In this document: positions 1 to 64,000 of the stretch, one piece after another
How the letters are laid out: every line of letters starts with the position of its first letter
How positions within the stretch are numbered: the first letter of the stretch is position 1
From: Methylococcus mesophilus
GTDB taxonomy: Bacteria; Pseudomonadota; Gammaproteobacteria; Methylococcales; Methylococcaceae
Reading direction: 5' to 3'
Length of the DNA stretch: 64,000 nt
NCBI RefSeq assembly: GCF_026247885.1
Contig: NZ_CP110921.1
Coordinates: forward strand, 2,661,001-2,725,000
Program-made: the position numbers and the translations under genes
Notes under the pieces: generated by a model
What the model was told of the DNA's origin: nothing
What the model saw: only the letters and a program-made list of their open reading frames with translations
The model's database searches: none

Positions 1-56
1 TGGCTGCGGGCGCGGATGCGGTCGGTCACGTCGACCAGTGTCTGGTGCAGGAACAT
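1..56 (-). CDS. edd: 6-phosphogluconate dehydratase, N-terminal fragment (cut by window edge)
   Basis: Only the first 18 codons are inside the window. The reverse strand reads from an ATG at 56 and gives a peptide with the pattern TLVDVTDRIRARS, which resembles the N-terminus of Edd proteins (LLRVTNRIIERS in E. coli). Edd dehydrates 6-phosphogluconate to KDPG in the Entner-Doudoroff pathway. The divergent zwf-pgl pair, which supplies its substrate, supports the call. In-frame sequence upstream of the ATG shows no better start, and the ribosome binding site is weak (AAGAAGAGC). The identification rests on a short match plus context. Confidence 0.55.
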   Translation of the reverse strand, partial: MFLHQTLVDVTDRIRARS

Positions 57-327
57 GGGTTCGTCGATGCTCTTCTTCTGTGGGGCGCCGGGAAAGCACC
101 CATCGCCGGAGATAAAACCTTCGCATTTAAGCCAAGCGGGAAACGAGTGTCAAGAAACGGCAACACACTGTCTTCTGCTGTGAATTTCTCGCCATTGCTC
201 GACAGCCCGTATCGCGGCGACTAACATTTGTCGATTTTTGGCCGGGCTTTTTCGTTGTAGACCCGGCGCGTCACGCGCACCCTGCCGGCCACGCACTGGC
301 GGGGGCCATAACAAGAGGATGTCAGCG
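57..327. promoter_or_regulatory. Divergent intergenic region between edd-like gene and zwf
   Basis: This 271-base gap separates two divergent carbon-metabolism genes, so it should hold both promoters. It is less GC-rich than its neighbours around 115-235. I see no convincing sigma70 pair, HexR-like palindrome or terminator. The AAGAGGA at 313-319 is the likely ribosome binding site of zwf. Confidence 0.4.
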
Positions 328-1806
328 GTGAGTCAGCTCCCATTTCCCGAATCGTTCAACATGGTTTTCTTCGGCGGCGCCGGCGACCTGGTCACGCGCA
401 AGCTGCTGCCGGCGATGTACCAGTGCCACAAGAACGGCCTGCTGGTCGAAGCCGGCCATATTCTCTGCGTCGACCGGCAGGATCTGAGCGAGGAGACCTT
501 CCTCGAACTGGCGGACGAAAAGGCCCGCCACTTCATTCCCGCCGCCGATTGGGACGAGACGGTGTGGGCCGAATTCCGCCCGCGCCTGACCTATCTGCGC
601 ATCGATGCGACCCAGCCCGAGCAGTACGCGCCGCTGAAGGAGCGGCTGAAAAAAGCGCCGGCCGCCGTCACTGTGTTCTACCTGTCCACCGCGCCGTTCC
701 TGTTCGCGACGATCTGCGCGCATCTGACCCGGCAGGGCCTCAACGGCCCCAACAGCCGGGTGGTGCTGGAAAAGCCGCTGGGGCACGACTTGGCCTCCGC
801 CAATGCGATCACCGCCGACGTGGACCGCTACTTCCACGAGAATCAGGTCTACCGGATCGACCATTACCTGGGCAAGGAGTCGGTGCAGAACCTGATGGCC
901 CTGCGCTTCGGCAACGCGCTGTTCGAGCCGCTGTGGCGAAGGATGTGGATCCGCGACGTCCAGATCACCATCGCCGAGGACGTCGGCATCGGCACCCGCG
1001 CCGGCTTCTACGACAAGGCCGGGGCGCTGCGCGACATGGTGCAGAACCATCTGCTGCAGCTGCTCTGCTTCGTGGCGATGGAGCCGCCGGCCAGCCTGGA
1101 TTCCAACGCCATCCGCAACGAAAAGCTCAAGGTGCTGGAATCGCTGGTGCCGTTCACCGACGAGGGCGTGCACGAAAAAACCGTGCGCGGCCAGTATCGT
1201 GCCGGCATTTCCGGCGGCAAAGCGGTGCCGGGCTACCTGGAAGAGGAGGGCATTCCGCCGGGCAGCCACACCGAGACCTTCGTCGCCATCAAGGCGGAAA
1301 TCGCCAACTGGCGCTGGGCCGGGGTGCCGTTTTACCTGTTCACCGGCAAGCGGCTGGCAGAGCGGCTGGCGGAAATCGTCATCCATTTCCACGACGTCCC
1401 GCACCCGATCTTCCCGCTGCCCAAGAGCGGCGCCTGCGCGCCGGCCAAGCTGGTGATCCGCCTGCAGCCGGACGAATTCATCCGGCTCTATCTGTATGCC
1501 AAGCAGCCGGGCGATTCGATGGAACTGCAGCCCGTGTCGCTGGACTTGAACTTCGCCGAGCAGTTCAAGGTACGCCGCACCGAAGGCGGCTACGAGCGCC
1601 TGCTGCTCGACGCCATCCGCGGCAACCAGGCGCTGTTCGTGCGGCAAGACGAACAGGAGCAGGCCTGGCGCTGGGTCGAGCCGATTCTCAACACCTGGGC
1701 CAACGATCCGAAAGGACCGTTGCCCTACGCCGCGGGCACCTGGGGACCGGCCGCTTCCCTGGATCTGCTCGAACGCGACGGCATTTGCTGGCACGAGGGG
1801 AACTGA
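328..1806 (+). CDS. zwf: Glucose-6-phosphate 1-dehydrogenase
   Basis: Oxidises glucose 6-phosphate to 6-phosphogluconolactone with NAD(P)+. The protein is 492 residues, close to the 491 of E. coli Zwf. It has the N-terminal dinucleotide motif GGAGDLVTRKL near residues 14-24 and the catalytic signature RIDHYLGKE near residue 176. I prefer the GTG at 328 because AAGAGGA lies 8-9 bases before it. An ATG at 319 in the same frame abuts that ribosome binding site and would add three residues. Two bases separate the stop from pgl, so the two are co-transcribed, and the edd-like gene diverges upstream. Together they would make KDPG precursors and NADPH. Confidence 0.95.
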   Translation: MSQLPFPESFNMVFFGGAGDLVTRKLLPAMYQCHKNGLLVEAGHILCVDRQDLSEETFLELADEKARHFIPAADWDETVWAEFRPRLTYLRIDATQPEQYAPLKERLKKAPAAVTVFYLSTAPFLFATICAHLTRQGLNGPNSRVVLEKPLGHDLASANAITADVDRYFHENQVYRIDHYLGKESVQNLMALRFGNALFEPLWRRMWIRDVQITIAEDVGIGTRAGFYDKAGALRDMVQNHLLQLLCFVAMEPPASLDSNAIRNEKLKVLESLVPFTDEGVHEKTVRGQYRAGISGGKAVPGYLEEEGIPPGSHTETFVAIKAEIANWRWAGVPFYLFTGKRLAERLAEIVIHFHDVPHPIFPLPKSGACAPAKLVIRLQPDEFIRLYLYAKQPGDSMELQPVSLDLNFAEQFKVRRTEGGYERLLLDAIRGNQALFVRQDEQEQAWRWVEPILNTWANDPKGPLPYAAGTWGPAASLDLLERDGICWHEGN

Positions 1807-1807
1807 A

Positions 1808-2515
1808 ATGACCGAGATTCGTTGGTTCGATGACAACGCAAGCCTGGCCCCGGCGCTGGCCGCGGCGGTCGCCGAGGATCTGCGCGCCGCATTGCAGGCC
1901 GCGCCTTCCGCCACGCTCGCCGTGTCCGGCGGCCGCTCGCCGGTGCCGGTGTTCGAAGCCCTGCGCGAAGCCGATCTGGACTGGGCGCGGATCGTCGTCA
2001 CCCTGGTCGACGAACGCTGGGTGCCGGAAACCGATCCCGCCAGCAACGCCGCCCTGGTGAAGACCCATTTGCTGCGGGGCAAGGCGGCGGCGGCGCGCTT
2101 CCTGCCGCTCTACACGGGCGACACGTCTGCTGCCGCAGGCGAGGCGAGCCTGGCCGAAGCCTTCGCCGATCTGCCGCGGCCGTTCGCGGCGCTGATCCTC
2201 GGTATGGGCGACGACGGCCATACCGCCTCGCTGTTTCCCGCCAGCCCCAATCTGGAAGCCGGTCTGGCACTGGGCGGCACGGCGGACGACACGCCGCCCT
2301 GCCTGGCCCAGGTGGGCGCGGTCGCGCCGACCGAGCGCATCAGTCTCACCCTGCCCTGGATCCTCGACGCCCGGCGGATCTACCTGCAATTCGGCGGTGC
2401 GAGCAAGGTGGAAGTATTCAACGCCGCCCAGTCCAGTCCGAACCGGCAGTATCCCGTGAGCTTCGTGCTGGCCCAGACGCAGACCCCGGTCACGGTGTTC
2501 GCGGCGCGGAACTGA
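1808..2515 (+). CDS. pgl: 6-phosphogluconolactonase
   Basis: Hydrolyses the lactone made by Zwf to 6-phosphogluconate. The 235-residue protein belongs to the NagB/DevB-type lactonase family, not the beta-propeller YbhE type. It has the SGGRSP loop (about residues 39-44), VTLVDERWVP (about 64-73) and LGMGDDGHTASLFP (about 132-145). The ATG begins one base after the zwf stop, so translation is probably coupled. The gene sits in the usual zwf-pgl order. Confidence 0.93.
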   Translation: MTEIRWFDDNASLAPALAAAVAEDLRAALQAAPSATLAVSGGRSPVPVFEALREADLDWARIVVTLVDERWVPETDPASNAALVKTHLLRGKAAAARFLPLYTGDTSAAAGEASLAEAFADLPRPFAALILGMGDDGHTASLFPASPNLEAGLALGGTADDTPPCLAQVGAVAPTERISLTLPWILDARRIYLQFGGASKVEVFNAAQSSPNRQYPVSFVLAQTQTPVTVFAARN

Positions 2516-2531
2516 ACGGCCGGCGAGCCTT

Positions 2532-3425
2532 TCAGGGTTCGAGAAAAGACCTCAGCCCCTGTACTGCCGCAGCGGCGGTTTCGAGCCCCTCGTTCAGAAC
2601 GCCGAGCCACGAGGGATCGGCGGATTTCCACAGCATGCGGGCACCCAGCAGGAACAGCACGGAGGCGAACAGCCGCTTGAGACCCTGCATCGGCAGGCGG
2701 TGGGCCAGCGCCGCCCCGTACGGCGCGGTCAGCACGCTGGCGGCGCCGATGCCGAGGAAGGCGGGCCAGTAGACGTAGCCCAGGCTGTGGGCGGGCGCCG
2801 ACGGATGGCCCCAGCCCAGGACGACGTAGCTCAGAGTGCCGACGACGGCAATAGGAAAACCGCAGGCCGAGGAGATGGCGACGGCATGGCGGATGTTCTG
2901 CCTGCAGCGGAGCAGGAATGGCACGGTGATGCTGCCGCCGCCGATGCCGAACAGCGCCGACAGAAGGCCGATCATGAGCCCCCCGCCGGTCAGCACGCCG
3001 AGCGGGACGGGCTTTTCGCCCGCCGTTTCTTCCCGCCTTCCCCGGTATACCTGCACCGCGACCAGCATCAGGAACACCGCGAACAACTGCTTGAACCGCT
3101 GGGTGGGCAGATGGTCGGCGACGATAGAGCCGGCCACCGTACCCAGGGCGATCCCCGGCACCAGCCGCCACACCAGCGGCCAGACCACCGCGCCGCGGCG
3201 GTGGTGGGCACGGACCGAAGAGACCGAAGTCACCACGATGGTGGCCAGCGAGGTGGCGACCGCCATGATCATGAGGATGCTTTCCGGCACGCCCTGGCCG
3301 GGGAACAGCCAGACCAGGAAGGGCACGATAATGGCGCCGCCGCCGATGCCGAACAGGCCGGAAGCGACACCTGCAATGGCGCCGAAGGCGAGATAGAACG
3401 CGAGCGTGGTATACATATCGGTCAT
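2532..3425 (-). CDS. TauE/SafE-family membrane permease
   Basis: A 297-residue polytopic inner-membrane protein with about eight hydrophobic segments. It shows the internal duplication typical of the family: [16 protein letters not shown] near residue 24 and [16 protein letters not shown] near residue 160. Family members export sulfite, sulfoacetate or related sulfur anions, or other organic acids. The substrate cannot be read from the sequence. It converges with pgl (gap of 16 bases) and diverges from cca. Start is the ATG at 3425; an internal ATG at 3416 is also possible. Confidence 0.85.
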
Positions 3426-3487
3426 GCAGCCGTCCGGCAGGTTCCGCAGGCGCCGGAACGAACCTTGAATCCTTACGAGTCAAATCG

Positions 3488-4726
3488 ATGAAAGCCTTTC
3501 TGGTCGGCGGCGCCGTCCGCGACCGCCTGCTCGGCCTGCCGGTCCGCGAGCGCGACTGGGTCGTGGTGGGCGAATCGCCGGAAGCCATGATCGCGCGCGG
3601 CTTCCGCCCCGTAGGCCGCGACTTCCCGGTGTTCCTGCACCCGGAAACCCACGAGGAGTATGCCCTCGCCCGCACCGAGCGCAAGACCGCGCCCGGCTAC
3701 CGCGGTTTCGTGGTGCATGCCGAGCCCGACGTCACCCTGGAGCAGGACCTGGAACGGCGCGACCTCACCATCAACGCGATGGCGGAAACGCCGGACGGTC
3801 GGCTCGTCGATCCCTTCGGCGGCCGGCGCGACCTGGACGCGCGGCTGCTGCGGCACGTTTCGCCCGCCTTCGCCGAAGATCCGGTGCGCATCCTGCGCGT
3901 TGCCCGCTTCACGGCCCGGCTGACGCCGCTCGGTTTCCGCGTGGCGCCGGAAACCCTGGTGGAAATGCGGCGCATGGTCGAGGCCGGCGAGGTCGACGCC
4001 CTGGTTCCGGAACGGGTCTGGGCCGAGCTCGGCAAGGCCCTGGCCGAACCGGCGCCCTCGTCCTTCTTCCGGACCCTGCGCGACTGCGGGGCGCTGGAAC
4101 GGCTGTTCCCGGAAATCGAGCGGCTGTTCGGGGTACCCCAGCCGCCGCAGCATCACCCGGAGATCGACACCGGCGTGCACACCCTGATGGTGCTCGACCA
4201 AGCGGCACGGCTGACCGCCGACCCTTCCGCTCGCTTCGCCGCCCTGACCCACGACCTCGGCAAGGCGCTCACGCCGCCGGAACTCTGGCCCAGCCATCGC
4301 GGCCACGAGCGCCTCGGCCTCGACGCCCTGAACGCGCTGTGCGACCGCTTCCGCGCGCCCAACGCCTACCGCCGGCTGGCGGAGAAGGTGATGCGCTACC
4401 ATGGCCTCTGCCACCGCGCGGCGGAACTGCGCACCTCGACCCTGGTGGATCTGCTGGACCGGCTGGGCGCGCTCAAGCGTCAGGACGACACACTGGAACT
4501 GTTCCTGCTTGCCTGCGAGGCGGACGCCAGAGGAAGGACCGGCTTCGAGGACCGGCCCTATCCCCAGGCTGACTGGCTGCGGCAGGCGCGGCGCGCCGCC
4601 GTCGAAGTCGACAGTCGCGCGCTGCTGGAGCAGCAGCTGAAAGGCCCGGCGTTCGGCCAGGCCCTGCGGCGTGTGCGCATCGCCGCCGTGCGGCGCCTCA
4701 AGGCCGACCGGCAGGCGCCGGCCTAA
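3488..4726 (+). CDS. cca: Multifunctional CCA tRNA nucleotidyltransferase
   Basis: Adds or repairs the 3' CCA end of tRNA. The 412-residue length equals that of E. coli Cca. The nucleotidyltransferase head has [20 protein letters not shown] (residues 7-26) and the [10 protein letters not shown] motif (about 94-103). The C-terminal HD phosphohydrolase part, with [10 protein letters not shown] and THDLGKAL (about 228-262), marks the class with 2',3'-phosphodiesterase and phosphatase activity. Its stop overlaps the stop of the convergent purC by four bases, so there is no room for a separate terminator. Confidence 0.95.
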
Positions 4727-5616
4727 ACCCCGGTCAGCCGCCGCTCCGCCTCCCGGTATTTCTCCGCGGTGCGAGCCAGGATGTCCGCGGGCAGATGCGG
4801 CGCCGGAGGCTTTTTGTCCCAGTCCAGCGTCTCCAGGTAATCGCGCACGAACTGCTTGTCGAAGCTCGGCGGGCTGATCCCGGGGCGGTAGCTGTCGGCC
4901 GGCCAGAACCGCGAGGAATCCGGCGTCAACGCCTCGTCGATCCAGTGCAGCACGCCAGCCTCGTCCACCCCGAATTCGAACTTGGTGTCGGCGATGATGA
5001 TGCCGCGCTCCAGCGCATAGGCCGCCGCTTCCCGGTACAGCCCCAAGGCCACCTCGCGCATCTGTTCGGCCAGTTCCCGCCCGATGAGGCCGACCACCTG
5101 GTCGAACCCGATGTTTTCGTCGTGCGAGCCCATTTCGGCCTTGGTGGACGGGGTGAACAGCGCTTCCGGCAGCCGCTCGGCCTGCTGCAGCCCCGGCGGC
5201 AGCGCGATGCCGCAGACGGCGCCGCCGCGCTGGTAGTCCTTCCAGCCCGAGCCGATGAGATAACCCCGCACTACCGCTTCCACCGGCAACGGCTTGAGGC
5301 GCTTGACCACCATGGCCCGGCCCTCGACCCGCTCGCGCTCGGCCGTGTCGGGCAACACCGCCTCCAGCGGCGTCCCGGAAAGGTGGTTGGGCACCCGGTC
5401 CTTCAAGCGGTCGAACCAGAATCGCGAGACATGGGTGAGCACCCGGCCCTTGCCGGGAATGGGGTCGGGTAAAATGACGTCGAACGCCGACAGTCGGTCC
5501 GTCGTGACGATCAGCATCAGATCGTCGCCGGCCTCGTAGATATCACGCACTTTTCCCCGCGCTTTGAGTCGCAGTGAAGACAGGCTGGATTCGAACAATG
5601 TCTCAGGGGCGGTCAT
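4723..5616 (-). CDS. purC: Phosphoribosylaminoimidazole-succinocarboxamide synthase
   Basis: Joins CAIR and aspartate with ATP in purine synthesis. The 297-residue protein is the long (yeast-like) form rather than the roughly 237-residue E. coli form. Visible motifs are the nucleotide-binding [11 protein letters not shown] near residue 23, TTDRLSAFD near 40, and [10 protein letters not shown] near 208. The start is set at the ATG at 5616 because GGAAGAG lies 8-9 bases upstream. A TTG ten codons earlier lacks a binding site. It is transcribed away from djlA. Confidence 0.95.
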
Positions 5617-5703
5617 CGGGCTGACTCTTCCAGACTTTAAGGACAAACATCAATCATGTAAGGTGAGAGGATTTATGGCAAGTATCAAGGAATGGTTTCT
5701 TAA

Positions 5704-6534
5704 GTGAGCTGGCTCGGCAAACTCTTGGGGGGCACTTTCGGCTTTCTGCTCGGGGGCCCGCTGGGCGCCTTGCTGGGCGCCGCCATCGGCCACAAGCTGG
5801 ACGGAGACAAGGACAAGTATGCCCAGATCGAGTCGGATCTGTCGCCGGGCGCCCAGCACCGGATCCAGATGGCCTTCTTCACCGCCACGTTCTCCGTGAT
5901 GGGCCACATCGCCAGGGCCGACGGTCGTGTGTCCGAGGCCGAAATCACCGTGGCGCGGACGGTGATGAACCGCATGGACCTGTCCGAAGGCATGCGCCGC
6001 ACCGCCATCGAACTCTTCACCCGCGGCAAGCAGCCGGACTTCCCGCTGCGGGAAGCGGTCGAGCAGTTCCGCAAGGAATGCCACCGCCGCTACGCCCTGA
6101 TCCGGATTTTTCTGGAAATCCAGCTCGAAGCCGCCTTCGCCGACGGCCCCGTCAATCTGGCCGAGGAACGTGTCCTGATCGGCATTTGCGACCAGCTCCG
6201 CATTTCCCGCTTCGAATATCACGCGATGAAGGGACGCCTGGATGCGGCGATACGCTTCGCCCGCGCCTATCAGAATTCCTCTTACAGCGGCAACCGGAAC
6301 ATGCCGTCGCGCCGCCGCGAGGATACGCTGGAGGACGCCTACACCATGCTCGGCATCAAGGCATCGGCCGGTGCCGACGAGATCAAGCGCGCCTACCGCA
6401 AGCTCATCAGCCGGCATCATCCGGACAAGCTGGTCGCCAAGGGGATGCCCGAGGAGATGGTGCGCATCGCCAACGAGAAGACCCAGCAGATCCGCAAGGC
6501 TTACGAGGTCATCGCGGCGGCGAGAAACCTCTGA
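5704..6534 (+). CDS. djlA: DnaJ-like membrane-anchored co-chaperone
   Basis: A 276-residue DjlA-type protein. The GTG start follows AAGGAA by about ten bases. The N-terminus is a glycine-rich membrane anchor of the kind that dimerises DjlA (LLGGTFGFLLGGPLGALLGA, residues 6-25). A TerB-like helical domain follows (about 55-160), and a C-terminal J domain (about 208-274) has the essential HPD in SRHHPDK. It would recruit DnaK to the inner membrane. In E. coli DjlA affects Rcs signalling. It converges with the CopD-like gene with a three-base gap. Confidence 0.92.
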   Translation: MSWLGKLLGGTFGFLLGGPLGALLGAAIGHKLDGDKDKYAQIESDLSPGAQHRIQMAFFTATFSVMGHIARADGRVSEAEITVARTVMNRMDLSEGMRRTAIELFTRGKQPDFPLREAVEQFRKECHRRYALIRIFLEIQLEAAFADGPVNLAEERVLIGICDQLRISRFEYHAMKGRLDAAIRFARAYQNSSYSGNRNMPSRRREDTLEDAYTMLGIKASAGADEIKRAYRKLISRHHPDKLVAKGMPEEMVRIANEKTQQIRKAYEVIAAARNL

Positions 6535-6537
6535 GCC

Positions 6538-6999
6538 TCAAATCGGCAGGAAACTTCCGCCGCTCGCCACCGCCACGGTGATCAATCCGAGCACCAGATT
6601 GATGCCGACCAGACGGCGGATCACGCTCAAGGCTTCCGTCCCCATCGCCCAGTCCTCCGCGGCCACCGCGGCTTTCAGCGCCTTGTACGGCCTAGCGTAG
6701 ATCACCCCGAAAATCACGGTCATGGTGATGGCGATGAGCAGCATCAGATGCACCGGCCACCCCACCTGCCCGAAGCCGCCATAGGCATGGATCAACCCGA
6801 AGCCGGTGAGGAACAGCAGCACGATGGCGCCCTTGACCCAGGGAAAGAAGCGCGCAAACACCGCGTTCCACAGCCGCAGCCGTTCCGGCGCCTGCAGCAA
6901 GCCTGCGGCGACGGGGCGCAAAACCTGATGGGCGAAGAACATGCCGCCGACCCAGAGGACGGCGGAAAGAACATGCAGTACGAGTGCCAGTAACATCAT
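6538..6999 (-). CDS. CopD-like integral membrane protein
   Basis: A 154-residue protein with four hydrophobic segments (about residues 2-24, 53-72, 82-100 and 128-150). The first carries the HVLSAVLWVGGMFF pattern of the CopD/cytochrome b561-like fold. Proteins of this type are linked to copper uptake or to haem, but none is well characterised at this size. The ATG at 6999 has AGGA six bases upstream. It is the last gene of a minus-strand group after rsmE (gap of 34 bases). Copper involvement is an inference from the family only. Confidence 0.7.
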   Translation of the reverse strand: MMLLALVLHVLSAVLWVGGMFFAHQVLRPVAAGLLQAPERLRLWNAVFARFFPWVKGAIVLLFLTGFGLIHAYGGFGQVGWPVHLMLLIAITMTVIFGVIYARPYKALKAAVAAEDWAMGTEALSVIRRLVGINLVLGLITVAVASGGSFLPI

Positions 7000-7033
7000 G
7001 GGATTTCCTGCTCGGTATCGAAGGGTGAAAGGG

Positions 7034-7765
7034 TCAAGCGGCCAGATCGCCCCACAGGGTCTGGATCGCCGCGAGCGCGGCCAGGGCGGCAGTTTCGGTG
7101 CGCAGTACACGCGGGCCGAGCCGGACGGGAATAAACGCAGCCAACACCGCCGCATCGCGCTCGGCGTCGCTGAACCCGCCTTCCGGTCCCGACAGCAGGG
7201 TCACCGAGCCGACGGGCGGATCCAGCGCCCGCAGGCCACTGGCGGCATGAGGGTCGAGAAAAATCTTGAGGCCCGCTGCGACCGGTAGCCAGGCCTCGAG
7301 GGAGCGCGGCTCCAGCACTTCCGGCACCCGGTTGCGCCCGCTCTGCTCGCAGGCGGCCCAAACCACCCGGCGCCAGTGCTCCAGCCGCTGCGCCTTGCGT
7401 TCGGGGTCGAGCTGGACCACACAGCGCTCGGTGAACAGCGGGGTGATCGCGCCGACACCCAGCTCCACCGCCTTCTGGATGGCCAGGTCCATGCGCTCGC
7501 CCCGCGAGATCCCTAAGCCGAGATGGACACCGAGCCAGGATTCCCGGTCGACCGGCCGATATTCGCCTACCGTCAGGCTCACCTCCTCCCGATGGCAAGC
7601 GACGATGCGCGCGGCGAATTCGCCGCCTTCGCCGTTGAACACCGTGAGATCGAAGCCGCGCTTGAGCCGCAGGACCGTGCGCAGATAATGGGCGCGCTCC
7701 TCGTCCAGCGCGATTTCGGCGCCGGTTTCCATCGGCACCGGGAGATAAAGCCTGGAAATACGCAT
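7034..7765 (-). CDS. rsmE: 16S rRNA m3U1498 methyltransferase
   Basis: Methylates N3 of U1498 in 16S rRNA. It is 243 residues (E. coli RsmE 243). The N-terminal PUA-like domain starts MRISRLYLP. The C-terminal SPOUT knot carries the SAM-binding signature LSGPEGGFSDAE (about residues 192-203). The start is the ATG at 7765, four bases after the bioA stop, so the genes are probably coupled. Confidence 0.95.
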   Translation of the reverse strand: MRISRLYLPVPMETGAEIALDEERAHYLRTVLRLKRGFDLTVFNGEGGEFAARIVACHREEVSLTVGEYRPVDRESWLGVHLGLGISRGERMDLAIQKAVELGVGAITPLFTERCVVQLDPERKAQRLEHWRRVVWAACEQSGRNRVPEVLEPRSLEAWLPVAAGLKIFLDPHAASGLRALDPPVGSVTLLSGPEGGFSDAERDAAVLAAFIPVRLGPRVLRTETAALAALAAIQTLWGDLAA

Positions 7766-7769
7766 GCGC

Positions 7770-9125
7770 TCAGTCCTCCGTCGCCACCAGCAGGCCTTCC
7801 CAGGCCACCTCCGCCATGAAGCGAATCTGCTCGGGGGTGATGACATAAGGCGGCATGAAATAAATCACATGGCCCAGAGGGCGCAGCAGCACGCCCCGCT
7901 CCAGCGCGCGGCGGTAGACCCGCAGGCCGCGCCGTTCCTTCCAGGGATAGGATTCACGGGTCGCCTTGTCCTTCACCATCTCGATTGCCAGGATCATGCC
8001 GCGCTGGCGGACTTCGGCGACATGGGGATGTTCCTGGAAACGCTCCGTGGCATCCGCCATGCAGCGCGCCAGTTCGCGGTTCCGCCCCAGAACGTCCGTC
8101 TCATCGAACAGCTCCAGCGTCGCCAGAGCCGCCCGGCAGGCCAGCGGGTTGCCGGTGTAGCTGTGGGAATGCAGGAAAGCCTTCTGCGTGCCGTAGTCGT
8201 CGTAGAAAGCCGCGTAGATTTCCGGGCGTGTCAGCACCGCCGCCAGCGGCAGATAACCGCCGGTGAGTCCCTTGGACAGGCACAGAAAGTCCGGGCTGAT
8301 CCCGGCCTGCTCGCAGGCGAACAAGCTGCCGGTGCGGCCGAAACCGACTGCGATCTCGTCGGCGATGAGATGGATACCGAGCCGGTCGCAGGCCTCGCGC
8401 AGCAAACGGAGATAGAGCGGGTCGTACATGCGCATGCCGCCGGCGCATTGCACCAGCGGCTCAACGATCACGGCGCAGATTTCATCGGCGCCCCGCTCCA
8501 GAATTTCCAGCATGTCGCGGAAGCGCCGCTCGGCGTAGCCGGCTTCGGTCTCCCCCGGCTCGCGTCCGTAGGCGTCGGGGCTGGGCGCAACCAAGGCCTC
8601 CATCAGCAGAGGCCGGTAGGTCTCCTTGTACAGCGGGACGTCGCCCACCGCCAGAGCGCCCAGGGTCTCCCCGTGATAGCTGTTTTCCAGGGTGACGAAG
8701 CGGGTCTTGCCATGGCGGCCCAGGTTGCGCCAATAGTGGAAGCTCATCTTCAGGGCCACCTCGACCGCCGCCGAGCCGTTGTCGGCGTAGAAGCAGCGCT
8801 CCAGCCCCGGCGGGGTGAGGTCTACCAGCCGCTCCGCCAGCCGGATGCCCGGCTCGTGGCTGAAACCGGCGAAGATCACCTGCTCCAGCCGCCCGAGCTG
8901 GTCGGCCAGCGCGGCGTTGATCGCGGGATGGCAGTGGCCGAACAGGTTGACCCACCAGGAGCTGATCGCGTCCAGGTAGCACTTGCCGTCGAAATCCTCC
9001 AGCCAGACACCCTCGCCGCGCCGGATCGGGATCAGCGGCAGCGACTCGTGGTCCTTCATCTGGCTGCACGGATGCCAAAGCACCGCGAGATCGCGATCCA
9101 TCCATTCGCGGTTGGCGGATGTCAT
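7770..9125 (-). CDS. bioA: Adenosylmethionine-8-amino-7-oxononanoate aminotransferase
   Basis: PLP-dependent class III aminotransferase that makes 7,8-diaminopelargonate in biotin synthesis, using SAM as amino donor. The 451-residue protein has the substrate motif SSWWVNLFGHCHP near residue 50, the YHGET motif, the DEIAVGFGRTG segment and the PLP-lysine motif LSKGLTGGYLP near residue 284. It lies seven bases after the metG stop and four bases before rsmE. The other bio genes are not in the window. Confidence 0.95.
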   Translation of the reverse strand: MTSANREWMDRDLAVLWHPCSQMKDHESLPLIPIRRGEGVWLEDFDGKCYLDAISSWWVNLFGHCHPAINAALADQLGRLEQVIFAGFSHEPGIRLAERLVDLTPPGLERCFYADNGSAAVEVALKMSFHYWRNLGRHGKTRFVTLENSYHGETLGALAVGDVPLYKETYRPLLMEALVAPSPDAYGREPGETEAGYAERRFRDMLEILERGADEICAVIVEPLVQCAGGMRMYDPLYLRLLREACDRLGIHLIADEIAVGFGRTGSLFACEQAGISPDFLCLSKGLTGGYLPLAAVLTRPEIYAAFYDDYGTQKAFLHSHSYTGNPLACRAALATLELFDETDVLGRNRELARCMADATERFQEHPHVAEVRQRGMILAIEMVKDKATRESYPWKERRGLRVYRRALERGVLLRPLGHVIYFMPPYVITPEQIRFMAEVAWEGLLVATED

Positions 9126-9132
9126 GCTCCGG

Positions 9133-11778
9133 CTACTTGACCTTCATGCCGGGCTGGGCGCCTTCATCCGGCGACAGGATGAAGATGTCGCCACCGCCCG
9201 GCCCCGCCGCCAGCACCATGCCTTCCGACAGGCCGAACTTCATCTTGCGCGGCGCCAGGTTGGCGACCATCACAGTCAACCGCCCGATCAGGGTCTCCGG
9301 CGCGTAGGCCGACTTGATACCGGCGAACACCGTGCGGGTCTCGCCGCCCAGGTCCAGCGTCAGCTTCAGCAGCTTGTCCGCGCCCTCGACATGCTCGGCA
9401 TTGGCGATGCGGGCGACGCGCAGGTCGACCTTGGCGAAGTCGTCGATGGAAATCGTCTCGCCTTCCGGGCTTTGTTCCCCTCTCCCTTTGGGAGAGGGGC
9501 CAGGGGTGAGGGCGCTTTCCGCTGACGTCAAAGCCAGCCACACGGCCTCGGCCACAGACTCCGTCTGGGTCAACACCTCGTTGTTCCAGAAGCGCAATAC
9601 CCGGATGCCATGCGCAGCCAAAGTCCTTGTCCGCTCCGTATCGTAGTGCACCTGCTCGGCATGCTGGCTTCCGTCGATCTCGATACAAAGCGCAGCTTCC
9701 GGACAAAAGAAGTCCAGAATGTAGCGGCGGTCCCCCAATGTCAGAGGATGCTGCCGCCGGAATTTTGCATTGGCGATGCGGCGATCTCGCAATAGATTCC
9801 ACATCAGGGCCTCGGCATCGGTCGGATTCTTTCTTAGTTCCCGCGCATGCGCCAACAGGTCTTCGGGCACCGTCAGCGCGCCGTGATGGCCCTCACCCCC
9901 GACCCCTCTCCCAGAGGGAGAGGGGGGAACCGCGGCGTGCTGCTGGTGTTCGGCATGGCGCACCTGGGAATGCGGCTCCGGCGTTACCGCCGAGGCTTGT
10001 AGGCTTTGGCGGTTGGCTTCGACCAGGGCATCGATTTGTTTGGGATCGATGCGGGTCATGAGGTGTTGGTAGGGCTGGATTTCCTCTAGTGGGAAATAAC
10101 TTAGATTACTCCAACTGAATTCCACAGTTGAACCGAGCAACTCTTTTTCGATACGAGCAGTTGTATGGGGCAATATCGGCTTCAGATATGCGCTCAGCAA
10201 GCAAAAGAAACGAATGCTGGCACTGCAAATCATATGTAAGCGGAGTTCTTGAGAAGAGTCTTTGGCTACTTCCCAAGGCTTGGTGTCATTAACGTACTGA
10301 TTTACCCGGTCTGCCAAACGCATGATTTCACGGATGGCTTTACCGTAATCTCTTTCTTCGTAAAGCGCTTCGATCGCTGCCGCCGCTTGCTCCAATTCCT
10401 GGCTAATCGACCACTCCTCTGGCGTAAATTCCTCCCCAGCCAACGGTAAAACCCGGCCTTCAAAGCGCTTGGTTAAAAACCCCGCCGTCCGGCTGGCGAT
10501 ATTGATGTACTTCCCCACCAAATCACTGTTCACCCGGGCGACGAAGTCTTCCAGACTGAGGTCGATGTCCTCCATCGTGCCGTTCAGCTTGCAGGCGTAG
10601 TAATAGCGCAGCCATTCGGGATTGAGACCCTGCTCGAGATAGCTCTGGGCGGTGATGAAAGTGCCGCGCGACTTGGACATTTTCTCGCCGTTCACGGTCA
10701 GGAAGCCGTGGGCGAAGATTCTGGTCGGGGTGCGGAAATCGGAATGTTCCAGCATGGCCGGCCAGAACAGGGCGTGGAAATAGAGGATGTCCTTGCCGAT
10801 GAAATGGTATAGCTCGGCCCCTGAATCCTTTTTCCAGTATTCCGCGAAATCGAGTTTCCCCTCACCCCGGCCCAGTGATTCCAGGCTGTCCTGCCTGGAA
10901 CCCTCCGGGTGGACTTCGTCCATCCAAATCCGCTCCCGACGGACTTGTCCCAAAGGGAGAGGGGGAGTCTTGTCGCACAGGTTCTGGAAACTCCCCATGT
11001 AGCCGATCGGCGCATCCAGCCAGACGTAGAAATACTTGCCCGGTGCGTCGGGGATCTCGAAGCCGAAATACGGCGCATCGCGGGAAATATCCCAGTCGGA
11101 AAGGCCGGCCTCGAACCATTCGTTGAGTTTATTGGCGGCCTCGGTCTGCAGGGTGCCGGAGCGGGTCCAGGCTTTCAGGAACTCGGCGCATTCGCCCAGC
11201 TTGAAGAAGTAATGTACCGACTCCTTGCGCACCGGCGCGGCGCCAGATACCGCGGAGTAGGGGTTGATCAGGTCGGTGGGCGAATAGGTGGTACCGCAGA
11301 CTTCGCAGGAGTCGCCGTACTGGTCCTTGGCGTGGCACTTGGGACATTCGCCCTTGATGAAACGGTCGGGCAGGAACATTTCCTTGACGGGGTCGAAGTA
11401 CTGCTCGATCGCCCGCGATTCGATCAGTCCGCGGTCCTTGAGCCTGCCGTAGATCTCGGCAGCATGAACTCGGGTCTCCTCGGAATGGGTCGAATAGTAG
11501 TTGTCGAACTCGATGTGGAAACCGGTGAAGTCGCGCAGATGCTCGCCGTGGACGCGGGCGATCAGTTCCTCCGGCGTGATCCCCTCCCGCTCGGCCCGCA
11601 GCATGATGGGCGTGCCGTGGGTGTCGTCAGCGCAGACGTAGCGGCAGTCGTGTCCGCGCATCTTCTGGAAGCGAACCCAGATGTCGGTCTGGATGTATTC
11701 GACCAGATGGCCCAGGTGGATCGGGCCGTTGGCGTAGGGAAGAGCGCTGGTGACGAGGATTTTTCGCGGGCTGGTCAT
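9133..11778 (-). CDS. metG: Methionyl-tRNA synthetase with two in-frame repeat-borne insertions, one carrying a DUF559 nuclease-like domain
   Basis: Charges tRNA-Met. The MetG parts are complete: HLGH (HIGH) near residue 22, the zinc-knuckle [22 protein letters not shown] near residue 366, the helical anticodon domain, and the C-terminal EMAP-II/Trbp111-like domain starting [15 protein letters not shown]. At 881 residues it is about 200 longer than E. coli MetG (677). The excess comes from two places. Residues about 272-307 interrupt the catalytic domain between NLCDKT and LDFAEYW. Residues about 618-768 hold a DUF559 (PF04480-type) domain between the anticodon and C-terminal domains. Both inserts have ends of the same palindromic repeat and keep the frame. 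The start ATG 11778 is chosen by homology to other MetG N-termini. An ATG at 11814 would add 12 residues, and neither has a good ribosome binding site. The anticodon region (about 10070-10450) is much poorer in GC than its surroundings. Confidence 0.95.
9477..9512. repeat. Palindromic GC-rich repeat, left end of the DUF559 module
   Basis: CCCCTCTCCC-TTT-GGGAGAGGGG (9477-9499) is a perfect 10-base stem with a 3-base loop, followed by CCAGGGGTGAGGG. It is the inverted counterpart of the copy at 9890-9927. Read in the metG frame it encodes [12 protein letters not shown]. Confidence 0.9.
9890..9927. repeat. Palindromic GC-rich repeat, right end of the DUF559 module
   Basis: CCCTCACCCCCGA followed by the perfect palindrome CCCCTCTCCC-AGA-GGGAGAGGGG. 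It is the reverse complement of the 9477-9512 copy apart from a few bases. In the metG frame it encodes [13 protein letters not shown]. Confidence 0.9.
10859..10966. repeat. Third copy of the repeat family, split by an internal segment, inserted in frame in the metG catalytic domain
   Basis: The outer parts CCCTCACCCCGGCCC (10859-10873) and TCCCAAAGGGAGAGGGGG (about 10949-10965) match the ends of the other two copies. About 75 bases separate them where the others have two to six. That internal part has its own inverted repeat, TTCCAGG (10879-10885) with CCTGGAA (10894-10900). The total of 108 bases equals 36 codons, so the frame is kept. Other MetG proteins join CDK to the F(D/A)EYWKKDS segment by a loop of only a few residues. 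Confidence 0.75.
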
Positions 11779-11831
11779 GGAAACGAAGGCTGGCAAACGG
11801 ATCGAATGCGCCATTATCCCATAATCGACCG

Positions 11832-11861
11832 GGGCGGCTCCGGCGAGAGCTTAAGCCGCCC
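11832..11861 (-). terminator. Hairpin between glmS and metG, possible weak terminator
   Basis: GGGCGGCT (11832-11839) and AGCCGCCC (11854-11861) can pair with a 14-base loop, a few bases after the glmS stop. No T-tract follows on the minus strand, so it may only stabilise the 3' end or attenuate readthrough into metG. Confidence 0.35.
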
Positions 11862-11864
11862 GCC

Positions 11865-13697
11865 TCACTCCACCGTCACCGACTTGGCGAGATTGCGCGG
11901 CTGGTCGACGTCCGTGCCCTTGATCAGGGCGACGTGGTAGGCGAGGAGCTGCAGCGGCACGCTGTAGACGATCGGCGCGACGACTTCGTCGGTCTCCGCC
12001 ACCCTGAGGATCCTGACGCCGGGCACGTTTTCGATCGGCGCTTCGGCATCGGCGAACACGTAGAGTTCGCCGCCGCGCGCCTGGACTTCCTGCAGGTTCG
12101 ACTTGAGCTTTTCCAGCAGCTCGTTGTTGGGCGCGACGGCGACCACTGGCATCTCGTTGTCGATGAGCGCCAGCGGCCCGTGCTTGAGCTCGCCCGCCGG
12201 ATAGGCTTCCGCGTGGATGTAGGAGATTTCCTTGAGCTTGAGCGCACCTTCCATGGCGACCGGATACTGGGCGCCGCGGCCGAGATAGAGGGCGTGGTGC
12301 TTCTCGCCGAACAGCTCGGCCCAGGCCGCGATTTCGTCTTCGAGTTGCAGAACATGCCGGATCTGCGCAGGCAGGGTCTCCAGCTCGCGGACGATCTTCG
12401 CTTCCTGTTCGGCGGCCAAGGCATGGCGCCGGCCCAGCGCCAGCACCAGGAGCAGCAGGGCGGTCAGCTGGGTGGTGAAAGCCTTGGTCGAGGCCACCCC
12501 GATTTCCGGGCCGGCCCGCGTCATCAGGCAGGAGTCCGATTCTCGCACGATCGAGCTTTCCGGCACGTTGCAGATGGCCAGGGTATGCGCATAGCCGAGT
12601 TCCTTGGCGGCTTTCAGCGCCGCCAGCGTGTCGGCGGTCTCGCCGGACTGGGAAATGGTGACGAACAGGGTGCCGGGCTGCACGACCTGCCGGCGGTAGC
12701 GGAATTCGCTGGCAACCTCCACGCTGCAGGGCAGGCCGGCCAAGGCCTCGAACCAGTAACGCGCCACCTTGCCGGCGTGGTAGCTGGTGCCGCAGGCGAC
12801 GATCTGCACCGCCCGGACGTGCTCGAACGCGGCCTCGGCCCGCTCGCCGAATGCGGCAGACAGCACCTTGCCCTGATGGATGCGGCCGCTCAGGGTCTTT
12901 TCGACCGCGACCGGCTGCTCGTGGATTTCCTTCTGCATGTAATGGCGGTATTCACCGCGCTCCACCGAATCCGGCGCCAGCCGGGTCTCGTGGACCGGGC
13001 GCTCGACCCTGCCGCCATCCTTGCCGTAAACCCGGACCGACTCGGTGGTCAGTTCGGCGAGGTCGCCCTCTTCCAGGAAGACGAAGCGCTGCGTTTCGCC
13101 GACCAGGGCGAAAACGTCGGAAGCGATGAAGTTTTCGCTTTCGCCCAAGCCGACCACCAAGGGACTGCCCTTGCGGGCGGCTATCAGCCGGCCCGGATCG
13201 CAAGTGCTGACAACGCCAATGGCATAAGCGCCTTCCAGGACGCCGACGGTGGCGCGCACTGCCTCCAACAGCGGGAACCCCTGTTCCAGGAAGTCGTGGA
13301 TCTGGTTGACGACGACTTCGGTGTCGGTCTCCGACAGGAACTCGTACCCCTTCTGCTGGAGCTGCCGCCGCAGCGCCTCGTGGTTCTCGATAATGCCGTT
13401 GTGGACCACGGCGACCCGCTCGCGGCAGACATGCGGATGGGCGTTGCGTTCGGACGGCACGCCGTGGGTGGCCCAGCGGGTATGAGCGATGCCGGTTTCG
13501 CCTTCGACCAGGGCGGATTCGAGTGCGGACTCCAGCTCCCGCAGCTTGCCGGGGCGGCGCACCCGCTCCAGCGAACCGTCCCCGGCAATCACGGCGATGC
13601 CGGCGGAATCGTAGCCGCGGTATTCCAGTCGCCGCAGGCCTTCCAGCAGGACTGGGGTGACATTGCGGTGCGCCACCGCGCCGACTATTCCGCACAT
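11865..13697 (-). CDS. glmS: Glutamine-fructose-6-phosphate aminotransferase (isomerizing)
   Basis: Makes glucosamine 6-phosphate, the first step to UDP-GlcNAc. It is 610 residues, the usual length. The class II amidotransferase half begins MCGIVGAV, so Cys2 becomes the N-terminal nucleophile. Two SIS sugar-isomerase domains follow, with [16 protein letters not shown] near residue 350 and [11 protein letters not shown] near 490. The C-terminal [13 protein letters not shown] is the conserved end. The start overlaps the glmU stop by 13 bases, as expected for a coupled glmUS operon behind the ATP synthase genes, the same order as in E. coli. Confidence 0.96.
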
Positions 13698-15070
13698 GGT
13701 TCTTTCCTCGACTTTCCGGGACGCTTCCAGTCGTCGACACTGAATTGCTTGACCCGGCTCAGCGTGAGCCGGCCCTCCGGGGTATCTTTGGTAATGGTCG
13801 ACCCGGCACCAATGGTGGCGTTGCGACCGACCCGCACCGGCGCAACGAGCTGGGTGTCGGAGCCGATGAATGCGCCGTCCTCGATGACGGTCCGGTGCTT
13901 GTTGACGCCATCATAGTTGCAGGTGATCGTGCCGGCCCCGACGTTGACCCCGCTGCCGATGCTGGCATCACCGATGTAGCTCAGGTGGTTGACCTTGGAG
14001 CCTGCGGCGATGTCCGATTTCTTCACTTCCACGAAATTGCCGATATGGACTTCTTCGGCGAGTACGGATTCCGGCCTCAGCCTGGCAAAGGGGCCGACCC
14101 TCGAGCCCGCGCCGACGACGGCACCCTCGATGACGCTATGGGCGAGGACTTCCACCTCCGGGCCGATCACGGCGTCCTTCAGATAAACGTTGGGACCGAG
14201 GCGTACCTTGTCGCCCAGGCGGATCCTGCCTTCGAGAATCACATTGACGTCGATTTCCACGTCGCGGCCCAGTTCGACGATCTCGCCTCTCAGGTCGAAG
14301 CGCGCCGGATCGCGCAGGGTCACGCCTTGCTCCATGAGCGCACTCGCCTGGCGGCTTTGGTAAATACGCTCCAGCTCGGCCAGTTGCCGGCGGTCGTTCA
14401 CGCCGAGGACCTCGTCCGGACTGGCGGGATGCGTGGCATCGACGAAATATCCCTCTGTCACCGCCATGCCGATGATGTCGGTGAGGTAGTACTCGCCCTG
14501 GGCGTTGTCGTTGCGCAAGGCCTTCAGCCAACGCTTCAGCGGAGCCCCTTCGACCGCCAGGATGCCGGTATTGACCTCGCGGACGGCACGCTCTTCCGGC
14601 GTGGCGTCTTTCTCCTCGACGATGCGGAGCACCTTGCCGGCGCCGTCGCGAATGATCCGGCCGTAGCCGGTCGGGTTGTCCAGCTCGACCGTGAGTAGCC
14701 CTAAGCTCGATTCGCCGGCATGGTGCAGCAGGGTCCCGACCGTCTCCCTTTTCAACAGCGGGACATCACCGTAAAGAATGAGAACTTTCGAATCGTCGCC
14801 GATCCGGTCCACGGCCTGCATCACGGCGTGCCCGGTCCCCTTGCGGTCCTTCTGCTCGATCCATGTCGCCGGCAGATGGCCCAAGGTGGACAGCGCCTGC
14901 TCGCCGCCGTGACCATAGACAATCACCGTCTCGCGGACTTCGAGCGCCGCGGCGAGCCGGTATACATGCTCGAGCAGGCAAAGGCCGCCGATCCGGTGCA
15001 GAACCTTCGGCAAATCGGAACGCATGCGTGTGCCCTGGCCTGCCGCCAGAATCAGAGCGATGACTTCCAC
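13685..15070 (-). CDS. glmU: Bifunctional GlcNAc-1-P uridyltransferase / GlcN-1-P acetyltransferase
   Basis: Performs the last two steps of UDP-GlcNAc synthesis. The N-terminal pyrophosphorylase domain has [18 protein letters not shown]. From about residue 250 a left-handed beta-helix of hexapeptide repeats forms the acetyltransferase, with [12 protein letters not shown] near 360. The start is a GTG at 15070 with AAGGAG six bases upstream, which gives [10 protein letters not shown] directly after the initiator. The resulting length of 461 matches the family. It is preceded by the terminator behind atpC and overlaps glmS. Confidence 0.95.
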
Positions 15071-15119
15071 TCCAGTCTCCTTCACGACGATCAACGAAAA
15101 AGCGGGTATTTTCGCCAAC

Positions 15120-15163
15120 AAAAAAACCCGGTAAAGGTGAAGCATAGCATCACCTTTACCGGG
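15120..15163 (-). terminator. Rho-independent terminator downstream of atpC
   Basis: A perfect 14-base stem, CCCGGTAAAGGTGA (15127-15140) with TCACCTTTACCGGG (15150-15163), has a 9-base loop. On the minus strand it is followed by seven T (15126-15120). It lies just after the atpC stop and separates the ATP synthase operon from glmU. Confidence 0.9.
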
Positions 15164-15186
15164 CCTTTGACCGCGGGATCGAACGA

Positions 15187-15609
15187 TTACGCCCGGCCCT
15201 TCCGGTAATTCTCCAGCGTCCGCAACTGCGCCACCGCCTCCGCCAGCTGCGCCTGGGCCTTGGCGTATTCCAGCCGGCCGGAGCGGTCCGACAGCGCCTC
15301 CTCGGCGGCCCGCTTGGCTTCCTGCGCCGCGGCTTCGTCGATGTCTTTCGCGCGCACCGCGGTTTCCGACAGGATGGTCACCAGGTACGGCTGAACCTCC
15401 AGCATTCCGCCGGACACGTAAAACGACAACGGCTCCTGGCCTTCGCTCTTGACCCGGACCTCGCCGGGCTTAAGCGGGGACAGGAAAGGCGCGTGCCGCG
15501 CGGCGATACCGACCTCGCCTTCCTGGCCGGGCGCCACCACCAGCTCGGCTTGTCCCGAGAAGATCTCGCCTTCTGCGCTCACGATGTCCACATGCATCGT
15601 CATGGCCAT
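15187..15609 (-). CDS. atpC: F1Fo ATP synthase subunit epsilon
   Basis: Rotor-stalk subunit of F1 that also inhibits ATP hydrolysis. About 140 residues, with the N-terminal beta-sandwich ([15 protein letters not shown]) and a C-terminal helical hairpin rich in Ala/Glu. An AGGAGGT sits upstream. It is 8 bases from the ATG at 15609 but only 2 from the ATG at 15615, so 15609 is preferred. Last gene of the atp operon, followed by a strong terminator. Confidence 0.93.
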
Positions 15610-15634
15610 CTTCATTACCTCCTATGGCTGCCGA

Positions 15635-17044
<1,410 letters not shown>

Positions 17045-17052
17045 TTATTCCG

Positions 17053-17916
17053 CTAGACCGCAGCCGCGCCGCCGACGATTTCGGCGATTTCCTGCGTGAT
17101 GGCCGCCTGCCGCGCCTTGTTGTAGATCAGCTGCAACTCCTTGATGAGTTTGCCGGCGTTGTCGGAGGCGCTCTTCATGGCGACCATGCGGGCGGCCTGC
17201 TCGCAAGCGTTGTTCTCGACCAGACCCTGGAACACCAGCGACTCGATATAGCGCGTGATCAGCGCATCCAGCACGGTCTTGGCGTCGGGCTCGTAAAGGT
17301 AATCCCAATGGCCCTTGAGCTCATCGGAGATCTCTTCCGCCTTGATCGGCGCCAGGCATTCCAGCTTCGGCTTCTGCGTCATGGTGTTGACGAACTCGTT
17401 GTGAGCCACGTAAAGCTCATCGATCTCGCCTTCGCCATACGCGTCCAGCATGACCTTCAGGACGCCGATGATGCCTTCCAGGTGCGGCGTATCGCCCAGC
17501 CGGACGACCTGCCCGGCGATGTCCGCTCCCACGCTGCCGAAGAACGACGCGCCCTTCTGGCCGATCACGCCCAGGCGTACTTCGACGCCCGCTTCGCCCC
17601 ATGCCTTCATCCGCCGCAGCATCAGCCGGAACAGATTGGAGTTCAGGCCGCCGCACAGACCGCGGTCCGAAGACACCAGGACCACGCCCACGCGTTTGAC
17701 GGGGCGTTCGATCATGAACGGATTCCGGTACTCCGGATTGGCTTGCGCGAGGTGCTTGATGATCCGGGCAATCTTGCGCGCATACGGGCGGGTCGCCTGC
17801 AGCCGGTCCTGGGTGCGGCGCATCTTGCTCGCCGCAACCATTTCCATGGCGCGCGTGATCTTCTGGGTATTGCGAACGCTCGCGATCTTTAAACGGATTT
17901 CTTTGCCGACGGCCAT
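17053..17916 (-). CDS. atpG: F1Fo ATP synthase subunit gamma
   Basis: Central rotating shaft of F1. 287 residues, with the conserved N-terminal helix [22 protein letters not shown] and the C-terminal helix ending [12 protein letters not shown]. The segment [11 protein letters not shown] near residue 80 is a family hallmark. It follows atpA by ten bases. Confidence 0.96.
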
Positions 17917-17926
17917 GGTTGCACCT

Positions 17927-19468
<1,542 letters not shown>

Positions 19469-19482
19469 GATACTGTCTCATT

Positions 19483-20019
19483 CTAATTGGAGAGTCGTTT
19501 CGCCAATCGCTGGAGCTGGCCACGTATGGAAGCATCGACGACCCGGCCGCTCGCGCGCAGAATCACGCCGGCGATCAGGGATTCATCCACGGTGACGTGA
19601 AGGCGCCCCTTACGCGACATCCACTTTTCCACCAACGCATTGAGATTCGTTTCTTCGCTCTCTTCGAGCGGGTAAGCGGTAATGACGTCGACGTCAACGT
19701 ACCCTTCTTCTTCCGCCCGGAATTCGGCGAACATGTCGGCGATCGTCCCGACCAGTCCCAGACGGCCGTTGTTCGCCAGAAGACGAACGAAATTCTCGCC
19801 GTCGGAGGTGACATGACCTTTGCAGAGGTCCAGGAAGTTGGCGACGAACTTGTCTTTTCCGGCCTTCGGATCGCTGGCGGCCCGGTCGATGAGAGGATCG
19901 GCCATGACCTGCTTCAGGAATTCGAGCATGTCGGCCCATTCCTGCATCTTGCCGGCCTCCTTGGCCGACTTGAATACGGCGACGGCATAGGGCCGGGCCA
20001 GGGTGGTCAGTTCGCTCAT
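19483..20019 (-). CDS. atpH: F1Fo ATP synthase subunit delta
   Basis: Connects the peripheral stalk to F1. 178 residues, with the N-terminal helical domain starting LTTLARPYAVAVFKSAKE and a C-terminal region with the family pattern VTVDESLIAGVILRASGRVVDASIRGQL. It starts six bases after the atpF stop. Confidence 0.95.
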   Translation of the reverse strand: MSELTTLARPYAVAVFKSAKEAGKMQEWADMLEFLKQVMADPLIDRAASDPKAGKDKFVANFLDLCKGHVTSDGENFVRLLANNGRLGLVGTIADMFAEFRAEEEGYVDVDVITAYPLEESEETNLNALVEKWMSRKGRLHVTVDESLIAGVILRASGRVVDASIRGQLQRLAKRLSN

Positions 20020-20025
20020 CGATGT

Positions 20026-20499
20026 CTAGCCCAACTGCTTGCCGAGGCCGGAAAGGATTTCCTTGTGCTTTTTCTGGTCGACCTCGCGCTGCAGGATTTT
20101 CTCCGCAGCACTGATCGCCAGCACGGAAACCTGCTTGCGGAGATCTTCCTTGGCATTTTCCAGCTCGCGGTCGATCTCCGACCTGGCATTCGCGAGGATG
20201 CGTTCGCCCTCGAGCTTGGCGGACTCCTTCGATTCGTCCACCAGCGCGTTGGCGCGTTTTTGAGCCAGGTTCACGATTTCCGCGGCTTGGTCTTTGGCAT
20301 CCTTCAAGGCGCTGGTCGCGCGCTTTTCGGCAAGCTCCATCTCGTGCTTGCCTTTTTCGGCCGCAGCCAGACCTTCGGCGATTTTTTTCTTGCGCTCTTC
20401 CAGAGCTTGCAACAGGGGCGGCCAGACGTACTTCATGGTGAACCACACCAGAAGCGCGAATGTGACCATTTGCCCGAATAGCGTGGCATTGATGTTCAC
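20026..20499 (-). CDS. atpF: F1Fo ATP synthase subunit b
   Basis: Peripheral-stalk subunit of Fo. 157 residues, with one N-terminal membrane helix (about residues 8-26, FGQMVTFALLVWFTMKYVW) followed by a long charged, alanine-rich coiled coil. It follows atpE and precedes atpH in the usual order. Confidence 0.95.
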   Translation of the reverse strand: MNINATLFGQMVTFALLVWFTMKYVWPPLLQALEERKKKIAEGLAAAEKGKHEMELAEKRATSALKDAKDQAAEIVNLAQKRANALVDESKESAKLEGERILANARSEIDRELENAKEDLRKQVSVLAISAAEKILQREVDQKKHKEILSGLGKQLG

Positions 20500-20561
20500 G
20501 GCGCTGTCCTCACTTGCTTGAGTGCTTTCGCTAAGGTTTCAACCGTATGCGAATGGTCAGC

Positions 20562-21664
<1,103 letters not shown>

Positions 21665-22042
21665 TCAAATTCGTTGCAGCAGGGCGATCCAATACACCCC
21701 GAGTGCCACTATAAATCCGGAGAAAAGCGGCAAAAATTCTAGTTCGCGGAATTGAAATGCCAGGAAGAACAGGGTGCCGGTCAAGACGAGCTTCAAGGAT
21801 TCGCCGACATAGAAGGCGCGCACGATGTCGCGCGCACTACGGGCCGGGTCGAAGAAGCCGAAACGGAGCGCAAAGACCACATTCGGTAAGAACGCGATCA
21901 GCCCCCCTGCAGACGCCGATATTGCTGTTTTCCATCCGCCTGCAATGTAGGCAATCGCTCCGCAGACAACCATCACGATGAGTTGCCAGCGGATGATCCG
22001 TCGTACCCCCCCGTACAAACGCGCGCCCAACACTTCAGGCAT
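21665..22042 (-). CDS. atpI: ATP synthase subunit I (assembly/accessory protein)
   Basis: A 125-residue protein with four hydrophobic segments, in the standard first position of the operon. AtpI helps c-ring assembly or Mg2+ supply, and the family is poorly conserved in sequence. Identification relies on size, topology (segments near residues 18-35, 38-58, 80-97 and 102-118) and position upstream of atpB. Only 55 bases separate it from the parB stop, so either a promoter lies in that gap or the operon is read through from parAB. Confidence 0.85.
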   Translation of the reverse strand: MPEVLGARLYGGVRRIIRWQLIVMVVCGAIAYIAGGWKTAISASAGGLIAFLPNVVFALRFGFFDPARSARDIVRAFYVGESLKLVLTGTLFFLAFQFRELEFLPLFSGFIVALGVYWIALLQRI

Positions 22043-22097
22043 CCCCGCATAAACGCCGCGGCATCATAGCAGCGGGTTTCTCAAAGATCAAACCGGT

Positions 22098-22946
22098 TCA
22101 GCCCCCGAATCGCGCCAGCAGACCTTCGAGCTGCTCCAGGCTGGCATAGGAAATGACGAGCTTGCCCGCCCCCTTCCCACCGTGCTGAATCCTTACGCCT
22201 GCGCCCAAATGCTCGGCCATGCGCCGTTCCAGTCCGGCAATGTCGGGATCGACCGCGGCGGCGGCTTTCGGGCCTGACTCGGCGGCTTTCAACAGACTAT
22301 TCACCAGTGACTCCGCTTCCCGCACGCTGAGGCGCTTGTCGGCGATACGCCGGGCGATTTCGCCCTGCTGGCCGGCGGGCAGCGTGAGCAAAGCTCTTGC
22401 GTGGCCCATATCGATTTCGCCGGCGCGCAGCAGCGCTTTCACGTCTGCATGCAAGTCATTGAGCCGGTTGAGATTGGTAATGGTGGCGCGGGACTTGCCC
22501 AGGGCATCGGCCACCTGCTGGTGCGTCAGCCGATGCTCTTCCAGCAGGCGCTGAATCGCCTCGGCTTCCTCCATCGGGTTCAGGTCTTCGCGCTGGATGT
22601 TTTCGATGAGTGCGATCGCCAGGGCGGCCTGGTCCGGCACTTCGCGCACCACCACCGGCACCTCGCGGATGCCGGCGATCTGCGCTGCGCGCCAGCGCCG
22701 TTCGCCGGCAACGATCTGGTAGCGCCCCTGTTCAGCGGACCGCACCACGATCGGCTGGACGATGCCCTGGGCGCTGATGGAGTCGGCGAGTTCGCGCAGC
22801 TTGGCCGAATCGAAATCCTTGCGAGGCTGGAACGGGCTCGGTTCCAGGTGTTCGATGGGGAGTTTCCGCAGGGATTCCTGCTTCGGATCCAGCTTGGCTT
22901 CTCCCAGCAGGGCTTCCAGTCCTCTGCCCAAGGCGGGTCTTTTCAT
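22098..22946 (-). CDS. parB: Chromosome partitioning protein ParB
   Basis: parS-binding CTPase of the chromosome segregation system. 282 residues. The short N-terminal segment RPALGRGLEALLGE binds ParA. The ParB/Srx domain has the CTP-binding GERRWRAAQ near residue 80. A helix-turn-helix follows (LTHQQVADALGKSRATITN, about 138-156), then a C-terminal dimerisation domain. It follows parA by 21 bases. Confidence 0.95.
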   Translation of the reverse strand: MKRPALGRGLEALLGEAKLDPKQESLRKLPIEHLEPSPFQPRKDFDSAKLRELADSISAQGIVQPIVVRSAEQGRYQIVAGERRWRAAQIAGIREVPVVVREVPDQAALAIALIENIQREDLNPMEEAEAIQRLLEEHRLTHQQVADALGKSRATITNLNRLNDLHADVKALLRAGEIDMGHARALLTLPAGQQGEIARRIADKRLSVREAESLVNSLLKAAESGPKAAAAVDPDIAGLERRMAEHLGAGVRIQHGGKGAGKLVISYASLEQLEGLLARFGG

Positions 22947-22967
22947 GCTCGTCGATTCACTCGTTTT

Positions 22968-23756
22968 CTACGCGGCGGCGGTCTTTCGCTCATTGCGGCG
23001 GACGATTTCGCCGGCCAGCGCCAGATAGGCCAGCGCGCCCTTGGAACTCTTGTCGTGATACATGACCGGCACGCCGTGGCTGGGTGCCTCGGCCAGGCGG
23101 ATGTTGCGGGGAATGACGGTGCGGAATACCCGGTCCGGAAAATGCTCGAGCAATTGCTCGGAAACCTCGTTGGCCAACCGGCTGCGGGTGTCGTACATGG
23201 TGCGCAGCAGGCCTTCCACCGCCAGCCGGGGGTTCACGCTCGCGCGGATCTTGCCCAGGGTGTCCATCAGATCCGACAGGCCTTCCAGCGCGTAGTACTC
23301 GCATTGCATCGGGATCAGCACGCTGTCGGCCGCAACCAGGGCGTTGACCGTCAGCATGTTCAAGGACGGCGGGCAGTCGATCAGGATGAACCGGTAAACG
23401 CTGAGGCAGGGCTCCAAGGCCTCGGCCAGACAGCGGTCGCGTCCTTCGATTTGCAGCAGATCGACCTGCGCCGCGGCCAGGTCGGAATTGCTGGGCATGA
23501 GGTCGAAACCCAGCCCTTCGAGTTCGACGATCGCATCCGTGGCCCGGGCATGCCTGATGAGCACCTGGTAGCTCGATCTGCGGAGAGTTCGCTTGTCGAT
23601 GCCGCATCCCATGGTCGCGTTGCCTTGCGGATCGAGGTCGATCAGCAGCACTTTGTTTTTCGTCGCCGCCAGCGATGCGGCCAGGTTGACGCCGGTCGTG
23701 GTCTTGCCGACCCCCCCTTTCTGGTTCGCGATTGCGATGATCTTTGCCTTGCCCAT
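22968..23756 (-). CDS. parA: Chromosome partitioning ATPase ParA (Soj)
   Basis: Deviant Walker A ATPase that moves ParB-parS complexes. 262 residues, with KGGVGKTTTGVNLAASLA near residue 12 (signature lysine in KGGVGKTT), DLDPQGNA near 41 and LIDCPPSL near 122. No N-terminal HTH, so it is a chromosomal Soj type. Its start directly abuts the rsmG stop, which makes mnmG-rsmG-parA-parB one transcription unit. Confidence 0.96.
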   Translation of the reverse strand: MGKAKIIAIANQKGGVGKTTTGVNLAASLAATKNKVLLIDLDPQGNATMGCGIDKRTLRRSSYQVLIRHARATDAIVELEGLGFDLMPSNSDLAAAQVDLLQIEGRDRCLAEALEPCLSVYRFILIDCPPSLNMLTVNALVAADSVLIPMQCEYYALEGLSDLMDTLGKIRASVNPRLAVEGLLRTMYDTRSRLANEVSEQLLEHFPDRVFRTVIPRNIRLAEAPSHGVPVMYHDKSSKGALAYLALAGEIVRRNERKTAAA

Positions 23757-24389
23757 TTACGAATCCTGCCCTGTCGCCCTGAGTTCTGCAAGATGCCGTT
23801 CCGCGTCCACGCCGGGCACCCGCAGCCGATGGATACCGACCGTCACTCCAGCCGGCAGTTCGCCGAGTTCGGCTTCGGGCCGGCGCCCCTTGAGGGCCAG
23901 CACGGACCCGCCCGCCTTGAGCAGGCGGCTTGCATCGGCCCAGATTTCCGCCAGCGAGGCATAAGCCCGCGCCAGCACGCAGTCGAAACCCGCCGCATCG
24001 GTGAAAGACTCGATACGCGCCTGCGCCGGCACGACGTTGGAGAGACCCAGTTCGATCACCGCCTGATGGACGAAGCGGATTTTCTTCGCATTGCAGTCGA
24101 GCAGCACGAACCGCCGCTCCGGCTGCACGATCGCCAGCGGAATACCCGGCAGGCCCGCGCCGGTTCCGACGTCCAGCACCCGCTCGCCGTGCAGGTAGGG
24201 TGCGACCGAAAGGCTGTCGAGGAGATGCAGTTGCACTGACTCCCGCGGATCTTCGATGGCCGTGAGGTTGTAAACCCGGTTCCACTTGCGCAGCAGTTCG
24301 ACGAAATGCAGCAGACGCCGGCGTTGTTCGGGATCGGCGGACAAGCCCAGTTCGCTCAAGCCTCGCTCGAGCAGTGCGGTCAGGGGCAT
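23757..24389 (-). CDS. rsmG: 16S rRNA m7G527 methyltransferase
   Basis: Methylates N7 of G527 in 16S rRNA. 210 residues, with the SAM motif [17 protein letters not shown] at residues 71-87. The ATG at 24389 overlaps the end of mnmG by ten bases. The open frame continues upstream inside mnmG but has no family similarity there. The mnmG-rsmG-parAB order is a classic origin-proximal cluster. Confidence 0.95.
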
Positions 24390-26266
24390 TGCGCGGCGCC
24401 GGTTCTGCGCAGATGTACCAGCAACAGCGAGATCGCCGCCGGCGTGACGCCGGGAATACGCGCCGCCTGGCCAACGGTGCCAGGCCGGACCCGGCCGAGC
24501 TTTTCCCGCACTTCGTTGGAGAGCCCAACGACCTTGCCATAATCCATCGCCTCCGGCAGATGCCAAGCCTCGTAGCGCCGGACGCGCTCGATTTCGGCCT
24601 GCTGGCGTTCGATGTAGCCGGTGTATTTGGCCTGGATTTCCACCTGCTCCCGCACCGCCGCGTCCATGCCTTCGAACAATTCCGGGGCGCAGCCCGCGAT
24701 GAGATCGAGGCCGACGTCCGGGCGCCGCAGCAGCTCCAACAGGCTGGCTTCGCGCTGCAGCGGTATCGCGGTGCGCTTGCTCCACGCTTCCGCTTCCTCG
24801 GTATCGGGACGGACGCGCCGTGCCGCGAGACGCGCGCCCAGCGCTTCGATGGCGCCGCGCTTGGCTTCGAACGCCGCCCAGCGCGCATCGTCCACCAACC
24901 CCAGGGCACGGCCGGTTTCGGTCAAACGCAGGTCGGCATTGTCTTCCCGCAGCACCAGGCGGTATTCGGCGCGGCTGGTGAACATGCGGTAGGGCTCGGA
25001 CGTGCCGCGGGTGATGAGATCGTCGACCAGCACGCCGAGGTAGGCCTCGCCCCGGCCCGGCCACCACGATTCCAAGTCCCGCGCCTTGCGCGCCGCGTTC
25101 AGGCCCGCCAGCAATCCCTGCGCCGCCGCCTCCTCGTACCCGGTGGTGCCGTTGATCTGGCCGGCGAAAAACAGGTTCTCCATGTGGCGCGTTTCCAGTG
25201 AGTAATGGAGGTCCTGCGGGTCGAAGAAATCGTATTCGATCGCATAGCCGGGCCGGGTGATTCTTGCGTTCTCGAACCCCTCGATCGAGCGGACCACGGC
25301 GATCTGCACGTCGAACGGCAGGCTGGTGGAGATCCCGTTGGGATAGATTTCCAGGCTGTCGAGGCCTTCCGGCTCGACGAAAATCTGGTGCGAACCGCGT
25401 TCGGCGAAACGCACCACCTTGTCTTCGATGGACGGACAGTAGCGAGGTCCGACTCCCTCGATCACGCCGGTGAACATCGGCGAACGGTCGAGGCCGGCGC
25501 GGATCAGCTCATGGGTACGCTCGTTGGTGCGGGTGATGTGGCAGGACACCTGCGAAGGGTGTTCGTCGCGACTGCCGATGAAAGAAAACACGGGGGTCGG
25601 ATCATCGCCCGGCTGTTCGACCATCCGGCTGAAATCGATGCTGCGGCGATCGATGCGCGGCGGGGTCCCGGTCTTCAGCCGCGAGACCTTGAACCCCAGA
25701 TCGCGCAGGCGCCGCGCGAGATCGGTCGCGGGCGGGTCGCCGGCCCGGCCACCGTCGTAGTTTTCCAGGCCGATGTGGATGCGCCCGGCCAGAAATGTCC
25801 CGACGGTGAGCACCACGCAGCGGGAACGGAACTTGAGCCCCATCTGGGTCACGACGCCGGCCGCCCTGCCGTCTTCGACGATCAGGTCGACCACGGTCTG
25901 CTGGAACAGGCTGAGGTTTTCCTGAGCGCCCAGTCCCTGCCGCACGGCCTTGCGGTAGAGGCTGCGGTCCGCCTGGGCGCGGGTCGCCCGCACCGCCGGT
26001 CCCTTGCTCGCGTTCAAGGTGCGGAACTGAATGCCCGCGCGGTCCGCCGCACGCGCCATCAGGCCCCCCAGGGCGTCGATTTCCCTCACCAGATGGCCTT
26101 TGCCAATACCGCCTATGGCCGGATTGCAACTCATCTGGCCCAGGGTTTCGACGTTCTGCGTCAGCAGCAGAGTGCGCGCGCCGGTACGCGCCGCGGCCAG
26201 GGCGGCCTCGGTGCCGGCGTGTCCGCCGCCGACTACGATTACATCGAATTCGTCATGGAAAAACAT
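24380..26266 (-). CDS. mnmG: tRNA uridine-5-carboxymethylaminomethyl modification enzyme MnmG
   Basis: FAD-dependent partner of MnmE for cmnm5U34 in tRNA. 628 residues (E. coli 629). It has an N-terminal FAD motif [19 protein letters not shown], the CNPAIGG segment near residue 47, the YCPSIEDK motif near 280 and [16 protein letters not shown] near 370. The former name gidA reflects its usual place near oriC. A PPK2 gene lies between it and the proposed origin here. Confidence 0.96.
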
Positions 26267-26346
26267 GGGGCTCCGCCGGTTTCGGCCCGGCTGGGGATGG
26301 CTCGAGGGGGGGCGAAGTTTATCAGACTTTTCATACCGTTAGGTAA

Positions 26347-27819
26347 CTAGAGTTTCAGCGCCCGCTGGTACGCCTTGCACAGGGTGCGGAACACTTCGAC
26401 GCGCGCATGGTATTTGTCGTTGGCGGCGACGATGTGCCAAGGCGCGTAGCTGGTGCTGGTCTGGGTCACCATGTCGTTCACGGCCTGTTCGTAGGCATCC
26501 CATTTCTCCCGGTTGCGCAAGTCCTCCTCGGTGATCTTGTAGCGTTTGTAGCGCGTCTGCTCGCGCTCCCGGAACCGTCTGGCCTGTTCGTCCTTGGAGA
26601 TGTGCAGCCAGAACTTGAGCAGGACGATGCCGTGGCCCGTCAGCTCCTCCTCGAAGTCGTTGATTTCGGAATAGGCGCGGTGCCATTCCTCGTCGCTGGC
26701 GAAGCCTTCCACCCGTTCCACCAGCACCCTCCCGTACCAGCTCCGGTCGTAGATAGTGACGTTGCCGTCGCGCGGCAGATGCCGCCAGAACCGCCAGAGG
26801 TAGTGATGCGCCTTTTCCTCGTCGGTCGGCGCGGCGATCGGGATGACCCGGTAGTTGCGGGCATCCATCGCCGGCGTGATTCGGCGGATGACGCCGCCCT
26901 TACCCGCAGCGTCCCAACCCTCGAACACCAGCATGGCCGAGCGCTTCTGCTGGCGCGCCAGCCGGGTCAGGCGGCTGATCTTGGCCTGAAAGGCGGTTTT
27001 TTCCTCCTGATAGGCTCTTTTTCCAAGTTTGGCTTTCAAATCCACTGTGCCCAGGATGCTGGGGCCGGGACTCGAAACCGGGGGTTCCGGCTTGACGCAT
27101 TGTTCCCGGACACCTTCCAAACGCGCGGTAATGCACTGAGCCAGATGGCGGCCGATCGCGATCCGACGGTAATGCGAGTCATAGCCGTTGACCAGGAACC
27201 ACGGGGCTTCCGGGGTATTGGTTTCCCGCAGCGCCTTTTCCGCGATCACCAGAAAATCGTCGTAAAGCTTCAGGTGTTCGTGCTCTGTATCGGTGATCTT
27301 CCAGCGCGTCTCGGGATCGCCCTCGGTTTTCTCGATGATCTTGCGCTGCTGCTTCTTGCTGAGATGCAGCCAGCATTTGACCACCAGAGCGCCATCGCTG
27401 GTCCAGGCTTTTTCCAGGCGGTTGACATGGGCCAGTTCGGCCAGGAAGACGGCCTCGTCGATGCGCGAATACAGCCGGTCCGCTAGCGGCGGTCCGTACC
27501 AGCCAACGGTGACAATCCCGATCCGGCCGCGCGGCGGCTGAGCCATCCAATAGCGCCAGTGGTTGGGGCGCTCCCGTTCGTCCTCCGAAAGCCTGCCGAA
27601 GGCATGGGTTTCCATGTAGCGCGGGTCCATCCATTCGTTCAACGTATGGATGGTGTCGCCCTTCCCCGCGCAGTCCAGACCCGCCACCAGAAAGACGACG
27701 GTGATCCCCGCGGCTTCGATCCTCTGCTGCAAATCCAGAAGCTGCATCCGCAAATCGGGAATCTGCGCGGCGTATGTGGCTTTGTCGAGCGTGGACTTGA
27801 GTTCTGCAACTTCGAACAT
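26347..27819 (-). CDS. pap: Polyphosphate:AMP phosphotransferase (two-domain PPK2)
   Basis: Uses polyphosphate to phosphorylate AMP to ADP. At 490 residues it is a tandem of two PPK2 domains, the form characterised as polyphosphate:AMP phosphotransferase in Acinetobacter. The N-terminal domain has LVAGLDCAGKGDTIHTLNEW and the C-terminal one FEGWDAAGKGGVIRRITPAMDAR, followed by the lid region TIYDRSWYGRVLVERVEGF. In such tandems one domain is usually the active one. The ATG at 27819 has AAGGAA eight bases upstream. The first gene left of the proposed origin region. Confidence 0.88.
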   Translation of the reverse strand: MFEVAELKSTLDKATYAAQIPDLRMQLLDLQQRIEAAGITVVFLVAGLDCAGKGDTIHTLNEWMDPRYMETHAFGRLSEDERERPNHWRYWMAQPPRGRIGIVTVGWYGPPLADRLYSRIDEAVFLAELAHVNRLEKAWTSDGALVVKCWLHLSKKQQRKIIEKTEGDPETRWKITDTEHEHLKLYDDFLVIAEKALRETNTPEAPWFLVNGYDSHYRRIAIGRHLAQCITARLEGVREQCVKPEPPVSSPGPSILGTVDLKAKLGKRAYQEEKTAFQAKISRLTRLARQQKRSAMLVFEGWDAAGKGGVIRRITPAMDARNYRVIPIAAPTDEEKAHHYLWRFWRHLPRDGNVTIYDRSWYGRVLVERVEGFASDEEWHRAYSEINDFEEELTGHGIVLLKFWLHISKDEQARRFREREQTRYKRYKITEEDLRNREKWDAYEQAVNDMVTQTSTSYAPWHIVAANDKYHARVEVFRTLCKAYQRALKL

Positions 27820-27916
27820 CGGTGCGGTTCCTTGGTTTGGAGTCTGTGTGGGAAAAAGCAGGCCGTTCCCTGTGCATAACGTGTGCTGTCCTTCGAGGTC
27901 CGTGGGCGTGATCAAG

Positions 27917-27925
27917 TTATCCACA
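27917..27925 (+). other. DnaA box (perfect TTATCCACA)
   Basis: Exact match to the strict E. coli consensus, in the AT-rich gap between the PPK2 gene and the QmcA-like gene. Confidence 0.75.
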
Positions 27926-28003
27926 ATCCATCTACATGTCAGCCCGGTTTTGCCAACACCCATGCAGATATTACAAATAACTGATATTTATATGGAAATT
28001 CTG

Positions 28004-28012
28004 TTATCCACA
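28004..28012 (+). other. DnaA box (perfect TTATCCACA)
   Basis: Second exact match, same orientation as the first and 87 bases away, next to the most AT-rich part of the gap. Confidence 0.75.
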
Positions 28013-28142
28013 GATTGGTTTCACGCTAGTCATAAATCAAATCTCTTTTTTCAAAGAACTTTCTGAATCTGGCCGTGTGGACGAATGAATGATCAAGCTA
28101 TCCTAAACGCGTCTGATTCGTCAGCTTCCATGGGAGACACAC

Positions 28143-29072
28143 ATGTCCGGCTTTGCGCTGTTCGTTCTGTTTTTCTTCGTCCTCTGCATCGTCCTGGTGG
28201 TCCTTAGCGTCAAATTCGTTCCTCAGGGCACTGAGTACACGGTGGAACGCTTTGGCAAATACACGAGGACGCTGAGTCCAGGCATCAACTGGATTCGCCC
28301 GGTCATCGATCAGATCGGGGCCCGCATGAGCATGATGGAGCAGGTGCTGGATGTGCCTTCCCAGGAAGTGATCACCAAGGACAACGCCATGGTCACGGTC
28401 AACGGCGTGGTGTTCTACCAGGTGGTGGATGCCGCGCGGGCCGCCTATGAAGTCAGCAACCTCCAGTTCGCCATCATGCAACTGACGATGACCAACATCC
28501 GCACCGTTATGGGATCGATGGATCTAGATGAATTGCTTTCGAAGCGGGATGAGATCAACGCACGTCTCCTCACCGTCGTGGATGACGCCACCACTCCCTG
28601 GGGCGTCAAGGTCACGCGCATCGAAATCAAGGACATTGCCCCACCGCAGGATCTGGTGGATTCGATGGCTCGGCAGATGAAAGCCGAGCGCGACAAACGC
28701 GCCTCCATCCTGGAAGCGGAAGGCCATCGCCAATCCGAAATCCTGAAGGCGGAGGGTGAAAAGCAGGCGGCAATTCTCGAAGCCGAAGGACGGCGTGAAG
28801 CGGCTTTCAGGGACGCCGAAGCCAGGGAACGGCTGGCGGAAGCCGAGGCGCGCGCGACGGCGCTGGTCTCCGAGGCCATCGCCAAAGGCGACATCCAGGC
28901 TGTCAACTATTTCGTCGCCCAGAAATACGTCGAAGCCTTGCGCGATGTTGCGGCGGCGCCGAACAACAAGCTCATCCTCATGCCGCTGGAGTCCTCCAGC
29001 CTGCTCGGTTCCCTGGTAGGCATCGCCGAGTTGGCCCGGGAGACCTTCGGCGAATCCAAGGTTCGCAAATGA
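28143..29072 (+). CDS. SPFH/Band 7 membrane protein, QmcA (stomatin) type
   Basis: A 309-residue stomatin/prohibitin-like protein. One N-terminal membrane helix (residues 4-24) is followed by the SPFH domain (VPQGTEYTVERFGKYTRTLSPG at about 27-48) and a long Ala/Glu/Arg coiled coil with EAEGHRQSEILKAEGEKQAAILEAEGRREA-type heptads (about 195-245). Such proteins form ring-like membrane scaffolds and act with an NfeD partner, as in E. coli QmcA-YbbJ. The downstream NfeD gene overlaps by four bases (ATGA), so the pair is coupled. Confidence 0.9.
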   Translation: MSGFALFVLFFFVLCIVLVVLSVKFVPQGTEYTVERFGKYTRTLSPGINWIRPVIDQIGARMSMMEQVLDVPSQEVITKDNAMVTVNGVVFYQVVDAARAAYEVSNLQFAIMQLTMTNIRTVMGSMDLDELLSKRDEINARLLTVVDDATTPWGVKVTRIEIKDIAPPQDLVDSMARQMKAERDKRASILEAEGHRQSEILKAEGEKQAAILEAEGRREAAFRDAEARERLAEAEARATALVSEAIAKGDIQAVNYFVAQKYVEALRDVAAAPNNKLILMPLESSSLLGSLVGIAELARETFGESKVRK

Positions 29073-29512
29073 TCGGGTATACCCTGGTTTTCTGGCACTG
29101 GTGGACACTGGGTGCCTTGCTGCTGATCCTCGAACTCCTCCTTCCAGGCATGTATTTCCTCTGGATGGCGGAAGCGGCGCTGGTGACGGGAGCGGTATTC
29201 TGGCTGCTTCCCTGGCTGGGCTGGGAAATCCAGTTGCTCGTGTTTTCCATACTTTCCCTGGCCAGTATCTTCGTCGTCGAAAAGTTCATGGGCCGCAAAC
29301 CCATCATTTCCGACCGGCCATTGCTCAACCGCCGGGCGGCGCAATACATCGGCCGGATCTTGACACTCGAGCAGCCCATCGTCAACGGCATGGGGAAAAT
29401 CCGTATCGACGACTCGATCTGGCGGGTACATGGGGAAGATTGTCCCGCAGGCACGAGGATCAGGGTCGGTGACGTGGAAGGCGTCATTCTCAAGGTCGAG
29501 CGAGTCGACTGA
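29069..29512 (+). CDS. NfeD-family protein, short (YbbJ) type
   Basis: 147 residues. Three to four hydrophobic segments in the first 75 residues (LGALLLILELLLPG, LVTGAVFWLLPWLG, LLVFSILSLASIFVV) are followed by a soluble OB-fold domain (GRILTLEQPIVNGMGKIRIDDSIWRVHG). This is the usual layout of the short NfeD proteins that pair with stomatins. The ATG overlaps the stop of the SPFH gene, and the function is therefore linked to it. Confidence 0.88.
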   Translation: MIGYTLVFWHWWTLGALLLILELLLPGMYFLWMAEAALVTGAVFWLLPWLGWEIQLLVFSILSLASIFVVEKFMGRKPIISDRPLLNRRAAQYIGRILTLEQPIVNGMGKIRIDDSIWRVHGEDCPAGTRIRVGDVEGVILKVERVD

Positions 29513-29551
29513 TACCAATCGTTAGAATCGTATATTTGTCGGTTTTTGGAC

Positions 29552-32500
29552 ATGTCTTTCGAATCCGTTCGGAATAAAAATACGCGTGCATGGATTTATT
29601 GGACGGCGGGTGTTTCTTTCCTCGCCGTCCTGTATACGGGTATCGGTTTCTGGGTCGTTCCATATTTATTGAAAACGCGGTTACCGGAGATCGCGGCGGC
29701 ACAATTGCAAGGCGCGTTCCGGTTGGCGGAGGTGAGGTTCAACCCGTTTTCCGGCAGGCTTGAACTCGATAGGGCTGCGCTCGATACCCTCGACGGCCAA
29801 TCTGCCATGACGGCGGAGCATGTCGTTTTCGATGTCGCTGTGACGGCCAGCCTGAAAATAGGATACCTGGTCGTGGAAGGCATGGCGGACCGGGTCGGTA
29901 TACGAATCGGTCTGGATCGGAAGGGAGTCTCCAACTGGACGAAGCTCATTGGCGAGACCGGCGACGCATCGTCCCCGACGATCCCCTTCGTAGTCAGATC
30001 ATTCTCGATTGAAAACAGCACCTTGGAATTAGTCGACGAAGGCGGCAACGTCACGCTCACCGCCGTGGAGGTAGATGCCGATCTTTACGATCTGGGCCCG
30101 GACTTGAGCCGGCCCGCACGGTTGGAACTGAAAGGCTCGAGCGGCGGCCAAGCCAAATTGAACGCCAAGGCGGCACTTGCGCTCGATCCGGTTGAAATAA
30201 CTGCCGATTTCCATGTGGACAACTTCGATTTGATGCCTATGTCTGGTTATATCGAAGGCACCGGAATTGCGCTTAAGAAAGGGATGCTGAATGGAAATCT
30301 GGCGTTTGAATACAGATCGATCGATGACGGATCGGTGTTCTTGCTTGGTAAATCGAATCTTACGGGACATGACGTTCAATGGCGCGTAGAAAACGGTCCA
30401 GCCGTCGAAAATAAAGTCGACGATATCCAACTCGACGAACTGGAATACGATGGCGCGACATCGACACTGACATTGGGCAAAGCTCATCTCAATACCCTTT
30501 CCGTCGACGGTCAAGAAGGGGTCCATGTTCGCATCGTCGATGTCGATGTAGGAAAGCTGTCGGTCGATTGTTCCGAATTTTCCATGCGGGCTGGAAGCGT
30601 CGGCATCAATACAATAAATCTCACTCAGAAAAAAGGGTCTGGCAGAATAGATGCGGTGGTATCGAATATCCGGATGAACGGCCTCGGACTGGGTGAAACC
30701 GCCATGTTCGCGAAGGGACTTGGATTGGACAGCGTTATTCTCCATGACTTTTCCGATACCGCGGATGTACCGCGGGAGATTCGTTTCGGGAAAATTTCGG
30801 CAGAGGCGTTGTCGGCCGATCTGGGGAAAAAGCTATTATCAGTAGAGAAATTTGATACGGCCGACGCGGAAATCAACGCCTGGGTTTCGCCGAAAGGGAG
30901 ATTCGAAATGCCGGGCTTCCTCGGCGCCGAAGCCACCGGAAAGCACGCCAATTCTTCGAAGGAACACTGGGCGTTCAAGCTGGAAGAGGGGCTGATACGA
31001 AACTACCGACTCAACCTTGCCGATCACAGCGTCGATCCGCCGGCCGGTATCGGCTTCGATGGCTTGGAAATCCGGCTCCGGGGGCTGGATACGCGGCGGG
31101 GACAATTCACGCTCCGTTTGGAGTCCGGCGTCGGCCGGCGGGGCAGGATCACGGCGGAGGGCTCCGGAATGTTCGATCCGCCGGAAGTCGATCTGAACCT
31201 GCAAGTGGCAGAAGTCGGCCTGCGGCCGTTCAGGCCTTATCTCGACGGTTTGGCCCGGATCGATCTCGCCAAGGGACGGCTCAACCTCAAAGGGAATCTG
31301 GCGTACCGGTCCACCAGGAACGACGTCCGTTTCAGTGGGATGGCCGAAATCGCCGGCCTGGTTACTTTGGACAGAAAGGAGGGACGGGATTTCGTCAACT
31401 GGCACTCCCTGCGTGCGGAAGGGTTGACACTGGAAACGTCGGAGAACCGGCTGAGCATACGCGAACTGATTGCCGATAAGCCGTATGCCCGTATCGTCGT
31501 GAGCCAGGAACGCACGCTCAACCTGATCGAGAACCTGTTCCAGCCGCGGCCCAGGCCCCTTATGGCGCCACAACAGGCGAGCCGGCCGCTCGCGGTCACG
31601 GTGGGCTCCCTGCTGGTCCGCAACGGGTCCGCGGATTTTTCCGACCTCAGCCTCCAGCCGAGCGTTTCCGTCGACATCCACGGCCTGACCGGCTTCATCC
31701 AGTCTTTGTCCTCCAAGCGTGATGCCAAGGCGGAGGTCTCGATCAAAGGCAGCATCAGCGACGCCTCTCCGGTGACTATCAGCGGCCGGATCAACCCGTT
31801 TCAGATCGGCACCTTTGCCGACGTCAGCATGCGCTTCGCGAACGTCGATCTGACTGAACTCTCGCCCTATTCCGCCAAGTTCGCCGGCTACCGGATCGAC
31901 AAGGGCAAGGTCGACTTGGACCTGCATTATCGGCTTTCCGACCGGAAACTGCTGGCCGACAACAATATGGTTTTCGACCACCTGACTCTGGGCGAGCGCG
32001 TCGAAAGCCCGGACGCGACTTCCTTGCCGGTGAAGCTCGCGGTCTCCCTGATGCGGGGGCTGGACGGCAAGATCAACATCGACCTGCCCATCAGCGGCAA
32101 TCTGGACGATCCCAAATTCAGCATTACCGGCCTTTTGGCGAAAGCTGCCATGGGCGCGATCACCCAGGTGGTCAGTTCGCCGTTTTCGGCGATCGGTGTA
32201 CTGTTCGACGGCGGCAGCGATGATGCCGGCTCGATCGGGTTTCGTCCCGGCTCGTTTGAGCTGGATGGTGCGGAAAAGACCAAGCTGGACGAGCTGGCGA
32301 CCGCGCTTTCGGAGCGCTCCGGCCTTTCCCTGGAAATCCGGGGAACGGCCCGGAGCGGCAAGGATGCTAGCGCGCTGGCGGAGCAGCAATTGCGGCGGCA
32401 ACTGGAGAACGCCAAGGCCATCGAATTGCGCCTTGCCGGGGGAGACCGGGACAGGGGAGCGGCCGGTCCCTTGGCCCTGTCCGACGAGGATTACCGCCGT

Positions 32501-32788
32501 CTGTTCAGCCAGTTCTACCGCCTGCGTTATCCCGGAGCGAGCGAATGGGCCGAGCTGCCGAAGGGGGAGCGGCTTCTGAGCAGCACGGTTGTCGAAAGTG
32601 CCCGCCGGAAGGTACTGAAGGACTGGTCCATCAGCCAAATCGATCTGCGCCGTCTGGCGCAGGCGCGCGCCGCCGGGATACGCAGCTACCTCATGCAGAA
32701 AGGAATCGAGCCGAATAGGATTTATCTGCTCGACGCGGAACTGGCCGCCGGCGACGGCGACACCGTCGCCCTGCTGAGCCTGAGTTGA
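29552..32788 (+). CDS. DUF748 (AsmA-like) large envelope protein
   Basis: A 1078-residue protein. One N-terminal membrane helix (about residues 14-38) is followed by a long, repetitive beta-rich region of AsmA/DUF748 type, for example FNPFSGRLELDRAALDT near residue 66. Conserved blocks such as SGRINPFQIGTFADVSMRF and ELSPYSAKFAGYRIDKGKVDLDL lie near 740-800. The last 180 residues resemble an OmpA-like or periplasmic domain (SFELDGAEKTKLDELATALSE). AsmA-like proteins form bridges for lipid transport between membranes, and a similar role here is inference. The first 1.4 kb of the gene is clearly poorer in GC than the rest. Start is the ATG at 29552. Confidence 0.85.
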   Translation: MSFESVRNKNTRAWIYWTAGVSFLAVLYTGIGFWVVPYLLKTRLPEIAAAQLQGAFRLAEVRFNPFSGRLELDRAALDTLDGQSAMTAEHVVFDVAVTASLKIGYLVVEGMADRVGIRIGLDRKGVSNWTKLIGETGDASSPTIPFVVRSFSIENSTLELVDEGGNVTLTAVEVDADLYDLGPDLSRPARLELKGSSGGQAKLNAKAALALDPVEITADFHVDNFDLMPMSGYIEGTGIALKKGMLNGNLAFEYRSIDDGSVFLLGKSNLTGHDVQWRVENGPAVENKVDDIQLDELEYDGATSTLTLGKAHLNTLSVDGQEGVHVRIVDVDVGKLSVDCSEFSMRAGSVGINTINLTQKKGSGRIDAVVSNIRMNGLGLGETAMFAKGLGLDSVILHDFSDTADVPREIRFGKISAEALSADLGKKLLSVEKFDTADAEINAWVSPKGRFEMPGFLGAEATGKHANSSKEHWAFKLEEGLIRNYRLNLADHSVDPPAGIGFDGLEIRLRGLDTRRGQFTLRLESGVGRRGRITAEGSGMFDPPEVDLNLQVAEVGLRPFRPYLDGLARIDLAKGRLNLKGNLAYRSTRNDVRFSGMAEIAGLVTLDRKEGRDFVNWHSLRAEGLTLETSENRLSIRELIADKPYARIVVSQERTLNLIENLFQPRPRPLMAPQQASRPLAVTVGSLLVRNGSADFSDLSLQPSVSVDIHGLTGFIQSLSSKRDAKAEVSIKGSISDASPVTISGRINPFQIGTFADVSMRFANVDLTELSPYSAKFAGYRIDKGKVDLDLHYRLSDRKLLADNNMVFDHLTLGERVESPDATSLPVKLAVSLMRGLDGKINIDLPISGNLDDPKFSITGLLAKAAMGAITQVVSSPFSAIGVLFDGGSDDAGSIGFRPGSFELDGAEKTKLDELATALSERSGLSLEIRGTARSGKDASALAEQQLRRQLENAKAIELRLAGGDRDRGAAGPLALSDEDYRRLFSQFYRLRYPGASEWAELPKGERLLSSTVVESARRKVLKDWSISQIDLRRLAQARAAGIRSYLMQKGIEPNRIYLLDAELAAGDGDTVALLSLS

Positions 32789-32795
32789 GCTGCTG

Positions 32796-33554
32796 TCAGA
32801 CGAAGCGGAGGATGCCGCGTTCGTCGAGGTCTGCCAGCACCGGTTCGACCTGCCGGTTCAGGACCATGGAGTCGCCACCGGTTTCTGCCGCCAGCCGTTC
32901 GATATGCCTCCCGAGGACCGCGGACCTCGCTTCGTCGAACAATTCGAACAGGCGGTGAAGCAGGGGCGGACTCTCCAGGAACCGGACGCGTTCGTCCCGG
33001 CCGCGGTAGACCAGGAGGAAGCTAGGCGTCTCCGGCGGGGAATCCGGGATGAAATCCGGGTCGATGCGGTGGACCGGGTAGCGGTAGCCGAGATGCCAGG
33101 CCAGGGGGGAAATCTCCACGCGCCGCTCCGGCCAGTTCGGCGGCAGCCCGGCCGATCGCAGAAATGCCTCGGCCGGATGGATGGCCAGGGCGAGCTCGAC
33201 CCATTCGTAATGGGCGAGTTCGAACAGGAAAGGCGGGTCGTCCCCGCCCAAGTTCCGCTCTTCTTCAAGATAAGCGAGGAATTCTTCGCAGATTTCGGAG
33301 AAATACGGCGTGGTGCAGACATGGCGGGCGAAGAAGTCCCGCACTAGCGAGTTCCAGCGCTCCTCACCCAGAATCCGTTTGACGACCGGAAACCCGTTGC
33401 CGACGAAGCTTTCGATGTTGTTGTACAGCAGTTCCCGGTAGATCGCGATGCGCTCGGAGGGAACCCCGGCCGGGGCCGGATAGCGGGCGGGGTCCCGGAT
33501 GTGGGAGGCGAATTCCCGTTGCAGGCGCTGGAAGGCGAATTCGGTTTCAGCCAT
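32796..33554 (-). CDS. DUF2063 partner protein of the MNIO RiPP operon (HvfC/BufC type)
   Basis: 252 residues. The N-terminal DUF2063 domain ([16 protein letters not shown], residues 5-20, then [24 protein letters not shown]) is the accessory protein that brings precursor peptide to the DUF692 enzyme in related operons. The ATG at 33554 overlaps the end of the DUF692 gene by eight bases. Older annotations call this family putative DNA-binding, but in this context it is the partner of the modification enzyme. It ends seven bases from the convergent DUF748 gene. Confidence 0.87.
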
Positions 33555-34401
33555 GGCATAGCCGTAGCGCAGGTTCGGCCGTTCGTTGCTGCAAGTTTCG
33601 GATGGCGGCAACTTCGTCCAGGAGTTCGGCCAGCGGAGGGATGTTGAAGTCCCGTTCCAGCAGCGTAGGGAAAATGCCGAAGGCCTGGTAGGCGGTGCCG
33701 AGCAGCCTCCAGACCGGGTCGATCACCGGTGCGCCGTGGGTGTCGACCAGGAAATCCGGGGCTTGCACGTAATGGCCCGCCATGTGGGCATAGACGATGC
33801 GCTGGGGCGGCAGGGCCAGGAGGAAGTTTACGGGGTCGTAGCCGTGATTGACGCTGTTCACGTAGACGTTGTTGACGTCGAGCAGCAGGTCGCAATCGGC
33901 TTCCACGAGCACTGCGTTGAGGAAATCGATCTCCTCCATTTCCCGGCCCGGTGCGGCGTAGTAGGACACATTTTCGATGGCGATGCGCCGCTCCAGAATG
34001 TCCTGGACCCGGCGGATGCGTTCCGCGACGTAGCCTACTGCTTCGGCGGTGAACGGGATCGGCAGCAGGTCGTAGAGATGTCCCTGGTCGCTGCAGTAGC
34101 TCAAGTGCTCGCTGTACAGCGAAATGGAATGGAGTTCCAGGAACTCCCTGAGTTCGGTGAGAAACGGTTCGTCCAGCGGCGTCGGCCCGCCGAGGGAAAG
34201 CGTCAGCCCGTGGCAGACGAAAGGGAGGCGTTCGGTCAGGGAGCGAAACAGGCGGCCGTTGCGGCCGCCCATTCGCATCCAGTTCTCGGGCGCGACTTCA
34301 TAGAAGTCCACCGATCCCGGCGGATCGGCGGCAACGGATTCGATGAAGTTGCGCCGCAGACCCAGGCCCGCGCCGCGAATGCCGGTGGACTGGTCGATCA
34401 T
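33547..34401 (-). CDS. Multinuclear non-haem iron oxidase (MNIO, DUF692), HvfB/BufB/MbnB type
   Basis: A 284-residue TIM-barrel enzyme that would oxidise cysteines of the neighbouring precursor peptide. Metal ligands typical of the family are visible: EVAPENWM near residue 35, [10 protein letters not shown] near 64, SEHLSYC near 98, IENVSYY near 143, [14 protein letters not shown] near 175, YAHMAGHY near 203, DTHG near 218 and LLERDFNIP near 244. MbnB of methanobactin synthesis is a distant relative, but no mbnA or mbnC is present. The ATG at 34401 is chosen over a TTG at 34419. It starts 26 bases after the precursor gene and overlaps the DUF2063 gene. Confidence 0.9.
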
Positions 34402-34427
34402 CCCGCGCGGCGCTGGCAATCAGAGAC

Positions 34428-34754
34428 TCAGGGTTTCGGGGTTTCGGCGGGAGCCGGAGCCGGGGATGTGCCATCCTTTTTCATGCCGGCGCATTTGCCT
34501 TCCATTGCCTTGGCATCGGTGCCTTGCATCATGGAGGCGCCGCATTTCATCTCCGGGTTGCTTTTCATCACTTCGGCGCCGCACTTCATTTCCTTTTGCT
34601 CCTTGCCGGCCTCGGCGACCTGCATGTAGCCGTTCGTCAGTTCCTTGGCGGCGAAGGGATTCTCGGCGGCCACGACGGCACCGGCCGAAAGGGAGGTGGC
34701 GAGGGCGGTACCCACGACGGTCGACAGCGAGGTTTTCTGGAATTTATTGCTCAT
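34428..34754 (-). CDS. Precursor peptide of an MNIO-modified RiPP (HvfA/bufferin-like, likely copper-binding)
   Basis: 108 residues with a clear Sec signal peptide (about residues 1-30, ending AVVAA). Then comes ENPFAAKELTNGYMQVAEA, which resembles the conserved block after the signal in HvfA-type precursors. The core has three cysteines, C58 and C71 in EMKCG motifs and C88 in EGKCAG, followed by a Pro/Ala-rich tail. HvfA precursors have EGKCG repeats whose cysteines are oxidised by HvfB/HvfC and then bind copper. That chemistry here is inferred from family and operon. GGAGGA lies about ten bases before the ATG. Confidence 0.82.
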   Translation of the reverse strand: MSNKFQKTSLSTVVGTALATSLSAGAVVAAENPFAAKELTNGYMQVAEAGKEQKEMKCGAEVMKSNPEMKCGASMMQGTDAKAMEGKCAGMKKDGTSPAPAPAETPKP

Positions 34755-34785
34755 AGCAGCTCGAATCCTCCAAGGTAAATAATTA

Positions 34786-34804
34786 CGCATGATCGAAACA
34801 TGCG
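34786..34804. promoter_or_regulatory. Inverted repeat in the divergent precursor-clpB region, possible operator
   Basis: CGCATG (34786-34791) and CATGCG (34799-34804) form a perfect 6-base inverted repeat with 7 bases between, about 32 bases before the RiPP precursor start. On the minus strand, TGTCTAA (34815-34809) with GTGAC upstream (34835-34831) loosely resembles an ECF-sigma promoter, but the spacing is not ideal. Both are tentative. Confidence 0.3.
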
Positions 34805-34922
34805 CTTGTTAGACAACGCCGGAACGAAAAGTCACCATGAATCGCCAAGCGGTTGTCCGGGGTGTTTTCCCCTCGGGCTATTGTCACATATGGCCCTAAC
34901 CTTGGGTACTCCGGGAACTATG

Positions 34923-34949
34923 CTTGAAATGGGCGCACCTGCCCTCACA
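34923..34949 (+). promoter_or_regulatory. Heat-shock (sigma32-type) promoter of clpB
   Basis: CTTGAAA at 34923-34929 is an exact sigma32 -35 element. It is followed after 12 bases by CCCTCACA (34942-34949), close to the C-rich -10 (CCCCAT). It lies 40 bases before the clpB start, and heat-shock control of clpB is well known in proteobacteria. Confidence 0.65.
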
Positions 34950-34988
34950 ACCACGGACAATTGAACACAGCCTTGAGGGGTTGAAGCG

Positions 34989-37568
34989 ATGCGAATGGAC
35001 AAACTGACCAGCAAGTTTCAGGCGGCCCTCGCCGATGCCCAGAGCCTGGCGCTCGGGCGCGACCACCAGTTCATCGAAGCCGTGCATGTGATGTCGGCGC
35101 TGCTCAGTCAGGAGGGCAGCACGGTGCGGCCGCTGCTGGCTCAGGCCGGTGCGAATGTAAGCCAGTTGCAGGACGAGTTGAACGCAATGTTGGAACGCCT
35201 GCCATCGGTGGAAGGTGTGGGCGGCGATGTGCAGATTTCCGCCGACCTTTCGCGGGTGCTGAATCTGAGCGACAAGCTCGCGCAGAAACGCGGCGACCAG
35301 TACATCACCAGCGAAATGTTCGTACTCGCGGCGCTGGAATCCCGCGGCGAACTACCCGCGGCGTTGAGCAAGGCAGGGCTCAATAAGAAAGCGTTGGAGC
35401 AGGCTGTCGATACGATGCGCGGCGGCCAGGCGGCGGATGATCCGAACGTCGAGGAGCAGCGTCAGGCCTTGCAGAAATATACGATCGACCTGACCGAGCG
35501 CGCCGAACGCGGCAAGCTCGATCCGGTGATCGGCCGCGACGACGAAATCCGCCGGACGATCCAGGTGCTGCAGCGGCGCACCAAGAACAACCCGGTGCTG
35601 ATCGGCGAACCCGGCGTGGGCAAGACGGCCATCGTCGAAGGCTTGGCCCAGCGCATCGTCAACGGCGAAGTGCCGGAGGGCGTCAAGGGCAAGCGCCTGT
35701 TGGCGCTGGACATGGCGGGGCTGATCGCCGGGGCGAAATTTCGCGGCGAGTTCGAGGAGCGGCTGAAGGGTGTGCTCAACGACATCGCCAAGCTGGAAGG
35801 CCGCGTCATCCTGTTCGTCGACGAGCTGCACACCATGGTCGGTGCCGGCAAGGCGGAAGGGGCGATGGACGCAGGCAACATGCTCAAGCCGGCGCTGGCG
35901 CGGGGCGAGCTGCACTGCATCGGCGCGACCACGCTGGACGAGTACCGCAAATATGTAGAAAAGGATGCGGCGCTCGAACGGCGGTTCCAGAAGGTGTTGG
36001 TCGACGAGCCGACCGTGGAGGACACCATCGCCATCCTGCGCGGGCTGAAGGAGCGCTACGAGGTCCATCACGGCGTCACCATCACCGATCCGGCGATCGT
36101 GGCTGCGGCCACGCTGTCGCACCGTTACATCACCGACCGCCAGTTGCCGGATAAGGCGATCGACCTGGTCGACGAGGCCGCCAGCCGTATCCGCATGGAA
36201 ATCGATTCGAAACCGGAGGAGATGGACCGGCTCGACCGCCGCCTGATCCAGCTCCGGATCGAGCGCGAAGCCTTGAAAAAGGAAACCGACGAGGCGTCGA
36301 GGAAACGGCTGGAGGCCCTGGAGGGAGAGATCGGCAAGCTGGAAAAGGAATACGCCGATCTGGAAGAAATCTGGAAGAGCGAAAAGTCCCGGTTGTCCGG
36401 CGCCGCCAGCGTCAAGGAAGAATTGGAAAAGGCCCGCCTCGACCTCGACAGCGCCAAGCGCAGCGGCGACCTGACCCGCGCCGGCCAGATCCAGTACGAG
36501 CAGATTCCGGCGCTGGAAAAGCGCCTGGCCGCAGCCGAAGCCGGCGAAGACGACGAGTTCAAGCTGCTGCGCAACAAGGTCACCGACGAGGAGATCGCCG
36601 AAGTCGTGTCCAAATGGACCGGAATTCCCGTGGCGAAGATGCTCGAAGGCGAGCGCGAGAAGCTGCTGCAGATGGAAAAAAATCTCGGCCGCCGGGTGGT
36701 CGGGCAGCAGGAAGCGATTGCCGCAGTATCCAACGCCATACGACGGTCCCGCGCCGGTCTGGCCGATCCCAACCGACCGAACGGCTCTTTCCTATTCCTA
36801 GGCCCGACCGGCGTGGGCAAGACCGAGCTCTGCAAGGCCCTGGCCGAGTTTCTGTTCGACACCGACGAGGCGATGGTGCGCATCGACATGTCGGAGTTCA
36901 TGGAGAAGCATTCGGTCGCCCGCCTGATCGGCGCTCCGCCCGGCTATGTCGGCTACGAGGAGGGCGGCTATCTGACCGAGGCCGTGCGGCGTAAGCCCTA
37001 TTCCGTGATTCTGCTGGACGAGGTCGAGAAGGCGCATCCGGACGTCTTTAACGTGCTGCTGCAGGTGCTGGACGACGGTCGCCTCACCGACGGCCACGGC
37101 CGCACCGTGGATTTCCGCAATGCGGTGGTGGTGATGACGTCCAATCTGGGTTCCAATCGCATCCAGGAATTGGCGGGTGAGGCGCATTACGCCGAGATGA
37201 AGGCCGAGGTCATGGAGATCGTGGGCCAGTATTTCCGGCCGGAGTTCATCAACCGCATCGACGAGGCCGTGGTGTTCCATCCCTTGGGGCAGGAACAGAT
37301 CCGCGCCATCGCCCGGCTTCAGGTCCGCCATCTCCAGGAACGCCTGGAGGCACGCGAACTGTCCCTGGTGGTGTCCGACGCGGCGCTGGACCAGCTCGGC
37401 GAGGCCGGATTCGATCCGGTGTATGGTGCGAGGCCGCTGAAGCGGGCCATTCAACAGGAGCTGGAAAATCCGCTTGCGCTGGATATACTCGGCGGCCGAT
37501 TCGCACCCGGCGACGTGATCGGCGTGGATGCCGAAGACGGACGGTTAAAATTCTCCAAGATGGGCTGA
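34989..37568 (+). CDS. clpB: ATP-dependent disaggregase ClpB
   Basis: 859 residues (E. coli 857). The N-terminal Clp repeat domain is followed by NBD1 with [18 protein letters not shown] near residue 205. The coiled-coil middle domain lies about 410-525 ([18 protein letters not shown]). NBD2 has [18 protein letters not shown] near 605, and the C-terminal D2-small domain follows. It resolves aggregates with DnaK. A GAGGGG sits about nine bases before the ATG at 34989, and a sigma32-like promoter is directly upstream. Confidence 0.97.
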
Positions 37569-37603
37569 CCTCTTCTGTCCGAACCCTCCGGCCTGACTCG
37601 GAG

Positions 37604-37621
37604 TTGTAACGGGACGGTAAT
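37604..37621 (+). promoter_or_regulatory. Possible Pho box upstream of phoB
   Basis: TTGTAAC (37604-37610), then four bases, then CGGTAAT (37615-37621). This fits the 11-base periodicity of PhoB direct repeats (CTGTCAT-N4-CTGTCAT), with CTGTAAC-like variants. A further CGGTAAT (37625-37631) follows. It sits about 40-65 bases before phoB, which is normally autoregulated. Confidence 0.4.
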
Positions 37622-37669
37622 CTTCGGTAATTAGATTAGACGCGGTTTTTTAACGCTGGAATCCGAAGA

Positions 37670-38368
37670 ATGTCCGATATCAACGTGCTGGTAGTGGAAG
37701 ATGAGGAAGCCATCCGGGAGATGCTGACCCTGGTCCTCGAACAGGCGGATTTCGCCGTGCACACCGCGGGAGACGTCCAGCAGGCCTTGAGCCGGATGGA
37801 TGAGCAGGAACCCGATCTGATCCTGCTGGACTGGATGCTGCCGGGAATCAGCGGCGTCGAATGGGCGCGCCGCCTGAAGAAGGACGAAAATTACGGCGAC
37901 ATTCCGCTCATCCTGGTGACGGCCCGCGGCGAGGAGGAAGACAAGATCAGAGGGCTCGACGTGGGCGCTGACGACTACGTGACCAAGCCCTTTTCTCCGC
38001 GGGAACTGATCGCGCGCATCCGGGCGGTCCTGCGCCGGAGCAATCGGCAGGCCAAGCTGGATGGGCGTATCGAGATCGGCGGCATTCTGCTGGACACCGA
38101 TGAACACAGGCTCAGCATCGACGAGGAGTCGGTGAACCTCAGCCCGACAGAGTACCGGTTGATGGAGTTTTTCCTGACCCATCCAAGCAAGGTGTACAGC
38201 CGTGCCCAACTGCTCGACCAGGTATGGGGCCGCAGCGCCTATATCGAGGAGCGCACTGTCGATGTCCATATCCGGAGGCTGCGCAAGATACTTTCGGAAC
38301 ACGACCGGGAAGAGATGATCCAGACCGTCCGAGGATTCGGTTACCGTTTCTCGACGCGGCCGGACTGA
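37670..38368 (+). CDS. phoB: Phosphate regulon response regulator PhoB
   Basis: 232 residues. The receiver domain has acidic residues in VVEDEE (8-13), the phospho-acceptor Asp in LILLDWMLPGISG (about residue 54) and the lysine in VTKPFSPREL (about 105). The OmpR-type winged-helix domain has LSPTEYRLMEFFLTHPSKVYSRAQLLDQVWG. It matches PhoB better than other OmpR family members and is followed three bases later by phoR. It would activate pst and other phosphate genes under starvation. Confidence 0.93.
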   Translation: MSDINVLVVEDEEAIREMLTLVLEQADFAVHTAGDVQQALSRMDEQEPDLILLDWMLPGISGVEWARRLKKDENYGDIPLILVTARGEEEDKIRGLDVGADDYVTKPFSPRELIARIRAVLRRSNRQAKLDGRIEIGGILLDTDEHRLSIDEESVNLSPTEYRLMEFFLTHPSKVYSRAQLLDQVWGRSAYIEERTVDVHIRRLRKILSEHDREEMIQTVRGFGYRFSTRPD

Positions 38369-38371
38369 CGC

Positions 38372-39697
38372 ATGCTTCGGGCCTGGGCTTCCGAATTCTT
38401 CACGATATTCTGGGTGCTGCTGGTTGCGGTCATCGCCGGCCGAATCGTCGACGACTCCGGCTTCGCCCTGTGGGTCGGCACGGCCTTGTACCTGCTTCAC
38501 CACCTGTTCCACGCCAACCGGTTGCATGCCTGGATGCGTGGCGGGCGGAGCGGGCGTATTCCCGCCGGCACGGGAATCTGGGAAGAAATCTATTATCTGA
38601 TCCACAAGCTGCGCCGCCGCAACAAGCGGCGCAAGAAGCAACTCATCCGCATGCTGGAACAATTCCGGACGGCAACCGCCGCCTTGCCGGATGCCACCGT
38701 AGTGTTGGGGGCGCGGGATGAAATCGACTGGTTCAACGAGTCCGCTTGTCACCTCCTCGGACTGCGCAAGAGCGATCTGGGCCAGAACATCGGCAATCTG
38801 GTGCGCTATCCGAAGTTTGCCGAGCACCTGAAAAATCCGAGGCACAGTGCGACCGTCAGCATCCCTTCCCCGGTGGACGAGGCGATGCAGTTGGAAGTCA
38901 GGATCGTCCCCTACGGCGAGGACTCCAGGCTGCTTATCGCTCAGGACGTGACGCAGCTTCGTTTCATGGAGCGTGTCCGCAGCGACTTCGTGGCGAACGT
39001 TTCCCATGAGCTCCGCACGCCTTTGACGGTACTGAGGGGATACATGGAAACCCTGAACGACGGTGGGCAGGATCTCCCGGCGTCCGCCTATGGAAAAATG
39101 GTCCAGCGCATGGTGGAACAGACCGGCCGCATGCAGAGCCTGGTCGACAATCTGCTGTCGCTGACACGGCTGGAATCGGGCCCGCCCAAACCGGCGACCG
39201 TCGTTCGGGTTCCCGCTCTGCTCGAGCGGCTGTGCAAGGAAGCCAACGTGGTGGAGGCGAATGAGCACACGCCCGTGCGGCTGACGCTCGATTCCCGGGA
39301 TTCTTTACTGGGCAACGAAACCGACCTGCACAGCGCATTCGCCAATCTGATTTCCAACGCGATCAAGTACAGCAGGCCGTCCGATACCGTGACAGTACGC
39401 TGGTCCCGGGAAGAATCGGGCTGCGCCCGGCTGGATGTCGAGGATACCGGCCCGGGGATTCCGAAAGAACATCTTCCCCGCCTCACCGAACGTTTCTATC
39501 GGGTCGAAATCGAAGGCTGCCGCAACAAGTCAGGCACTGGCTTGGGACTCGCCATCGTTAAGCACGTCATGTCGCGCCATGATGCCGAACTGCTCATCGC
39601 CAGTGAACTCGGTCGAGGCAGCCGATTCACCTGTCTTTTTCCGCCGAGCCGCGTGGTGTGCGGGGCGGATGCCGACCTGCCGGATCTGCCGGCGTAA
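38372..39697 (+). CDS. phoR: Phosphate regulon sensor histidine kinase PhoR
   Basis: 441 residues. Two short N-terminal membrane segments have almost no periplasmic loop (about residues 9-45), as in PhoR. A charged linker (RRRNKRRKKQ), a PAS domain (about 95-195) and HisKA with FVANVSHELRTPLTVLRGY near residue 210 follow. The HATPase has NLISNAIKYS, DTGPGIP and GTGLGLAIVKHV. The phosphate signal would come from the PstSCAB-PhoU complex, which is not in the window. It follows phoB directly. Confidence 0.92.
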   Translation: MLRAWASEFFTIFWVLLVAVIAGRIVDDSGFALWVGTALYLLHHLFHANRLHAWMRGGRSGRIPAGTGIWEEIYYLIHKLRRRNKRRKKQLIRMLEQFRTATAALPDATVVLGARDEIDWFNESACHLLGLRKSDLGQNIGNLVRYPKFAEHLKNPRHSATVSIPSPVDEAMQLEVRIVPYGEDSRLLIAQDVTQLRFMERVRSDFVANVSHELRTPLTVLRGYMETLNDGGQDLPASAYGKMVQRMVEQTGRMQSLVDNLLSLTRLESGPPKPATVVRVPALLERLCKEANVVEANEHTPVRLTLDSRDSLLGNETDLHSAFANLISNAIKYSRPSDTVTVRWSREESGCARLDVEDTGPGIPKEHLPRLTERFYRVEIEGCRNKSGTGLGLAIVKHVMSRHDAELLIASELGRGSRFTCLFPPSRVVCGADADLPDLPA

Positions 39698-39807
39698 TGG
39701 GCCGGTTCCATTCCGTTACACCGTTCACTATCATTCTGCCCGAAGATCTTGAGACGGACCTTAAACCCGCCTGTCAACAAAATTCTATGGAAGGGGTGGG
39801 ATTGTGG

Positions 39808-39837
39808 TTGCGCTACGCTGCGAGGCTGTTTTACTAT
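39808..39837 (+). promoter_or_regulatory. Possible sigma70 promoter of the OmpA-family gene
   Basis: TTGCGC (39808-39813), 18 bases, then TACTAT (39832-39837), in the 196-base gap after phoR and about 57 bases before the OmpA-family start. Both hexamers are imperfect. Confidence 0.35.
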
Positions 39838-39893
39838 TGGGCCTGTTGTTTTATCGCGCGTGATTTGTTGCATTTTTGCTAAGGAGACGGGGT

Positions 39894-40946
39894 ATGATTA
39901 AACGCACTTTGATAGCGCTGGGCATGGTCGCCGCAGCGACTGCTTCGGTACAGGCAGATGACACTTTCATGGATGACCGCTGGTACGTCGCGCCGTTCGG
40001 CGAGTACTACTACACCGGCAAGAGTCCTGGACTCGTTTCCCAGGGTTGGGGTGCAGGTCTTGGCATCGGCAAGATCATCAACGAATATTTCAACATTGAA
40101 ACGCGGTTCATCTGGAACCACTTTCAGGGCAACGCCACCAACCGGCCTATTTTCGGGCAGCACTACAACGCCCAGTTGGACCTGCTCGGCGGCACCGTCG
40201 ATGTCCAATACTATTTCTCGCGCGACACCTTCCAGCCGTATGCCGTCATCGCGGCCGGCGGCGCAAGCTGGGGTGGGCACGAAAATTATCGTTCGACCCG
40301 CTTCATCGGGGAGGCCGGTTTCGGTGCCAACTATGAGCTCAGCGACAACTTCCTGCTGCGCAGCGATATCCGTTATCGTGCAAACATGGGGACCTGCGAC
40401 AACTGCGGCAATATCAATGGGTTTGTCGTGAATGTCGGCTTCGAAGTCCCCTTCGGCGAGAAGCCCCACGCGCCCGTAGCCGCCGCACCGGTTGCGCAGG
40501 ACACCTGCGAATCGCGTGATTCCGACGGCGACGGCGTGAACGACTGCCTCGACAAATGCCCCGGCACGATGAAGGGCGCGAAGGTCGACAGCGACGGTTG
40601 CTTGATCCGCATCGAGCTCCATGGCGTCAACTTCAAGTACGATTCGGCCGAGCTGACCGACAGCGCCAAGCGCATCCTGGACGAGACGGCGGAAAACCTG
40701 ATCGTCTTCCCGGAGAAGCGTGACATCGAAGTTGCCGGCCACACCAGCACCGAGGGCACCAACGAGTACAACATGCGCCTGTCGATTCGCCGCGCGCATT
40801 CGGTGGCCGACTACCTGAAGGCCAAGGGTGTGACCAACCAGCTCTATCCGAAGGGCTATGGCGAGGAATACCCGCTGGTTCCGGAGCATAGCGAGGCGGA
40901 TCGCGAGAAGAACCGCCGCGTGGAACTGATCTGGATGGGCGACTGA
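39894..40946 (+). CDS. OmpA-family outer-membrane protein with calcium-binding linker
   Basis: 350 residues. A signal peptide (1-20, ending VQA) is followed by an eight-strand beta-barrel region (about 25-195, WYVAPFGEYYYTG onward). A short thrombospondin-3-like calcium repeat follows (DSDGDGVNDCLDKCPG, about 215-230). The C-terminal OmpA peptidoglycan-binding domain has FKYDSAELTDSAK, VAGHTSTEGTNEYNMRLS and EADREKNRRVEL. It tethers the outer membrane to the cell wall. AAGGAG lies seven bases before the ATG at 39894, and a strong terminator follows. Confidence 0.92.
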   Translation: MIKRTLIALGMVAAATASVQADDTFMDDRWYVAPFGEYYYTGKSPGLVSQGWGAGLGIGKIINEYFNIETRFIWNHFQGNATNRPIFGQHYNAQLDLLGGTVDVQYYFSRDTFQPYAVIAAGGASWGGHENYRSTRFIGEAGFGANYELSDNFLLRSDIRYRANMGTCDNCGNINGFVVNVGFEVPFGEKPHAPVAAAPVAQDTCESRDSDGDGVNDCLDKCPGTMKGAKVDSDGCLIRIELHGVNFKYDSAELTDSAKRILDETAENLIVFPEKRDIEVAGHTSTEGTNEYNMRLSIRRAHSVADYLKAKGVTNQLYPKGYGEEYPLVPEHSEADREKNRRVELIWMGD

Positions 40947-40991
40947 TACTGGGCCGGCTTCGGCCGGCCTTCACAGCTCAGCTTAGCCTGC

Positions 40992-41022
40992 AAACCCGCC
41001 TTCCGGCGGGTTTGCTTTTTTT
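40992..41022 (+). terminator. Rho-independent terminator after the OmpA-family gene
   Basis: AAACCCGCC (40992-41000), loop TTCC, GGCGGGTTT (41005-41013), then GCTTTTTTT. The stem is nine bases and perfect. Confidence 0.9.
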
Positions 41023-41116
41023 GGGATATGCCGACGAAGTACAATCGGCTCGCAGACGGCCGGATTCCGGGCAAAACCTCTCTGCTGTCGATTTACCCTA
41101 TTCATGAGGATGTCAG

Positions 41117-42268
41117 GTGCTAAATAGATTTCCGGCGTATGCCGCCGCTTCAATCCTGTTTTTTCATGCCGCAACTGCACAGGCGGAATTCGGACGCCCT
41201 TACCTGCTGATTGCAGGCTCGTCGACGATTTTCCCCCTGGCCAGTGCCGTGGCGGACCATGTTTCGGCTTCGGGAAAAGTGCGAAAGCCGAAAGTCGAGT
41301 CGACCGGAACCGGTGGCGGCATCAAGCTGTTCTGCGAAGGGACGGGTCGGAACTATCCCGACATCGTGCTTGCTTCCCGCATCATGAAAAAGACTGAACG
41401 GGACGAGTGCGGGCTCAACGGCGTGAACGAAATCACCGAGTTGAAGATCGGCTATGACAGCATCGTCGTAGCGCAGTCGCGCAAGGACAAGCCTTTGGCC
41501 TTGACCAATCGAGACCTGTACTTGGCTCTGGCCAAGACGGTTCCTGATCCCAAGTGTGGCGGCTCCTGCGACAGGCTGGTACCGAACCCCTACAAGAAAT
41601 GGAGCGAAGTGAATCCGGCACTGCCCGATGCGCCCATCGCGGTTTGGGGGCCGCCTCTGAGCTCCGGAACCCGCGATACTTTCGCCGAGGACGTGCTCGA
41701 AGCGGGCTGCGCGAGTTTTCCGGCGATGAAACAGATGATGCTGGCCAACGAAGCCAAGTTCAAGAAACTCTGCCAGACTATCCGCGAGGACGGCGTTTAC
41801 GAGAACGAGCCGGAAAGCGGCATCATCGATCATGTCGAGGGAGGCCAGGGCCTGGGCATCGTCGATTTCGGCGCCCTCGCCAAGCACAAATCCGAGCTGG
41901 CCGCGGCTTCCATCGAAGGCATCGAGCCGACCTACGAATCCGTCAAGTCGCAGCGCTATCCGGTTGGGCGTCCCCTCTACATGTACATCAAACAGGCGCA
42001 TTTGGGACTTGCACCGGGCATGGAGGTTTATCTCAAGGAGTTCACCAGTGACAAGGCCTGGGGAGACGAGGGTTACCTGATTGCCGACGGCTTGATTCCG
42101 ATGCCGTCCGCCGAGCGGACCATCGAGCTGGAGAAGTTGAAAGGGATCGTCGCCTCGGCGGAGCCCGCGGCAGCGAAGAACGGAAAGAAATCGGGAAACA
42201 AGGAAGGCAAGCCGGCCGGCAAGGCCAAATCCGCGACGGGCAAGGGGTCCAGGAAGACGCAAGGGTAG
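41117..42268 (+). CDS. PstS-like phosphate-type substrate-binding protein with lysine-rich tail
   Basis: 383 residues. A signal peptide (residues 1-23, ending AQA) is followed by a type 2 periplasmic binding domain with AGSSTIFPLASAVADH near residue 32 and STGTGGGIKLFCEGTG near 60. These are the phosphate-contacting loops of PstS-like proteins. It has several cysteines (CGLNG, CGGSC, EAGC), unusual for PstS. The last 30 residues are a Lys/Gly/Ser tail. The GTG start at 41117 has GAGGA about eight bases upstream. No PstC/A/B permease is next to it. It lies four bases before nadC and near phoBR. Confidence 0.8.
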   Translation: MLNRFPAYAAASILFFHAATAQAEFGRPYLLIAGSSTIFPLASAVADHVSASGKVRKPKVESTGTGGGIKLFCEGTGRNYPDIVLASRIMKKTERDECGLNGVNEITELKIGYDSIVVAQSRKDKPLALTNRDLYLALAKTVPDPKCGGSCDRLVPNPYKKWSEVNPALPDAPIAVWGPPLSSGTRDTFAEDVLEAGCASFPAMKQMMLANEAKFKKLCQTIREDGVYENEPESGIIDHVEGGQGLGIVDFGALAKHKSELAAASIEGIEPTYESVKSQRYPVGRPLYMYIKQAHLGLAPGMEVYLKEFTSDKAWGDEGYLIADGLIPMPSAERTIELEKLKGIVASAEPAAAKNGKKSGNKEGKPAGKAKSATGKGSRKTQG

Positions 42269-42271
42269 GCG

Positions 42272-43114
42272 GTGAATGCGGCCCCTGTCGAGCTGAACCT
42301 CGACGACATCGAGCGCTATCTTTCGGAAGACATCGGCTCCGGCGATCTGACTGCGGACATCGTCCCGGCCTCAGTTTTCGCCAGGGCCGAGGTCGTCACA
42401 CGGGAGCCGATGGTCTTGTGTGGGCGGGCTTGGTTCGAGGCGGTCTTCCGGCGGCTCGACCCTGCGATCGAGCCGGCCTGGTTCGTGGAGGAAGGCGGGG
42501 AAGCTTCCGCCGGTACGCTTCTATGCGGAGTCGAGGGCAGTGCCAGGGCATTGCTCAGCGGCGAACGCACGGCGCTCAACCTGCTGCAGACTCTGTCCGG
42601 AACGGCGACCGTGGCCCGCCTTTATGCTCGGGCCGTCGCGGGCACCGGCGTGAGGGTGCTCGACACCCGGAAAACCCTTCCCGGCCTGCGCTTGGCCCAG
42701 AAATACGCCGTGCGGTGCGGAGGCTGTCATAATCACCGCGCGGGTCTCTACGACGCCGTGCTTATTAAGGAAAACCACATCGCGGCCGCCGGCTGCCTCG
42801 TTGAGGCAGTGGCGATGGCGCGACGACTGCATCCGGAGGTCATGGTCGAGGTCGAGGTGGAAAATTTCGCGGAACTCGAAGAGGCTTTGGCCGCTGGGGC
42901 CGACCGGATCATGCTGGACAACTTCGAGCGGAATGCCTTGAGCAAGGCGGTTGCCGTTGCTGCAGGGCGTGCGGAACTGGAAGTGTCCGGCAACATCGAT
43001 CTCGACAATATTCGTGCCGTCGCGGAAACCGGGGTGGATTTCATTTCAGTGGGCGGATTGACCAAGCACCTCCGCGCCATCGATCTGTCCATGCGTATCG
43101 CCCTGCTCGGCTGA
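42272..43114 (+). CDS. nadC: Nicotinate-nucleotide pyrophosphorylase (carboxylating)
   Basis: Converts quinolinate and PRPP to nicotinate mononucleotide in NAD synthesis. 280 residues. It has EDIGSGDLTADIVP near residue 19, the ERTALNLLQTLSGTAT helix near 90, LDTRKTLPGLR near 128, KYAVRCGGCHNHR and the catalytic KENHI near 165. The C-terminus has ISVGGLTKHLRAIDLSMRI. GTG start at 42272, close behind the PstS-like gene. It converges with the response regulator gene with an eight-base gap. Confidence 0.95.
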   Translation: MNAAPVELNLDDIERYLSEDIGSGDLTADIVPASVFARAEVVTREPMVLCGRAWFEAVFRRLDPAIEPAWFVEEGGEASAGTLLCGVEGSARALLSGERTALNLLQTLSGTATVARLYARAVAGTGVRVLDTRKTLPGLRLAQKYAVRCGGCHNHRAGLYDAVLIKENHIAAAGCLVEAVAMARRLHPEVMVEVEVENFAELEEALAAGADRIMLDNFERNALSKAVAVAAGRAELEVSGNIDLDNIRAVAETGVDFISVGGLTKHLRAIDLSMRIALLG

Positions 43115-43122
43115 CGGCCGTC

Positions 43123-43491
43123 TCATTGTGATTCCAACGCTTTGCGTACGACCGATTCCACCCGGTCCAGGCAGAGCGGGCGTACCAGATAGTCGAACGC
43201 ACCCTGATTCAGGGCGGTGACTGCACTTTCGTCGGTGCCATAGGCTGTCACCAGGATGACCGGGGTCGCAATGCCCTTGGCCTTCAGCGCCGCGAGCAGG
43301 CTCAACCCGTCCAGTTCCGGCATGTTGATGTCGGTGATGATCAAATCGATGGCGCGTTCGCCGAGTTGCTTCAGGGCCGATTTTCCATCGGCTGCCGACA
43401 GCACTTCGCAGCCCAGGCGGGACAGCAGTATCTCCAGCATCCGCCGGCCGTTGGGTTCATCGTCCACTACCAGGATGCAGGGTTTGGTCAT
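43123..43491 (-). CDS. Receiver-only response regulator with K-to-R change at the conserved lysine
   Basis: 122 residues and a single receiver domain without output. The acid pocket DDEP (residues 10-13) and phospho-acceptor Asp in LIITDINMPELDG (about residue 54) are present, as is the Thr/Ser region LVTAYG. The position normally occupied by Lys in YLxKP reads YLVRP (about residues 103-107). The ATG overlaps the kinase stop by four bases, so the two are translationally coupled. It may act as a phosphate sink or protein-interaction switch for that kinase; the target is unknown. Confidence 0.88.
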   Translation of the reverse strand: MTKPCILVVDDEPNGRRMLEILLSRLGCEVLSAADGKSALKQLGERAIDLIITDINMPELDGLSLLAALKAKGIATPVILVTAYGTDESAVTALNQGAFDYLVRPLCLDRVESVVRKALESQ

Positions 43492-45263
43492 GAAATGGTT
43501 TCCTCCTTCAGTGGCAGGCTGACCTTGAAGCGCGCTCCACCCCACTCGGAGGCTTCCGCGACGATGCGGCCATGATGGGCGTCGACGATCTGGCGGGTGA
43601 CGGTGAGCCCCAGGCCGATGCCGCCTTCGCGAGTGGTGAAGAACGGATCGAACACCTTTGGGCGGTTTTGCTCGGGAATTCCGGGACCATCGTCGTCGAC
43701 TTCTACGGACAGTACTTCCCGATCGGAGCTCGAGCGGACTTCCACACGTCCCCCGGAAGGGGTGATCTGGATGGCGTTCATGACAAGGTTAAGGAACACT
43801 TGCATCAGCAGCTCCTCGTCGCACGCCGTTGTCGAATTTTCCGCTTTTAGCGAGCAGCCGAGGCGGATGTTTTTTTTCCGCGCCTGAGTCGCCAACAAAT
43901 CGGCGACGCGCCGCACGATGGCATGCACATCGCACGCCCGCATTCTCGGCGGGCGGGGTCGGGCGCATTCCAGCAGGGTGGAGATCAGCCGCTCGAGCCG
44001 CGCCGACTCCTCGAGCATGAAGCGGGTCAGTTCGAGCCCTTCGGCGCTCAGTTGAGGCTCGCGCTGGAGCATCTGCGCCGAGGTGTGCAGGATTCCCAGG
44101 GGGGTTCGCACCTCGTGCGCCATGATTGCGGCCATTTCGCCGACCATCGCCAGCTTCGCGGCGTGGATGACTTGCTGGCGGGATTGTTGCAAATTTTCGA
44201 GCATCTGCCCGAATGCCGTTCCCAGTTCCCTCACTTCACGGGTGCCGGCGATGTGAGGGCCGACGGGGTTTTCGTGACGCACGAAATCCTGGGTCCAGGC
44301 TGTCAGCCTGACCAGGGGGCGGGCGATCCTGCCGGCGACCGCCAGCGCGGCGACGCTAGCGAGTAGCCCGGTGATAAGGAAAGCCAGGCTGAACAGCCAG
44401 AGCAGCGCCCTCACCGAGCGAAAGGCCTGATCGGTCGGCTCGAATACCAGGACCGACCAGCCGAGGCCGGCATAACCCTGATAGCCGCGGGAAGCGGCAT
44501 GTCCGATCAATACCTCGCCCTCCAACAGCGGCATGCCGTTCCGGGTGAACGTCGCTATGCCGTCGGGGCGCCAGTCCGACAGCACTTTTGCCAGCAGGAG
44601 TCCACGATCGCGCAACGACGCCGAACCGGCAATCAGACGCCCTTCCTGGTCTACGAGAGCGACGTACCGGTTGCCTGAAACGGAATGCTCGGCCTGATCG
44701 AACAGGCGGAAAATCTGCCACAGGTCGAATGCGCCGTACAGGCCGCCGATTTCGCCTCCATCGTAGCGGCTGTAAACCGGGGCGTGGATTAGGAGGGAGG
44801 CTTGGCTGTAGGGCGCTTGCAGATCCAACGGTTGCAGGAAGACTTCGCCATTGGGCAGCTTGGCGCCGACCCAGGTTGCCTGGATCGCCTGGGTTCGGCC
44901 GATGGCGGCGGCGGTGCTGGAGGCGACGATACGGCCGGTCCCGTCGGCGAAGAAGAGCTTGCTGTACACCTCGCCATAGCCGTGGCAGATATCCGTGAGG
45001 AAGCGGGCGAGCCGTTTGTCCACATCGCCGACTCTGGCGTCCTGCATGACGTCCAGCCGGCTCCAGGAATGGATGTTCTGCAGGCGCTCGAACAACTGCA
45101 TGTCGACCTGTTCCATCAACAGCGTGGCGTCCTTGGCGAGGTTGCGGCCGATTTCCGCCGCCAGCGCTTCGCGCGAGGCGAAGAACGAAAGGCTCGCCAA
45201 CAGGGCCGACGCCAGGAAAGTCAGCGACAGGAAGGCGATCAACAGCAGGCGGGAGATGGTCAT
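43488..45263 (-). CDS. Membrane sensor histidine kinase with periplasmic Cache-like domain
   Basis: 591 residues. An N-terminal membrane helix (6-28) is followed by a periplasmic region of about 250 residues that looks Cache-like, with RYDGGEIGGLYGAFDLWQIF and VALVDQEGRLIAGSAS. The second helix (WLFSLAFLITGLLASVAALAVA, about 288-309) leads to a HAMP linker and HisKA with MAAIMAHEVRTPLGILH near 375. The HATPase has VFLNLVMNAIQIT, DDGPGIP and EGGIGLGLTVTRQI. It is coupled to the receiver-only regulator and divergent from the outer-membrane protein gene at 45315. The ligand is unknown. Confidence 0.9.
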   Translation of the reverse strand: MTISRLLLIAFLSLTFLASALLASLSFFASREALAAEIGRNLAKDATLLMEQVDMQLFERLQNIHSWSRLDVMQDARVGDVDKRLARFLTDICHGYGEVYSKLFFADGTGRIVASSTAAAIGRTQAIQATWVGAKLPNGEVFLQPLDLQAPYSQASLLIHAPVYSRYDGGEIGGLYGAFDLWQIFRLFDQAEHSVSGNRYVALVDQEGRLIAGSASLRDRGLLLAKVLSDWRPDGIATFTRNGMPLLEGEVLIGHAASRGYQGYAGLGWSVLVFEPTDQAFRSVRALLWLFSLAFLITGLLASVAALAVAGRIARPLVRLTAWTQDFVRHENPVGPHIAGTREVRELGTAFGQMLENLQQSRQQVIHAAKLAMVGEMAAIMAHEVRTPLGILHTSAQMLQREPQLSAEGLELTRFMLEESARLERLISTLLECARPRPPRMRACDVHAIVRRVADLLATQARKKNIRLGCSLKAENSTTACDEELLMQVFLNLVMNAIQITPSGGRVEVRSSSDREVLSVEVDDDGPGIPEQNRPKVFDPFFTTREGGIGLGLTVTRQIVDAHHGRIVAEASEWGGARFKVSLPLKEETIS

Positions 45264-45314
45264 GAGACGGGAAAGGGAGTCCGGTTCGCGAAGTTAATGT
45301 AACATTCGTCGTTC

Positions 45315-46388
45315 GTGTGGAGCCTGCTTTCGCAGGCCCAATTTTTTACCATCCTGTCGCCGACGGCCAAGCTTTTGCTCGCCCGACTTTTTCTCTTCCT
45401 CTCGGTTCTCGCCCTGTCTGCCGCGCGGGCCGAATCGGGCGGCGATGGCTCCAGCTATCAACTGGGGCGCGGTTTAGCCGTCGGCGATACCGGCATTCGC
45501 TTCGGGGGCTATGCCAGCGTCGAAGCGGGGGCGCCGAGTCCCGGCCCATGGGAGTTCAGCGTCAGCGACCTCAGCCTTTTCACGACCTGGACCGACCACG
45601 CGCACTGGCGCTTCTTTTCGGAAACCGAGGTAGGCGAAGCGCTGACCGCTGGGGGGAACCAGGGCCTCAGCACACGCAACGCGCATTTCGAACTCGAACG
45701 TCTGTACATCGACCGGCTGTTCGACGATTTGTTCTCGCTGCGTTTCGGCAAATTTCTGACCCCCGTCGGCCGATGGAACCTGCTCCACGCCAGTCCCCTG
45801 ACCTGGACCACAACACGGCCGGTCGCGACCTACGATCTGTTCTCCAAGCATGCCACCGGCCTGATGCTGCACGGCGGGTTCCCCGTGTTGGATCGGCGCA
45901 TGGACTATGCCTTTTATGCCGACCTGACCGAAGAGCTCGATCCGTACCGCTCGGCCGATCCGTTCAACAATGCTCTGGGTTCCCATTGGCTTTATTCGGC
46001 GGCGGACAACCTGGAACTGGGGCTGTCCTATGTCAATTACCAATTGCATGACGATCCCAGCCACCGCTTCAACCTCGTCGGCGTCGAAGGGGCCTGGTTT
46101 TACCGCAGGTTCGAATTCAACACCGAGTGGGTGTACCGGAACGGCGGGCTCCAAGGCCTGTACCAGGGCTTTGTGCAGGGGGTGGCGCCGCTGGTAAGCC
46201 ATTGGTACGCCATCGGGCGCTACGAGTATTTCGATCAGGTACAGCAGCCAGCCGGGCAACTGGGCGTGTTCGGACTGGCGTTCCGACCCGTTCCGCCGCT
46301 GGTCTGGAAGGTGGAATACCGGATCGGCACCCATAACGAAATTTCGGCTCCGGACGGTCTGTACGGGTCGTTTGCGGTGTTGTTTTGA
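45315..46388 (+). CDS. Outer-membrane porin-like protein
   Basis: About 357 residues as read from the GTG at 45315. A hydrophobic secretion signal (LLLARLFLFLSVLALSAARAES) starts about 19 residues in, so the true start may be an internal TTG near 45373. No ribosome binding site settles this. The mature part is a beta-barrel of alternating aromatic strands (YASVEAG, HWRFFSETEVGEAL, LFSLRFGKFLTPVGRWNLLHASPL) and ends in a typical strand (LYGSFAVLF, terminal Phe), as in outer-membrane proteins. It is coupled to a small PstS-like gene, so an anion such as phosphate is a possible substrate (inference). Confidence 0.72.
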   Translation: MWSLLSQAQFFTILSPTAKLLLARLFLFLSVLALSAARAESGGDGSSYQLGRGLAVGDTGIRFGGYASVEAGAPSPGPWEFSVSDLSLFTTWTDHAHWRFFSETEVGEALTAGGNQGLSTRNAHFELERLYIDRLFDDLFSLRFGKFLTPVGRWNLLHASPLTWTTTRPVATYDLFSKHATGLMLHGGFPVLDRRMDYAFYADLTEELDPYRSADPFNNALGSHWLYSAADNLELGLSYVNYQLHDDPSHRFNLVGVEGAWFYRRFEFNTEWVYRNGGLQGLYQGFVQGVAPLVSHWYAIGRYEYFDQVQQPAGQLGVFGLAFRPVPPLVWKVEYRIGTHNEISAPDGLYGSFAVLF

Positions 46389-46840
46389 TCGCCGTGCGCC
46401 GGTTGCTCCTGGTCCTTGTTCTCGCATCCTGGCAGGCGCTTCCCTGGGCGGAGGAGTCCATTGCCGTAGTCGTCGCGGCGGGAAGCCGGCTGGACAAGCT
46501 GTCCCTCGATACGGCCAAGCTCATCTTCAAGCGTAAGAGCATGGTGGACGCCTACGGCGACCGCTGGATTCCAGTAAATCTGCCTCCCGCGCATCCGTTG
46601 CGCCGGATTTTCTCGCTCGCCGTATTCGATACCCTGCCGGAGGACATGGAGGAATACTGGAACGAGCAGTATTTCCAGGGCATCAATCCGCCAGAGGTGC
46701 TCTCGTCCGAGGAGGCCGTGCTCCGGTTCGTCGCTGCCACGCCGGCTGCCATCGGCTACGTCCGGTCAGCCCAGGCCGATGCGCGAGTGAAGATCCTGTT
46801 GCTGGTCCGGTCGGCAGCCGACCTCGGCGAGCCCCCTTGA
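46385..46840 (+). CDS. Small PstS-like periplasmic protein
   Basis: 151 residues from a TTG that overlaps the previous stop (TTGA), or 148 from a GTG at 46394. A signal peptide (to about residue 21) is followed by SIAVVVAAGSRLDKLSLDTAKLIFKRK, the pattern of the short phosphate-binding-like proteins in which only one lobe of PstS is recognisable. Later SSEEAVLRFVAATPAAIGYV is also typical. It probably works with the porin-like protein and the divergent two-component system. There is no permease nearby. Confidence 0.75.
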   Translation: MIAVRRLLLVLVLASWQALPWAEESIAVVVAAGSRLDKLSLDTAKLIFKRKSMVDAYGDRWIPVNLPPAHPLRRIFSLAVFDTLPEDMEEYWNEQYFQGINPPEVLSSEEAVLRFVAATPAAIGYVRSAQADARVKILLLVRSAADLGEPP

Positions 46841-46853
46841 GAAACTCGAACCT

Positions 46854-47354
46854 TCAGGGCGACAGGTGTTTCTTCGGGTAGTCGAAGAATTTCAGCCGAC
46901 CGGCGCCTTCCATGACATGCGTCCAGCTATAGACCGGGAATTCGATCGCCACCATGCCGCAGGTGGGTAGTTCTCCCAGACTTTCGCCGGTGAGGCAGGA
47001 AGCGGCTTCGGACAGGTCGGGATTGTGGCCGATGATGTAAACCCGCTCGTCCTCGTCATTAAGCGCTTGCACGAGTTCCACAACGGCCCGTCTCCCGCCG
47101 AGATAGATTTGTTCTGCGATGACGATGGCGTCTTTGTCGTAGCCGACTTCGCCGGCAATGAGGCGGGCGGTTTTCCGCGCGCGCCGCGCGGGACTGGAGA
47201 CCATGCAATCCGGTTCCATGCCTCTGAACCGGAGGAGGCTTCCCATGAAAGGGGCGTCGCGCTTCCCTCGCTCGTTGAGAGGACGGTCGCGGTCAGTGAG
47301 CGACGGGTCGGTCCAAGCGGATTTCGCGTGCCGGATCAATAGCAGTTCTCTCAA
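46854..47354 (-). CDS. sixA: SixA-type histidine phosphatase
   Basis: 166 residues, histidine phosphatase family. It has the RH catalytic motif in LLLIRHAKSAW (residues 4-14), RPLNERGKRDAP, SSPARRARKTA and the second histidine in IIGHNPDLSEAA. The start is taken as the TTG at 47354, with purine-rich GAGGAAAAGG just upstream. The frame remains open another 106 codons without family similarity. SixA removes phosphate from the phosphohistidine of HPt or PTS proteins. Confidence 0.87.
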   Translation of the reverse strand: MRELLLIRHAKSAWTDPSLTDRDRPLNERGKRDAPFMGSLLRFRGMEPDCMVSSPARRARKTARLIAGEVGYDKDAIVIAEQIYLGGRRAVVELVQALNDEDERVYIIGHNPDLSEAASCLTGESLGELPTCGMVAIEFPVYSWTHVMEGAGRLKFFDYPKKHLSP

Positions 47355-47566
47355 AAGCCTTTTCCTCTCTCGGGACTGACGGCTGGGGTTCAAGTTCAGG
47401 TAATTGGCGCCCCGTTGTATACTATGAATGGCTCGATGTGCGCGAGCATTTTGATATCTAATGCCGTCGGCGAAGATGCGCCGGGCGCTTTGACGGGCGC
47501 TGCCACATCCGTAGCTCTCCCCGCCCGGCGGCGTGCCGGCACTCTGATTGGTTTTTTGCAACTCTC
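47355..47566. promoter_or_regulatory. Divergent intergenic region sixA / opgG
   Basis: 212 bases between divergent genes. It must contain both promoters, but I see no clear -35/-10 pair, operator or repeat. It also includes a moderately AT-rich part around 47395-47465. Confidence 0.35.
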
Positions 47567-47569
47567 TTG

Positions 47570-49171
47570 GTGAGAACAATTCCATTGAACAGACGCACCG
47601 GGATGCTCCTGTATCTGTGCCTGGCATGGGCCGGCGGTTTTGCACACGCAGGCCCGGCGAGACAGCCGGCACCGGTGCCGCTTCCGAGTTCGACTCCGCT
47701 GCCGACGGCCGCGGAGGAACACAGACCCTTCGGTTTCGATGCGGTCGAGCAGCGTGCGCGAGCGTTGGCGGCGCAGCCCTATGTCCGCGACGACGGCGGA
47801 GTGCCGGACTTCCTCGGCAAACTGGACTACGACCAGTACCGCGACATCCGCTTCAAGGCCGACAAGGCGCTGTGGCGCGAGGAGGGTCTGCCCTTCCAGG
47901 TCCAGTTGTTCCATCGGGGATTCATGTTCAAGGATCGGGTCGTGATCAACGTGGTCAGCAACGGCGAAGCGACCCGGCTGGCTTATTCGCCGGAATTGTT
48001 CGACTTCGGCAAGAACCCGGTGCCGGGACCGCTCGATGCCGATCTCGGTTTTGCGGGGGTGCGGTTCCATTACCCCCTGCGCCGCAACGACGTTTTCGAC
48101 GAAGCCAGCGTCTTCCTTGGTGCCAGCTATTTCCGCGCGGTGGGGCTGGGCCAGACGTACGGCCTTTCGGCGCGGGGGCTCGCGGTCGACACCGGGCTCA
48201 CCAAGGCGGAGGAATTCCCGATTTTCCGGGAGTTCTGGATCGAGAAGCCGGCGCTGGGCGGGTCCGAGCTGGTCGTGTATGCGCTCATGGACAGTCCCAG
48301 CATCACCGGCGCCTATCGCTTCGTGCTGCGGCCGGGCCTCGATACCGCCATGGACGTGACCCATCATCTCTATTTCCGCCGCAAGGTCGAGCGTCTTGGG
48401 ATAGCGCCGCTGACCAGCATGTTCTTCCACGGCGAGAACACCGACCGCTTCGCGGACGACTTCCGCCCCGAGGTCCACGATTCCGACGGTCTGCTCATCT
48501 CGCGCAGCAACGGCGAGTGGATCTGGCGCCCGCTGAACAACCCGCGCCATCTGCGGATCAGCGTGTTCCGGGACGAGCGGCTCACCGGTTTCGGCCTGCT
48601 CCAGCGCGACCGCGGATTCGACCATTACCAGGACCTGGAAGCGAGTTATCATCGCCGGCCCACCTCCTGGGTCGAAGCCGTGGGCGACTGGGGCCCCGGT
48701 GCGATTTATCTCATCGAGATTCCGAGCGATGCGGAAAAATATGACAACATCGTTTCGTTCTGGGTGCCGGATCAGCCGACCGATGCGGGCAAGGAAATGA
48801 ACTTCTCGTACCGGCTGCATTTCACTTCCGACGAGTTGATGGCGCCGCGTTCCGGCAAGGTCCAGGCGACCCGGATCGGCGCGGGCGGCACCAATGCCCA
48901 GGAAGCCGGCAGACGCAAGTTCGTGGTCGATTTCGCCAGCGAAACCCTGAAACTCTATGGCGAAGACGCCAAGATCGAGGCGGACGTCGGCACGTCTTCT
49001 GGCTCGATCCGGGACACCGTGGTCCACAAAAACACCGAGACTGGGGCTTGGCGCCTGAGTTTTGAACTGGAGCCCGAGAAAGACAAGGATCCGGTCGAAT
49101 TGCGAGCGGTGCTGCGCGCCGGCAAGGATGTGCTCACCGAAACCTGGCTGTACCAGTGGAGTGCCCAATGA
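47570..49171 (+). CDS. opgG: Periplasmic glucan biosynthesis protein OpgG (MdoG)
   Basis: About 533 residues. A signal peptide (MLLYLCLAWAGGFAHA) is followed by the OpgG domain: FGFDAVEQRARALAAQPY, LDYDQYRDIRFKADKALW, FHRGFMFKDRVVINVV, FLGASYFRAVG and QTYGLSARGLAVDTG. It shapes the osmoregulated periplasmic glucan backbone made by OpgH. The exact start is uncertain (TTG 47567, GTG 47570 or ATG 47603); none has a good ribosome binding site. It is followed by a coupled gene of unknown function and by opgH. Confidence 0.93.
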   Translation: MRTIPLNRRTGMLLYLCLAWAGGFAHAGPARQPAPVPLPSSTPLPTAAEEHRPFGFDAVEQRARALAAQPYVRDDGGVPDFLGKLDYDQYRDIRFKADKALWREEGLPFQVQLFHRGFMFKDRVVINVVSNGEATRLAYSPELFDFGKNPVPGPLDADLGFAGVRFHYPLRRNDVFDEASVFLGASYFRAVGLGQTYGLSARGLAVDTGLTKAEEFPIFREFWIEKPALGGSELVVYALMDSPSITGAYRFVLRPGLDTAMDVTHHLYFRRKVERLGIAPLTSMFFHGENTDRFADDFRPEVHDSDGLLISRSNGEWIWRPLNNPRHLRISVFRDERLTGFGLLQRDRGFDHYQDLEASYHRRPTSWVEAVGDWGPGAIYLIEIPSDAEKYDNIVSFWVPDQPTDAGKEMNFSYRLHFTSDELMAPRSGKVQATRIGAGGTNAQEAGRRKFVVDFASETLKLYGEDAKIEADVGTSSGSIRDTVVHKNTETGAWRLSFELEPEKDKDPVELRAVLRAGKDVLTETWLYQWSAQ

Positions 49172-49647
49172 GCGCGGAGCCGGCGGCCGTTTCCGCGGTC
49201 ATGGCATCGGAGCCGACCGGGCACGTGGCTTCCGAAGTCGGAGAAGCCGTCAAATCGTATCTCAGGCGCCTTCGATTCCGGGACCCGGCCCTCATTGACA
49301 GGCTGACCGCGGAATGCGTCGAACGCGCGCGCCGGCGCGTCGCCCGGCACGATTCCGCAGAGCTGTCACGGCGCGCCATCGAGGAAGCCCAGCGGCGGTT
49401 GGACCAGGCGCTGGCGCGGGCGCTGGGCGTGAATGCCAGCCGCGAGCCGTCGTTGATCGCGGGTGCACGCGCCGCCTTGCTGCTGGGGGATTTGGGGATC
49501 GGTGCCGACGAGCTCTACCTGAATGCCTCCGCCAACCCGGAATTCGCGTCGCGCCTGCAGCGGCACCGGCCCCAGGCTCAGCCTCCCGAGGCACCGGTGG
49601 CGATGCAGCCGCAGAAGCTTCGCTTCTTTCTTTTCAAGTCCGTCTGA
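49168..49647 (+). CDS. Unknown protein coupled between opgG and opgH
   Basis: 159 residues, family not recognised. No signal peptide or membrane helix. The N-terminal 20 residues are Ala/Ser/Val-rich. Residues about 28-100 are Arg/Ala-rich and likely helical (VKSYLRRLRFRDPALIDRL, then ARRRVARHDSAELSRRAIEEA). The C-terminal part is Gln/Pro-rich and ends FFLFKSV. The ATG overlaps the opgG stop (ATGA) and the gene ends 14 bases before the opgH start, so it is co-translated. Possible roles are an OpgH regulator or a structural link, but there is no direct evidence. Confidence 0.75.
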   Translation: MSAEPAAVSAVMASEPTGHVASEVGEAVKSYLRRLRFRDPALIDRLTAECVERARRRVARHDSAELSRRAIEEAQRRLDQALARALGVNASREPSLIAGARAALLLGDLGIGADELYLNASANPEFASRLQRHRPQAQPPEAPVAMQPQKLRFFLFKSV

Positions 49648-49661
49648 TTCTCAAGATCCAC

Positions 49662-51701
49662 ATGGCCGTTCATTCGCCGATGCCCCGCCGGCCCAGGCTG
49701 TTCCGTAGAACCGTGTTCCTGACCCTGGTGACGCTGACGACCTTCGCCGCCATGTTCATGATCACCAGTGCCTTCCAGCAGAACGGCCTGACGCCCCAGG
49801 AACTCGTGCTGCTGCTGCTCTACACCCTCCTCATACTGTGGATCAGCACGTCGTTCTGGACTGCGACGATCGGGTTTCTGGTCCTGCTGTTCGGCGGCGA
49901 CGGCCAGTCGATCGGCCGGTTGCCACCGATGGCGTCGCCGGAACCGGAGGCGACGCCGCTGCGGACGGCCATCGTCATGCCGATCTACAACGAGGACCCG
50001 CACCGGGTGTTTTCGGGCCTGGCGGCGATTTGGCAATCCCTGCTGGAAACCGGGCGGTCCGACGGTTTCGAGTTGTTCATCCTCAGCGATACCCGCGATC
50101 CGGAGACCTGGCTTCAAGAGGAAACCCGCTGGTACCGCCTGTGCGAGGAGTTCGACGGGCACGGGCGGATCTTCTACCGCAACCGTGAAAAAAACGTCGC
50201 CCGCAAGAGCGGCAATGTCGAGGAGTTCTGCCACCGCTGGGGCAACCGCTATCGCTACATGATCGTGCTCGACGCCGACAGTCTGATGAGCGGCGAGACG
50301 CTGGTGCGCATGGTGGACCTGATGGAGGCGCATCCCAACGTTGCGCTGATTCAGTCCCCGCCCCTCCCGGTCAATCAGAAGTCGCTGTTTGCGCGAATCC
50401 TGCAGTTTGCCAGCAGCCTTTATTCGGACATATTCACCGCGGGGTCGTCTTACTGGCAACTCGCCGACAGCAATTACTGGGGCCACAACGCCATCATCCG
50501 CGTGCAGCCGTTCGTGAAGCATTGCGGTCTGCCCAAACTGCCGGGCCGTGAGCCCTTCGGTGGCGAAATCCTCAGCCACGACTTCGTCGAGGCCGCCCTG
50601 CTGCGGGAGGCGGGCTGGGAAGTTTGGCTGGCCTACGAGCTTGCCGGCAGCTATGAAGAACTGCCGCCCACCCTGATCGATTACGCCAAGCGCGACAGGC
50701 GCTGGTGCCAGGGAAACCTCCAGCACGTTCGGATGGTGTTCGCCCGCGGACTCTCCGGCATCAGCCGGCTGCACTTGGTCATGGGCATCATGTCCTACCT
50801 CTCGTCCCCGCTTTGGCTGCTGTTCCTGCTCATCACCGGCTTCGAGGCCTATATCCGTAGCCAGACCCTCCCGGTGTACTTCTTCGGCGACAACATATTC
50901 CCGGTCTGGCCGGAGTCCTACGCTGTCGAAATGACGACGGTCCTCCTGGTCACCCTGGCCATGCTGTTTTTGCCCAAGTTGTGGAGCCTCCTCCTGCTCT
51001 TTACCCGCAACCGCCGCAAGCTCAAGGCGTTCGGCGGCATTTTCCGGGCGACGCTCAGCGTGTTTTTGGAAAGCGTGTTCTCGATTTTCACCGCGCCGGT
51101 GCTGATGCTTTACCAGAGCAAATTCGTGATCTCCATTCTGGCGAGGAAGAGCGTGGGCTGGCCACCGCAACAACGGGATGCGCATGGCCTGAGCTTCAAG
51201 GAGGCGTTCCTGGCCCACGGCGGACAAACGCTGGTCGGCTTGGTCGCCGGCGCCCTCAGCTATCATTACGTGCCCAGTTTTTTCTGGTGGTTCACACCGG
51301 TTCTTGCTGGCCTCGTTTTCGCCATACCGACTTCCATGATTTCCAGCAGCGCCGGGCTAGGCCTCTTCGCCCGCCGGCTGGGGCTGTTTCTGACCCCGGA
51401 GGAGTCCCGCGCGCCCCGGGTGATAGAGCTCTTGCAGCAAAACCTCGAGCGCGATTCAGGCGTAGAGGACAGCGGCTACGGCAAGGTCGTCGATCCTGCC
51501 GCGTGTGCGCTGCATGCGGCATTGCTGCCGCAGCGGCTCCCGAAAAAGCGCCTGCGCCATCAGCTGCATGCGCTGATGTATCAGCTGGTGGAGGAGGGTC
51601 CGGAAACGCTGTCTGGCGCCGAGAAGCGCAGCCTGATTTCCGACCCAGACACACTGATGCGTCTGCACACCCTTGCCTGGACCAGGGGCGAAAGCCATTG
51701 A
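49662..51701 (+). CDS. opgH: Glucans biosynthesis glucosyltransferase OpgH (MdoH)
   Basis: 679 residues, shorter than E. coli OpgH (847) because the long cytoplasmic N-terminal extension is missing. Several membrane helices flank a GT2 domain with TAIVMPIYNEDP near residue 103, the catalytic LDADSLMSG near 205, the SHDFVEAALLREAGW block near 308 and RDRRWCQGNLQH (Q/RxxRW) near 347. It polymerises glucose from UDP-glucose while exporting it. The ATG at 49662 is chosen because further upstream the frame runs antisense-like through the unknown gene. Confidence 0.93.
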   Translation: MAVHSPMPRRPRLFRRTVFLTLVTLTTFAAMFMITSAFQQNGLTPQELVLLLLYTLLILWISTSFWTATIGFLVLLFGGDGQSIGRLPPMASPEPEATPLRTAIVMPIYNEDPHRVFSGLAAIWQSLLETGRSDGFELFILSDTRDPETWLQEETRWYRLCEEFDGHGRIFYRNREKNVARKSGNVEEFCHRWGNRYRYMIVLDADSLMSGETLVRMVDLMEAHPNVALIQSPPLPVNQKSLFARILQFASSLYSDIFTAGSSYWQLADSNYWGHNAIIRVQPFVKHCGLPKLPGREPFGGEILSHDFVEAALLREAGWEVWLAYELAGSYEELPPTLIDYAKRDRRWCQGNLQHVRMVFARGLSGISRLHLVMGIMSYLSSPLWLLFLLITGFEAYIRSQTLPVYFFGDNIFPVWPESYAVEMTTVLLVTLAMLFLPKLWSLLLLFTRNRRKLKAFGGIFRATLSVFLESVFSIFTAPVLMLYQSKFVISILARKSVGWPPQQRDAHGLSFKEAFLAHGGQTLVGLVAGALSYHYVPSFFWWFTPVLAGLVFAIPTSMISSSAGLGLFARRLGLFLTPEESRAPRVIELLQQNLERDSGVEDSGYGKVVDPAACALHAALLPQRLPKKRLRHQLHALMYQLVEEGPETLSGAEKRSLISDPDTLMRLHTLAWTRGESH

Positions 51702-52321
51702 CGGATGTCTCGGAAGCGATAGGTCGGCATCAGGCCGACTTGCGGCGGTGCAGCCGCTGCCCGGACATGGTGCCGCCGGTGGTCATGGGCAGGCCCGTCG
51801 CCTCTCCGGTGTACCTGGTCGGACAAGCGCCGGGCGCGAAAGAGGGCGTGTTGGGCAAGCCGTTTGCCTGGACGGCGGGGAAGACGATGTTCCGCTGGTT
51901 CGCAGGTATCGGCCTGGACGAGGAAGCATTCCGGGAGCGGGTATACATGGCCGCGGTGTGCCGCTGTTTTCCCGGCAAGAACCCGAAGGGCGGAGACCGT
52001 GTCCCGGATCAGCACGAGATCGACCAGTGTTCGGTCTGGCTGCACACCGAGCTCGATCTGCTCAGGCCGGCCTTGATCATCCCGGTGGGAAAGCTTGCGG
52101 CGAGCCGTTTTCTGGCGTTCGGGCAGCTCTCCGAGATCGTGGGGAAGCGGCACCGCGTCGAAATGGATGGCATGGGGGCGGATCTGATTCCGCTGCCGCA
52201 CCCATCCGGTGCATCCACCTGGCATCGCCGCGAGCCCGGCAAGAGTCTGCTCGAGCAGGCGCTGGTGCTCATTCAGAGCCATCCCGCGTGGCGCTCTCTC
52301 AGTGATCCGGATGCACATTGA
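51698..52321 (+). CDS. Uracil-DNA glycosylase, family 4-like (Fe-S type)
   Basis: 207 residues. It has GQAPGAKEG near residue 43 (family 4 motif A-like), four cysteines placed for an iron-sulfur cluster (C18, C21, one in AAVCRCFPGKNP and one in DQCSVW) and the HPSG catalytic loop in PLPHPSGAS. It removes uracil from DNA. Start is a TTG overlapping the opgH stop (TTGA), so it is coupled to a glucan gene for no obvious reason. It could be family 5 or a related subgroup. Confidence 0.82.
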   Translation: MTDVSEAIGRHQADLRRCSRCPDMVPPVVMGRPVASPVYLVGQAPGAKEGVLGKPFAWTAGKTMFRWFAGIGLDEEAFRERVYMAAVCRCFPGKNPKGGDRVPDQHEIDQCSVWLHTELDLLRPALIIPVGKLAASRFLAFGQLSEIVGKRHRVEMDGMGADLIPLPHPSGASTWHRREPGKSLLEQALVLIQSHPAWRSLSDPDAH

Positions 52322-52546
52322 CAGGGCATTCATTTGCGAGTTGTGCACAATTGCCCTGGTCGCCCCGGTTTGTTGACGGTCTTTGGCCTATGCCGAAGAT
52401 CAATTTTGCAAGTCTTTGTTTTGTAAATAGTCTTATAAAGATTCTGAGACCCAGGGCGTGAATGCTGTGGCAGTTGACGAAGCGATTCAGGCATATCCCG
52501 CGCTTTTCCCACAAAGTTATCCACAGGTTCTCCGCCAGTTGAGCCC
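52322..52546. promoter_or_regulatory. AT-rich gap before ppnN with one DnaA box
   Basis: 225 bases, AT-rich around 52380-52450. It contains a perfect DnaA box TTATCCACA (52517-52525) and a TTGTGCACAA palindrome (52340-52349). It is the upstream region of ppnN. A second candidate DnaA-binding region is possible, but only one full match is seen. Confidence 0.4.
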
Positions 52547-52555
52547 ATGTCACCC

Positions 52556-53911
52556 ATGAATGTCCAGGTCAGCCCGGAAGGCAGCCTCGAAGTCCTGTCC
52601 AAACTCGAAGCCGGAAAGCTGCTCGACAGCAGCGAAAGCGCTCTCCACGAACTATTCCGTAATTGTTCGCTGGCGGTGCTGAACTGCGGCGGCCAGGTCG
52701 ACGATAGCAAGGCGGTGTTCGAAAAGTACCGCAATTTCGACATACGCGTTCTCCCCACGGCGCGCGGCGTGCGCCTGGAACTCATCAACCCGCCGCAAAG
52801 CGCGTTCGTGGACGGCGAAATGATCCGAGGGATACGCGAGCACCTGTTTTCGGTGCTAAGGGACATCGTCTATACCCGCTTCGAGATCGTCGGCGACCCG
52901 AAATTCGATCTGTCCGAATCGCGGCACGTTACCGACGCGGTGTTCCATATTCTCCGCAACGCCAATTGCCTGGTTCCCGACGTGCCGCCGAACATGGTGG
53001 TGTGCTGGGGCGGTCATTCCATCGATCGGGGCGAGTACGAGTACACCAAGGAAGTCGGCCACGAGCTGGGTCTTCGGGGGCTGGACGTGTGCACCGGCTG
53101 TGGACCGGGCGCGATGAAGGGGCCGATGAAGGGAGCTACCATCGCCCACGCCAAGCAGCGTATCAGAAAGCCGCGCTACGTCGGCATCAGCGAGCCCGGC
53201 ATCATCGCCGCCGAACCGCCCAATCCGATCGTCAATGAGTTGGTCATCATGCCCGACATCGAAAAGCGCCTCGAGGCCTTCGTGCGGACGGGCCACGGCA
53301 TCATGGTGTTTCCCGGCGGCGTGGGCACTGCCGAGGAGATTTTGCACCTGCTCGGCATCCTGATGCATCCGGAAAACAAATACCTGCCGTTCCCCCTGGT
53401 TTTCACCGGGCCCCGCCAGAGCGCCGGCTATTTCGAGCAGATTGACCGTTTCATCGAGGCGACCCTGGGACAGGAAGCGCGGAAGCGCTACGAGATCGTG
53501 ATCGGCGATCCGGCGCAGGCCGCCAGACAGATGAAGGATGGCGTCGACCTGGTGCGGCAGTTCCGGCGCCACCATGACGACGCCTATTACTATAACTGGC
53601 TGCTCCACATCGAACCGGCGTTTCAGGCGCCTTTCGTGCCGAGCCACGAAAACATGGCCGGCCTCGCCCTGCACCGGAACCAGCCTCCTCATGCGCTGGC
53701 GGCGAATCTGCGGCGGGCTTTCTCGGGCATCGTCGCGGGGAACGTCAAGGCCGACGGCATCCGCCGGATCGAGCAGGAAGGTTTGTTCGAGATCCGCGGC
53801 GACCGTTCGATCCTCGATCCCCTGGACGAATTGCTTTCGACCTTCGTGGCGCAGAAACGGATGAAGCTGCCGGGGACGAAATACGAGCCGTGTTACCGGC
53901 TGGTCGCTTGA
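52556..53911 (+). CDS. ppnN: Pyrimidine/purine nucleotide 5'-monophosphate nucleosidase PpnN
   Basis: 451 residues from the ATG at 52556 (an ATG at 52547 adds three). It splits nucleotide monophosphates to base and ribose 5-phosphate, and in E. coli it responds to (p)ppGpp. It matches E. coli PpnN throughout: LFRNCSLAVLNCGG, LELINPPQSAFVDG, NMVVCWGGHSI, VCTGCGPGAMKGPMKGA, the LOG-like catalytic PGGVGTAEEILHLLGIL and GIVAGNVKADGIR. It converges with the SPOR gene. Confidence 0.94.
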   Translation: MNVQVSPEGSLEVLSKLEAGKLLDSSESALHELFRNCSLAVLNCGGQVDDSKAVFEKYRNFDIRVLPTARGVRLELINPPQSAFVDGEMIRGIREHLFSVLRDIVYTRFEIVGDPKFDLSESRHVTDAVFHILRNANCLVPDVPPNMVVCWGGHSIDRGEYEYTKEVGHELGLRGLDVCTGCGPGAMKGPMKGATIAHAKQRIRKPRYVGISEPGIIAAEPPNPIVNELVIMPDIEKRLEAFVRTGHGIMVFPGGVGTAEEILHLLGILMHPENKYLPFPLVFTGPRQSAGYFEQIDRFIEATLGQEARKRYEIVIGDPAQAARQMKDGVDLVRQFRRHHDDAYYYNWLLHIEPAFQAPFVPSHENMAGLALHRNQPPHALAANLRRAFSGIVAGNVKADGIRRIEQEGLFEIRGDRSILDPLDELLSTFVAQKRMKLPGTKYEPCYRLVA

Positions 53912-53924
53912 AATCTGGGCCGGC

Positions 53925-54566
53925 TCAGCGCTTCGCGGCGGGAGCGGGGGACAGGCGGGGCGTCATTTTCTGCACTACGCTGTCGATCCCGTTTTTTTTG
54001 AGTATCGAGCGCAGGCGGTCGGCTTCGGCAAGATTGTCGTAAGGTCCGACCTTCACGCGGAACCACTCGACGTTTTCTATCTTTACGCTCTCCAACCGGG
54101 CCTTGACCTTGAGCTTGATCAGGTCTGTGCGCATTTTTTCGGCATCGGCCCGCGATCGGTAGGAGCCTGCCTGGACGATGTAGCCGCCGCCCGGCGGCGA
54201 CTTGCCCTGTTCCTCCTCGCGCTTGATGGTCCGTATTTCGGCTTCCGGGATGATCTCTTCCTTTTCCGACAATATCTTGTAAAAGGTAAAGCGTGGCGGG
54301 TTGGCTTTCTTGCCGGCGGTGGGGGCGGGTGTTTCCAGGCTTCTGGCTTCGGTATTGTTTCCAGCTTGTCCCGATTCCGCCTGGCCGGGCCTGGTTTCCG
54401 GGGACGGACTCACTGAGGCCGTTTCGGCATGTTTGGAAAGGACGACATAGGCTCCCCCGCCGGCTGCAAGGCACACCGCGGCGATGCCCGCCACCAGCCA
54501 GCCGCGCTTGCGTCGGCGCCGTGCCTGGCGGTAACCGGGAACCCTGTGTTTGTAATCCTTAGGCAT
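53925..54566 (-). CDS. SPOR-domain cell-division-type protein (FtsN-like)
   Basis: 213 residues. A basic cytoplasmic N-terminus (PGYRQARRRRKRG) is followed by one membrane helix (WLVAGIAAVCLAAGGGAYVVL, about 23-43), a Pro/Ala/Glu-rich linker and a C-terminal SPOR domain (YIVQAGSYRSRADAEKMRTD, then WFRVKVGPYDNLAEADRLRS). SPOR binds denuded septal peptidoglycan. It sits two bases after argS, the same argS-SPOR order found in Pseudomonas. Confidence 0.9.
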   Translation of the reverse strand: MPKDYKHRVPGYRQARRRRKRGWLVAGIAAVCLAAGGGAYVVLSKHAETASVSPSPETRPGQAESGQAGNNTEARSLETPAPTAGKKANPPRFTFYKILSEKEEIIPEAEIRTIKREEEQGKSPPGGGYIVQAGSYRSRADAEKMRTDLIKLKVKARLESVKIENVEWFRVKVGPYDNLAEADRLRSILKKNGIDSVVQKMTPRLSPAPAAKR

Positions 54567-54568
54567 TT

Positions 54569-56329
54569 CTACATGGTTTCGGGAGCAGACACGCCCAGCA
54601 AGCCGAGACCGTTGGCGACGACTTGCCGTACGGCATCGATCAGATTCAGACGGGCGTCCCGCAGGTCCCCGTCCTCGACCAGGAACTGGCAGCTATTATA
54701 GTAGCCGTGGAATTCTGCGGCGAGGTCGCGCAGATAGTGCACCAGGTGATGCGGCGCGTATTGCAGCGCCGCCTGCTCCAAGATTTCGGGATAGCGCGAG
54801 AGGTTGCCCGCCAGCGCGAGTTCGTGCGGCTCGCTCAGCCTTTCGAGATGCTGCATCCCGCGCCCCAGATCCCGCGCCCAGCCCTTTTCGTCGAGCTGCC
54901 GGAACACGCTGCATACCCGGGCGTGGGCGTACTGCACGTAGTAGACAGGATTTTCGTTGGTGCGGGAAGTGGCCAGCTTGAGGTCGAAATCCATGTGCTG
55001 GTCGGATTTGCGCATCACGTAGAAGAACCGCGCCGCGTCCTTGCCGACCTCGTTGCGGAGCTGGCGCAGGGTGACGAATTCCCCGGAGCGGGTGGACATC
55101 TGCACCCGCTCCTCGCCCCGGTACAGCACGGCGAACTGCACCAGCAGCACTTCCAGTTTGCCGGCATCGCCCCCCAAGGCCTGGATGGCGGCCTTGACGC
55201 GCGGGATGTAGCCGTGGTGGTCGGCGCCCCAGACGTTGACGATGCGGTCGAAGCCGCGCTCCAGCTTGTTCAGGTGATAGGCGACGTCGGAGGCGAAATA
55301 AGTGGTCTGGCCGTTCTCGCGCACCAGCACCCGGTCCTTTTCGTCGCCCAGCCGGGTGGAGGCGAACCATTGCGCGCCATCCTTCTCATAGACGTAGCCC
55401 GAGTCCTTGAGCTTCAGCAAGGCCCGCTCGACCGCGCCGGTTTCGGTCAGGCTCAGCTCGGAGAACCATTCCTGGTAATGGGTGCCGAATTCGCCCAGAT
55501 CGTCGCGGATGTCGTCGAGGATGCTGTCCAGGCCGGCAGTGAACACCTCGCGGTAACGCTCGGGGCCGAGCGCGTCCTTCGCTTTGCGGACCATCGCGTC
55601 GATATATTCCTCCTTGTCGCCGCCCTGGGGTTCGTCCGGCGGCAGCCCGGCCAGGACGTCGTCCGCGGAAATCCGGTAGCGCTCGCCCTGGGCGCGGTGG
55701 AGGTCAGCCGCCACGTCGCGCACGTATTCGCCGCGGTAGGCGTTGGCCGGAAACGGCAGGACTTCGCCGCAGTTCTCCAGATAGCGCAGCCAGACGCTGG
55801 CGGCCAGGATGTCCATCTGCCGCCCGGCGTCGTTGACGTAGTATTCCCGGTGCACGTCGAAGCCGGCCGCTTCGAGCAGGTCGGCGACCACCGCGCCGTA
55901 GGCGGCGCCGCGGCCGTGACCGACGTGCAGCGGTCCAGTGGGATTGGCGGAGACGAATTCGACCTGCACCCGTTTCCCGGCCCCGTTCTTGCTGCGGCCG
56001 AAGCCCGGACCCTGGGCGTGTATCTCTGCGATGATCCGGTGCTGGGCGGCCGGGTCGATGAAGAAGTTGATGAAGCCTGGACCTGCGATTTCGGTGCGGA
56101 CGACCGCCGGGTCTTCGGGAAGCGCCGCGCAAATCCTTTCCGCCAGCTGGCGCGGATTGCAGCGGGCGGATTTGGCCAGCAGCATGGCCGTGTTGGCCGC
56201 GAAATCGCCATGCGCGGGATCGCGGGTGCGTTCGATCTGAAGCGGTACTTCCGCGTCGGCGGGCAGGTCGCCCGCGGTTTGCAGTCGCTCCATCGCGCTG
56301 CGCAGCAAGATTTCCAGACGCTTTTTCAT
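54569..56329 (-). CDS. argS: Arginyl-tRNA synthetase
   Basis: 586 residues. It has the N-terminal Add1 domain, the HIGH variant [14 protein letters not shown] near residue 130, and the catalytic block [20 protein letters not shown] near 162. [18 protein letters not shown] lies near 335. In place of KMSKS it has [10 protein letters not shown] near 388, as is common in ArgRS. The C-terminal anticodon domain ends with the family end-like [11 protein letters not shown]. It is coupled to the SPOR gene. Confidence 0.96.
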
Positions 56330-56444
56330 GAACGGGGAGCCGGGGAAAAGGAGAGTGGTGAAAAAGGATTTATTATCCTATAAAGGCAGGCCTGCCGCGC
56401 AATGCGGCGGACACGCCTTTCGCTATCGGAGATAACCAATAAAC

Positions 56445-56645
56445 ATGACCAAACGGGATATTTTCCACCGCCTCCGCGTGGGGCTGGCCCTGCTCGTCGG
56501 TTTCCTGGTCGGTAAATTTCTCGGGGAGCATTTCGGCCACCATGCTTCCGAGTTCTTCATCGGAGGGTTCCTGTTGGGTTTCCTCCTGACCCATGGGCTC
56601 TACTGGGCCATCGACAGGGCATTCGGCGACCACGCCCCGCTCTAA
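56445..56645 (+). CDS. Small two-helix membrane protein, unknown
   Basis: 66 residues. Two hydrophobic segments (about residues 11-27 LRVGLALLVGFLVGKFL and 36-56 SEFFIGGFLLGFLLTHGLYWA) are separated by HFGHH. Histidines are frequent (HFGHHAS, THGLYW). No family is recognised. Divergent from argS, with GGAG about 13 bases upstream of the ATG. Its stop overlaps that of batD by four bases. Confidence 0.7.
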   Translation: MTKRDIFHRLRVGLALLVGFLVGKFLGEHFGHHASEFFIGGFLLGFLLTHGLYWAIDRAFGDHAPL

Positions 56646-58396
56646 GGCGTGGTCTCGGCTGGCGGATGCAAGGAGACGATCGCCGTCGGAGCGCGGTTCT
56701 CCGCCCTGGATTTGCCGAGATCGGTGGTGACGATCGCGGCCCACAGGGCCGTACCTTGCCACTCCGTCCGGGGATGCCCGTAAAGCGCCCGGCTGAGCGT
56801 CTGGACGGCGTTCTTGAGCTCGCCTTCGGAGCGTCCGGCAATCCCTTCCAAGGACGTTTCGCTGTCCGGCCAGCGCAGCGAGGCCCAGTCGAGCAGGGCG
56901 CGGCGGGTTCGTTCGGGATCGTTGGCTGCACAGGCTTCCTTCAGTTCGCGCATGCGCCGTTGGTCGGAAGGTTTCCGGGATCCGGGCGGATTTTTTGTAA
57001 TTTCCTCCCGATTCCGCCGGGCCGCTCGCCACCACAGGCCCCCTGTGATCAGCCATCCTCCCGCGAGGATGAGGCTGAGCCAGAACCAGACCGGAGAGGC
57101 CGCCATGCCGCCTTCCGCCTGTCCGGCGGCGGATGCAGGCGCGGTGTTTGCCGCTTCCGCCGCGGTTGCGGGCGCGGAGGTCGGGACCGGCTGGACCGGC
57201 ACCGCGGCACCTGCGCCGACTTCGATCTCGCGTTCGGGGAGGCGCGCCACTTCGATTTTTTCGGTGGCGATGTTCCACCATGGCACCTCGATGGCGGGAA
57301 GAGTGTAGCGGCCCGGCTTATCGGGGATCAGGGCCGTCTTTTCCTGGCGGGTGCTGATGAGTCCGGTACCTTGCCGCTGCTCGTCCATGGCCGGCTGGTC
57401 GGGATAACGGCGGATGTCCGCTGGGACTCCCGCCAGGCCCAGTTCCGGCAGCACCCCTACGGTAGCCCCTTGCACCCGGAGCGTGAGGGTGCGCGTGAGC
57501 GGCTGGCCGGCCTCGACCCTGGCGTTGTCGGGCGACAGGGTTTCCTCCAGCATCACGTTTTCCGCGGGCAGCCAATGTTTGCCCGAAAATGCGGCAGGGG
57601 CCGGCCGCACTTGCAGCTCGACGGCCTCGGATTGCAGGCTGACGGTCTTCATCGGGCGCCCGAAGAACGGGTTGAAGCCACCCCGTCCGCCGGCCTGCAC
57701 TTCGGCGTCCAGGGTCAGCGGCGGGATACGCAGGGCGCCGCTCTTCTGCGGAAAGATGGCATAGCGGATTTCGGTCGCCGCATAGGTGTTGCCGTTGCGT
57801 TCCGTCGAGAAATTGCGCTTGTCCCCCAGTTGCTGGACCAGTGCATCGGGAATCTCCAGCGGACTCAGCTGGGCCCGCCCCAGATTGGTCCGGTAGAGCA
57901 CGCGTAGGGTATAGATCGCCTGTGCCTGGACGTACGGGTTTTTCGGCGAGGCGTCGACTTCGATCAAGAGGGCGTCGTCACCCGAACCGCGCGCCTGTCC
58001 CGGCGCCGGCCGGTCCGTGACCGTCACAGTCAAGGCCCTGGAGCGGTCGGCGCCGAAAGCGACGGGCGGCACGGTCAGCTTGCCAGCATGTTTGGCGACA
58101 ACCGAGACGGTCCATTCTGTGCTGCGGCTGAGCTTGCCGTTGACCATCGAGATCTGGCTGTTCTGGCTTTGGCCCAGCACCCGGAAATCCTGATTCAGCG
58201 GGGAGAAGTCCGGCTCATCGTCGGGCGATTCGCCGGCGCTGAAGGTGAGGTTGAAAGACTCGTTGAGGGGTATGGGGTCGCGGTCGGCCGTAACGGTGAT
58301 TTCCGCAGCCATGCCGGTGCCGCTCAGGCCCAGGTACAGCAGCAGGCCCAGGATCATCAGGCGCCATGCCTGTCTGTGTTGTTTCGCCATGTTCAT
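56642..58396 (-). CDS. batD: BatD-like protein (aerotolerance operon)
   Basis: 584 residues. A signal peptide (ILGLLLYLGLSGTGMAAE) is followed by a long periplasmic BatD region (ITVTADRDPIPLNESFNLTF, then QNSQISMVNGKLSR) and a C-terminal membrane helix (VWFWLSLILAGGWLITGGLWW, about 435-455). A cytoplasmic tail of about 115 residues ends the protein. The ATG overlaps the stop of the BatB/C gene (ATGA). Bat proteins are linked to oxidative or periplasmic stress; the exact function is unproven. Confidence 0.88.
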   Translation of the reverse strand: MNMAKQHRQAWRLMILGLLLYLGLSGTGMAAEITVTADRDPIPLNESFNLTFSAGESPDDEPDFSPLNQDFRVLGQSQNSQISMVNGKLSRSTEWTVSVVAKHAGKLTVPPVAFGADRSRALTVTVTDRPAPGQARGSGDDALLIEVDASPKNPYVQAQAIYTLRVLYRTNLGRAQLSPLEIPDALVQQLGDKRNFSTERNGNTYAATEIRYAIFPQKSGALRIPPLTLDAEVQAGGRGGFNPFFGRPMKTVSLQSEAVELQVRPAPAAFSGKHWLPAENVMLEETLSPDNARVEAGQPLTRTLTLRVQGATVGVLPELGLAGVPADIRRYPDQPAMDEQRQGTGLISTRQEKTALIPDKPGRYTLPAIEVPWWNIATEKIEVARLPEREIEVGAGAAVPVQPVPTSAPATAAEAANTAPASAAGQAEGGMAASPVWFWLSLILAGGWLITGGLWWRAARRNREEITKNPPGSRKPSDQRRMRELKEACAANDPERTRRALLDWASLRWPDSETSLEGIAGRSEGELKNAVQTLSRALYGHPRTEWQGTALWAAIVTTDLGKSRAENRAPTAIVSLHPPAETTP

Positions 58397-60183
58397 TGTC
58401 CTCCCGAGCGTTGCTGGCGCTGCCGGTATTGATAGAGGAACTTGCGCCGAAGCAGGCCGCCGGGATCGTCTGGAATGCGTTTGAGCCATTGCTCGGTGGC
58501 CTGCTCCTTTTCGTCTTCGGATCGGGATTCGGCTTGCGGCATCTTTTGCTCCTGGTTCAGGCCTTCCTCGCCGGCTGGTTCTTGTGGCTGCGGCTGGGGC
58601 GATGACGACGGAGGCTGCTGCTGCCCCTCTGCCGTTTCGTGTTGCTGTTCCCGGTTTTGCTCACCCGCCTGTTCGGGCGCTTTTTCGTCCTGCTGGGGGG
58701 GCTCCCGAGACTGATCCTGGTCAGATTTCTGCTCCTGAGGATTCTGCTGGTCCTGGTTGCTCCCGTTCTGGTCCTTCTGTTCCTGATCCCGGTTCTCGGC
58801 ATCGGATTGCGGCTTCTGCTGTTGCTGCTGTTGTTTCAGGGCCTCTTCGACCGCTTCGCGGTTGTGGCGGGCGTCTTCGTTATTGGGATCGAGCCGGAGG
58901 GCTTGATCGTAGGCCTTGAGGGCGTCGGGAAGTTTGCCGGCCCGGGCCAGGGCGTTGCCCCGATTGTAGGCGGCATCGGCTGTGTCGAGCCCCTCCAAGG
59001 ACTTGGCCGCTTCCTCGTATTTGCCGGCGCGGTACTCGGCCGCGCCTTTCCAGGCCGGATTCCGGAAGTTCCCGGCGGCCTCGTCGAATTGCTTAGCTTG
59101 GAAGGCTTCCGCGGCCTGCTGGTCCGGGGTCTGCCAGAGCCCTTGCCAGTCCAGTGCCTCTGCGGGGCGCGGCAATGGCAGGGCGAACACCAGTAAGGCC
59201 AGCCAGCCGCGGCGGAAGCCCAATGCCGCCAAAGGCAGGACCAGCAGCAGCAGCCAAGGGCCGCGGTCTTCCCACAGCTCCAGTTTCATGGCGGCCTCCA
59301 TGCCCTCATTGCGGCGGGCGCTTTGCTCGAAGAAGGATGTGAGGGCGTCGGTGGCCGCGGCGCCGGCGCTCAATTCGAGGTAGCGCCCGCCGCCCTGGCC
59401 GGCCAGCTCGCGCAGCGCGGGTGCGTCCAGGCGCGACAGTTCGATCTCGCCGTCGGCGCCCTTGCGGAAGCCGCCGCTTCGCTGGGGAATCGGTACGCCA
59501 GTTTCGGTGCCGATGCCCAGCACCGAGACCCGGAAGCCTTCGCCGCGCAGCTTCGCCGCCAATGCCTCGGCTGCCGGGTCCGCCTGCACCGCGGCCAGCA
59601 GGATGTCGCCCCGCCCGAAACCGCCATCCCGCAGCAGTTGGGCGGCCAGGGCCAGCGCACGCCCGACGTCGTGGCCCGTGGCCGGCACCAGGTCGGAACT
59701 CAGGGCTGGGAGCTGGGCGTCGATGGTGTCGACGTCGTCGGTCAGCGGCGTTACCGTGAAAGCATCGCCGCCGTAGACGAGCAGCGCCGTCTGGCCGTCC
59801 TTGCGGTGCTTCAGCAGGTCGGTGACCGCATAGCGCAGCCGGGTGAGGCGCGAGGGCTGAAGGTCGGCTGCGTCGATGGCCGGGGACAGTTCCAGCGCGA
59901 TCACCAGCGCCGACTGGTTCCGGAATGCCGGCATCTGCTGACGCTCCCAGGTGGGGCCGGCTGCAGCCAGGACCGACAGGACACCGACGATCGTGCCGAG
60001 CCACCACGACAGCTTCCCGGTCCGCCCCGGCGTGCCGATCAACAGATGCGGCAGCAGGTCGTCGTCGCAGATATTCGCCCAGTCGCCCTCCCCCTGCCTG
60101 CGGCGGCGCCAGTACCAAAGTGCCAGCGCCAGGGGAATCCAGGCCGCCAGCCAGAGCGGGCGGAGAAAATGAAATTCCATCAT
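58393..60183 (-). CDS. BatB/BatC fusion: VWA domain plus TPR and Gln-rich tail
   Basis: 596 residues. Membrane helices at the N-terminus (PLWLAAWIPLALALWYW) and near residue 66. A VWA domain follows (about 92-285) and another helix near 315. TPR repeats (YNRGNALARAGKLPDALKAYDQALRLDPNN, about 415-445) precede a long low-complexity tail rich in Q, E, P, D and K. The VWA metal site, normally DxSxS, reads ELSPA (98-102), so divalent metal binding is probably lost. In other bacteria BatB and BatC are separate genes. ATG 60183 overlaps the batA stop. Confidence 0.88.
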   Translation of the reverse strand: MMEFHFLRPLWLAAWIPLALALWYWRRRRQGEGDWANICDDDLLPHLLIGTPGRTGKLSWWLGTIVGVLSVLAAAGPTWERQQMPAFRNQSALVIALELSPAIDAADLQPSRLTRLRYAVTDLLKHRKDGQTALLVYGGDAFTVTPLTDDVDTIDAQLPALSSDLVPATGHDVGRALALAAQLLRDGGFGRGDILLAAVQADPAAEALAAKLRGEGFRVSVLGIGTETGVPIPQRSGGFRKGADGEIELSRLDAPALRELAGQGGGRYLELSAGAAATDALTSFFEQSARRNEGMEAAMKLELWEDRGPWLLLLVLPLAALGFRRGWLALLVFALPLPRPAEALDWQGLWQTPDQQAAEAFQAKQFDEAAGNFRNPAWKGAAEYRAGKYEEAAKSLEGLDTADAAYNRGNALARAGKLPDALKAYDQALRLDPNNEDARHNREAVEEALKQQQQQQKPQSDAENRDQEQKDQNGSNQDQQNPQEQKSDQDQSREPPQQDEKAPEQAGEQNREQQHETAEGQQQPPSSSPQPQPQEPAGEEGLNQEQKMPQAESRSEDEKEQATEQWLKRIPDDPGGLLRRKFLYQYRQRQQRSGGQ

Positions 60184-61166
60184 GAGGCGTTCCTTCCGCG
60201 CAGCCACAGCGCGCCGACGCCGGCCAGCAGCGCGAGCGTCAGCGGCCAGGGATAGAGTTCGTCGCGGGGTCGGAAATACTGGGCATCGCGCGAGGCGGGT
60301 TCGAGCTGGTCCAGCAGGGTGTAGATCTGATCCAGCTCCTCGGTGTTGCGGGCGCGGAAATAGCGTCCCCCCGTCTTTTCCGCGATGGCGGTCATCGCGG
60401 CCTCGTCCAGGTCCTCGGAAGGATTGACCCGGCGGGTGCCGAAAAAGTCGCGCACGATCATTTCGTCCGCGCCGACGCCGATGGTGTAGATCTTGAGCCC
60501 TTCCCGCGCGGCCAGTTCGGCGGCCTGCAGCGGCTGCACCTGGCCGGCGGTGTTGGCGCCGTCGCTGAGCAGGATCAGCACCCGCTGGTCGGCCGGATTG
60601 TCGCGCAGGCGCTTGATCGCCAAGCCGATGGCATCGCCGATCGCGGTCTTGTCGCCGGCCAGGCCGATCGCGGCCTCGTTGAGCAGGTTCTGGACGGTTT
60701 TGCGGTCGAAGGTGAGCGGCACCTGGAGATAGGCCTGTTCACCGAACAGGATCAACCCGACCCGGTCGCCGGTGCGCCGCTCGATGAAAGCGGTCGCCAC
60801 CCGCTTGACCGCCTCGAGCCGGTTGGAGACTTCGCGGTTGACCACGAAATCCTCGATGTCCATGCTGCCGGACAGGTCCACGGCCAGCATCAGATCGCGT
60901 CCGCTCACGGTCTGCTCGATCGGCTCGCCCAACCACTGCGGCCGGGCCGCGGCGGCGACCAGCAGCAGCCAACCCAACGCGGCGAGGATCAGCGGCGCGC
61001 GGCTGCCCGGTACCGCGGGGCTCGCGTTGCCCAAGTCGGCGAATTCTCCGGCGAAGGCGACCCGCAGCGCCGCTCCGCCGCCGCGCGGCGCGGGCCGCCA
61101 GAGCCAGCGGACGGCGAGGGGCAAAGGCAGAGCGAGAAACAGCAGGGGCCAGGCGAATTCGAACAT
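60180..61166 (-). CDS. batA: BatA-like VWA-domain membrane protein
   Basis: 328 residues. An N-terminal helix (FAWPLLFLALPLPLAV), a second near 56-72 and a C-terminal one (LYPWPLTLALLAGVGALWL). The VWA domain has an intact metal site DLSGSM in LMLAVDLSGSMDIED near residue 95, and LLSDGANTAGQV near 198. It would form heteromers with the degenerate BatB. It lies between the DUF4381 and BatB/C genes in one operon. Confidence 0.9.
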   Translation of the reverse strand: MFEFAWPLLFLALPLPLAVRWLWRPAPRGGGAALRVAFAGEFADLGNASPAVPGSRAPLILAALGWLLLVAAAARPQWLGEPIEQTVSGRDLMLAVDLSGSMDIEDFVVNREVSNRLEAVKRVATAFIERRTGDRVGLILFGEQAYLQVPLTFDRKTVQNLLNEAAIGLAGDKTAIGDAIGLAIKRLRDNPADQRVLILLSDGANTAGQVQPLQAAELAAREGLKIYTIGVGADEMIVRDFFGTRRVNPSEDLDEAAMTAIAEKTGGRYFRARNTEELDQIYTLLDQLEPASRDAQYFRPRDELYPWPLTLALLAGVGALWLRGRNAS

Positions 61167-61177
61167 GATGCGGGGGA

Positions 61178-61654
61178 TCAGTGAGCGCGGCGTGCCGGCC
61201 GGGGCAGTTTACGCGCCCAGTCCCGGCACAAGGCGAACAGGGCGGCCGGGTCCGCTTCGCTGGCGGGCCGGTAGGGTGCGTCGGCGAGGCAGCGGCCGGG
61301 GCCGTCGCGGAAGCGGCGGTCGCCCAGCACGGAATCCAGCCGGTCCAGCCAGGCCTGGCCGGTCAGCCCTGCCACTTCCTGCCGGGGATAGAGAGTCAGG
61401 CAGGTGCGCCGCAACAGGACCGAGACCCGCCGGGCTTTTTCGGCCGGCTCGAGGCCGTCCAAGGCTTCGATTGCGGCCAACTCGCGCAGCACTGCTTTTC
61501 TCAGCGGGTTGCGGATGAGGCGTTTCCAAACGAGCCATAGGATCAGGGTCAGCGCGACGGCCAGCAGGGGCGCCAGCCACCAGCCGGGCGCAGGGGGCCA
61601 CCAGCCAACCGGCGGGGGCAGATGGATGTCGCGGAGATCGAGTTGCGGCTCCAT
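61178..61654 (-). CDS. DUF4381 membrane protein of the Bat operon
   Basis: 158 residues. The N-terminus LRDIHLPPPVGWWPPAPGWW is the DUF4381 hallmark, followed by one membrane helix (LAPLLAVALTLILWLVWKRL, about 27-46) and a cytoplasmic helical domain. Four bases after the DUF58 gene and 11 before batA. Function unknown, but it is consistently found with Bat and DUF58 genes. Confidence 0.87.
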   Translation of the reverse strand: MEPQLDLRDIHLPPPVGWWPPAPGWWLAPLLAVALTLILWLVWKRLIRNPLRKAVLRELAAIEALDGLEPAEKARRVSVLLRRTCLTLYPRQEVAGLTGQAWLDRLDSVLGDRRFRDGPGRCLADAPYRPASEADPAALFALCRDWARKLPRPARRAH

Positions 61655-61658
61655 GCCT

Positions 61659-62600
61659 TCAGCGTGTTTTCGACGAGGCGCGCAGCGCCCGCTGCAGGAA
61701 AGCCAGCGGATCGTCCGCGGTGGAACATTCGAGCCAGCGCATGCGATGGCCGCGGGCGTAGCGCTCCAGTGCGCCGCGGCGCGTTTCGAATTTCTCGCGC
61801 CAGCGCTCGGCGCTGCGGTGGCCGGCGTCGAAGGCCGTTTCCCGGATCGTGTCGCTCACCCGGAAATGGCCCGATTTCGGCAATCCCGCCTCCAGCGGAT
61901 CGTACACGAACACCAGCACCACCGAGGAATGCCGCGCCAGGGCGCTCAGGGCGGTTTGCGCGGCGGTGTCGAAGCCGCGGAAGTCGCTGAGCACGAACAC
62001 CAAAGTCCCCGGCTTCACGTGCTGCTGCAAGCGTTTCATGGCCGTGGCCGGCACGGCTTCGGACGCCGCTGTCGGCAGCGCGGGAGCCTGCGCCTCCGCC
62101 AGTTGCCGGATGAGGCGAAGCACCCCGCGCTGGCCGTGCTCTGGCTTGAATTCGCTGCAGCCGTGATCGGAAAAGACCTGGCCGCCCACCCGATCGCCGT
62201 GGTGGCTTGCGCTCCAGGCCAGGAGGGAGGCGAGCTGGGCGACGCGCACCGATTTGAACGCCCCGCGGGTGGCGAACCACATCGCCGCGCGGTAGTCCAC
62301 CGACAGCATCACCGGCCGCTCGCGCTCTTCCCGGAACAGCTTGGTGTGGGTCCGGCCCGTCCGCGCCGTGACCCGCCAGTCCAGGTTGCGGACGTCGTCT
62401 CCCGGGGCGTAGGGCCGCGACTCGTCGAACTCCATCCCGCGCGCCTTGAAGCGCGAGAGATAGCCGCCGCTTTCCACCGCCTTCACCGCGATCCGGTACA
62501 GGCCGATGCCGGAGGCCGGATGGTTCAGGCGGATCAGCCCGGCCAGCGAGGGACGGACCAGGTCGGCGGAAGGGCTCGCCGGATGCGGAACACTACTCAT
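61659..62600 (-). CDS. DUF58 protein of the Bat operon (MxaS-like family)
   Basis: 313 residues. It contains the DUF58 signature GMEFDESRPYAPGDDVRNLDWRVTART (about 55-81), then LFREERERPVMLSVDYRAAMWF, with a degenerate VWA-like fold. MxaS of methanol dehydrogenase clusters is in the same family, but no mxa genes are near. It is the first gene of the minus-strand Bat operon. The MoxR-type AAA ATPase that usually precedes it is missing from the 232 bases upstream. Confidence 0.87.
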   Translation of the reverse strand: MSSVPHPASPSADLVRPSLAGLIRLNHPASGIGLYRIAVKAVESGGYLSRFKARGMEFDESRPYAPGDDVRNLDWRVTARTGRTHTKLFREERERPVMLSVDYRAAMWFATRGAFKSVRVAQLASLLAWSASHHGDRVGGQVFSDHGCSEFKPEHGQRGVLRLIRQLAEAQAPALPTAASEAVPATAMKRLQQHVKPGTLVFVLSDFRGFDTAAQTALSALARHSSVVLVFVYDPLEAGLPKSGHFRVSDTIRETAFDAGHRSAERWREKFETRRGALERYARGHRMRWLECSTADDPLAFLQRALRASSKTR

Positions 62601-62832
62601 CGGAACTCAAAGGCAAAGCGGGGGCTGATCGGGAGCGAACGGGGTGTGCTGTGAAAAGCGGACCGGAAGCGGCATTTCGATGCATTCGGAAGTGGTGATT
62701 AAAGCGTTACCCGGCGGCGCGGTCAAATGTGTTTGTCTGTCCTTGCGTTTGGAGCCGGTTCTTGGCCGTCAAGCTAGAGCCGTTTCGATACACTTGCCGT
62801 CATCCCATCACCAACGCGTCCAGACCCCCACC
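62601..62832. promoter_or_regulatory. Divergent intergenic region before the Bat operon and the lipoprotein gene
   Basis: 232 bases with no gene I can support. One open frame reads through toward the lipoprotein but has no recognisable content before 62833. No terminator or clear promoter is visible. Confidence 0.35.
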
Positions 62833-63234
62833 ATGAGTAAATCGATTCTGTTGAGCTTGATTCCGGCTATGCTGGCCGGTTGCGCGGGGGCGGTGGACAG
62901 CCTAGACAGCGACGAGGCCCTGCTTGCTGCGGCGGGCTTCCGGGCCGTGTATCCCCGCACCGCCGATCGTATCGATCAGCTCTATTCCCTCCCGCCGGGA
63001 CATCTGCTGGCGGACAACGCGGGCGACCATGTCGATTACCTGTATGCCGATCCGGCCCATTGCGGCTGCTATTACCAGGGCGACGACGCTGCACACGAAC
63101 GCTTGAAAAAGCTGCTGGCCGAAAAAGGCCGCGCGGACGCGCAGCTCCAGGCGAGCCTGTGGCAACTCGACCAAAGCATGAACTACGGCATGATGTACGG
63201 CGGTATGTATGGCGGAGGCTGGGGACCTTGGTGA
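62833..63234 (+). CDS. Small lipoprotein, unknown
   Basis: 133 residues. A lipoprotein signal with lipobox LAGC (Cys17) after MSKSILLSLIPAMLAGC. The mature part has YLYADPAHCGCYYQGDDAA, an Arg/Lys-rich helix and a Gly/Met/Tyr-rich C-terminus (NYGMMYGGMYGGGWGPW). The Met/Cys/His content (CGCYY, MMYGGMY) could bind metal, but this is speculation. Start ATG 62833; the frame is open upstream but without signal features. No family recognised. Confidence 0.78.
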   Translation: MSKSILLSLIPAMLAGCAGAVDSLDSDEALLAAAGFRAVYPRTADRIDQLYSLPPGHLLADNAGDHVDYLYADPAHCGCYYQGDDAAHERLKKLLAEKGRADAQLQASLWQLDQSMNYGMMYGGMYGGGWGPW

Positions 63235-63354
63235 GGTGTTGGTCTCGCCTTTGCCCGTGACATCAGTCATCGCGCGGATTTGTTGAGTGGATAGCGGCTG
63301 CAGTATAAGCGGTATTTGAGAGAACAATTTGGAGTCAATTTCTGGCCTGCGCTC

Positions 63355-64000
63355 ATGGAATCCTTTGACCAGTTCATCCCCCATGGCTACTGCATCAAGT
63401 GGTCGCCCGCCTTGCTGTGGACTTTCGTCATCAGCGACGGTCTGACCTTCCTGGCCTATTTCGCCATCCCAATCATCCTTTTCTTCTTCGCCCGGAGGCG
63501 CGGCGGCGCGAAAGTACGCGGCGTGCTGTTGCTATTCGCCGCCTTCATCCTGGCCTGCGGCACGACGCATCTGCTGGACGTGGTGACACTGTGGATACCG
63601 ATGTATTGGCAGACCGCCATCGCCAAGGCTGTCACCGCGGCGGTGTCGGCGGCAACGCTGGTTTACTTGCTGCCGCGCGTCCCTGCCTTGGCGAGCCTGC
63701 CCAGCCTGGACCGGTTGATCGCACTCAATGAGGAACTGGCCAAGGAAATTGCCGATCGCAAGCTGGCCGAAGCAGCCTTGGCGCAGCGGGAGGAGATTTA
63801 TCGGACGACGGTCCAGCAGGCCGCCGACGGCATCGTGCTGCTCGATCCCCGCACCCATTGTTTCGTCGAGTTCAACGAGGCCGCTTGTCGGGATTTGGGC
63901 TATAGCCGGGAGGAGTTTTCCCGCTTGCGGCTCTCCCAGATCAACGCGCAATTCGACGGCCAGGGGCTGGAGATGCATTTTGCAGCATTGCTGCAGGGCA
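63355..64000 (+). CDS. Membrane sensor with ethylene-receptor-like copper-binding domain and PAS, cut by window end
   Basis: The first 215 residues are in the window. Three membrane helices (about residues 19-46, 54-80 and 84-105) form a domain like that of plant ETR1. The residues needed there for Cu(I)/ethylene binding (D25, Y32, I62, C65, H69) are matched here as D28, Y35, I65, C68, H72, with every spacing identical. A coiled coil (LNEELAKEIADRKLAEAAL) and a PAS domain (YRTTVQQAADGIVLLDPRT) follow. The output domain lies beyond the end; a histidine kinase or GGDEF is likely. Start ATG at 63355. Confidence 0.88.
   Translation, partial: MESFDQFIPHGYCIKWSPALLWTFVISDGLTFLAYFAIPIILFFFARRRGGAKVRGVLLLFAAFILACGTTHLLDVVTLWIPMYWQTAIAKAVTAAVSAATLVYLLPRVPALASLPSLDRLIALNEELAKEIADRKLAEAALAQREEIYRTTVQQAADGIVLLDPRTHCFVEFNEAACRDLGYSREEFSRLRLSQINAQFDGQGLEMHFAALLQG

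Follow-up and report, generated by a model that had tools for sequence, protein, structure and literature searches.

Results

A DUF559 unit between inverted REPs lies in frame in metG

The window, a stretch of 64,000 nt from the Methylococcus mesophilus genome (NZ_CP110921.1, positions 2,661,001 to 2,725,000), carries on its minus strand a metG gene with two in-frame segments that end in palindromic REPs. The features are as follows, in window coordinates.

9133..11814, minus strand: metG, methionyl-tRNA synthetase; an ORF of 893 aa, or 881 aa if M13 is the start, with Pfam tRNA-synt_1g, anticodon domains and tRNA_bind
9477..9925, minus strand: the whole inserted unit (REP, DUF559, inverted REP), 449 nt, an inverted repeat; the linker of 5/5 congeners is without it
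9889..9925, minus strand: 5' REP of the unit in gene orientation, hairpin CCCCTCTCCCTCTGGGAGAGGGG with inward tail GGGGGTGAGGG; codes for 12 residues
9529..9858, minus strand: DUF559 / EDxHD-type nuclease domain, MetG aa 653-762, assigned by Pfam, conservation, AlphaFold models and fold matches
9477..9513, minus strand: 3' REP of the unit, inverted; codes for 11 residues
10855..10968, minus strand: REP-ended mini-insertion of 38 codons without a nuclease, MetG aa 283-320; missing in 5/5 congeners

The two arms of the unit (9477-9513 and 9889-9925) are 37 nt long, 92% complementary and spaced 375 nt apart, and each is a hairpin of its own, CCCCTCTCCC-N3-GGGAGAGGGG. In gene orientation the hairpin is outermost in each half, and a GGGTGAGGG-type tail lies inside, facing the nuclease gene. 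The minus-strand ORF stays open across both arms, and Pfam detected a complete DUF559 domain (PF04480) with an E-value of 2.7e-33; it spans aa 654-762 and is preceded by the anticodon domain and followed by tRNA_bind (798-890). This confirmed the preliminary description of an in-frame DUF559 module between inverted repeats, located between the anticodon-binding and the C-terminal tRNA-binding domains of MetG. Three residues listed there as D689, E700 and D702 are D701, E712 and D714 in the 893-aa ORF, and all three are kept; the numbering differs by 12 residues, as expected if translation starts at M13, close to where homologues begin. The genome is one contig of 4.34 Mb, and 9133-11814 was the only full-length metG among the matches listed.

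The same genome contains 15 exact CCCTCTCCC-N-GGGAGAGGG palindromes and none of the reversed control pattern. Because of this difference, and because two of the 15 bound one domain, a chance origin of the flanking repeats is excluded. The window REP has a stop in one of its six frames (TGA in GGG-TGA-GGG) and is open in the other five. Its translation is a tether rich in Pro, Gly, Ser and Arg for which little order is predicted, and the nuclease may thus form a separate domain with the host enzyme folding around it. In the RNA, window 9472-9930 was predicted to form a single long stem between the two REPs (z -7.3), with a possible effect on the translation of metG.

The inserted domain resembles EDxHD nucleases and shows constraint in one pair

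The domain in MetG keeps six near-invariant DUF559 residues, E668, D701, E712, D714, H718 and D725, and the signature residues were retained in every fused row of the conservation alignment. The fold predicted by AlphaFold models for the MetG DUF559 matched the homing endonuclease I-Bth0305I and Vsr, and judged by these models the insert has an EDxHD fold with its active-site residues in place. In passages of the literature, a DUF559 gene is already assigned to the EDxHD homing family (PMC9403480) and the properties of EDxHD enzymes are described (PMC3943268). The DUF559 profile also gave weak, partial PDB matches (E 0.01-1.4) to the subunit of a pentameric toxin; the two proteins are unrelated, and these matches were taken as chance.

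The domain inside MetG had a dN/dS of 0.16 in one close pair, the sole pair that could be tested, which indicates purifying selection; between the window genome (G000) and two relatives that carry the unit (G007 and G008), synonymous sites were saturated. The segment might instead be removed by protein or RNA splicing in the manner of an intein, or bypassed by the ribosome, and the pairing of the two REPs in the predicted RNA would suit such a process. However, both junctions are open in frame, dN/dS is low, and no intein family was among the Pfam matches of the fused proteins scanned, which leaves removal scarcely conceivable. Nor was an intein or splicing (Hint) domain among the Pfam families of MetG itself. 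Of the intein-like or homing strategy proposed in the preliminary description, homing is favoured by the fold match to a homing endonuclease, whereas the likeness to an intein is a loose one, with no splicing domain.

Most relatives have an empty site in the MetG linker

A metG match was obtained in 38/38 genomes of the family, and 30 loci, including that of the window, were compared, with eight genomes outside the linker comparison. The linker was readable in 28 relatives, five congeners and 23 others, and one contig stopped short of it. DUF559 was missing from the linker in all five congeners and in 20 of the 23 other family genomes, and was present in the remaining three (G007, G008 and G019). 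Outside the family, the same linker carried DUF559 in a Burkholderiales MAG (L164) and in Betaproteobacteria bacterium BroJett031 (L166), giving six genomes with a MetG-borne DUF559, two of them outside the family. When the family metG loci were read whatever the frame, 4/4 DUF559 insertions were in frame. No target duplication was evident by eye at the metG site, where the flanks have diverged.

These comparisons support the view that the metG segment is an inserted unit and not a conserved domain of MetG, and the insertion is thereby shown by comparison of relatives. Empty sites were found in close relatives, and the old fused domain considered in the preliminary description, present in all relatives and without repeat flanks, is contradicted, since most relatives are without the domain and REP flanks are present. 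A further version of this idea is an ancient MetG domain that was repeatedly lost. It would account for the grouping of five of the six metG DUF559s in one weakly supported clade (SH-aLRT 91), for a 5-6-residue loop insertion that is common to all six and not found in ten other DUF559s of alignment A1, and for the saturated synonymous divergence between G000 and G007/G008. In contrast, the absence from five congeners and 20/23 other relatives would require many restorations of a mostly well conserved linker, and both the insertion point within the linker and the reading frame of the REPs vary among lineages. Repeated loss is therefore very improbable.

Arrival of the unit by co-conversion was also considered and rejected. 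Between G000 and the congener G010, DNA identity in the MetG anticodon domain (aa 440-578) is 0.43-0.60, and most of the rest is at 0.87-0.99. The congeners also differ from each other in this domain, in a protein comparison that left out three rows, and it is thus hypervariable in general rather than a tract left by homing. This part of the window (~10080-10500) is hypervariable among congeners that are near-identical on either side, as if it had been swapped repeatedly. A search of plasmids with the insert DNA gave just short, REP-length matches in three records, and in the plasmid search with metG the insert was covered by none among the matches listed (best 5 of 402 records).

REPs also enter genes without a nuclease

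The second spot in metG, at aa 283-320, has clear REPs in three relatives (L008, L009 and L017); three others (L029, L031 and L034) have short unusual stretches there. In leuS, an in-frame REP was found in 3/6 congeners and none in the other three (loci L156-L162; the G000 copy is L003 1501-1521). Two of the REP-bearing genes of G000, metG and leuS, were aligned with relatives that lack the REP, and both metG sites as well as leuS gave the pattern known from Rickettsia palindromic elements, a palindromic element in frame that is missing in close homologues. Eight of the 15 exact palindromes in G000 lie in frame within recognisable genes, MetG (2), RecC (2), LeuRS, a RAMP protein, GemA and HsdM, and one further palindrome adjoins an HsdR domain.

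REPs of the window form were present in 28/38 genomes of the family, and the reversed control pattern in 0. Bare REPs are in excess, with 15 palindromes against two DUF559s in G000. Seven of the 28 REP-bearing genomes, some of them draft assemblies, had no DUF559 match at E<=0.001, and three more had weak matches only. Genomes with weak or no matches include some that are rich in REPs, namely G016 (101 palindromes), G030 (40) and G037 (22), so either REPs may outlive the enzyme or something else spreads them.

Inverted REPs often flank DUF559 genes across many phyla

Within the family, 21 of 33 strong DUF559 matches were flanked on each side, within 350 nt, by an exact copy of the 9-base motif, and several of the remaining ones bear other palindromes, such as CCCCCCTTTGAAAAAGGGGGG, which suggests that several REP classes may share the DUF559 enzyme family. 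Palindromes CCCCCCTTTGAAAAAGGGGGG and CCCCCCTGATAAGGGGGG stand at the DUF559 genes of L088, L092 and L093-L095, CCCCCCTGATAAGGGGGG on the 5' side only.

To each locus with at least 60 nt of flank, an inverted-repeat score between two 170-nt flanks was assigned, with 93 pairs located 1.2 kb away as controls (maximum 11). The control maximum was exceeded by 65 of 79 named loci and by 20 of 33 family loci; the 80 named loci were the best of a longer list, selected for likeness to A1. Against flanks paired across different loci, 24/79 named and 13/33 family loci were above the 99th percentile, and the mutual likeness of REPs across loci makes this the harder control to pass. Another 50 loci were scored, and 29 of them exceeded the distant-window maximum of 12 (48 controls): 14/30 of those best by E-value in 398 genomes, 7/9 others and 8/11 chosen for long frames, one of the long-frame loci having come from the class search. 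L173 and L296, the same sequence in two collections, were counted twice in the flank tests and in residue conservation, and the fragments L097 and L183 were left out of the tree, Mantel, frame and residue statistics. Inverted REP flanks are present at metG and are found often, not always, across the DUF559 class.

For 86 loci with a score >=18 and a REP of <=80 nt, the similarity of REPs tracked the similarity of the DUF559s, with shared ancestry left in the signal (Mantel r 0.293; 0/999 permutations as high, maximum 0.228). After removal of the GC difference, again with shared ancestry left in, the value was 0.299 (499 permutations, maximum 0.213). Different DUF559s of one genome can bear different REPs. 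By these comparisons, inverted palindromes often frame the DUF559 genes of many phyla, and the type of palindrome tends to follow the DUF559 lineage.

Of 51 free units, 24 can be read in the DUF559 frame across both REPs without a stop, compared to 12 and 15 for the two alternative frames, so fusion in frame is not a rare outcome in the first place. The bias is seen at the 5' REP (35 vs 15 and 18) and is absent at the 3' REP (33 vs 39 and 35), and the outer length follows no fixed multiple of three (19/14/18). Of 43 intragenomic DUF559 pairs in six genomes, three of which were sampled in part, one was recent and the rest were old paralogues. The block shared by the recent pair starts near the 5' REP and extends through further repeats, and therefore gives no clean element ends.

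The matches to Y1_Tnp were examined for a RAYT that could act as the mobiliser. There were 23 in six genomes of the genus, and none of the 20 loci read had the window REP at the gene; the nearest signals were one REP ~1.3 kb off and one lone tail motif ~1.5 kb off. This bears on the proposal that DUF559 is passive cargo caught between two REPs that are spread by a RAYT or by host repair. Other REPs are linked to RAYT tyrosine transposases (PMC2817692), bare REPs outnumber DUF559s in G000, and a quarter of the REP-bearing family genomes, some of them rich in REPs, have no DUF559 match. But the Y1_Tnp result argues against a passenger, as do the REP-bounded DUF559s of many phyla with a REP type that tends to follow the nuclease lineage (in a survey made up of DUF559 loci) and the signature residues kept in every fused row. 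We consider a passive passenger unlikely.

DUF559 units are found in frame in unrelated host proteins

The REP-bounded DUF559 unit is not limited to the Methylococcus family or to MetG. Six hosts (MetH, Mfd, the IleRS-like protein, asparagine synthetase, BioA and BioF) were aligned in two parts around the insert to solved homologues, and three were assigned from the order of Pfam domains.

MetH, Stagnimonas aquatica: insert between chain residues 956 and 959 of 9ssp
Mfd and IleRS-like synthetase, Rickettsiales genome AM-377-L16 (L176, L201): two-part alignment with wider gaps
Asparagine-synthetase-like protein: insert between 90 and 94 of 7ylz
BioA, Thiobacillus MAG: insert between 268 and 270 of 3dod
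BioF: insert between 178 and 182 of 5jay
ValRS, Anaerolineales MAG: Pfam order
HrpA, Sideroxydans MAG: Pfam order
MmeI, Thermomonas MAG: Pfam order

Hosts other than metG were identified from long open reading frames, an approach that would miss insertions that disrupt the frame of a housekeeping gene. BioA and BioF (L208, L244) are two enzymes of biotin synthesis with DUF559 insertions in different bacteria. The two in-frame units of AM-377-L16 are a possible link to the gene-less palindromic elements of Rickettsia.

Restriction-modification genes are frequent hosts, with HsdM and HsdS carrying units at recurring spots. In HsdM the units of several lineages share one spot, with YHAWR-like and YRDIPGFCKS-like stretches on either side, and the DUF559s of these lineages are not grouped together on the tree. 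A bare REP occupies this spot in one relative, and a 651-aa HsdM frame (L106, in G004) has four REP-type insertions, one of them where other HsdMs carry the DUF559 unit. Not all units in restriction genes are in an open frame; L077, L078b and L096 are out of frame or interrupted by a stop. On a tree of 111 domains, the fused or free label requires 15 changes (shuffled mean 24.3), of which the starred branches force two; MetG requires two changes for six rows and HsdM five for five. This tree has few columns and many open forks, its named loci were picked for likeness to A1, and it leaves out 24 class-level loci.

Recruitment of the nuclease to MetG, Mfd, HsdM and other proteins for a cellular job, such as regulation or anti-phage defence, would be in line with the dN/dS of the MetG domain (one pair), the use of one MetG linker in six genomes, the recurring HsdM and HsdS spots and the frequent association with restriction-modification genes. 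The hosts, however, are unrelated in function (MetH, BioA, BioF, HrpA), nuclease-free REPs also enter metG at aa 283, leuS and HsdM, and close relatives do without DUF559 in MetG. A functional fusion is distinctly improbable.

Discussion

RAYT transposases are the partners of other REPs; they have an inverted REP pair, are mostly single-copy per type, and their REP type follows the enzyme lineage. The units described here are similar in their many-copy short palindromes, in the inverted pair around a nuclease gene, in having this gene mostly once per type, and in the tendency of REP type and enzyme lineage to go together. They differ in that the enzyme is not a Y1 transposase (PF01797) but belongs to PF04480 with an EDxHD/Vsr fold, in the GGGTGAGGG-like tail, in the entry of units into coding genes, and in that 7/28 REP-bearing genomes have no match to the enzyme, which a RAYT-like system would have in every one. 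Unlike the EDxHD homing endonuclease I-Bth0305I, the unit has no intron or intein and no extended DNA-binding region that could be seen, is bounded by REPs and is kept as a domain of the host protein. It is also unlike Vsr-like endonucleases, for example VsrA of Caulobacter in the passages of PMC12907096, since no repair context was seen and the unit is REP-bounded and in frame in its hosts.

Rickettsia palindromic elements are described, in passages of PMC3733652 and PMC10969869, as palindromic repeats in frame within protein-coding genes, and in this respect they are like the REPs found here; the likeness concerns placement. In contrast to those elements, for which the passages mention no nuclease gene, a nuclease domain travels within the insert and many phyla are involved. 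The preliminary description had treated DUF559 genes with flanks of this kind as already known in free form, a statement that found no support in the passages of the literature searched. Likewise, those open-access passages contained no description of REP-bounded DUF559 units, DUF559 together with inverted repeats included, and priority is uncertain.

A REP-bounded EDxHD-nuclease element with a homing- or REP-transposase-like way of working is the explanation that we consider probable. It is built on what was observed, namely the architecture, the REP association, the co-variation of REP and nuclease, the insertions, the open frame and the constraint in one pair, and from these we infer mobility driven by the nuclease. 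The 449-nt segment would then be a member of a widespread palindromic class in which two inverted REPs, the hairpin outside and the GGGTGAGGG-type tail usually inward, surround one small DUF559 gene. The nuclease would probably serve its own REP type in the way that RAYT serves other REPs. It may recognise the REP hairpin and then cut or nick, after which the unit or a bare REP could be copied to a new place via repair or strand transfer. The insertion need not sense the frame; copies in essential genes are found in linkers and in frame, and selection could be what keeps them there. This pattern fits the tolerance that had been proposed for insertions landing in stop-free linkers. Fusion to an essential protein may in addition shield the element from deletion.

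A broader proposal, which we put forward tentatively as possible and somewhat short of probable, is that DUF559/EDxHD nucleases mobilise GGGTGAGGG-tailed REPs as autonomous elements of ~450 bp in many phyla, which enter coding genes, including essential ones, and become translated domains with flexible tethers. If so, selection on the host protein would guard the parasite from loss, because the element has become a translated domain. Evidence against a mobilising nuclease is that DUF559 rarely multiplies within genomes, whereas REPs do, that REP-rich genomes without DUF559 exist, and that no target duplication was seen.

The in-frame units in housekeeping proteins of distant bacteria point to a little-described mobile element that may be able to add domains to proteins, a route for new domains into essential proteins without splicing. 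Several stages would have living examples, the bare REP, the mini-element, the nuclease unit and broken copies, and odd Pro/Ser/Gly-rich inserts in annotated proteins, such as the 12- and 11-residue REP peptides of MetG, would be explained. Should the nuclease prove to be the mobiliser, there would be a testable enzyme for a common class of REPs, the unit in metG would be a selfish element hiding behind an essential gene, and in-frame repeats that carry no gene, the palindromic elements of Rickettsia among them, would have a candidate ancestor.
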